Part shown: positions 1-64,000 of the stretch, one piece after another | Layout: every line of letters starts with the position of its first letter | Position numbering within the stretch: the stretch's first letter is position 1 | Source: Platerodrilus igneus | Taxonomy: Eukaryota > Arthropoda > Insecta > Coleoptera > Lycidae | DNA: 64,000 nt | NCBI GenBank assembly: GCA_036346225.1 | Contig: JARFIW010001365.1 | Span: 554,001 to 618,000, forward strand | Direction: 5' to 3' | The notes under the pieces: generated by a model | The model's database searches: none | The model's input: only the letters and a program-made list of their open reading frames with translations | What the model was told of the DNA's origin: nothing | Translations under genes and position numbers: made by a program

Positions 1-2158
1 ACTGAACCATTTTATGATCGAGTTTTACCTCGATCTTGCCTCTAGCTTCTAAACTCGGTATGAATTTGAGGGTCAACCTGCCCGTGGCAGCGTTGTTCCA
101 CCTCTCTTCCTATTGTCGGATTGACTTTTCACACAGATTTCTTTTAATCAAGGATTTCGGTATCGACGAATGTGATATTCGAAAGTCTCCCGTCGCGATC
201 TCTTTAGCTAATTTATCAGCCCTATCGTTTCCTACGTTACCACTGTGCGACCTGACCAAACATAACTTTAAACGACGAAACTCGAGCGCCGTACGCGCTA
301 TCCTCCAGACGTCCGCTTGGAGGTTCGTCGAGCAGTTCGGATTTGTTAAAGCCGTCAGCGCCGATTTACTATCACTGATTATATAATACTCGTCTCTGCC
401 GGTGTGGTTTATTACGTAATCGATAGCCTCTCGTATGGCTACCAATTCGCACTGGAAAATTGTGCTCCAGATCGCGAGTTTATTTTGAAACCGAAACACC
501 TCCCTTTCCTGCATATACACGACAAACGCCGCGCCTGCTTGCCCATCGTCCATACGTGAACCGTCCGTACAAATTCTGATACCCATCGCGTCCTCATCAC
601 CTTCGACAAACTCGATTCCTCTAATATCATCCGGGTGCCCCAACTCAGATACAAGGATCTTTCTTGCAATTTCCCTAATACCAAGATTAAGTTCTTCGAT
701 GATTTCGCGCCCTTTTCCTATATTTATTAATTGCCTATCTCTAATCTCCCTAATGACATATTCGATAGGGAAAGTTTTACTGATCACCAGGACCGTCTCT
801 GTGGAGGTGGTCCTGTACGCCCTTGTCACTTTTACCGCGGTTATGCGTTGTACGCTCGTCAATTGACGCACCTCCCTGACTTTACAACCTTCTGCCCATA
901 CTAAAGCTGCGTACAGCATTGCCGGCTCAATTGCTCCGGCATAAACCGTCCTCAGCGATTCGCCCTTGAAACCCCACTTTATTTTAGTCGCCGCCATCAT
1001 TCTATTTGATATTTTGCCGCCCTTACTTTTTACGTATTGTACGTGCGCTTTCCAATTTAATCTATCGTCGATCTTGACGCCGAGGTAGGTAATAAAATCT
1101 TTAAACGGGGTTTTCTCCCCTCCTAGCCTTAGCCTAGGAAGTCTCTGTCCTGGTTTTGTGACGAAATAAAGCGCCTCTGACTTCGCCGTGTTAAATTTTA
1201 ATTTTACCGCCTGCGGCCATTCGTGTAATTTATTAAGCGCCTCGTTCGGTTTTGTGCCCATATCCATTAACAATCTCGATCTTACAATTAAAAGCGTGTC
1301 ATCCACAAACCCAACCATTGAGAATCCTGTGGGCAACTTGACAGTAAAGATGCTCTCATACAACAACTTTTAAAATGTGGGACCAGAACATGACCCCTGC
1401 GGGCAACCCCTTTTCACCTCACGCGACAGAACTTCATCCGGAATTTCAACCTGTGCCAATCGCCCCGAGAAATAACTCTTGACCAAAGACATCAAGTTTC
1501 GCGGACAACCCCTACGATCTAACTCGCAAACGATTAATGGCCACCAGGCAGCATCAAATACTCCTGAAATATCCAAAGCAACAACGACACAGTACTCTTT
1601 AGGATATCTCGCTTGCTTAATTTTCCTGACAACGAACTCTAACGCGTCGATATTCGACTTGCCCTCCATGAAACCAAACTGTCGGTTATTAAAACCGCCG
1701 CTGTCTCGCACTAGGTGCTCAACACGCGTAGTTATAACGCGATCTAAAACTTTCCCCAGCACCGGTAGCAAGCTAATTGGACGATAGCTGCCCGGATCTA
1801 ACGCATCCGCCTTTTTAGGTTTGGGTATAAATTTCACATTCTGGATTTTCCAGCAATGCGGAAAAACGCCATTTTCTAAACAAAGTTTAATCAACCCGAC
1901 AAAGACACACGGGGTAATAGGCACGCCTTCTGAGCTGCGTCTGAAGTGATTCCATCATGCCCCGGTGCCTTCTTAGGGTTCATCCTCCAAAGAGCCCTGA
2001 CGACCTCGTGAACTAAGATTGCTTTATCGGCACCTGTTCCTTGCGCCTCTGCAGCTTCCTGACGTACTAAATCGTGCGACCCTTTATCCCCCTCGGGATT
2101 ATCCGATGGAAAAAATTTCTCTAGTAAATATTCCGCCGTGGTTTTACTATGTCTAATA
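1..2158 (-). pseudogene. R1-like non-LTR retrotransposon ORF2 remnant (RT + RNase H)
   Basis: Read on the minus strand from about 2150 down to base 1, where the frame is still open, so the element runs off the left edge. The N-terminal part contains LLEKFFPSDN and KAPGHDGIT, typical of R1/LOA-like reverse transcriptases. Then follow a fingers/palm segment with SYRPISLL and QFGF, GCPQGS, and a catalytic box FVDD (usually Y/FADD). A C-terminal RNase H follows with CTDGS, CELVAIREA, SDSKSAL and HSGNVGNDRAD. A short conserved tail (EERWNNAATGR) follows an in-frame TAG at 110-112. Damage: one frameshift near 1921, a TAA at 1370-1372 just after the GCPQGS box, and that TAG. The 5' end is missing beyond about 2158, as usual for LINE truncation. 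It is not functional. Confidence 0.9.
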
Positions 2159-2713
2159 TAGCCATATTGATTACCAATTTTTTAAAACTTAATTGTTGGT
2201 GATGTTTAAATAGAAGTAAGATTTATGGTGACGGTTTAATAGTTTGGCTGGAGCAGTTCTGCTAGGAAATACCCGTTAGTATTGATCTTCTAAAGTTGAA
2301 GTCCCCGGTCGACTGAGATCAGAATATCCTGCAAGGAAAACGTTTTTTTAGTGTTTTAATTTTTCTAGAGTGGATATTCGCGTTGCTATTAGTCTTATCT
2401 CTAGTGCATACAATTTCATTTTTCTCTTTGGTGTTCATATTTATTTTATCATAGCAGTGATTGGTTTTACTGATCCGCGGTTTTTTAAAGTAGACGGGTT
2501 CATTAAATTCCTCTGATTCTAGTGTATTTTTATTTCTTTTTTCAAGTGTTTTCGTGCCTTTCTGGAGTTATTTATTGTAAATTTGTTCCAAAAATGGTAA
2601 TATTTTGTTTTTTCTCCTTTGACTACAGTGCTCGTAGATTGTTTTGTTTAAGTTTCGTGAGAATTTAAATTATTATACGGACCATAGTAGAGAGAATGGA
2701 AGTGCATCAAGTA
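2159..2713 (-). pseudogene. Ty3/gypsy pol, integrase C-terminal part (weak)
   Basis: Minus-strand translation from 2713 gives SLYYGPYNNLNSHET, matching the position after the integrase core where gypsy proteins have an ILYG-type motif, followed by a lysine/arginine-rich stretch. It continues the reading interrupted by the SINE at 2728-3023. Below about 2500 I see only AT-rich sequence with stop codons, and cannot say where the gypsy copy ends or whether part of an LTR remains. The R1-like element abuts near 2158. Confidence 0.5.
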
Positions 2714-2727
2714 GTTGAATGAATCGA

Positions 2728-3023
2728 GGCGGCTCCGTGGCGTGGTTGGCATGCGTTTGACTACTACGTCCAAAGTCCCGGGTTCGAATCCCAATACGGT
2801 CCGCTTGAAAAATGTAGGCGAGCATTTTTCACAAAAATACACCGTTGTTCGGATGAGAGGTAAAATGGAGGTATCGTGTGTGAGTGTTGTCAGGCGCGTT
2901 AAAGTTCCCTACCTTGATTGGAACAGCAAGGGTTCGGCAAAATTCCAAATTTTCCAGGTAAAAACAATTCGCTTCCTGGCCAATGTAGTACCTTCGGGTG
3001 GAGCATTGGAAAATCACATGTAG
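2728..3023 (+). mobile_element. tRNA-derived SINE, copy 1
   Basis: A 296 bp element starts GGCGGCTCCGTGGCGTGGTTGG, a tRNA-like 5' end with an A-box-like segment, followed by a perfect Pol III B box GGTTCGAATCC near 2783. The tRNA-unrelated body contains the conserved stretch around CGTTAAAGTTCCC and ends GAAAATCACATGTAG. It is flanked by a 15 bp direct repeat AGTTGAATGAATCGA at 2713-2727 and 3024-3038, the target-site duplication made by a LINE machinery. Two further near full-length copies lie at 31664-31957 (minus) and 53184-53482 (plus). It interrupts the gypsy integrase. Confidence 0.9.
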
Positions 3024-3038
3024 AGTTGAATGAATCGA

Positions 3039-3817
3039 TTGATTATAGGTCAAAACGGCTGATGTCATTTGATTTTAAGATGCATCGTTCTTATTTAGCG
3101 TTTTTAGAATTCGAAATTTTTCTAGAAATGTCGAATGTACTCGTTCAAATGGAGAATTTGAGTTGCTGTTATAATTTGTGGTGGAATGTAAATCTATTTT
3201 GATAAGCGTACAGTATTTTCAAATATAGAGTTGTTGAATTGTTTACCCTCGTCACATACTATTCGTTTTGGGTATCCGCGATGGGAAAATAGTGTTACAG
3301 TTTATTAAGGACGCTTTTGTCCTAAGCATTACTAATATGAAATACTTGTGTATATTTTGAAAACAGGTCAATCATTGTGAGAAGTTTATGGTTGTCGAAA
3401 CTAAACGTGTCCATGTGAATTACATCAAAAGGCCGTTTTGCTATTAGTTGTCCTGAAAATGTAATTTTATAAGAACTTCTGTCATACTTAGCGATTATTC
3501 GTTTATTATTTTGTTTATTTATTATTGATGTCGGACCAATAATACTGTACTTTTAATTTGTTATAGGTTTCGGTAATACCGTTGTAATTTTGAAAATGAT
3601 ACTCGCTTATTATTTCTGATTGTTTGTTTGAATCTTCTACATCTTTGGTCAAAATGCTACATTTTATTATTTGAACTGTGTTATTGAATAATTTATGGGA
3701 TAATTTAGAAATTTTGACTCTATTTCTCGGACTTTGAAATAAAATCCATAAAAAATTTTCGGGTTGATGATCTGTTCTAAAGTTTGAGTAACATTTTCGT
3801 CTTCTTGTCCTGCTTTT
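3039..3817 (-). pseudogene. Ty3/gypsy integrase remnant
   Basis: Minus-strand translation shows the zinc-binding end (EYHFQNYNGITETYNK, then YYWSDINNK), then the catalytic core with VIHMDTFSF (first Asp), LLTMIDLFSKY, and RIVCDEGKQF (second Asp), then SPFERVHSTF and AVLTYNQS. Stop codons and at least one frameshift (near 3300) break the frame. The order and orientation match the RNase H fragment at 8151-8690. The two are one pol gene separated by the RTE insertion 3818-8139. The SINE at 2728 cuts it again at its C-terminal side. Confidence 0.88.
3807..3817. repeat. Target-site duplication, left copy, of the RTE composite
   Basis: GTCCTGCTTTT here is repeated exactly at 8140-8150. Removing 3818-8139 rejoins the two halves of the gypsy pol gene on the minus strand. 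The first G of the right copy could also belong to the element's terminal GATGATGATG run, so the duplication is 10 or 11 bp. Confidence 0.85.
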
Positions 3818-4117
3818 CCATTTCGAATGGACCTGCACCTTGACGAAGTTCTAAATTACTAGAACAGGTGAAATGGCTTGCGTGTTCTAATGAGCTAAAG
3901 AGCCAAACTACAGGTCCAATCAAAGTAGTAGGGTCGTTAGTGAGGAACCAGACTAAGACAGGTCCCCGAAAGAGGGCAGCGGCTCTTTTGGTACTTAGAT
4001 TGGTAGAGACCATAGGGGTCGGTATGGCAGTCTAAGACACACTACCGCGATGTGGAAGGCAACGGGAAACCACCACATTATCTCTAAAGTACACAGCGTA
4101 CTTAAATTGTACAAAAC

Positions 4118-5005
4118 ATGATGGCATTCTCTGGGGTAAAAAATTCCGGAGTTAAAATAGTCCCCCATTCGGATTTCCGGGAGGGGACTACTTCGGAGGA
4201 TGCGATCGGAAAGAGAGTCGGAAACATTCTGCGAGTCGGAGCGTGGAATGTTAGAAGTATGAAGCAAGAAGGTAAGCTAGAGAACCTAAAAATCGGAATG
4301 AATAGGTTATCACTAGACATAGTAGGAATTAGCGAAGTTCGGTGGCCAGAGGCGGGGGATTTTTGCAGTGGAGACTTCAGGGTAATTTATACAGGAGTAG
4401 AGGAAGGAAATTTGGGTGTGGGGATAGTTATGCGGAAAAAGATAGGATACTGCGTAGAAAATTACTTACAAAAGAACGAAAGAGTACTCATGGTTAGATT
4501 AGAATCTAAACCTGTAAACACAGTAATAATACAAGTATACATGCCCACCTCTAGCTACAGTGATGAAGAGGTAGAAGCCATCTACAAAGGTATTGAAGAC
4601 ATATTAAGATACGTAAAAGGACATGAAAATTTAATAATTACGGGGGATTTTAATGCCGTGGTAGGTGAGGGTAGGGAAGAAGCGGTAGTGGGTTTATTTG
4701 GTTTAGGCACGAGAAACGACAGGGGAAATAGGCTGGTAAAATTTTGTGACAAGAACAATTTAATTATCACAAACACATTATTTCAACATCATGCTAGAAG
4801 ACGATATACGTGGAAGATGCCAGGAGATATAAGAAGATATCAAATAGATTACATTCTTGTTAGACAACGGTTTAGGAACCAAGTAAAAGACTGCAGAAGC
4901 TACCCAGAAGCAGATATAGATACTGACCACAACATCGTAATTATGAAGGCCGCACTTAAATTTAAGAATATGAAAAAAAGAGCGGAAAAGGGCACTTGGA
5001 CTTAA
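4118..5005 (+). pseudogene. RTE endonuclease domain (5' half of the LINE ORF)
   Basis: The frame opens at ATGATG, also present in the copy at about 35570. It contains an AP-endonuclease-like domain: GAWNVRSM near residue 40, ISEVRWPE (catalytic Glu), NTVIIQVYMPTSSY, LIITGDFNAVVG (Asp/Asn pair), RRRYTWKMPG, YQIDYILV and the final DTDHNIV. These are the blocks expected of an EEP-fold LINE endonuclease that nicks target DNA for target-primed reverse transcription. The frame ends at a frameshift around 4990-5000, after which the protein continues in the next frame. The leader 3818-4117 has no other gene. Confidence 0.92.
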
Positions 5006-7082
5006 AGAAACTAAAAGATAAAGACATTTCAGAAAGATTCGAAAAAAAGACAAATGAATTGCTCAAAGATATCGGGAAAATATCTGATACAAAGGAAGTA
5101 GTAATAGAATGGAATAACATTAAATCTAGCCTAGACATGGCAGCCAGAGATATTCTGGGCTATACACAAAAAGAAAATAAGAAACCATGGATAACAAAGG
5201 ATATCCTGAATTTAATAGAAGAAAGACGAAAATACAAAAATAAATCAGACGAAACAGGAAAACAGAGATACAAAGCCATAAAATGGGAAATTATTCGAAA
5301 ATGCAGGAAAGCTAAAGAACAATGGATTGATGAAAAGTGCAAAGAGATACAAACGAAGATGGAAATAGGAAAACAGACGAAACATACAAATTAATTAGAA
5401 TGAATTTTAGGGATATAAAACAGTACAGCAAAAATATAAGGGACGCACAAGGAAACGTCATTATAGAAAACGTAGAGGAAGTGGGTAGATGGCAAGAATA
5501 TATAGGAAATTTATATGCAGGAGAGGAACTAACTACATTAGAACAGGAATCAGACATTGAAAATGAAGACTTGGGATATCCTATACTTAGAGATGAGTTT
5601 GAATTAGCATTAAAGAGTCTGAAAAACAGTAAAGCGCCGGGTACAGATAAGGTACAAGCAGAAACTCTAAAAGCCGCTGAACAAGCAGTAACAGAACGTC
5701 TCTTCCAACTTGTAAGCTATATGTATGAGACAGGCGAGATACCCAAAGATTTCAAACGTAGCATCATAGTAACTATACCAAAAAAGAAAGGCGCAGATAG
5801 ATGTGAAAATTTGCGAACAATAAGTTTGACCGCACACGTGTCAAAAATATTAACTAGAATTGTGCAAAGATGAATGGAAAAACGGGCGGAAAACATACTA
5901 GGAAAAGACCAATTTGGGTTTAGGCGGAACAGGGGAACACGGGAAGCTATTTTAGCTCCGAGAGTGTTAATGGAGAAAACAATAGAAAAAGGGGAAAGCG
6001 TGTATATAGGGTTTGTAGATTTGGAAAAAGCTTTCGACAATGTAAAATGGAAAAAAATGTTTGAAATACTCAAAAAGATTGGAATGAGTTATAGGGATAG
6101 ACGAATAGTACATAGCTTATACAAAGAGCAAACAGCAGTAATAGAATTAGAGCAGGAACGTAGAGAAGTAAACATTAGGAAAGGGGTGAGACAGGGATGT
6201 GCCCTATCCCCATTGATTTTTAACTTGTACCTAGAAGAGGCAATGAATACTGTCAAATGCAGAAAGACATTTGGAATTACTATGCAAGGACAAAAAATTG
6301 ATATGCTTAGATTTGCAGATGATATAGCAGTATTAGCGTCTAGCAAAGAAGAGTTAGAATCTGCTCTTAACGAAATGGAAACGGTTCTAACAAAGAGATA
6401 CGGTATCAAAATTAACAAAACTAAAACTAAAGTTCTAGTATGCAAAGGTGGGGAAAATTAATCAAAAACAAGAATACAAGTATGTAACACGAACTTACAT
6501 GAGGTTAAGGATTTCTGCTACCTAGGAAGCCAAATAAAGCAAGATGGGAAAAGCTCAAAAGTTATAAAACAAAGATTAGCACAAGGTCGTGCTACTTTTA
6601 ACAAGAAAAAGCAACTACTGTGCTCAAAGACCACAAACATAGAAACAAGGAAAAGATTGCTTAAAACATATGTATGGAGCACAGCATTGTACGGATGTGA
6701 AGCCTGGACAGTAGGAGAAGCAGACAAGAAAAAGGTAGAAGCCTTTGAAATGTGGTGCTATAGACGTATGATGAAGATATCATGGACAGTCAAAGTTAAG
6801 AACGAAGAGGTACTAAAAATGGTAGGGGAAGAAAGAAATATGTGGAAAACGGTAAAAAATAGGAGAGATAGGATGATAGGCCACATACTACGGCATGAGA
6901 GAATAGTGCGGAATATATTAGAAGCAGAGATCGGAAAAAAGAGAAGAAGACTCAGACCTAGGTTAGACTACTGCACACAGATAGTAAAAGATGTAGGCTG
7001 TAGGGGTTTCATGGAAATGTGTAGGTTAGCCCAGAATAGAAATCAATGGAGGTTCTCATCCAACCAATCCCAAGATGGATAA
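4996..7082 (+). pseudogene. RTE reverse transcriptase and C-terminal domain
   Basis: It continues the endonuclease frame after a frameshift, with a second frameshift near 5370 where a run GGAAAACAG has one extra base compared with the copy at 36805. From there one frame runs to 7082 with only two stops: TGA at 5871-5873 and TAA at 6459-6461. Motifs in order: KAPGTDKVQAE, IPKDFKRS, DQFGFRRNRGT, YIGFVDLEKAFD (first catalytic Asp), GVRQGCALSP, LRFADDIAVL (catalytic pair), YLGSQI, then the RTE-type tail YVWSTALYGCEAWT and GHILRHE. The second copy has CGA where this copy has TGA at 5871, so that stop is a CpG transition. It is recently dead rather than ancient. Confidence 0.93.
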
Positions 7083-7435
7083 ACTAATGACGAAAAAAAT
7101 AACTGTGCTTAAACATGATGATTATTATAAGTTACTACAAGAATTGGTTGGGCAATATTCTCGAATAATGTTAAGTGTGAAAGGATTTACTGGAAAACCA
7201 TTATTTCTGCACACGTCTAAGTGTTGGGGGATCTTGGTAGCCACATGTTGCTTAACCCCATTTACTGAATCTCGGTGAAATACGGCATAAAATTAGAAAA
7301 CAATAGAAGGGGAACGAGCTGTATACACATGCTGTGTGAGAATTTCAGGGAACTATGTAGGCTAGCTCAGAGTATAAATAAGTGCAGGTACGTGTCCAAC
7401 CAGTTTTGAGCCGGAAAACTAATGACGAAAAAATA
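7083..7435 (+). repeat. RTE 3' UTR plus second, diverged 3' end
   Basis: After the stop, a spacer with GTGTTGGGGGATCTTGG leads into 7339-7425, which repeats the last coding bases and the start of the 3' UTR of the first copy (compare GTAGGCTAGCTCAGAGTA with GTAGGTTAGCCCAGAATA near 7021, and CTAATGACGAAAAAA at both). It has no open frame. It is the second of three 3' ends. Confidence 0.75.
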
Positions 7436-8139
7436 AGCCCAGATAAATCTGATAATTAGTATAAACAACTAGTTGTCGGTTGCGAAATATCTGCAACTAA
7501 TGTTGACTGTGCGAAAAGATATATTGGAAAATATATTAAATCGGTAAATGGTTAAGTGTTGGGGGAACTTGGCAGGCACAGGCTGCTTACCTCCCTTCAC
7601 AACCACTGAAGGTAGGAAGAATAAGGTATATAACTGTAAAACAATAAAAGGTGACCGAACTGTATCTAACAAGAAAGAACAGCACCTATTAGGAAAGAGA
7701 ACAAACATAGAACAAGAAGAAAATTGTTGAAAACATATGTGTGGAGCACAACACAGCATGCCTATGAAATACGGGCAGTCTGAAACGTAGACAGAAAAAT
7801 GGTAGCAGCCTTTCGAAATACTGTGCTTCAGATGTATGAGGACGATAGCATGGACAAACAAAGATAATAACAAATAGATTATAGAAATAGTAGGGAATCA
7901 AGGATATCTGGGGAAAAAGAGAAATAGAAGAGCGAAATACGTTCTAAAGCATTTTGGGGAATAGCGTGGGATATATTACAAGCAGAGATAGGAAAAAAGA
8001 GGTAGATGTAGACCTAGATCAGATAGTGATAGATGCAGACTGTGCAAATTTCAGGAAAATCTGTAGGTTAGTTTAGAATAGGAAACAATGATGGTACGCG
8101 TCTAACCAGTTCTAGGACTGAAGACCTAATGATGATGAT
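7436..8139 (+). repeat. Third, diverged RTE 3' end
   Basis: 7436-7610 repeats the spacer of the previous unit (GTGTTGGGGGAACTTGG, GTAAAACAATAAAAGG). 7670-8132 is a degenerate copy of the reverse transcriptase tail of 6610-7090 with many stops (for example GAAAACATATGTGTGGAGC for GCTTAAAACATATGTATGGAGC). It ends CTAATGATGATGATG immediately before the target duplication. Each unit is more damaged than the first copy's ORF. Confidence 0.75.
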
Positions 8140-8150
8140 GTCCTGCTTTT

Positions 8151-8690
8151 AAGGTAACTAGATAAGTGTACTTTTAAAATGGAGTTTTGTGAGTGATATT
8201 AAATTTATCACACGATTTAAAAATTAGTCTAAACGAAAAATGATAAATGATGTTTCTTTCGTGTTAATTTCTATTTGAGAAAGGGCATCGGCTACACAGT
8301 TTTCTTTACCTTTTTTGTACATGACTTTATAATCAAATTCTTCCAATCTCGGTCTCCATTTTGCGAGCCTAGAATTCGGGTCTTTGATCGAGAATAGCCA
8401 AACTAGGGGTTTGTGGTGTGTCTCTATAACACATTGTCTGCCAAATAAGTAGGGTTTATAATGTTTTGTGGTTTTTATTATAGCTAAAAGTTCACGTTCT
8501 ATAGTTGAGTAATTTCTCTCAGTGCTACTAAGTGTTCTGGAATAAAATGAAATTAGTTTTGAATTTTGCAACAGGTCACCTCCTATTGCTATTCTAGGGG
8601 CGTCAGTGGTTAAGTGAAGTATTTTATCAATCTCTGGAAGTTGTAGTACAGAGGCATTTGTGCTTTGCAGTGATTAAAACTAGCTCAATA
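8151..8690 (-). pseudogene. Ty3/gypsy RNase H remnant
   Basis: Minus-strand translation gives a gypsy-type RNase H: LPEIDKILHLTTDA (first Asp), IAIGGDLLQ, LISFYSRTLSSTERNYSTIERELLAI, then HYKPYLFGRQ, THHKPLVWLF and ENCVADALSQ. Length and order fit the region between reverse transcriptase and integrase. Homology fades near 8690, so the reverse transcriptase core is missing on that side. On the other side the protein would continue into the integrase at 3817 once the RTE insertion is removed. Confidence 0.9.
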
Positions 8691-9184
8691 ATTTTGGTCA
8701 TTGGTGTCTACTTTGGTTCTTAGATCAGTTTAGTTTTAATTCCGTCCTAATAAACGTTCGATGTATATAAAGTAATGTATATATAAATTTATTTACGCTA
8801 TACAAATGTGTTAGATAAATAAATTACTAGCAAGATTAATGCTACAATAGTATTTAGTTGATGGTATTCAGGAGATTAAATTGGTGTCTATCAATAACTA
8901 TGACTAAGTTAGTGTTAATATAAACAGGGCCCTGTAAATACTTGCGATTGCGAAGTTTAATTATTATTAGACTTGTATTTATTGGAAATAAAGCAAAAGG
9001 ACAATTAAAAAACTCGTTGCAATACCTAAACTTATTTCAGACTATTCGCGATACATTATTATTATAGAGTGCAGTTGTTAATTTTTTAGTCACATTTACC
9101 ATGCTTAGCAGTACGTTTCTTTTATCAATATCGAGATCAAGTATTGACCGTTCAAGTTTTATCATTTCCGCTGTACTAAACCCT
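8691..9184. other. AT-rich stretch without recognisable feature
   Basis: Both strands carry frequent stops and no conserved motif, tRNA-like box or obvious repeat. It follows the end of the gypsy remnant. Confidence 0.6.
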
Positions 9185-9320
9185 ATTTTTAGTATTTATG
9201 TATTGATTAGTATTCATTAGTATTCATAGGTTTCATGAGTGTTCATTAGTATTTATTAGTATTTATTAGTATTTATTAGTATTTATTAGAATTTATTAGT
9301 GTTTATTAATAATTATTAAT
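9185..9320. repeat. Minisatellite, 10 bp unit TTAGTATTTA
   Basis: About a dozen imperfect copies of a 10 bp unit (TATTAGTATT and one-base variants such as CATTAGTATT and TATTAGAATT) stand head to tail. The core 9247-9290 is nearly perfect. There is no coding potential. Confidence 0.9.
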
Positions 9321-10639
9321 TTAAAAATAAGATAAAAGAATGTTTGGAATTTATAGCCCTCAAATATGTGACGTACTGATGCAGTGCACTACTTGCACCA
9401 CCAGGTTTGTTTATGAAACATATGTAATAATTATAAGCGAGTTTAAGAATGGCATATTAGGATAGCAGATAATGTATTTTCTTTTTTTAAGCGTTCTAGT
9501 TAAATTTGTTCCATCGATAGGTGAGCAATATCAGATACGAGAATAGCAATTTTTCCATATTTTACTATCCCTAGCACATTTAAAACTTTTAACACTTCCG
9601 GAATTGAAACAGTTTGACCAAACGATTATTTAAAGCTTTTGAATGAAAGTGAGTGCTCTGCCAATGTATGTTCTACCATATCTAGGTTTAACCACGAACA
9701 TGTAAATTCAACTTATAGCATATTTTTAAATGGCTTAAATTATTGAAATTAGATGGTATTTACCTTAGACAATTCTATGTAGTTTATACTCTAAAGATTA
9801 TTCGATTACAAGATTTTTATCTTTTCTAGCAGCAACAGTACAATGCCTTGACACAGCCAATCGTCCGATTTCTCACACCACATGTCTTTCAAAGTGTCCT
9901 AGTTCAAGCCTGCCGAGGGACGGTACCTGTCCAACTTGTCTTACTTGTTGTGTGGATCCATAGGGTCTTGATAATGTACTTAGTATGAAATGTAATAATT
10001 TTAGTATACCATAATAACGGCTTTCGAACTAATACTTTATCTTGATGTTTATTGTTTAGTGTTGATTACTGGATCAGTGGGTTAATATCCTAGATTTTAA
10101 GTCTCTGCATTTGTAATTGTTAAAGATCTAATTATGACACATCTATATGTAATTTGCACAATCTATTAAATATATTTAATTCATAATTTATTCTTTGCTT
10201 TATCTGGATGGATGCAAGCAATGTGTGATTGAGTGATATATTCTTTTGTTATAGCAGGTGCATATAACTTGACATAAACTGCTGTAATATTAAAGCAGGG
10301 CCATTTAAGTAAAAGAAATGTACTTGTTTAATTGTATTAATTATTAGTAAATAGAAAAAAATTATTATCGGTTAAGGGTAATAGTTAACCGCAAAGGTGC
10401 TACACAAATTTAACTAAACGGAAAAGCTTATACAGCAAAAACAGTTAACGGCAACGGATCCAACAGTCCAATTAACGTGAATTGAGTATTGTCCGTCTCT
10501 GAACAAAAGACATTTTTGTATTGTACATCTATTTTATAATCCAATTTTTAAACCTTTATAGTAGAAGAGAACACCGATCCTGGGACAGCGCCACCGCCGC
10601 AACGCCATTAATCGTTTTTTAATGGAAAAATTTATTAAC
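9321..10639. other. AT-rich gap
   Basis: No open frame above 60 codons with recognisable content, no tRNA-like element and no terminal repeats. A locally more GC-balanced patch at 9840-9970 and another around 10570-10610 (CAGCGCCACCGCCGCAACGCC) stand out in composition, but I can assign no identity. Confidence 0.5.
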
Positions 10640-10745
10640 GATAGTACCATTTTTTTACGTCACATCTATCATGCGCTATTTTTACTAGGTCACATTTGTC
10701 ATCCCCCATTTTCTACGTCAATCTATCATTTTCTTACGTTACGTT
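10640..10745. repeat. Degenerate tandem repeat, about 31 bp unit with ACGTCAcatcTATCAT core
   Basis: Three to four diverged units each contain a TTTACGTCACATCTATCAT-like core (TTTTACGTCACATCTATCAT, TTTACTAGGTCACATTTGTCAT, TTCTACGTCAATCTATCAT). Spacing is about 30 bp. Confidence 0.6.
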
Positions 10746-12123
10746 TTTTACTCTGTATATTGTAACATGTCAATTCGCCGCTGCCTCGCCTTGTTACATT
10801 TAGCGTCACATTTCCTTTCATATAAAAGTATTCTTTATCTTAATTTTATACTAATACCGTTAACAATCACAAGTTAGTTTTGATTTGTGTAACATTTCTC
10901 TTTAGTATTATAAAATAATACACTAAATATGTTAATCTTTAGTTGTAATTTAATGTTCCTCTTTTGTATGAATAAAATAATTAATTATGATCTTATGTAA
11001 TTTTCTTATTGGTAGACCTCTGAATAATGTCCATAAATACACAACTGGTGTATACATAAATCTGTAATTTAAGATGGTTTTCTTGTTTGTCTCTCTCTCA
11101 AAATGTGTGGTTATCTTCAAACCAGCATAAATTTTTCTGCTCTTGATATCTGACTGCCTTCTTGTGCACATGCCGTTTCCCGATAAAGAAGCTCTCTCTA
11201 AGACAAGATGTCGTACGAAGAAAGTAAAGTCTACCTAAATTTCCCATTCAAAATGTTTAAGAATAATAAGTTGTTTACAAATAAATTTTCAGTATTCCTC
11301 GTGACGTATTACTATACTTCGTTTTTGTAACACCTTGATTTTCTAGGGTTTTCCGGTGAAGTATTTTCTGATGAAGTGTTCCTTGGAGAAGTATTTTCTG
11401 AGGGAGTATTTAACTATACGTGCTAGGCTATCTAAGCCTAATGCATTAATTCTACTACCTACAAATATTATCTATTATCGTACAAGAACTTTATGTTGCC
11501 GTTTAATCACGTTCTAAAAATAAATTAAATGTCCGTTAACAAAACATATGGTTGTGAAACAAGGGGTTTGGTTTTTACAAATTTAAAGTTTGAGGTTAAC
11601 ACCAAATTAAAAAAGGATGGTATTCGTCTTAACAAGCTGTAAGGAGAAACTGAAACCTCTATAGTTCTGAACAAGCCAAAGCTCAATATTTAAGTATACG
11701 TTTCCTTCATATTACATGAATACAGGTATGAGTTTTATCGTATTTACTTTTGTGACAGAAAAATGTGCATGTGTTTTAGTTTCAATCTTGAATATCTAAA
11801 AAAATAATGCATCTAAAATATAGTTATACTTTTACTTACCAACTATCTTAGCTAATTTAATATTACTTTGCTTTCCTAGTATAACCTTGCTAGTGTCAAC
11901 ATAAAAGCTTTCATAAAACTTCTTGTGGATTACGCGGTTATGTTCAATTTAAGTGTTTAATACAAATTCTTTGAACTAATGGTAAATACAACAAAAGGTA
12001 TATATGATTTTTTTTACTTAGAACGTTAACTTGAAATTGTGTCTAAGTACAATAATAATTTTAGATTTTCTAATATCTTGGTAGAGTTTAAGACCATTTC
12101 AAAATTATGAGAGAGTAAAAATA
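10746..12123. other. AT-rich gap with a short internal repeat
   Basis: No gene recognised. At 11345-11410 the phrase GAAGTATTTTCTGA recurs in diverged form (GTGAAGTATTTTCTGATGAAGTG, GGAGAAGTATTTTCTGAGGGAG), a small local duplication. The rest is low-complexity AT-rich DNA with dense stops. Confidence 0.5.

Positions 12124-12165
<42 letters not shown>
12124..12165. repeat. (TA)n microsatellite
   Basis: An almost pure AT dinucleotide tract. It is the first of about ten such tracts between 12 and 26 kb; several of the others sit at the edges of repeat elements. Confidence 0.95.
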
Positions 12166-12168
<3 letters not shown>

Positions 12169-14235
12169 CTCATATTTAGACCAGGGTAGAAAATTAAATA
12201 ATCACATCAAATAATTTTAATCACCGTGTATAAGGAATTTTATTAGATAATACGCTTTATTAAAAAAAACGTGGAGAATAAAAATTCATTGGTTTTATTA
12301 AAAAGAAGAGATTTAATTTATTTACAAGACGCTTTATATAAAAAGAAGCAGTATTAAAATGCTCCACGTGTAATATAATTATTCCGCGTAAAGAAACAAA
12401 TGGAAATTACGTGCAAAATTTATATTAATTGATTCAAATTTGGGTAACAGGTATTAAACAAAATGTACAGATAATAATTGAATATTTGATTAGGATTCAC
12501 TAAAAATTAAAGGGTATTATTTTAATTGGAGTTAATTGAACCATTAGTAACATATAATATGTATAAAAAAGCTTGTAAAAACCCAATAATAGTCAAATCG
12601 TAGAAGGGTTATTTAAAATGTTATGTTTGAACACCTGCGTATTTTTAAAAGGCTCATTCTGCGTAAATTTAGCAGATAACAAATGGTTACAGAGAATCTT
12701 GGAGAAACCGTAGCTTAATAGTTACGGGAAATGCTAATAAGGTGGGTTATTTCACAGTCCACATGGACTGAAATAATCGATAATAAAGAATATCAATTTG
12801 CACCAATAAGAACAGGGTAGATAGAGACAGATAATATGCGCAAGACCGAGACACATATAGTAAAAGGCGTGAGTGGAGCAACGTCACTGGGTTGCGATTG
12901 GTTGAAAATAAAAGGCAAACTTGAGAGGTAAAAATAACATTTCTGTATAAAAATTAATTAGTTATTTCCAGACGTTGCGAGCCGTGTCAAAATTTCTGAG
13001 ATTTAACTGGTGCGAGTGCAAATTTAATAAGAACCGACGCACAGGCTGTCGAGATGGGAACATAGTATACGAAATTCTAGAAACTGGCCGTTTTGGGGAC
13101 AAGACCGACAGACAGGCTAACGACTATTTAAACCCGTGTTGATAGGAGTGGGCTCACTTAGATTTTCGAATTGATTCAATGCGTTAAACAGTGCTTTTTA
13201 GTTTTCCGATTTTGGATAGAACAATTTAAACAGTTTGCTCGTATATTTTGGTGATTTAAAACAGTTTGTTCTTTACATGCTACAATGAATGTAATTTAGT
13301 GCACTTAGAAAAAAAGATACAAGGTAATAAAGTTTAGTATCACTGTACCAATTAGTCAAATTTGCAACGACAAATGAATACACAAAAGTAGGCAGTTTTG
13401 GCGTATATTTGTGAAAGAAGTATGAATTTCTTTGCTATTTTTCGGGGGTGTTAATAATTAAATGATTCGTAAACGGGTCTGGATCCACAAAACAAGCTTC
13501 TGATATACACAGATGAGTTCCGGAAAAGCACTGAAACAATTTTAGATGAATGGTGGTGTAGAGAAAATGTTTAAAAGCGACCAGTAATCCGAGGACGTAA
13601 ACATAACCTAGTTGGAATGGTGAAATTAACAGAGGACGATGTACATTGACGCCACGAGTGCATTAACCTTCAGGTAACTTATGCTTTGTTGATCGATTTT
13701 TGATGTTTGGTGTGTGTTGAATAACTTTATAATTTATTTACTTAAAATGGACAGTAGTGAAATTGTACTAACAACAAATTTTTAATTTTAAGGTGACATT
13801 TTCTTGTTTAAGTAGAAAGGGGTATTTAGTATTTATGTTCTTGATTATGATGAAAATTTGGGTATGTCTTTGAGCTCAATTAGACGAACCTGGTTAATTA
13901 ACGTAAAGGGGTGGGAGATGCTCCCTTTGTACTCAGACTCAGGTCTGCATATATTGTTATATTAATTAGTAGGCATCCTACAAGGACTTTAATTCTGGAT
14001 GCACATTAAAATGATAACAGATTTAATCTTGAAATTTTCTGATATTGAAATTTATGCTGAATTTTAATTTTGAAATTTTAATGTATTGTGAATATTGATG
14101 TAAATAGAGTTAACGTTGATGTTTGTGGTAGGAATGTGTTTGTTTTTTTTATGAATGAGGATGAAGGTTTAACTAGGTGAGCAGCCGAGGCGGAAAAGAG
14201 TAAAGAGGCGAGTAACAGAAGAAAATGACGGACTA
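12166..14235. other. AT-rich stretch with promoter-like islands
   Basis: There is no protein-coding frame. Two short islands resemble Pol II core promoters: a GGCGTGAG...GCGATTGGTTG segment near 12865-12905 with an inverted CCAAT box, and GACTATTTAAACC near 13123 (TATA-like). Because comparable islands precede the primer-binding-site-like modules at 22.9 and 25.5 kb, this could be a decayed LTR. That is inference only. Confidence 0.3.
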
Positions 14236-14273
14236 GTTAGGTTAATAGCTTTTTGTAGGGTTCACAGCATTCT

Positions 14274-14345
14274 TGACGCCCAATCTGTGGGGCTCGATTC
14301 GAAAAGCGTAGTTCCCGGATTTTGGTGGAATCACAGCAATATATA
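14274..14345 (+). repeat. tRNA-Lys primer-binding-site-like module
   Basis: TGACGCCCAATCTGTGGGGC followed by TCGATTCGAA resembles the complement of the 3' end and T arm of animal tRNA-Lys (TGGCGCCCAACGTGGGGC then TCGA). It is followed at 14332 by TCACAGCAATATATATAT. The same pairing of module and ACAGCAATATA recurs at 17.7, 22.9 and 25.5 kb. Primer-binding sites of LTR retroelements have this form; here no pol gene follows. Confidence 0.55.
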
Positions 14346-14479
14346 TATTTCTATGTAGGTTAAAGGTCAACGTGTGTAAATAGGCCAAGAAGGTATTTTT
14401 ATCACGACCTTGTGATAGAAAAATAATAAAGTATTTATTACGTTTCAAATCAATAATTTGCATACTTTAGTATAAGACA

Positions 14480-14765
14480 AGGCAGACGGTTAAATACAGA
14501 AATTTTTAGTGTTAAATGACATATTTTTATGTAGCTTCAAGGTAATAATTTGTATACATTAATTTAATGAAAATACAAGTAGAATCGATAACAAGCTTGA
14601 CTATTGCATACAAGCATGTAAAATACTAAAGCTTCGCAGTAGGTAAAAATCAATTATATGTATACGTTAATGTAAGACAAGGTTGACTATTGCAGACAAA
14701 CGTGTGTAATATTAAAGCTTCGCGGTATATAAAAATCAATAATTGATGCAACGGAAGTTTGTTTA
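14480..14765. repeat. Degenerate tandem repeat, 86 bp unit
   Basis: AAGCTTGACTATTGCATAC at 14593 and AAGGTTGACTATTGCAGAC at 14679 begin two well-aligned units that both run through AAAGCTTCGC and TAAAAATCAAT. A weaker partial unit (ATACTTTAGTATAAGACAAGGCAGAC) precedes them. There is no coding potential. Confidence 0.75.
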
Positions 14766-16657
14766 GCATTGTAAACTAAAAAGTACGTTAATTTAATTTG
14801 TAATAAATTACAAAATAACATAACCAAACGGTCGAGGAGTTCAGGGAATGAAAGCTACAAGTAAATAAATATTTCTTTAAAAGCTAGAAGACGATGCGAT
14901 AACATTTCAAGGTATTGTACAACGGAAAAGCCAGGTTAACGTAGAACATGTTATTTTTGAAGCAAATATCAATAATTTTAAGAGAATCGTTAGAAGGCAA
15001 CTAAGGGAGACAGAGAATACATGAGCTGGTAGAAGGACAAGCAGTTTTCAAGCGCGTGACAGACGAGTATATTTTGAAAAACAAATGAGTAAAACAAAGA
15101 TGCAAGATGTTTCTCGACGATGTCGATTTTCAAGGCACACATTTAGCGAGGGAACGGTAACCGTAGAGAGCAGGTCAGTAGTGGGGCTCGATGAAAGTAG
15201 GGTAACACAAATAAAACAGAAAATAGTGGTTATTAACGCACGACTGCAAGGAGAATAGAAACGCGGACGCTATGGGCGTGTTTTGCAGGCCGTTAGAGAT
15301 ATAGAGAGTAATGAATTTCTGAGTACGCGTCCACGGTTGCAACTGATAGATAGTTTTTCGTGGTAAAGCCGTGGCGGAACGAGTGAAATCCTCAGTTTTA
15401 AAAGTTCGTTGTGTTTTGGGTGGAGGAATTTGGAGAATTGTTTGTAGCGAATGCAATAATTCAACGAAAACTATGAAAATGCGTGACTAGAGAAGGGGTT
15501 TGAAGATTATAAAAGCTCTTGCCAGGGGTGGAAGAGCTCTCTTATTTTTCCGATTCGCTTCGAATACTCTAAGTAGCATCGAGAAGACATCTTAATTTAA
15601 AATTAAAAGCCGCGACATAGTGCAGCCCGCCGTATATTCTTACAAGTGTTATAGATACACGAGTTGGCGCTAACAAGTTAAACGGGCTGCAAATAAAAAA
15701 TTATAAATAATTGTCCGAGTAAAACAGGATGCTACTGAGGTAAGCGAACCAAGTATATCTTGAACGAAAGTGCTGTTGGCACGTTACATTGAGACGGAGG
15801 CAACATTTGGATTTAGATGGATCGTAGTATGGACAGCATTCACTAATAGCTGGGAGAAGTGGATGAACGAGTTGAGATGAAGTGGCTGTCTATGTAGGAG
15901 TAAGAAATTGGGGAAAATTCAAGTACGTGAGTTTGGTGGAGGTCATCCAAAAAGGTGGTGCGTCTGAAAAAAACATCAGGTAACGAATTTGTTTTATTGT
16001 TGAACTGTGGTGCTGTCATTGTGTTATAAAACTAGGTGTGATTAAAATTACGTGGTGAACATTTTCTGAACTAAAAATTAATTTAATTACTTTATATAAA
16101 AGACAATTTTTTTAGTATTATTTAAGTAGGTAAAAACAGGAATAATAATTTTTGATGTAAAGAGTAAACGGGTCTTTAGAGTAATTTGACCATGCAATAT
16201 GTTATGCATATCGGGGAACAAAGTTTACACTGAGCTCACCATAGATCAAGAAAAGATAAATGTAAGATTTCACGATAGGCCCATCTACTTTGAAGTAAAA
16301 ATGTTGAAGTGTAATTACTCCCAAACAATTTAGATTGAAGTAAAGGGTAAAATGTTTTATTGTAAATATGACAGTGTAAATATTGAGATTGTCTGAATAA
16401 TCATTTATGTCATACCAATAAAAGGGTGAATGTTTGACCAAGGAGTTTATTTATTTTTGTATTTTGTTGTGTGTAAAGGTGTTGAAAAAATGTGTAGTTG
16501 GGGTAAGTATATCCTAAGAGAAAGTGCACAGAACTAGCCGAAGAAGATCAAATTGGGAAAGCAGTTTGAAGCAATTTGGTGTAGTTGGATTCGTGACAGA
16601 CAGGCTTGTAGAAAGTGTGGGGCACGAAGTAGCCAGCCGATTCCCAAGGTAACACTG

Positions 16658-16659
<2 letters not shown>
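14766..16659. other. AT-rich gap with one TATA-like island
   Basis: Short frames only, none with recognisable protein. GATTATAAAAGCTCTTGCC at 15503 is a good TATA-like sequence with GAGCTC-containing flanks, similar in style to an LTR promoter. A (TA)n tract at 16660-16692 ends the stretch and is preceded by ACACTGCAATATATA, a variant of the ACAGCAATATA edge seen elsewhere. Confidence 0.4.
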
Positions 16660-16692
<33 letters not shown>

Positions 16693-16693
<1 letters not shown>

Positions 16694-17640
16694 CTATAAT
16701 TATAGGGTAGTTTAGGGGTAGGGTAAGTCATAGGGGTCGTGGAATAAATAAAAGCAACTTCCAGTTAACAAAAGCACATAATTCCAGATATTATAAGAGT
16801 AAATAGATCACTATACATATTGTTAATTGAGAGCACAGTGTATATAAAAATTCATGGGATTAAATACATAAGAATATAGAAATATCCAAGAGTAGTTTAC
16901 AAGTTAAGATAAGATTTGAAAACGCAACAAAATGCATCAAAATTAAATCAACGGAAAACCTATATGGATTCACTTTACTAATATTTATCAATTGCGTTAA
17001 AAATATCATCGTACATGCAATCTAAATTATGCATTATTAGAAAATCGTACGTGACATGAAGAATCACATTTGTTCAAAAATCCAATATTAGTTAGGAAAT
17101 AAACAAGCACCAGATTATTTCGGTTTAGATTAATAAATAACAAAACACTGAATACGTAATTTAATAAATGGAAATTGTTGAGATTTCTCAAATAATACCA
17201 TGATATGTGAGTGTATTACGTGACGAGCCAGGCATCCATTCGAATATTTGGACTAAACAATTGGTGAAAATCCCGAAGTACACAAAGATAATTGTAAAGA
17301 TGTCGTCCCAACACGTGAATGAACCAATAAAAGCAGATAGAAGTACGGCTTTAAATACAATAAGAATGAAGCGACGAATTTAGTATACATTTAAACTGGG
17401 CTATGAGTATGTTCTGAAGTGCTATTTATTTTATGTAACCAGTGAAACGAGAATTAAAGTAAAATCATTTTGAAAAGTGTACAAATTGTGCAACGCATAA
17501 GCCGTTCTATTATAGACGTAAGTAATAGCGACTTAATTAAAAATTCATTTACTAACATTTCACATCACAGGTGCTTGATTATTAGGGGTAAATTTCACTA
17601 CAAAATTTATGGTTTAACGCTGGGATTAATATTACAGCAA
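16693..17640. other. AT-rich gap
   Basis: No gene. A CCAATAAAAGC motif near 17318 and TTTAAATAC near 17350 form another promoter-like pair ahead of the primer-site-like array that starts at 17686. Confidence 0.4.
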
Positions 17641-17831
17641 TTTTATATTAAACCCAAAATAGAAGGAATATTACAGCATTTTATGTACGCCCAAATTGTG
17701 GGGCTGAAATATCACAGCATTTTATATACGCCCAAATCGTGGGGCTGAAATATCACAGCATTATATATGTACACCCAATCGTGGGGCTAAAAATTAATAT
17801 AATATCAAAGGGGCTAATAGAAATATCACAG

Positions 17832-17833
<2 letters not shown>
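17641..17833 (+). repeat. Tandem array of primer-binding-site-like modules
   Basis: Three modules begin at 17686, 17727 and 17770 (periods 41 and 43): TACGCCCAAATTGTGGGGCTG, TACGCCCAAATCGTGGGGCTG and TACACCCAATCGTGGGGCTA. Between them lies a linker like AAATATCACAGCATTTTATA. A degraded unit (AACCCAAAATAGAAGG) precedes them and an AAAGGGGCTAATAG remnant follows. Each module matches the tRNA-Lys-complementary core CGCCCAA.CGTGGGGCT. The array ends in CACAGCAATATATA and a (TA)n tract. Confidence 0.7.

Positions 17834-17868
<35 letters not shown>
17834..17868. repeat. (TA)n microsatellite
   Basis: A pure TA tract between the primer-site-like array and the foldback. Confidence 0.95.
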
Positions 17869-17872
<4 letters not shown>

Positions 17873-18407
17873 TACGTATGTGTATGTGTACATGTGTATG
17901 TATGTATGAAGGTGATGTGGATGTATGATGTGAAGTATTAATCACTACAATAAATTATTGCATTAGGTACAGGTTAATTCGGAAGACTAAGTAAGTATGT
18001 ATAAATCGAACTTAAACCACCAATATCTGTTTTTTTATTTATACAATTTTTTTTGCGAAACGTATAACCCAACACAAAAGTGACATTAGAATCAAACCAA
18101 ATTCCTGTGCTTTATCAAGTCACTCGCTCAATTTAGATCACAAAATTGATTTCGAACATCCTAAAATTTTAGAACTAGAAAAGATAAAAAGATTATTCCT
18201 TGAAATGTATCATATTTTTCGTAAAAAAATTGTATAAATAAAAAACAGATATTGGTGGTTTAAGTTCGATTTATACATACTTTCTTAGTCTTCAGAAGTA
18301 ACCTGTACCTAATGCAATAATTGATATTGTAGTGATTAATACTTCACATCATACATCCACATCACCTTCATACATACATACACATGTACACATACACATA
18401 CGACTAA
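17869..18407. mobile_element. Foldback element 1, about 190 bp inverted arms
   Basis: The left arm (17869 to about 18060) is repeated in inverted orientation at about 18218-18407. For example ACCACCAATATCTGTTTTTT on the left pairs with AAAAACAGATATTGGTGGT on the right, and GAAGGTGATGTGGATG pairs with CATCCACATCACCTTC. The spacer of about 160 bp has no open frame. The arms end in TTAGTACGTATG and CATACGACTAA. It could be a non-autonomous DNA transposon (MITE); no transposase is present. Confidence 0.85.
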
Positions 18408-18873
18408 CAAACAAACAGATTTAAAAACATAATCAGAAATATGCATGGACACTCATATAAATATAACATGTATACACACTCATACTCTTACATACACACA
18501 CACACACCCGCACACATAGGCATCCTATATTTAAAACTTTTAATAACAAAAAAGTGAAACTGATAGATTTCAAAATCTGACATTTTTATATTTATTCAAA
18601 TTATACAATTTTTATACAACTTGAAGCAAACATTATTTTAAAAAGATTTTTCGATTTAATATCTATGTTAATTTAATATATATCCTCACCTTGTAAGTTA
18701 ATAGCAATTCATGTATATGTTAGCCTAGTTAATTGTATTTTAGAAAGCCTGTGATCAAGAATTTGAAATAGATTCGAAAATTTAGGCCTTAAAAAAGAGT
18801 ATACTTTCCTCCAGCTGACCTCAAACCCATTAATAATATATCGTATTTGTGCAAGGTCATTATCTCCAAACTG

Positions 18874-18875
<2 letters not shown>
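18408..18875. other. AT-rich stretch with a CA-repeat patch
   Basis: 18494-18514 is a short CA-rich run. No gene or terminal repeat recognised in the rest. Confidence 0.5.
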
Positions 18876-18919
<44 letters not shown>

Positions 18920-19365
18920 TCTAGGGTATTATGCCGAGCGCCGCCAAGGGACGGTGTGTTATATTTTTGCAAAAATTCTTGCATTTAGCACACCTAACAA
19001 CCCAAAGGTGAAACGTTTTTGTTATGGCCATCTATGAAATATCGATTTAATTTTGATTTTACTTCTGTATTTGACTAGTCTAATACTAGTGGTTACTTAC
19101 CTGATGGCGTTCTTGCTTTACTCTTGCCATCTTATAGAAGTTCTTTCGAAGTTATTTTTGCTTATTGTTTTTGGTTGTTTCATAAGGGTTATAAACCACT
19201 TCATCCTGATGAGATCCAGTGAGATCGAAACTAGTCGATGAATGTTTATTCCCTTTATGAAACAAACAAATTCTTTCATTTATGACTATGCAAATTACTA
19301 GCTTGCTTTGTATAATTAAAAACTTTTTTTCGATTCTTCGTAAAGTTAGTGTTTATTTATACATC
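18876..19365 (+). mobile_element. Hammerhead-A repeat unit between two (TA)n tracts
   Basis: A unit of about 450 bp lies between the (TA)n tract 18876-18914 and the one starting at 19366. It contains a hammerhead ribozyme at 19200-19242 and a downstream tail (TGACTATGCAAATTACTAGC ... ATTTATACATCG) that recurs at 23523-23650 after a second copy of the ribozyme. It has no coding frame of note. Size, lack of coding capacity and the ribozyme resemble animal retrozymes or the terminal repeats of Penelope-like elements. Family assignment is inference. Confidence 0.6.
19200..19242 (+). ncRNA. Hammerhead ribozyme, type A, copy 1
   Basis: All conserved positions are present: helix I 5' strand TTCATC (19200-19205); core CTGATGA (19206-19212); helix II GATC-loop CAGTGA-GATC (19213-19226); core GAA with A15.1 (19227-19230); a two-pair helix III, AC/GT with loop TA (19230-19235); C17 at 19236; helix I 3' strand GATGAA (19237-19242), perfectly complementary to the 5' strand. 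Predicted self-cleavage is after GUC at 19236. Very short helix III is a known feature of type I hammerheads in animal retroelements, which often act as dimers. Confidence 0.9.

Positions 19366-19420
<55 letters not shown>
19366..19420. repeat. (TA)n microsatellite, left edge of the hammerhead-B array
   Basis: A long TA tract directly abutting the inverted hammerhead-B unit. The array's other edge at 21049 is also a (TA)n tract. Confidence 0.95.
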
Positions 19421-19423
<3 letters not shown>

Positions 19424-19845
19424 TTGTAAACAAATATGAAATAAAGCCATTGACAAATACAAATCGGGCTGGTAGTTATATAGCAATTAACAAAACATTA
19501 GCTTTATTAATTCATGGGAGAAACCACTGACCAATGGTTTGTGCTCACAGTGGACTGTTCCCAAGAACTATAAGTAATAGTATTAAGATATATTTCAACA
19601 ATCACTGTACTATGGCAAGTAAATAAAACCGCCATCTGGTGAAAAACACACTACAAAGTTGGAGTAGAATTGAACGAAACTACATAATAAATTTTAAATG
19701 ACTAAAGTAGTTGGGCTTTGAGATTTGCGGAATTTACAGCAAAATTTATTTATAACGTAACAAACCTTCTCGTGGCGACACCGGGTTCATGCCCCATAGG
19801 CAATTCAAATAAACAAAGACAAGTTATTTGCAGTCCGCAATAAGC
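19421..19845 (-). mobile_element. Hammerhead-B unit, inverted (head-to-head) copy
   Basis: On the minus strand this is the same sequence as the plus-strand 495/496 bp units, circularly permuted. It starts at TTATTGCGGACTGCAAATAAC, runs through the GCCATCTGGTG region, and passes a degenerate ribozyme at 19524-19557 where the core CTGATGAGG is changed to CTGTGAGCAC. It stops at the TTGTTTACAATAATTA edge next to the (TA)n tract. Helix I and helix III strands survive, but the core deletion should abolish cleavage. Confidence 0.8.
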
Positions 19846-19847
19846 CT

Positions 19848-20342
19848 CTGATGAGGCTAACAAGCCGAAACCATTGGTCAGTGGACGTTTCCTCCCTATG
19901 AATTAATAAAGCTAATGTTTTGTTAATGGCTATATAACTACCACCCGATTTGTATTTGTCAATGGCTCTTATTATTTCCATAAGAGTTTGTTTACAGATA
20001 CATCTTACTTTATATTCAATTTTCTTATTGCGGACTGCAAATAACTTTCTTTGTTTATTTGAATTGCCTATGGGGCATGAACCCGGGTGTCGCCACGAGA
20101 AGGTTTGTTACGTTAGTAAATAAATTTGCTTAACATTCCGCAAATCTCAAAGGCCCAACGTACTTTATAGTCATTTTAAAATTTATTATGTAGTTTCGGT
20201 TCAATTCTGTACTTCACTTTAGTAGTGTTGGGTTTATCACCAGATGGCGGTTTTATTTACTTTGCCATAGTACAGTGATTGTTTCGAAATATATCATTAT
20301 AATAGCTTCGATTACTTCATGGGTTCTTGGGAACAGTCCACT
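19848..20342 (+). mobile_element. Hammerhead-B repeat unit 1
   Basis: The first plus-strand unit begins at the ribozyme core CTGATGA (19848), with an intact helix II (GGCT-AACA-AGCC), GAAAC, helix III ACC/GGT and C17 at 19879. The helix I 5' strand is missing because the unit joins the inverted copy at AATAAGCCT, so this ribozyme probably cannot fold fully. The body carries ACATGAACCCGG-like GGGGCATGAACCCGGTGTCGCC and ATCACCAGATGGCGG. It ends with GAACAGTCCACT, which supplies helix I to the next unit. Confidence 0.8.
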
Positions 20343-20380
20343 CTGATGAGGCTAACAAGAAGAAACCATTGGTCAGTGGA
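20336..20380 (+). ncRNA. Hammerhead ribozyme, type B, copy 2
   Basis: Helix I GTCCACT (20336-20342) pairs perfectly with AGTGGAC (20375-20381). Core CTGATGA is at 20343-20349, GAAAC follows, helix III is ACC/GGT with loop ATT, and C17 is at 20374. Helix II reads GGCT-AACA-AGAA, so the two core-proximal pairs are replaced by G-A oppositions. Activity may be weak. Predicted cleavage is after 20374. Confidence 0.75.
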
Positions 20381-20838
20381 CGTTTCTATGAATTAATAAA
20401 GCTAATGTTTTGTTAATGGCTATATAACTACCAGCCCGATTTGTATTGTCAATGGCTCATATTTCCATAAGAGTTTGTTTACAGATACACTTACTTATAT
20501 TCAATTTTCTATTGCGGACTGCAAATAACTTGTCTTTGTTTATTTGAATTGCCTATGGGGCATGAACCCGGTGTCGCCACGAGAAGGTTTGTTACGTTAG
20601 TAAATAAATTTTGCTGTAACATTCCGCAAATCTCAAAGGCCCAACGTACTTTTATAGTCATTTTTAAAATTTATTATGTAGTTTCGGTTCAATTCTGTAC
20701 TTCCACACTTTAGTAGTGTTGGTGTTTTATCACCAGATGGCGGTTTTATTTACTTTTGCCATAGTACAGTGATTGTTTCGAAATTATATCATTATAATAG
20801 CTTCGATTACTTCATAGGGTTCTTGGGAACAGTCCACT
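20343..20838 (+). mobile_element. Hammerhead-B repeat unit 2
   Basis: The second tandem unit, 496 bp between cleavage sites (20374 and 20870; the previous interval is 495). It is nearly identical to unit 1 apart from small indels. There is no open frame of significance. If transcribed and cleaved at both ribozymes it would release a monomer RNA of about 496 nt, as described for retrozymes. Confidence 0.8.
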
Positions 20839-20877
20839 CTGATGAGGCTAACAAGAAGAAACCATTGGTCAGTGGAC
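20832..20877 (+). ncRNA. Hammerhead ribozyme, type B, copy 3
   Basis: Helix I GTCCACT (20832-20838) with AGTGGAC (20871-20877); core CTGATGA 20839-20845; GAAAC; helix III ACC/GGT; C17 at 20870. Helix II carries the same AGAA change as copy 2, so the change predates or was spread by the tandem duplication. Confidence 0.75.
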
Positions 20878-21048
20878 GTTTCCTCCCCTATGAATTAATA
20901 AAGCTAATGTTTTGTTAATGGCTATATAACTACCAGCCCGATTTGTATTTGTCAATGGCTCTTATTATTTCCATAAGAGTTTGTTTACAGATACATCTTA
21001 CTTTATATTCAATTTTCTTATTGCGGACTGCAAATAACTTGTCTTTGT
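20839..21048 (+). mobile_element. Hammerhead-B repeat unit 3, truncated
   Basis: The first 210 bp of a third unit, ending at AACTTGTCTTTG where a (TA)n tract begins (21049). The truncation point is close to where the inverted copy begins (ATTGCGGACTGC). Confidence 0.8.
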
Positions 21049-21117
21049 ATATATATATATATACTATATATATATATATATACTATATATATATATACTA
21101 TATATATATATATATAT
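21049..21117. repeat. (TA)n tract, right edge of the hammerhead array
   Basis: TA-rich tract with three ACTA interruptions, immediately followed by TTGCTGTGATAAGGGG. TTGCTGTGATA is the reverse complement of the TATCACAGCAA edge seen at 17822. Confidence 0.95.
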
Positions 21118-22914
21118 TGCTGTGATAAGGGGTTGCTTAAGGGTGCACGTTATAGCAAAGATAGTTCGGGAATGAGTAATTAAGATAGTCAGCAGAAAAC
21201 TACACTTATTTAAAGAGATAATTAAGAAATAGACATAGTTTGTAGATAGTGAGTAGTCAACACCCTGTATATAGAGTAGAGATAATTTTGGGCGACGCAG
21301 GTAAACTTAGGAAGACGCATAGTCGGCGTAGGAATGTGAAATAAATGCATTAAAGTAGATAGTAAATATTAAATACCCTGTAAATAAAGTTTAGTTAATT
21401 TAGGTAAGACAAATGAGGATATTTTTCAGTGGAAGCACGCGTATATTTGATAAAGTGTAATTAGACACGCATTAAGAAGAAGAGTTCCAGACGATTAAAA
21501 TAAATACGGATATAGAAAGAGAGTTTCAGGTAGTTAATATAAATGCGTACAAAGATATAACCATTTTGATAAGAGAAATGATTAAAAATTGCGTGAAACA
21601 TATGTAAACATGGAAATATAAAGTCGGGTTACATCAGTTGTTTATAGAAAAGCAAGTAATCTATCAAAATACAATATGTTGACAATCGAAGACAGCTGCA
21701 GGCAAGTTGTGATTATGGGAAAATGTCGAGCATTGCATCAGAAATGGCTCGTAATAAAATTATTTGATTGGTCCGGGACAACGACAAGTTCTAGATCACA
21801 CCCACGGTTGGAGTAGAATTCGAAATGATATTAGCAAGCTCCGTGATGGGAAGTCAGTTTAAACTCAATCAAGGCCGAAGTGCATTGCCATGAAACAGAG
21901 TAGTACGCGATACGTATAAGAGTGAAAATTAAATAAGTGAAAATATGATTACAATTGCCGTTTAAACGTGAGTATGTTTTTAATGAATTTATTGTAAACT
22001 AAGACATAGAAATAATAGGGCTTCGATTTCTGGTTCTGATTCTGATGTCTGGGGAAAATAAAATACAAATTAGCGGTCTGATGTTAAGAAAAATACAGTA
22101 ATGCAATTTAAATGTCAAGGGAAAAAGAAGAATAATAATGATCTTGAAGTACAGGGGTGAAACGAGCTGCAAGTTTAAGTCTGGGGCAAGAATGATGAAA
22201 GTTTAAGAATTTGAATAAATTGGGGATATAATTTAATGGTGCTGATCAATAGTGTAATAAATTGGAATGGAATCCAGAATTGGGGAAGATCAATTTTAGT
22301 GGGAGCGTCGATGTGAAAAGATAAAACCAGGTCAGAGATTTTTAGTTATAAGATATTTGTTTTTCTATATGGAGTATTATTTTGTTTTATATTTAATTTG
22401 CTAAATTACTATAGGTTTGTGAACAAGTCAACAAGAAAGGTTGCATACTATATGAATGAATAATGAGAAAACAGGTTTGGAATATTCCACGCTTTGTTCC
22501 TAAGGGTAGTAAATGTTCTTTGGTGACTTAGGGGATTTTTGAGTACCAATTAGATAGTTGTTAATAAATCAAATTTATAAGAAAAGTATTACAAATAATT
22601 TCAAAAGCTGTATATAACATATTAGTTTCATTATACAAAATCTAAATTTACTGAATTTTATAATTGCAAATAAATGCTAGCCGAGGTCAAAGATTTAAAT
22701 AGTAGAAAGGCGGAGTCACAAATTGAATAGAGAAGAGATAACGCGCAAGGCGGTAACATATTGAATTTTGTCATTGGTTGTTAAAGAGTTGTTTAAAGAT
22801 AACGTCCAGTTTGATAGTGATATTAAGAAAACAGCTGGAGGAGGAAATAACTACATTTAATAGTGAATGTTAAAATGGTGGTACAATAATTTAATATCAT
22901 AGCAAAAGTAAATA
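21118..22914 (+). repeat. LTR-like 1.8 kb unit, copy 1
   Basis: It starts TGCTGTGATAAGGGGTTGC and runs 1.8 kb to just before a tRNA-Lys primer-site-like module. The last 250 bp carries a promoter-like string: GGCGGAGTCAC, CATTGGTTG (inverted CCAAT), then TTTAAAGATAACGTCCAG. A start in TG, a promoter near the 3' end and an adjacent primer site are what an LTR would show, but there is no second LTR flanking a pol gene. A second copy lies 2623 bp downstream. One 60-76 codon frame (around 21676) is intact only in the second copy and is unrecognised. Confidence 0.5.
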
Positions 22915-23030
22915 TAGCGCCCAAAGTAGGGGCTCGATAAAACGTAAGTATTACAGCAATTAAATATGGTCGCCCAAAGTAGGGGCACGATATTATAGAG
23001 AGTAATACAGCAATATATATACTATATATA
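22915..23030 (+). repeat. Two tandem primer-binding-site-like modules, copy 1
   Basis: TAGCGCCCAAAGTAGGGGCTCGA at 22915 matches TGGCGCCCAACGTGGGGC+TCGA at all but three positions. A second module, TCGCCCAAAGTAGGGGCACGA, follows after about 56 bp, and each is trailed by a TACAGCAA motif. The run ends ACAGCAATATATATAC. Confidence 0.7.
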
Positions 23031-23074
23031 CTACAATTAGTGATTTTATCACATGAAAATTTGGTTGTAAAAAG

Positions 23075-23116
<42 letters not shown>

Positions 23117-23180
23117 TTAATAGGAAGAATAATCACATTTGGAATGCAAATGAATGCTTAATATATATCAATAGTTATTA
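23031..23180. repeat. Linker with (TA)n tract
   Basis: Contains the short palindrome GTGATTTTATCAC at 23040 and a (TA)n tract at 23077-23112. It is repeated at 25665-25813 in the downstream duplication. Confidence 0.7.
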
Positions 23181-23480
23181 AGATGAAATGAAAACCCAAC
23201 TTTGTATTTTAAAGTTGAATTACCATTTCAAATCGAACTAGTAATTGAAAACCACTAAAGAACGCTACAGCAGGTTTGAACCTGCAACCTCTGATTCTCC
23301 GGATCAGTGCTCTAACCAATTCAGTAGCATTAAGTATAACATCATCTAAACAATTAGGCTAGATAGCTCAATTGGTTGAGCACTGATCCGGAGAATCAGA
23401 GGTTGCAGGTTCAAATCCTGCTGTAGCCGTTCTTTTAGTGGTTTTCAATTACTAGTTCGATTTGAAATGGTAATTCAACT
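23181..23480. mobile_element. tRNA-like foldback, copy 1 (truncated right arm)
   Basis: The left arm, from AGATGAAATGAAAACCC, is mirrored on the right up to GGTAATTCAACTT. There the mirror stops and a hammerhead-A unit begins at 23480 with shared bases ACTT. The right arm holds a tRNA-like sequence at 23357-23428; the left arm holds most of the same sequence inverted. The complete version of this palindrome is at 25814-26149. Confidence 0.85.
23357..23428 (+). ncRNA. tRNA-like Pol III unit, copy 1
   Basis: GGCTAGATAGCTCAATTGG includes a consensus A box, and GGTTCAAATCC is a consensus B box. Compared with copy 2 it lacks one D-loop base (GGTTGAGC versus GGTTAGAGC). TTCTTTTAG follows, with four Ts that could terminate Pol III. 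See copy 2 for the fold. Confidence 0.6.
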
Positions 23481-23522
23481 TCATCCTGATGAGATCCAGT
23501 GAGATCGAAACTAGTCGATGAA
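23480..23522 (+). ncRNA. Hammerhead ribozyme, type A, copy 2
   Basis: Identical over the whole ribozyme to the copy at 19200: TTCATC, CTGATGA, GATC-CAGTGA-GATC, GAAAC, TA, GTC, GATGAA. Predicted cleavage is after 23516. It is followed by the same tail as the first copy to about 23650 and then a (TA)n tract. Upstream it is fused to the tRNA-like foldback rather than to the sequence that precedes copy 1. Confidence 0.9.
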
Positions 23523-23651
23523 TGTTTATTCCTTTATGAAACAAACAAATTCTTCATTTATGACTATGCAAATTACTAGCTTGCTTTGTATAATTAAAAC
23601 TTTTTTCGATTCTTCGTAAAGTTAGTGTTTATTTATACATCGTATATACTG

Positions 23652-23653
<2 letters not shown>

Positions 23654-23740
<87 letters not shown>
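23654..23740. repeat. (TA)n microsatellite
   Basis: The longest TA tract of the window, ending in TTGCTGTGATAAGGGG, the start of the second LTR-like unit. Confidence 0.95.
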
Positions 23741-23742
<2 letters not shown>

Positions 23743-25536
23743 CTGTGATAAGGGGTTGCTTAAGGGTGCACGTTATAGCAAAGATAGTTCGGGAATGAGT
23801 AATTAAGATAGTCAGCAGAAAACTACACTTATTTAAAGAGATAATTAAGAAATAGACATAGTTTGTAGATAGTGAGTAGTCAACACCCTGTATATAGAGT
23901 AGAGATAATTTTGGGCGACGCAGGTAAACTTAGGAAGACGCATAGTCGGCGTAGGAATGTGAAATAAATGCATTAAAGTAGATAGTAAATATTAAATACC
24001 CTGTAAATAAAGTTTAGTTAATTTAGGTAAGACAAATGAGGATATTTTTCAGTGGAAGCACGCGTATATTTGATAAAGTGTAATTAGACACGCATTAAGA
24101 AGAAGAGTTCCAGACGATTAAAATAAATACGGATATAGAAAGAGAGTTTCAGGTAGTTAATATAAATGCGTACAAAGATCTAACCATTTTGATAAGAGAA
24201 ATGATTAAAAATTGCGTGAAACATATGTAAACATGGAAATATAAAGTCGGGTTACATCAGTTGTTTATAGAAAAGCAAGTAATCTATCAAAATACAATAT
24301 GTTGACAATCGAAGACAGCTGCAGGCAAGTTGTGATTATGGGAAAATGTCGAGCATTGCATCAGAAATGGCTCGTAATAAAATTATTTGATTGGTCCGGG
24401 ACAACGACAAGTTCTAGATCACACCCACGGTTGGAGTGGGAATTCGAAATGATATTAGCAAGCTCCGTGATGGGGAAGTCAGTTTTAAACTCAATCAAGG
24501 CCGAAGTGCATTGCCATGAAACAGAGTAGTACGCGATACGTATAAGAGTGAAAATTAAATAAGTGAAAATATGATTACAATTGCCGTTTAAACGTGAGTA
24601 TGTTTTTAATGAATTTATTGTAAACTAAGACATAGAAATAATAGGGCTTCGATTTCTGGTTCTGATTCTGATGTCTGGGGAAAATAAAATACAAATTAGC
24701 GGTCTGATGTTAAGAAAAATACAGTAATGCAATTTAAATGTCAAGGGAAAAAGAAGAATAATAATGATCTTGAAGTACAGGGTGAAACGAGCTGCAAGTT
24801 TAAGTCTGGGGCAAGAATGATGAAAGTTTAAGAATTTGAATAAATTGGGATATAATTTAATGGTGCTGATCAATAGTGTAATAAATTGGAATGGAATCCA
24901 GAATTGGGGAAGATCAATTTTAGTGGGAGCGTCGATGTGAAAAGATAAAACCAGGTCAGAGATTTTTAGTTATAAGATATTTGTTTTTCTATATGGAGTA
25001 TTATTTTGTTTTTAATTTAATTTGCTAAATTACTATAGGTTTGTGAACAAGTCAACAAGAAAGGTTGCATACTATATGAATGAATAATGAGAAAACAGGT
25101 TTGGAATATTCCACGCTTTGTTCCTAAGGGTAGTAAATGTTCTTTGGTGACTTAGGGATTTTTGAGTACCAATTAGATAGTTGTTAATAAATCAAATTTA
25201 TAAGAAAAGTATTACAAATAATTTCAAAAGCTGTATATAACATATTAGTTTCATTATACAAAATCTAAATTTACTGAATTTTATAATTGCAAATAAATGC
25301 TAGCCGAGGTCAAAGATTTAAATAGTAGAAAGGCGGAGTCACAAATTGAATAGAGAAGAGATAACGCGCAAGGCGGTAACATATTGAATTTTGTCATTGG
25401 TTGTTAAAGAGTTGTTTAAAGATAACGTCCAGTTTGATAGTGATATTAAGAAAACAGCTGGAGGAGGAAATAACTACATTTAATAGTGAATGTTAAAATG
25501 GTGGTACAATAATTTAATATCATAGCAAAGTAAATA
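23741..25536 (+). repeat. LTR-like 1.8 kb unit, copy 2
   Basis: Nearly identical to 21118-22914 (differences are single bases and short indels, such as ATAT to GATC near 24178). Such high similarity implies a recent duplication. It contains the longer version of an unrecognised 76-codon frame at 24299-24529. Confidence 0.75.
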
Positions 25537-25650
25537 TAGCGCCCAAAGTAGGGGCTCGATAAAACGTAAGTATTACAGCAATTAAATATGGTCGCCCAAA
25601 GTAGGGGCACGATATTATAGAGAGTAATACAGCAATATATATACTATATA
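25537..25650 (+). repeat. Two tandem primer-binding-site-like modules, copy 2
   Basis: TAGCGCCCAAAGTAGGGGCTCGA at 25537 and TCGCCCAAAGTAGGGGCACGA at about 25592, each followed by TACAGCAA. This is the same arrangement as at 22915. Confidence 0.7.
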
Positions 25651-25698
25651 TACTACAATTAGTGATTTTATCACATGAAAATTTGGTTGTAAAAAAAG

Positions 25699-25748
<50 letters not shown>

Positions 25749-25813
25749 TTAATAGGAAGAATAATCCACATTTGGAATGCAAATGAATGCTTAATATATA
25801 TCAATAGTTATTA

Positions 25814-26147
25814 AGATGAAATGAAAACCCAACTTTGTAATTTTAAAGTTGAATTACCATTTCAAATCGAACTAGTAATTGAAAACCACTAAAAGAACGG
25901 CTACAGCAGGATTTGAACCTGCAACCTCTGATTCTCCGGATCAGTGCTCTAACCAATTCAGTAGCATTAAGTATAACATCATCTAAACAATTAGGCTAGA
26001 TAGCTCAATTGGTTAGAGCACTGATCCGGAGAATCAGAGGTTGCAGGTTCAAATCCTGCTGTAGCCGTTCTTTAGTGGTTTTCAATTACTAGTTCGATTT
26101 GAAATGGTAATTCAACTTTAAAATACAAAGTTGGGTTTTCATTTCAT

Positions 26148-26149
<2 letters not shown>
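25814..26149. mobile_element. tRNA-like foldback, complete copy 2
   Basis: A 336 bp near-perfect palindrome. It begins AGATGAAATGAAAACCCAAC and ends with the reverse complement GTTGGGTTTTCATTTCATCT. Arms are about 150 bp around a short AT-rich centre (TTAAGTATAACATCATC). Each arm carries a tRNA-like sequence, complete on the right and lacking its first 10 or so bases on the left. An RNA through it would be a long hairpin. Confidence 0.88.
25994..26067 (+). ncRNA. tRNA-like Pol III unit, copy 2 (cloverleaf)
   Basis: It folds as a 73 nt cloverleaf plus discriminator: acceptor GGCTAGA/TGTAGCC (one mismatch), D stem GCTC/GAGC, anticodon stem CTGAT/ATCAG with loop CCGGAGA, variable loop AGGTT, T stem GCAGG/CCTGC with loop TTCAAAT. 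A box TAGCTCAATTGG and B box GGTTCAAATCC are intact. Base 33 of the anticodon loop is C, not the near-universal T, and the nominal anticodon GGA (Ser) does not fit a short-variable-loop tRNA. I therefore call it tRNA-like, not a tRNA gene. Confidence 0.65.

Positions 26150-26191
<42 letters not shown>
26150..26191. repeat. (TA)n tract, insertion site of the mariner-type element
   Basis: A TA tract whose last TA (26190-26191) is one copy of the TA duplication flanking the transposon at 26192. Confidence 0.9.
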
Positions 26192-26194
<3 letters not shown>

Positions 26195-28480
26195 GGTGCC
26201 CACAATCTATCTCCGTATATGGGTAACTTTTTATTATAGAAGATACAATGTTGGTTAATTTAAGCAAAGTTGAAGAGAAATTTACGAGTAGTATGATGCT
26301 TTTTGAAAACTCACCTAGATGCTCAACTTTTTAGATATTTGAAAAAACTGAAATTTGCCATTTTCTTCAAACGCTAATAACTTTTAACGGTTTAACCTAT
26401 AGAGAAAATAAAAACTGCTTGTAAGGTAACTTTTACGTAGAATTCAATAGCGTATATGACAATTTTAATTGGAAATGGGTTTTCAAGCTACAAACATAAC
26501 CTCACTTTTTTAAATGGAAACCATAGTTCAATATAACCCAGATGGAAAGGTTTTTCTTTTCTGATAACCCTAATCTAAAGGTTGATATACTTATTTTCAG
26601 TAGTTTCTTCATAATAAAGAAAAAACAATTTATTTATTTGCGGGCATCAAGGAGTCCATGGATACATATTTTAAATAAACAAAAACAACTGGCATTTGTC
26701 AGATATTATTAGTTAAAGTGTTTATTTGCTCTGGGTTACAAATTTTGTGTAGAAGACTTTTAAATTTATTTGATTATAATAGAGAATGTATACAAACGAC
26801 AAAAAAAATGACATGCTCTTTTGTTACTATGCCTGTAACAGAAATTGTGATGCTGCTGGTGATATGTATTATGAAAGATATTTGGAAAGAAGGCAGCCAG
26901 ATAAACGATTGTTTTCTAAATTAGAAAACAATTTAAAAAGGTTTGGTGCTTTACAAAACCCAGTACTGATAAAAGAAAATTTAAAACTGATGATGAAGAA
27001 CGTGTGTTAGCCTACATAAATTTTAAGCCAACAGCGTCCACCGAGAAACTGCAATTGAGTGCGCTACTTCTACAGAACAAGCTCGCCTAATTTTAAAACA
27101 AAACCGCTACAAACCATACAAAACCCATGTTAGCAATACACTGTATCATGGGGATTGTGAGAGAAGACAACAGTTTTGTAGGTGGTTTCTTAATGAAACA
27201 AATAATAATCCTGGTTTTAGTCACACTATTATATTTACCGACGAAGCAAAATTTACTAACAAAGGCATGTTTAACAGAAAAAATACAGTCTACTGGAGTC
27301 AGGAAAATCCCATTTAACAGAAGAAAGGCGGGATCAACATCAATTTTCGATAAATGTGTGGTGTGCCATTTTTGGTAATAAAATACTTGGGCCTTTCTTC
27401 TATAATTATAATTTAAATGGTGTACACTATTTGAATTTTCTACAAAACGAATTGCAAGAAATGCTCGATAATTTGCCACTTCATTTACTGCAAAACTTAA
27501 AATATTTTCAGCATGACGGTGCACCTGCTCACAATGCTCAAGCCGTTTCTGAATATCTTGATAATAGTTTTCCAAATTGGATTGGCAATGTAGGTCCTGC
27601 TCCATGGCCGGCAAAGTCACCAGAACTATCGCCACTGGATTTTTTTCTTTGGGGTACTGTAAAGGATGTAGTGTATGCTAAAAATCCAATAACATTGAGC
27701 AACTCAAAGATAGTATTACAGCAGCTATTACAAGTATAAAACCACAAACGTTAAATAAGGTGCACCAAAACCTAATTAAAAGGTGCGAAATGTGTTTGCA
27801 AGCTAATGGAGGTCATTTTGAGCATATGTTAATGTAGGAGTGGGCATATTCGCATTAATTAATTTTTGTTTCCTTTGATTAAGTTATTTGTATTGTATGG
27901 ATAGTTTATTTTTAAGTATTTTATTTTTCTTAGTTTATAATAAATTTAGTTACAATAAACTTGTGTTTCCATTATTGATTTTACACATTTTGTTTGTTTG
28001 TAATATGTATCCATGGACTCCTTGATGTCCGCAAATAAATAAATCGTTTTTCTTTATTATGAAGAAACTACTGAAAATAAGTACATCAACCCTTACATCA
28101 GGGTAATCAGAAAAGAAAAACCTTTCCATTTGGGTTATATTGAACTATGGTTTCCATTTAAAAAGTGAGATTATGTTTGTAGCTTAAAACCCATTTCCAA
28201 TTAAAATTGTCATATACGCTATTGAATTCTACGTAAAAGTTACCTTACAAGCAGTTTTTATTTTCTCTATAGGTTAAACCGTTAAAAGTTATTAGCGTTT
28301 GAAGAAAATTGCAAATTTCAGTTTTTTTCAAATATCTAAAAAAGTTGAGCATCTAGGTGAGTTTTCAAAAAAGCATCATACTAGTCGTAAATTTCTCTTC
28401 AACTTTGCTAATTTAACCAATATTGTATCTTCTATAATAAAAAAGTTACCCATATACGGAGATAGATTGTGGGCACCCTG
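26192..28480 (+). mobile_element. Complete Tc1/mariner-superfamily transposon with long TIRs
   Basis: 2289 bp, flanked by TA (26190-26191 and 28481-28482). It begins CAGGGTGCCCACAATCTATC and ends with the reverse complement. The inverted repeats extend about 480 bp inward (to about 26670 and from about 28005), far longer than the roughly 30 bp of classical mariners. The interior encodes one transposase, now frameshifted. It lies just right of the tandem duplication. Confidence 0.92.
26786..27837 (+). pseudogene. IS630/Tc1/mariner-type DDE transposase, frameshifted
   Basis: It starts MYTNDKKNDMLFCYYACNRN, an N-terminal helix-turn-helix DNA-binding region (also YERYLERRQPDKRLF and LKRFGAL). 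Catalytic motifs follow in order: TDEAKFTNKG (first Asp), YWSQENP, NVWCAIFGNKILGPFFY, FQHDGAPAH (second Asp) and SPELSPLDFFLWG (third Asp). I count 40 residues between the second and third Asp. The C-terminus ends QANGGHFEHM. Frame breaks occur near 26980, 27050, 27305 and 27685, so no active protein is made. All three catalytic Asp codons survive. Confidence 0.9.
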
Positions 28481-28490
28481 TATATAGCTT

Positions 28491-28765
28491 TTTTTAATGT
28501 TATTAACTAAGCGTCAATATATAAGTTGTATTAAGGTATTTTTTTGTCATGTTCTAAATTGCATCCCTATAACTGGTCTGGGTAAAAATTTAACTTTGTC
28601 CTCAAAAATTTCTAAGAGTAAAAACCCCTGAGATATAGTCTTATGCAATCTACCGCAGCCACAAGAGGTAGACGCTAGTCCCGCCAGAGTTTTGTTTAGA
28701 CTCTGTTGTACAACCATTATCTACTTTTCCTCCATTCTATATATACATTTTACCACAAATTTTTA
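28491..28765. other. No recognisable feature
   Basis: Intermediate-AT sequence between the transposon and a tRNA-like fragment. There is no open frame or repeat that I can identify. Confidence 0.5.
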
Positions 28766-28775
28766 GAGAATAAAA

Positions 28776-28850
28776 TCGATTCAAGCGGGATTCGAACCCG
28801 TGCTGCCTGCATGCAAATCAGAAGTTTTAACCACAACACTATCAATACAT
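28776..28850 (-). repeat. tRNA-like (Ala-like) fragment, probable SINE head
   Basis: On the minus strand a perfect B box GGTTCGAATCC lies in a T-arm CGGGTTCGAATCCCG. It is preceded by ATTTGCATGCAGG (a loop that could present anticodon TGC) and a poor A-box region GATAGTGTTGTGGTT. Acceptor strands do not pair, so this is not a working tRNA gene. A tRNA-derived SINE head unrelated to the 296 bp family is the likeliest reading. Confidence 0.5.
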
Positions 28851-28961
28851 TCGAAATAAGTATGTATAGATATCTCAGTATTTATTTATTTAATAATCTA
28901 AGACTTTGTTAACCTACTACGTAATATTTAAGCAGGCCTATCTTTCCCGGTTGTAACTCTT

Positions 28962-28962
<1 letters not shown>

Positions 28963-29001
<39 letters not shown>
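28963..29001. repeat. (TG)n microsatellite
   Basis: A nearly pure TG tract on the plus strand, followed to 29300 by TG-rich sequence. Confidence 0.95.
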
Positions 29002-29005
<4 letters not shown>

Positions 29006-29019
29006 ATTGGTTGGTTGTA

Positions 29020-29430
29020 GCATGGACGGGTGTTTGTGTGTATGTGTGTGCGTGTGTTTGTGAGTAACTGGGGGTCTGACCATCGGTAGCCGGATATCGA
29101 AGTTCCCAGTGTGCATGATAACTGTTTGTACACCGCAACCGTCGGCAACCAAGAACCGCGATGCCCTCCCGGCACCCCATGAGTGTATTGTTGGATGAGT
29201 AATTATTTTTATGTATGTGTTTGTGTTTGCGCGTATGTGTGTGTGCGTGTGCGAGTGGTGTGGGCGAGTGGTGTGAGTGTGTGAGTGGGTGGGTTTGTGT
29301 GGGCAATGCCGCCCCCTCCTTTTGCACCGGGACCATCGGCAGCCGGAAATCCCAGTACATCGAAAGAGGTACCACGCTGCCTGTTGCGCCCTTTAGCTAG
29401 GGCCGTCGGCAGCCGGATACCCAGGTTTTG
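29020..29430. repeat. GT-rich block with four dispersed CCRTCGGYARCC motifs
   Basis: Copies are at about 29079 (ACCATCGGTAGCCGGATATC), 29138 (ACCGTCGGCAACCAAGAAC), 29331 (ACCATCGGCAGCCGGAAATC) and 29401 (GCCGTCGGCAGCCGGATACC). They are separated by GT-rich runs with GTGTG and GAGTG. Local GC content is well above the surroundings. Apparent frames on either strand are translations of the repeats and not genes. Confidence 0.7.
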
Positions 29431-29574
29431 AAAAGGGTAATGTGTGTATCTGTGTTTATGTGTTATTGCTAGGTGACGTTTAAATGCAATGAGGTTAGAG
29501 TAAGTTGAATTACGATTGAAAGCTTTTAACGCCGTTTTTTTCTTTGACATGGCTTCTGACGCATCCTTATTCCA

Positions 29575-30480
29575 TCAACGAACTAGAGCTTTAGTGCTTG
29601 ACGGACTAGAGATGGGCATGCAACATACGGTGGCATTCATTATAGTTTCTGTAATTATCGAAACGCTTTTGTCAATATCTTCGAGAAGTTGAATGCTTGC
29701 AAGCGACTCCGCAAACTTTGTCCAATCGGCTTTGGTATACAAAAATCTTTTTTGTACTTGAGTTTGAAGGCTGAAAGGCATTTCGATAATTATTAAAAAG
29801 TGTTCAGAATACAGATGTTCTTTTGGTACTTTTCAATCTATTAGGTGGACAGGCCTCGGAATTGAAAACTCCAGATCTACAGACAAAAACTACAGAATCG
29901 AGAATTAAAGTAAGTATCGTCAGCTTTATTTACGACGACAAAGTTGTTGTTAATCATTTCCTCCAAATGTTTTCGAAGTGCGTTTGTGTGTGAAGAACCC
30001 CAAACGGGGTTATGGGCATTAAAATCTCTTAGCAGCAATTAAGGTTTAGGGAGTTCTCACATAAGTTCCTGTAAATGATTCGGTGACCAGCTTACGTTCG
30101 GTAGGTATAGATTGCATATTGTCAACTTTATAGTCTGGTACAGCCGAATTGCAACGGCTTGTAGATTAGCTTTTACTGTAATTACAGATTTAAGTATGTT
30201 TTGTTTTATAAGAATTGCTATGCCGTTTTTAGTTCAACGATCCGAGGTATAGTCTTTCCTATCACAAGTGTATCTTATTAAAGAAAAGTTATGGGAGAAA
30301 TGAGTCTTTTGGAAGCAAATGCAATTTTATGACTTCTTGGCTGAAATTACCTTCAATTCTTCAAAATGAAAAATGCATCCATTGCAATTCCATTTCAAGG
30401 TACAAGTCATTTTGAATTGATAATTAAAGTTGGAAGGAACATGCAATAGTTGGTCAAAAGGTCATCCGAGGAAAGAGTTA
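29575..30480 (-). pseudogene. Jockey/I-type LINE endonuclease remnant
   Basis: Minus-strand translation shows, with frameshifts, WNCNGCIFHFEELK (N-terminal endonuclease motif), ICNLYLP, LRDFNAHNPVWGSSHTN (catalytic DxN with the following WGS) and, at the end, KADWTKFAESL with ITETIMNA, the linker typical of Jockey/I endonucleases. The reverse transcriptase is absent; the copy stops near 29560. It is in the same orientation as, and downstream of, the gag-like ORF at 30904-31582. Confidence 0.8.
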
Positions 30481-31585
30481 TTCATGCCCTTCTTCTGACG
30501 TCCCTTGTAAGGAAACGCCCAATCGAGTTTTCGTGAATTACCAAAACCTGGTTTTCTCTTGTTCGACAGTCGTTTAATTGGTAATGAATAAGTCTGGGTT
30601 GCGTTTAAAATGGTTTCAACAATTTCCGGATTTGGTACTGTTCTGGAGAATATTGATATGAAAAATATTGTTCTTTTTGTCACGCCTTGAGGTGTTGCAC
30701 TTTGGGAAATCAGCGATTGTGTGCTGTAGCATGTAGATCAATACTTTGAGTTTCGTTTCGAAGGTTTTTGTTTGCACATAATGATTTTGTGTTAGCAGAA
30801 TACATAGGAGATTAAGATTTATCAGTCTGTTTTTTGCATGCTACTAATAGTGACTGTGTAAAAGGGACTAGTTGCTTCTTAATCACTTCTGTGCATGTTT
30901 TGATTATCTCTGGTCCAATTGTTTTAAAAACTTTATTGATTTGGAATTTATAACGGCTTCCGATTTGGCTACTTCGACGAATGTAATTGAAGTTGGTCTT
31001 GCTGTGGTGACTTTAACTTTGCTTCGCTCTTTCGCGTATGGTATTTTCTCAGTGCTCTGATTTTTGTATTGTGATTTTGTTTTTATAGATGGGACACTTC
31101 GCTGATCGTCAGGAATGTTGGGCTTTGCAGTTAACGCAAGTTGGTGGTTCTGGAAATGGTCTTTCATGGGGTGGAATATTACATTTGCATGTTTCCGGTC
31201 CGTTGTAACGGCTTGAGACGTGGCCAAATCGCTGGCACCTAAAACACTGCATGGATGAAGGAACGTATGGTCTGGCAGGTAGCGTCGTGTATATTACCGC
31301 CCTTATTTTTTCTGGCCAGCGCGGACTGTTAAATGTAAGGATGAGCAATGCTGTATTCTGTATTGTTTCTCCTTTATTAACTGTGATGCGACAAGCATCA
31401 ACCACTCCTTGCTTCAATAGGGTTTTTTTTATTTCTTCTGAGGAACAATTCAGGATGTCTGAACAGGACACTACCCCTTTGAAATAAATAAGTATGTTGT
31501 GCGCAAAGACACTTATTTTAAAATCTGGGAATTCTTTCAGTAATCGAAGTTCATTCGATTGATTTCTGTCGAAGCATTCCAAGAA
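30481..31585 (-). pseudogene. Jockey/I-type LINE ORF1 (gag-like, zinc knuckles)
   Basis: From 31582 a 157-codon frame contains an RNA-binding-like region and then a CCHC zinc-knuckle block: MQCFRCQRFGHVSSRY, with TCKC and PPTCVNCKAQHS. These knuckles bind the element's RNA in the ribonucleoprotein particle. One knuckle has lost its final Cys (SSRY in place of a C). The protein continues in a second frame from 31227 (lysine- and serine-rich) and a third near 30680-30462. The 5' end is cut off close to a SINE fragment at 31592. Confidence 0.78.
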
Positions 31586-31591
31586 TAAAGG

Positions 31592-31645
31592 TTTCTGGCC
31601 AATGTAGTACCTTCGGGTAGAGTATTAGAAAATTACATGTAAAGT
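31592..31645 (+). repeat. SINE 3' end fragment
   Basis: TCTGGCCAATGTAGTACCTTCGG... through AAAATTACATGTAAAG matches the last 50 bp of the SINE family in plus orientation. It sits tail-to-tail with the minus-strand copy that begins at 31664. Confidence 0.75.
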
Positions 31646-31663
31646 CAAAGTGTTGTTCAAGCC

Positions 31664-31957
31664 CTACATGTGATTTTCCAGTGCTCTACCCGAAGGCACT
31701 ACATTGCTCAGGAAGCGAGTTTTTACCTGGAAAATTTGGAATTTTGCCGAACCCTTACTGTTCCAAGCAAGGTTGGGATCTTTAACGTGCGTGACAACAC
31801 ACACACACGGGACCTCCATTTTACCTCTCATCCGAATAAGGGCATATTTTTGTGAAAAATGGTTGTCTAACATTTTTCGAGCGGACCGTGTCGGGATTCG
31901 AACCCGGGACCTTGGACGTAGTAGTCACACGCATACCAACTACGCCACGGAGCCGCC
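31664..31957 (-). mobile_element. tRNA-derived SINE, copy 2
   Basis: The minus strand begins GGCGGCTCCGTGGCGTAGTTGG at 31957, has the B box GGTTCGAATCC, and ends GAAAATCACATGTAG at 31664. The A-box region TGGCGTAGTTGG is closer to consensus than in copy 1. No convincing target duplication was found, possibly because the tail abuts another SINE fragment. Confidence 0.88.
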
Positions 31958-33885
31958 GGTTGTCCTGGCCAACAATCCTGCCGACTGCTCATCTACACCC
32001 TCACACTCGCTTTGCTTACCGTCTTACCCGACAGCACAAGCGATTAATCAGAGTGGGTTTGATCTAGCCTTCCGTTTAGGGAGAAATTTAGACGAGAGTG
32101 GAGTGTTGCACTCATTGGAGACTACACCCTGATCCATATATGCTCGGCCACCAGGACTCCTTTATCTACCTGCATGGGTCTCCACGCACGACACAAATTT
32201 GCAGCTAGCCATCAAAACCTTGTGTAATTCGACCACTAAGCTAGGGAAAAGTGGGAGTTGAACTGGAATACATAGACCAAGGAGAAGGATTGCTGTACCT
32301 CGTCACATATGGATGAAATGTGGTGAGGTGAGTGGGACATGAATGGAAGCAATAGGTGGGTGCGCTGATATCGTGAACGAGCAACTCCGGGTAGTTGATA
32401 GGCTGAATGCTGATTGAATACGGGGAGTAGGACATCAGACAGGTGAGTTAGGACACCTCGGGTTTATTACGCCCATACCTATTTGGGAATTAACAGACCC
32501 CTGAAAGAAAATTGATGATGGGTTCTTTCGCCCTCGGAAGGAAGCTAAAAGAACAAGAGTCAAAAGGTTAGTGTGCTACCAGATAGGAAAGTTAAAAAAT
32601 GCTGAGAGTTATAGCTTTGTGTCCGCATAGGGATTAGGACACGTATGCATGTTTTGTGTAAAAAAAGTAAAGCGAGTGTGTGTGAGTATGTGAGTAGGTG
32701 ATGGAGGTTAAACCGGTTTCCCGTTTTGCAATCCAGGTAGCCAGCGAACTTGCTAATAGCAGCGCGAAAAGGATAGTAAGCACTCTCACTACGTTAAGGT
32801 AATAACGCATGAGAGGTATTATTATTATTATTATTAACATAGTCGTATTGTTGATGCACTGGGTGGTTTTCGAATAATAAGCTTTTGTGTCCTCATGAGC
32901 TGGAAACATTGTACGAACACAACTGAAGAACATTATAGCCTACCAAGGCAAAGTTCCATACGCATGAATCTAACAGCGTCATTATGTAAACCACTACAAT
33001 CATCTACCAATGATTCAGGCGACAAACCTCTATTTATCACCGATGAAGCACACCCGCTTCGCACTTACATAAACGATAGTCATGCTGTCTTGGTACACAT
33101 CGCGATGATGAATATGATGGATCCACACTGTTAGCTTATCATGGAATATATCAAACTGCGCTAAGTTCGCTTGCCATTTGTTACTCTCCGGCAACCCTTA
33201 TCAAATGTACTTACTTTTTCAACGAACTTCGTTCGTTTATGAAATCGATTTGACGTCCGTCTGTCCGTCCGAGGCCTTTCTAATGGTCGGACATCAATGT
33301 GTGATACATCAATCGATTCAGCTCGGTGTCCTGAGCTTAAGTTTTGATGTCAGTTGAAATCGGGCCACGGGGACGCCGTGCCCCCGCGATATTCCGTCGG
33401 GAAAATTAAAATTTCAAATAGGTCCAAAATTAATGTGCGATACATATTTGGACTCCCCTAACATAGCTGAGTCGAAATATGGTACCCCCCACAAAATCTG
33501 ACCACGGATACCCCCCCCCCCCGAGGAATTAATTTTTATTTTATCTGAATACTTATAATTATTACAACATAATAATTTTAATTTCTTTAAATTGTTTTAA
33601 AGTAAGTCTACATTTGGAAGTTCGTTGCGACAATGCCTTGCATTTTCAACTTGTTTATTGTTTGTGATAAAGTTTGCATTTTAACGTTTATTTGCACACC
33701 TAATAATCTGCACGGCCACAAAACTATGTTAGAACAAAATCCTGACGCTATTATGCAGTGCTGTTTGGGAATAAGTTGCGAGGTAAAAATGTTAGGACTA
33801 AAATTTCAATGCCGATTCATATGGTTACCTTTATCTTATGAAAAAAATTAAGGCGCACAGGAGGTAGCACTTTTCTACATTTTAT
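31958..33885. other. Intergenic, unassigned
   Basis: 32400-32640 and 33240-33530 are less AT-rich than average but contain no recognisable frame. A short ATT triplet run lies at 32819-32836 and a C run at about 33508-33522. This is the 3' flank of the protease gene. On the minus strand an AATAAA (plus-strand TTTATT near 33890) lies about 320 bp beyond the stop and could be its poly(A) signal. Confidence 0.4.
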
Positions 33886-34208
33886 CATTATTTTATTGTT
33901 GTATTGATTCTATTTTACAAATAATATTGCTTAAACGTATATTTTAAGTATTCTCTGTCGAATATGATGAAAAGTAGTAGCAAACATCAACAATACTTTG
34001 TTTTTAACAACAGATAGAACTAGAATATTTATAAGAATTAAGGTTAAATTCAGAATGTTTTATACTTATCACACATATTAAGTGCCATATTTGTCTAAAA
34101 TACTGGTAAATTGTTGCCTCGTTGATATTATAAAAAACATAACTACATTTCGTAAACACAATTAAACAAGAATAATAATTTTAGTTAATATTTTCAGGAA
34201 GTGTCAGT

Positions 34209-55846
<21,638 letters not shown>

Positions 55847-56280
55847 CTTGAAGTGCTTTATTTTATCAATTTGCTAAGGAAATATACCATACATTTACTG
55901 TTACTTATCTACTTTTTATCGGATTCAGTATCAAGTAGTTTGAAAAGAGATTAAGGGTGAAAGTACATAAACATACTTAAAACATCCTGTTATGAAATAT
56001 AAATTTTTGAAACTAACTTCAAATGGTAGAATTGATTATTTTCTACTCTATTGCTTCTTGAATATAAATTTTACTGATTAGATTCTGTGTAGTTTACATT
56101 TAGTAGAAGCATCGCTACTTGTATTACTGCTAGTACTGCTACTTTGTATGATAATAGACAATAATGGTTTTATTTTTATCTTTAGAAATCCGTCCAGCTT
56201 CTATAACTCTGTGGATAGTTGTGAAGATAAGTAAGATGGCACATATAATATATAATATTTATACCATCGTGTTTTGATAA
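55847..56280. other. Protease 5' flank
   Basis: AT-rich, no other gene. It ends at the RTE fragment. Confidence 0.5.
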
Positions 56281-56392
56281 ACCGTTCTGAATGAACCTGC
56301 ACATTGAAAAAGTTCTAGATTACTAGAATAGGTAAAATGGCTGGAGCGTTGCAGTGATCTAAAAAGTCGAACTACGATTTAACCAAAGTAGT
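56281..56392 (+). mobile_element. RTE-clade LINE, copy 3, first 110 bp only
   Basis: ACCGTTCTGAATGAACCTGC... matches the first part of the RTE leader at 3818 and 35268 (GTTCTAGATTACTAGAATAGG, GTGATCTAAAAAG). It stops at about 56392, where the giant palindrome starts. Confidence 0.8.
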
Positions 56393-56397
56393 GGTAT

Positions 56398-58560
56398 ATA
56401 TTCATTAATTTAGTGTATTTTACCAGTGACAGAATGTTAAGCAGCAACTTAGAGTATTAATCTAATAATTTAGCGTGCTAAGGACAGCTTAGAGTGGTTT
56501 ATATCCAGTAATTTCGAGTATTTAGCATCAGCTTAGAGCCCTAAATTAATAAATTGCAAAGATTTCTATTTAAATTAATTATATCTACACTCACGTTTAT
56601 ATCTACGGCAAAATTCTATATAGTTTTATTGTATCACACGCGCTCTACTATTTATATCACTTGGAATTATAAACTTTTGTTAAAGTTTCAACTTTTAAAA
56701 TTATCAACTTTCACTAAATTCTATTCACGTAACAATTTTCATTCAAAATAGCACAGTCGGCGCGTGAATTATAAAATGCCTTTCCTTTAGCTGCTTCATT
56801 AGTTTTATAGAATCAAATTCTTTCTCGAATATTCCACGCGTTTTCATTGGTTGACATAACGCTATCAGTTATTCGTGTGTAGAAAAGGCGTTTAAATTGT
56901 GGGTTATATTCACAACCTGTTGGGTTTTGTTAAATATTGCATTTTATATACGTTCTAAATTGCACGTACATCGGAAGTTTTAGCGGGAATTGATTAACAA
57001 ATAGTATTTTATATACGTTCCATATCGCACGCATTACCGTTGCCTTTCACATCCATACTCCATTTAAATATGCTGATTTTATTAAATATTGCATTTTATG
57101 TACGTTTGAAATTGCACGTACTTATTAACTTCTTTACGCAAATACGTTTAGATTGAAAGAAATTTCATTTTACGGTTGTTCCTCTTTGAATATGTTAAAT
57201 TTGTATTTGGTTTTGAGCTTAAGAATGTTTTTACATGTTCTAAGATGATTGAATTGTTTCCACAATTATTTCTTTTAATGAATGTAGTGAGGTTAATACG
57301 GAATGAACTTTCTTTAATTAATTTTAGCTTGTTATTGATTTTATACAGGGTGATTTGTATTTGCTTTTATATAATGAACGAATTATGTAAATTTTTTGAT
57401 TTTAATGTTTGGTTTATGTGATTTTTATGATATTTACATAAGATATTCCTCCTTCTTGACCTTATATAAACAAGGGAAAAATACTTTATATAGATATCAT
57501 AAAAACCAAAATTTAAATCATAAAATGTACATAATTCACTCATTATACAAAAGCAAATACAAATCACCCTGTATTAAATCACTAACTAGCTACAATCAAT
57601 TAAAGAAAGTTCATTCCGTAGTAACTTCAACACATTTATTAAAATAAATAATTGCGAAAGCAATCCAATCATTTTTAGAACATTTAAACCATTCTTAAGC
57701 TTAAATGCAAATACAAATTCAACATATTTGAAGAAAAATAACGGTGAAATGAAATTTCTTTCAATCTAAATGCAGTTACGTAAAGAGTCAATAACGCGTA
57801 TATTTTATACCAGTTTGAATAGACAAATATCTAAAAACAAACATATTAGATAAAGGATAGATATTAGAGGCGACGGAATACGTGCAATTTACAACGTACA
57901 CAAAATACCATTTGTTTAACAAATCTCTCTTGAAATTTCAGAAATACGTGCAGTTCAGAATTCTTAATAACACAAGCATGTGTAAATAAAATATGGATAT
58001 TTAAGCGAAGGAGTACGTGTGATTTACAACGTACATAAAATACCGTTTGTGAATAAAGTCTATCTAAAAAGTTACAAGATACTTGATATTTAAAGCGTAT
58101 ATGTTAAACCCGATAAAATCCAACACCTTGCAGATAAGTAATTGAAACGTTTACCTTTGGACGAACAACTGATAGCGTTTGGAGATCCAATGAGAACACG
58201 TGGAATGTTCGGAAAGGAATTAGATTTTATTAAACTGACAAAACAGATAAAAGAGATTATTTAATAAACCACGCGTCAACTGCGCTAGTTGAAAGAAGAA
58301 TTGTTGAAAGTTAAAATTTATGATTTCATTTGACAGAAACAGTAAAGTGCGCATTATAGAATTGTGCCGTTGATATAAACGTAAAGCTAGAAATAGTTAA
58401 TTTAGGGCTCTAAGAAATACTCTAAGTAATACTCTAAGAAATAATGCAAGTAATTTTTAAAATACTGGATAAATAATCCAAGTTATACGCCAAATTAAGG
58501 GTATACGATTCCAAGTTATTGGACAACTACCAAGAGTGATTTCTGGGACAGTAAACTCCA
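56398..58560. mobile_element. Giant foldback, about 1.05 kb arms
   Basis: An imperfect palindrome centred near 57455. Matching arms include AATTTAGGGCTCTAAG (right, about 58403) with CTTAGAGCCCTAAATT (left, about 56531), AAATTTCTTTCAATCTAAA (right, about 57750) with its complement near 57152, and CATTTTATGTACG-type repeats on both sides. The outer ends contain short tandem units (CTTAGAGTATTAATC; CTCTAAGTAATA). No transposase. It could be a non-autonomous DNA element with very long TIRs. Confidence 0.8.
57347..57572. repeat. Inner palindrome with CAGGGTG ends (MITE-like)
   Basis: ACAGGGTGATTTGTATTTGC at 57347 and its complement GCAAATACAAATCACCCTGT at about 57553-57572 bound a 225 bp near-perfect palindrome at the centre of the foldback. 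TA stands on the outer side. The CAGGGTG terminus resembles that of the mariner-type element at 26192. It may be a separate MITE nested in the larger palindrome, or just its core. Confidence 0.65.
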
Positions 58561-60045
58561 ACAAGAAAAAAAAGCTGAACTATAGGGCCAGAACTATTTA
58601 TCCAATTTATAGCATGTTGCATTTGTAATTTTGATTAATTTTACATAATTTGTGAGCTTAAAATTTGCATGTGTGTAAAAAGTCAACAAAAATTTTATTC
58701 GTACGTAGAATTATGTTTAAAAAAAGGGATATTTTTTTGAACGTTTGACGAAACTATTCTCTTTGCTAGTTTTGATTGCTTTTAAAGATGTAAAATTTTA
58801 TAATTTTTGTAAAGAGCATTTCCATAGAAATATTTATTTTAATTTTGATTTAAAAGTTTATAAAAGTAAAAGATATTAAAGAGGACGTAGATTTGTAACT
58901 TGTAATATAACAAAATTTTTTATTTAGAACATTATACAATCATTGGTGAATTTTGTTTGTCTTACTCAGGTGTATTGAGTGTTGGCGTCGGCGCACAATA
59001 TCTGACGCCTTTTAGACCGTTTTTCAGTACTTTGCGACGAACAACAAATTCGTACCCATATATTTTCTGAAACTACGTTTTATTGCGAACATTTTGAGTC
59101 CACGCGTGTCCGAACAACAAATTATTTGACGGAGTTATTCCTTACGTTATTGCGTGAAAGGTACACTCAATATTCTAAAATATTTTTTCATGTGGGAGCA
59201 CATAAAAAGCACATAATTTTGACCTATTCGTTTCTTCGACTACGGTACTCAAATTGCATTTTTAAATGTGGCTGTGCTAATTTTAATTTTAAGCTAGGAC
59301 AGCCATTATTTTTAACGAAACGGCTGGAGCAACAAAATTGGGAATAGAGCAACAAATTAGCAGCAAATGAGCACAAAATTTCTGTACAAATCACATTCGA
59401 TTGTGCTGAAGTGACTGGCAGCTTAATACGTGTTGCATTGTGACAGTCTTAAACCAGTTAATGGATGCATTACCTTAATATTACGTTCGTTATGAGTATT
59501 AAATAATTCTGTCAACTCATACTTATTTGAACTCGACTACCGTACTTTGTACTTATTTTTTTATTAATATTTTTGTTAGTCGAGTTTCTTTGTATATTAA
59601 TCAATAGTAGTTAAACCCACTTTAGATTTATCTGCTTATTAAATTGATAGAACGGCGCCATCTACGTCACTTCCACATCAAGTTCCGGTTCAGGTGTTTA
59701 ATCTAATACCCTTGTAATTTTTTCGTACTAATCCTTATCTAGGTTTTAATGTTCAAAGCATATTTTAAACATTACGTAACAGATAATTAAGAATATAGTA
59801 TTTACATTTCTTTTCAAAAAACTAAACCAAATTTTTTGTATGCGCTAATTGTTTTTCACAGGCTTCAAGACACAAAACTTTGAATTTTTAAAAGTTGTAT
59901 CGTTGAACATAAACTTGTTGAATGTGCGAAAAACTTACTTTGTATAAAAAAAGTACGTCTATAAAATTATTATAGGAATAGACTTCATTTTCTCGTTCAA
60001 ACGTCTACTCATTTAGTGGGTTATACAGGGGTAACATGGGTATCT
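58561..60045. other. Intergenic, unassigned
   Basis: No recognisable frame or repeat. There is a GC-balanced patch at 58975-59120. Confidence 0.4.
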
Positions 60046-60052
60046 TCCATAG

Positions 60053-61321
60053 ATGAAATGGGTCACCTAAAATGTGACCCATGACCCAGTGACCCAAATG
60101 AGGAATGTGACCCACCACCCAGTGACCCATGACCCAAATTGACCCAGTGACACAAATTGACCCAGTGACCCAAATTGACCCACATTGACCCAGTGACCCA
60201 AATTGACCCAATTACCTAAATTGGCCCAAATTGATGCAGTCGCAAAAATTTTCTTACTGTCTCAAATTGGCCCTCTGTGATGTCTTCAATTAGTGGGCGA
60301 GTTTTATCGAATAACCGATTATGAAATTTGGAAATTTTATTATTAATTTTTAATAAATATGTGCTGTTCTACGAATTACAGTTACAAAATAAATCTCAGC
60401 ACTATGTGGCAGAAGGAGTAGCTGCTGTCCGAGACAATTTTAATTAGTGTGAGAATGTTTAACAATTAAATATACTAAATGATCAAAATATTTTTCAATG
60501 ACAGACGCAATAAAATATAAATTGAATAATCCCGTTTTCTGACATCGAGTTGATACAGGAACATTGTTTTATATGATCTTCTTCATTTTTTTAGTTAATT
60601 AGTCTTATCAAGAAAACTCGGTCTCACGGAGATTTATAAAGGTCCGCACTTATGTATAAGGTTTAAATTACAATTAACGTGATGTTTATCCATGCTTAAT
60701 GATAATGATATACAAATTACAAAAATAATGGACACTGAAAATAACCGGGTATATAATATTAAGATTTTTGCTACAAATTATTTCAGTTTTTATGTGAAAG
60801 AATACTATTATTTGAACATACAAAATTGTATACGTTCATAACACTGCATTCTCGCGGCACAGCGCCACATTACGTTTCTTGAAAAACATGTAAAAATGCG
60901 TTTCATATTATAGAAAAAGCGATGTATTGATTACAAAACATTTTAGCGTTTGCTTGAAATATGAAACGAATGCTAGCAACTAACGGCACCAATAAGCTTA
61001 TGCATTTGTGAAAATAGTTAATAAATTGAGCTGAAAGTATGGGAAAAAGGTTTTTATTACTTCAATAATTCAATTTGTTACTGAATCAATTGGGTCAGTT
61101 TGGGTCACTGGGTCAGTTTGGGTCACCGGGTCAATTTGGGTCACTGGGTCAATGCGGGTCACTGGGTCAATGCGGGTCACTGGGTCAATATGGGTCACTG
61201 GGTCAATGTGGGTCACTGGGACAATCCGGGTCAGTACACGGGACCCACTGACCCAGTGACCCAAACATAAAAGTGACCCACTTAGACCCAGTGCCCCAGT
61301 TGACCCATGATCCATTTCATC
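60053..61321. mobile_element. Foldback element with GGGTCA-minisatellite ends
   Basis: The ends are inverted: GATGAAATGGGTCA at 60053 and TGACCCATGATCCATTTCATC ending at about 61321. Inside each end lies a minisatellite of GTGACCCA / GACCCAAATT units: 60062-60230 and 61087-61310. At the right end the array itself switches orientation near 61240 (TGGGTC then GACCCA). The 850 bp interior has no coding frame. Confidence 0.75.
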
Positions 61322-61834
61322 TCTGGATCTTCGTTATTATTGAAGATACAAAATCGGTTAAATGGGCATTTTGTTTAGTTTTTATTATTGGTTATTAATC
61401 TTCTTTCAAAAGTTTACTCCCACATCAAGTTTTATAAATATCCGTGAAAACAAAAAATTCTATTTTCTTCAAACCTGAATTTACGCCTTCCTGTTGGATT
61501 TAGAAAAATATGTTTGGAACAAAAGTTGTGAGATTAATCATTAGGAATAATATGCTTGCAAAGCAATTTTTATTTTTGTAGTTACCAAGTAAAACGAAAG
61601 TCAACTTTTTTATTTCCTATGGCCGCCATATTGGATTTTTCCTTATTCGGATATAACAAAAAATTACAATTCCGGTGACATGAATGAAACACTATTCTGA
61701 ACTTAAAAATAACGCTCAAAATTAATATTTTAGATACTTTAGACATAAAAGGTTATGACTAGTGCAACAATGATAGTAATTATAAGTTGTAATTGTTGAC
61801 AGTTCAGTTAACAAAATAAACAAAATTAATAAAT
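61322..61834. other. Intergenic, unassigned
   Basis: AT-rich, no feature recognised. Confidence 0.4.
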
Positions 61835-62560
61835 GTCTAAATCTAGATTTTATGCTCAAACTGTCGTTCATTGCTTTCCGAATATATTGACAACGTCTTG
61901 CTGCACTATTTGCTACGTTTTGTAGTATTTTCGGAGTAACTTGTCTAAATGCATTTAATACTTCGGCTTCTAGTTTTATTACGTTGCCTTAACTTTTATT
62001 CGCACTATAAACTAAATCCTTTCTAAAGCCCCATAGAAAAAAGTCCATCGGTATCAAATCCGCTGATCTGGGTGGTCATTTGTGGGGGATTTTTAGATAT
62101 GAGTTTGATGTTGAATCGTTCATTTAAATACTCTATAACTTTTCTATTATTATGAGCAGGGGTATTATTTTGTTGATACCATTTCCCTGCTACTACCGCC
62201 AATGGTAAATTTTCTAACAATTCTTCGAAAACTTTTTGAAGAATTTGCAAGTATCTTTCTTGTCGTAATGTGCCATGAAAAATAATTGGTCCTAAAAAAC
62301 GATAATCCTACAGGACACAGTAAAACCATAACGATTTCGATTTCGTCTTGGACCTTGTAAATGAAGATTGTTTTGGGATTAATAATATTCGTTTTTTCGA
62401 TTAAAAATGCCTCAATTAAAAAAATAGCTTTCGTTAGTCCACAGAATCCATAAACTGAATGTATCGTCTCTTACCGTTTGAGCAATGTACTGTAACATAA
62501 AATTTTCGGTAAAATTTGTCTATTAACCTTAGCGCGGTGTAGCTGTTATATTAGTTGTTA
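61835..62560 (-). pseudogene. IS630/mariner-type transposase remnant
   Basis: Minus-strand translation with frameshifts gives ILWTNESYFF (first Asp changed to Asn), GIFNRKNEYY, GPRRNRNRYGFTV, FHGTLRQERYLQILQKVFEELL, WYQQNNTPAHNNRKVIEYLNERF (second Asp changed to Asn), and a C-terminal EAEVLNAFRQVTPKILQNV. It is the same superfamily as the element at 26192 but a different lineage. No TIRs were found around it. Confidence 0.8.
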
Positions 62561-64000
62561 TCTAACAACATTTATATAATTCATTCAGTCATTATTCCAT
62601 ATTTAATAATCAATAAACTCACAAAGCACATTTTAATCCTAATTACAAGTAAAATATACAAACTACATATTCCTTTCGATAACATTTATATATACAAACT
62701 TGTTAACGTGTTCCTACATCTTAAAGTATCTAAGATTTTAAAATTGTTCCGACGATCGGCGATCGTTGATCACTTTTTATTTCGTAGTGGAACTGAAAGG
62801 TCGCTCCGTGTTGGAAATGTTCAACATGTGCAGGAAAATCAAGTTTTCCTGGCGACGACGTCGTGACAGACGAGCAGTCTGTTGAAGTTGTCCATGACAA
62901 CTATAGTAATAATTTAGTGTACAAATCCCTTGGCGAACGTGCAACTCTTAACGTACAACTTTTAATGTACAACTTTTAACGTATAACTTTGGACGCAAGG
63001 CTTGGATGCCGTGTAATTTTACAATTACGAAAAATGAAACTTTGATCCCGTACAACTTTAATACCGAAATAAGGATGGTCTTGTAATAATTTTAGATGAG
63101 ACTTCACTTTGATTTATGGAATCCGTTTAGCAGGCAAAGCTGTAGACTACTGTATTCCACATGTGGCCGATGTCGCTTGTAACCAGCATGTTTTACTGAT
63201 GCACAGGTTGACTCAAGGTTGCAGGTCATTGCGGCGGTCGGTAAGAATGTATTAGTTTATTACATAAGGCGGTCGTTACAAAGTCCACTGCGTAAATTGT
63301 GCATGCAATAATATGCTTATGAAACTTGTTTTGCATTACGTGCTTTATGCAACTAATATCACTTGTATAAATATTTTGTCAATTGAATTTTAAATCCCTT
63401 TGTTAAGTATAAAGTACAATGAGTACCATGACCTATATTTCTTATTAATAGCGTGTTCAACTTATATATCATATCTCACCGATTGTACAGGTGTGGATAT
63501 ACCTCCTCAGTTATCTTGTTTTGACAAATTGAAATATTAACATGTTAAATTATAACACTTGAAAGCTATATCATATAAATTGGAATTTAAAGTAATCTGA
63601 TAATTGTTGGTTTTTGTCAAACGTTTATTAGGCAATATTTAAACATTGTGAGGTCGCGTAGCGCTACAATGACTAATTTATAAAATATAAAATGTCAATA
63701 ATTAAATTTCTCACTTACAAATCATTTTTATAAGAATTAAAATTTTTTAACAATGTTATTTATCAAAATGTTATTTACTTTTCTTTAAAGAGAATACAGA
63801 ATTAATTTATTGGACTTTAGTTCATTTTTCTATAACACTAAATTCTCCAAAAGTTGGCACGGTGTTTACAAAGTAAACTTATCCGAACAAGATAGTATCA
63901 AGATAGTAGGCACAATTGAAATTAAGTTAAAGATACTACATTCATATTGATCCGTAAAATAGGGTGTCTATGTTGGTAGAAACTATGTTTCAGAGTCACC
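62561..64000. other. Intergenic, unassigned
   Basis: A short tandem repeat at 62947-62990 has three units of about 14 bp (AACGTACAACTTTT, AATGTACAACTTTT, AACGTATAACTTTG). The remainder has no recognisable frame, tRNA-like box or terminal repeat. Confidence 0.4.

Follow-up and report, generated by a model that had tools for sequence, protein, structure and literature searches.

A head-to-head array of hammerhead repeats in the beetle Platerodrilus igneus: probable insertion of a non-autonomous, retrozyme-like family mobilised in trans

Introduction

What kind of element gives rise to a short array of hammerhead-bearing tandem repeats that includes one inverted copy, encodes no recognisable enzyme and lies between TA tracts? 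This question is raised by positions 19421–21048 of a 64,000-nucleotide stretch of the genome of Platerodrilus igneus (Coleoptera; Lycidae; assembly GCA_036346225.1, contig JARFIW010001365.1, positions 554,001 to 618,000 of the forward strand); this whole stretch is referred to below as the window, and its numbering is used throughout. The mobilisation of animal retrozymes by Penelope-like elements (PLEs) has been proposed, not shown (PMC7229834; PMC7761336). In this study, the array was compared with its relatives across the genome, with the PLEs of the same genome and, on the basis of excerpts of the cited papers, with previously described hammerhead repeats.

Layout of the array and state of its hammerheads

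The insertion as a whole (19421..21048, plus strand) is a head-to-head array of a unit that carries the class-2 hammerhead. Its inverted arm (19421..19842, minus strand) comprises approximately one permuted unit with deletions, the outer (left) end of which is a 3' end whose position is approximate at the base level. The direct arm (19846..21048, plus strand) comprises 2.4 units, and its outer (right) end is likewise a 3' end, located at BLAST unit position +183 and thus including the optional tail, i.e. the stretch of approximately 40 nt that separates the family's two 3' end zones, which is placed approximately at 21009..21048 (plus strand). The inversion junction (19843..19861) holds a 6-bp palindrome, AGCCTCTGATGAGGCT (read by eye), and the insertion is flanked by a (TA)n tract on the left (19367..19419) and a (TA)n-rich tract on the right (21048..21117). 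A sequence-only reading of this DNA had placed cleavage sites at 19879, 20374 and 20870, spaced by 495 and 496 bp, within a tandem array bearing an inverted, circularly permuted unit at its left; the three positions (H17) were found again, the 495-bp tandem was detected, and the inverted unit corresponds to 19421–19842.

The tandem consensus of the window has a G+C content of 35% and its longest stop-to-stop frames encode 70 and 77 aa, while its circular fold is more stable than those of 60 shuffled sequences (z = -3.3, a weak signal) and two further stem-loops occur near the end zones. The two complete direct units of the array differ by 0 mismatches and 20 gap openings under gap-friendly scoring, and by 11 mismatches and 16 gap openings when aligned by MAFFT. 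Unit divergence was rejected as a means of dating the array, because indels make up most of the differences and the number of mismatches changes with the alignment used (0 versus 11).

The sequence-only reading had assigned a hammerhead to each repeat, and this did not hold, as none of the three class-2 hammerheads of the array is complete in all three helices. The copy at 19848..19879 (plus strand) possesses stem II (4 bp), while its stem I is only 2 bp, the 5' strand having been replaced by the inversion junction. The copies at 20343..20374 and 20839..20870 (both plus strand) have a stem I of 7 bp and a stem II of 0 bp, the latter being broken by AAGAAG in place of AAGCCG, and the inverted arm retains a remnant (19529..19560, minus strand) from which most of the core is gone. 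A full type I motif test across the whole window was passed only by two class-1 copies, one at 19206..19236 (plus strand), which has all three helices (6, 4 and 2 bp), and one at 23486..23516 (plus strand), which lies inside a tandem duplicate. The hammerhead motifs of the window are beyond chance, as 60 simulated 64-kb sequences (first-order Markov) produced means of 0.0, 0.0 and 0.08 hits over three search settings. No hammerhead in the window reached the Rfam gathering score of 52, the best sub-threshold value of the array being 20 bits (E = 2.5) and those of the two class-1 motifs 25.5 and 26.5 bits. Helix III of class 1, with its 2-nt loop, is not scorable as a monomer, so that a dimer would be needed; self-complementary stretches are ACUAGU and, at 8 of 9 positions, ACCAUUGGU. 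Minimum-energy folds, in which no class-2 copy of the window preferred the hammerhead fold, were not counted as support. The class-2 hammerhead additionally contains an ATG (within CUGAUGA) that is followed only by a short frame. The incomplete hammerhead copies of the array locus are probably unable to cleave or circularise.

A sister family and a tandem duplication beside the array

Immediately to the left of the array, a class-1 element (18915..19366, plus strand) represents a single permuted unit of a sister family, lying between TA tracts and ending near the first end zone. Its full-length alignment with the class-2 unit is identical in 312 of 483 columns and scores 230 (maximum of 500 shuffles, 103), and even a part of the class-1 element alone scores 55 (maximum of 1,000 shuffles, 37). 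Elsewhere in the genome, where 93 exact class-1 hammerheads occur, this family forms tandem copies approximately 517–519 bp apart as well as head-to-head pairs (40 of 1,482 candidates scored). One long class-1 array (G000:C149:3406467-3418282) was observed, with 21 exact hammerheads in approximately 12 kb.

A tandem duplication spans 19198–26118; the copy that holds the array comes first and measures approximately 4.3 kb, and the second measures approximately 2.6 kb. Segments 19198–19419 and 23478–23699 align with 0 mismatches and 5 gap openings, and segments 21048–23481 and 23674–26118 with 4 mismatches and 19 gap openings over 2,453 columns. The (TA)n tract of the duplicate (23654..23740) therefore represents the same site with the array absent. 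Insertion of the array after the duplication is the simpler reading, while alternatively the array may have been lost from the duplicate by recombination between TA tracts. Other features of this neighbourhood include tRNA-like sequences in inverted pairs (23266–23429 and 25906–26067), with two good tRNA matches on the plus strand and weaker ones on the minus strand; an element-like stretch between TA tracts at 21118–23016, with short inverted ends TTGCTGT / ACAGCAA (read by eye); and a 41-bp tandem repeat and similar CGCCCAAA...GGGGC repeats near TA tracts (17667–17792 and 22900–23010).

The class-2 family across the genome

The intact class-2 core is present in 1,324 exact copies in the 2.71-Gb assembly, the reversed-pattern control giving 0, while the stem-II-broken core occurs only twice genome-wide, both times in the array at 19421–21048. 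The array locus is thus a member of the family that has either decayed or been assembled poorly. Of 49 intact-core units in the fetched loci, 36 measure 510 or 511 nt, a count in which loci overlap and some units enter more than once; the spacing of 495/496 is accordingly a value of the array locus, and the family unit is approximately 511 nt. The suggestion of a 495-nt circle is thereby not supported for this locus, on account of both its incomplete ribozymes and the length of the family unit. Twenty loci were sampled for closer study, chosen for an intact core and taken as the first 20 distinct ones in genome order; among their 41 sites with an exact helix III anchor, 33 are complete hammerheads, four lack a stem and four have an altered core. 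At one of the fetched loci (L042:2502-8186), a class-2 array of approximately 11 units without an ORF has a 5' edge that runs into a TG repeat. The exact patterns of the family were absent from the prokaryote genome contigs and viral contigs scanned.

Insertion shape and ends

Among the 21 insertions of the 20 sampled loci, 13 are head-to-head and the remaining eight are not. Their outer 3' edges are strongly confined: 30 of 33 fall at BLAST unit positions 138–151 or 174–185, together 26 of 511 positions, with 143 (n = 13) and 183 (n = 8) being the commonest and the three edges outside these zones located at +123, +437 and +511. Furthermore, 28 of the 33 lie next to (TA)n, compared to 87 of 6,000 random positions of the same loci. 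The two 3' end zones are approximately 40 nt apart, and the first genome search gave matching end points (query 1588 and 1626–1628). Because the unit itself reads UAUAUA at 134–139 and is flanked by TA, the final base that truly belongs to the unit can, for the first zone, be no later than +139. Genome-wide, exact junctions between a zone and (TA)n number 692 for the first zone and 233 for the second, with 0 for the reversed controls. Another UAUAUA of the unit (approximately +53 to +58) followed by (TA)n was found once genome-wide, showing that TA likeness alone does not set the ends.

The distribution of the zones over the arms is also regular, with one edge per zone (143 and 176–183) in 10 of the 13 head-to-head insertions (the exceptions being L045, L050 and L053), in keeping with an optional short tail at the 3' end of one arm. 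Only three of nine outer 5' edges abut (TA)n, and a single 5' end of 35 (L043, at +3; counted by hand) falls within 5 nt of the cleavage site, so that the usual template does not appear to be a cut linear monomer. In five of the 13 head-to-head insertions (L045, L049, L053, L054 and L058), the unit positions at which the two arms meet are no more than 13 nt apart. Target-site duplications are not discernible within (TA)n.

Penelope-like elements in the window and the genome

No GIY-YIG or PLE reverse transcriptase (RT) domain was found in the 115 of 160 window frames that were scanned. The earlier statement that no reverse transcriptase is encoded here stands for the array and its immediate surroundings, with the qualification that 18049..18219 (plus strand) holds what is left of a PLE endonuclease region, with 33 of 56 residues identical to the ORF of L059. 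This remnant sits in a palindromic stretch, inside inverted repeats at 17875–18052 and 18223–18402, and the corresponding region 18016–18234 was not recognised by Pfam. The window also holds endonuclease-reverse-transcriptase and other RT fragments (4106–7079 and 113–1954), and named protein relatives are mostly arthropod, with Pantoea dispersa and Apostichopus japonicus also among them.

In the genome as a whole, at least 149 GIY-YIG matches were obtained (150 of 6,529 candidates scored). Two PLE loci were read in detail. In the PLE at L060, a single open frame of 482 aa combines RT with GIY-YIG and follows a separate frame of 337 aa that has no match in Pfam, and L059 represents a second ORF with RT and GIY-YIG. 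L060 has direct pseudo-LTRs (pLTRs) that are 98.5% alike, with an inverted copy in addition, and each pLTR contains a hammerhead-like core. Its 3' end enters (TA)n 111–124 nt past its own cleavage position (read by eye), and this junction recurs in 63 exact copies genome-wide (control, 0). No detectable sequence match exists between the class-2 unit and the pLTR of L060, the sole PLE pLTR compared, so that L060 is a candidate helper only. PLE pieces occur beside the unit at L002, L005, L043 and L050 and in the window, and weakly in the overlapping loci L034, L035 and L055.

Discussion

The array at 19421–21048 is probably an insertion of a non-autonomous, ORF-less, retrozyme-like hammerhead family with a unit of approximately 511 nt, moved in trans by a PLE. 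This reading starts from a family with two end zones, a (TA)n target and a head-to-head shape, in a genome that also holds a PLE with a like end; transcription, cleavage, circle formation and the identity of the PLE protein as the mobilising enzyme are what we infer from it. The likeness to PLE pLTRs and retrozymes, together with mobilisation in trans, had been proposed by the sequence-only reading, and both are supported in structure, by the 3' zones at (TA)n, the mostly head-to-head insertions and the PLE with a like end. The sequence part of the proposal fared less well, as a PLE carrying the same ribozyme in its terminal repeats was not found, the comparison comprising the unmatched pLTR of L060.

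Could the units instead be solo or tandem pseudo-LTRs of a single autonomous PLE family, with ORF-bearing copies elsewhere and no independent retrozyme-like element? PLEs are frequent in this genome, the inverted arm, tail and hammerhead match traits of PLE pLTRs as described in PMC3846280, and the ATG of the hammerhead lies in CUGAUGA as in the anole PLE (PMC11167929). Conversely, no ORF lies between units at the 20 loci, where tblastn with the L059 and L060 proteins placed PLE pieces only beside arrays (L043, L050 and, weakly, L055), the frames of the tandem consensus are too short to encode more than the 70 and 77 aa given above, and ORF-less arrays extend to approximately 11 units (L042). 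We therefore regard this explanation as rather unlikely, and favour a separate, non-autonomous family.

A second alternative concerns the origin of the head-to-head shape, which might result from self-priming (snap-back) of one cDNA instead of priming by both DNA strands. Self-priming is the view taken in the available text of PMC3846280, and it would fit the five insertions in which the arms meet close to the same unit position, as well as the 6-bp palindrome at the junction in the window. Against this, the arms meet at differing unit positions in eight of the 13 head-to-head insertions, the presence of one outer edge per start zone in 10 of 13 is directly explained by two separate primings, and in vitro work on the anole PLE showed its protein cutting and extending both strands (PMC11167929). 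Snap-back thus appears a doubtful account of the shape, and priming by both strands is preferred.

The contrary outcome named by the sequence-only reading, an inert satellite, here taken as one that recombination has spread and that is unconnected with retrotransposons, is very improbable. It would be in keeping with the tandem arrays, the long class-1 array and the classification as satellite DNA of pDo500 of cave crickets (463–505 bp, one hammerhead per unit; PMC2837043), while a satellite would not be expected to show short dispersed insertions, head-to-head arms or two narrow 3' zones at (TA)n, and the genome-wide counts make an artefact of locus choice unlikely. Hardly more credible is that the array and its oddities are an artefact of assembly, for although its direct units differ almost solely by indels and its stem-II change is private, a like architecture recurs at other loci, several with units that are 97–99% identical; the private indels and the stem-II change are the only parts that may be artefactual.

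Among known systems, the animal non-LTR retrozymes (Cervera and de la Pena 2020, PMC7229834) are alike in their short non-coding tandem units, type I hammerhead and many dispersed copies, and the G+C content of 35% would fit their low G+C, with the array locus differing in that its own hammerheads are incomplete. The unit of approximately 511 nt lies outside the range of approximately 150–450 bp given for such elements, animal retrozymes measuring approximately 170–400 nt; since the same source gives circles of 150 to over 1000 nt in general, unit size was taken as typical and not as defining. The portion of PMC7229834 consulted describes, for retrozymes, no head-to-head arms, (TA)n targets or pair of narrow 3' zones such as are present here, and our survey of open-licence literature found no paper on head-to-head retrozyme insertions with fixed ends.

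PLEs share with the family a head-to-head inverted copy, an optional tail, a hammerhead upstream of the 3' end and an AT-rich target (PMC3846280; PMC11167929). Reported pLTR traits include an inverted pLTR, an optional 31-bp tail, compared to approximately 40 nt in the class-2 family, and palindromic junctions (PMC3846280), while in the anole PLE two start sites bound the tail of an element that targets AT-rich DNA and has both strands cut and extended (PMC11167929). The 3' end zones lie near +139 and +180 past the cleavage site here, in contrast to approximately +85 to +92 in the anole PLE (obtained by subtraction from PMC11167929), and the start site and the cut DNA, which are not homologous in the latter, may be so here. 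As the class-2 unit encodes neither RT nor endonuclease, and hence lacks an ORF with RT and GIY-YIG, the element was not classed as a PLE. Minimal PLE hammerheads and dimers have been reported (PMC7761336; PMC6155905). Two further systems were compared by description: pDo500 of Dolichopoda cave crickets is alike in its tandem unit of approximately 500 bp, insect hammerhead and proposed dimeric action, and is described as a satellite that makes up approximately 5% of one genome, with no fixed ends or inverted arms in the text available (PMC2837043), and the Schistosoma W-elements / SM-alpha are alike in type I hammerhead repeats and putative mobility (PMC8490949; PMC6155905).

Mobilisation of the class-2 family by a PLE could proceed as follows. 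Arrays would be transcribed, and intact copies would cleave, perhaps as dimers given that helix III is nearly self-complementary, after which a host ligase may close an RNA circle. A PLE RT/GIY-YIG protein would open a (TA)n site, and reverse transcription would begin downstream of the cleavage site, near the observed end positions of +139 or +180. Both DNA strands would prime cDNA, usually one per zone, and 5'-to-5' joining would yield the head-to-head insert; the end pattern on which this step is based is observed, and the order of events is our reconstruction. The template would cross the hammerhead site, and the scattered 5' ends suggest a circle or an uncut concatemer and not a cut linear monomer. 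Identity of the units was not accepted as establishing a circular template, since a concatemer built of identical units would show it equally.

It is tentatively proposed, as a possibility that we hold somewhat short of even odds, that the family parasitises the PLE reverse transcriptase through a ribozyme-made RNA circle, which would present, downstream of the hammerhead, a start region with a PLE-like UAUAUA, with both opened (TA)n strands priming from two fixed start zones and successive laps generating the tandem units. Two observations from the anole PLE count against the mobilisation by a PLE outlined above: its hammerhead mutants insert normally in vitro, so that the ribozyme may not matter for movement, and its protein depends on a specific segment of its own RNA (both PMC11167929), while the class-2 unit and the pLTR of L060 show no sequence match. 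The eight insertions that are not head-to-head, the three 3' edges outside the zones and the scarcity of (TA)n at outer 5' edges likewise tell against it, and the 20 loci had been chosen for an intact core. In the class-2 family, too, ribozyme and integration appear separable, as the cleavage site is not where insertions have their 5' ends.

A PLE-like signature is thus seen at hundreds of ends left by insertions of this hammerhead repeat, in a genome that contains autonomous PLEs with a like end and target. The proposal of a partnership between retrozymes and PLEs thereby becomes directly testable with one PLE protein, one unit RNA and one (TA)n DNA, and if the family does exploit a circular template in this manner, the partnership proposed for animal retrozymes would gain a defined mechanism.
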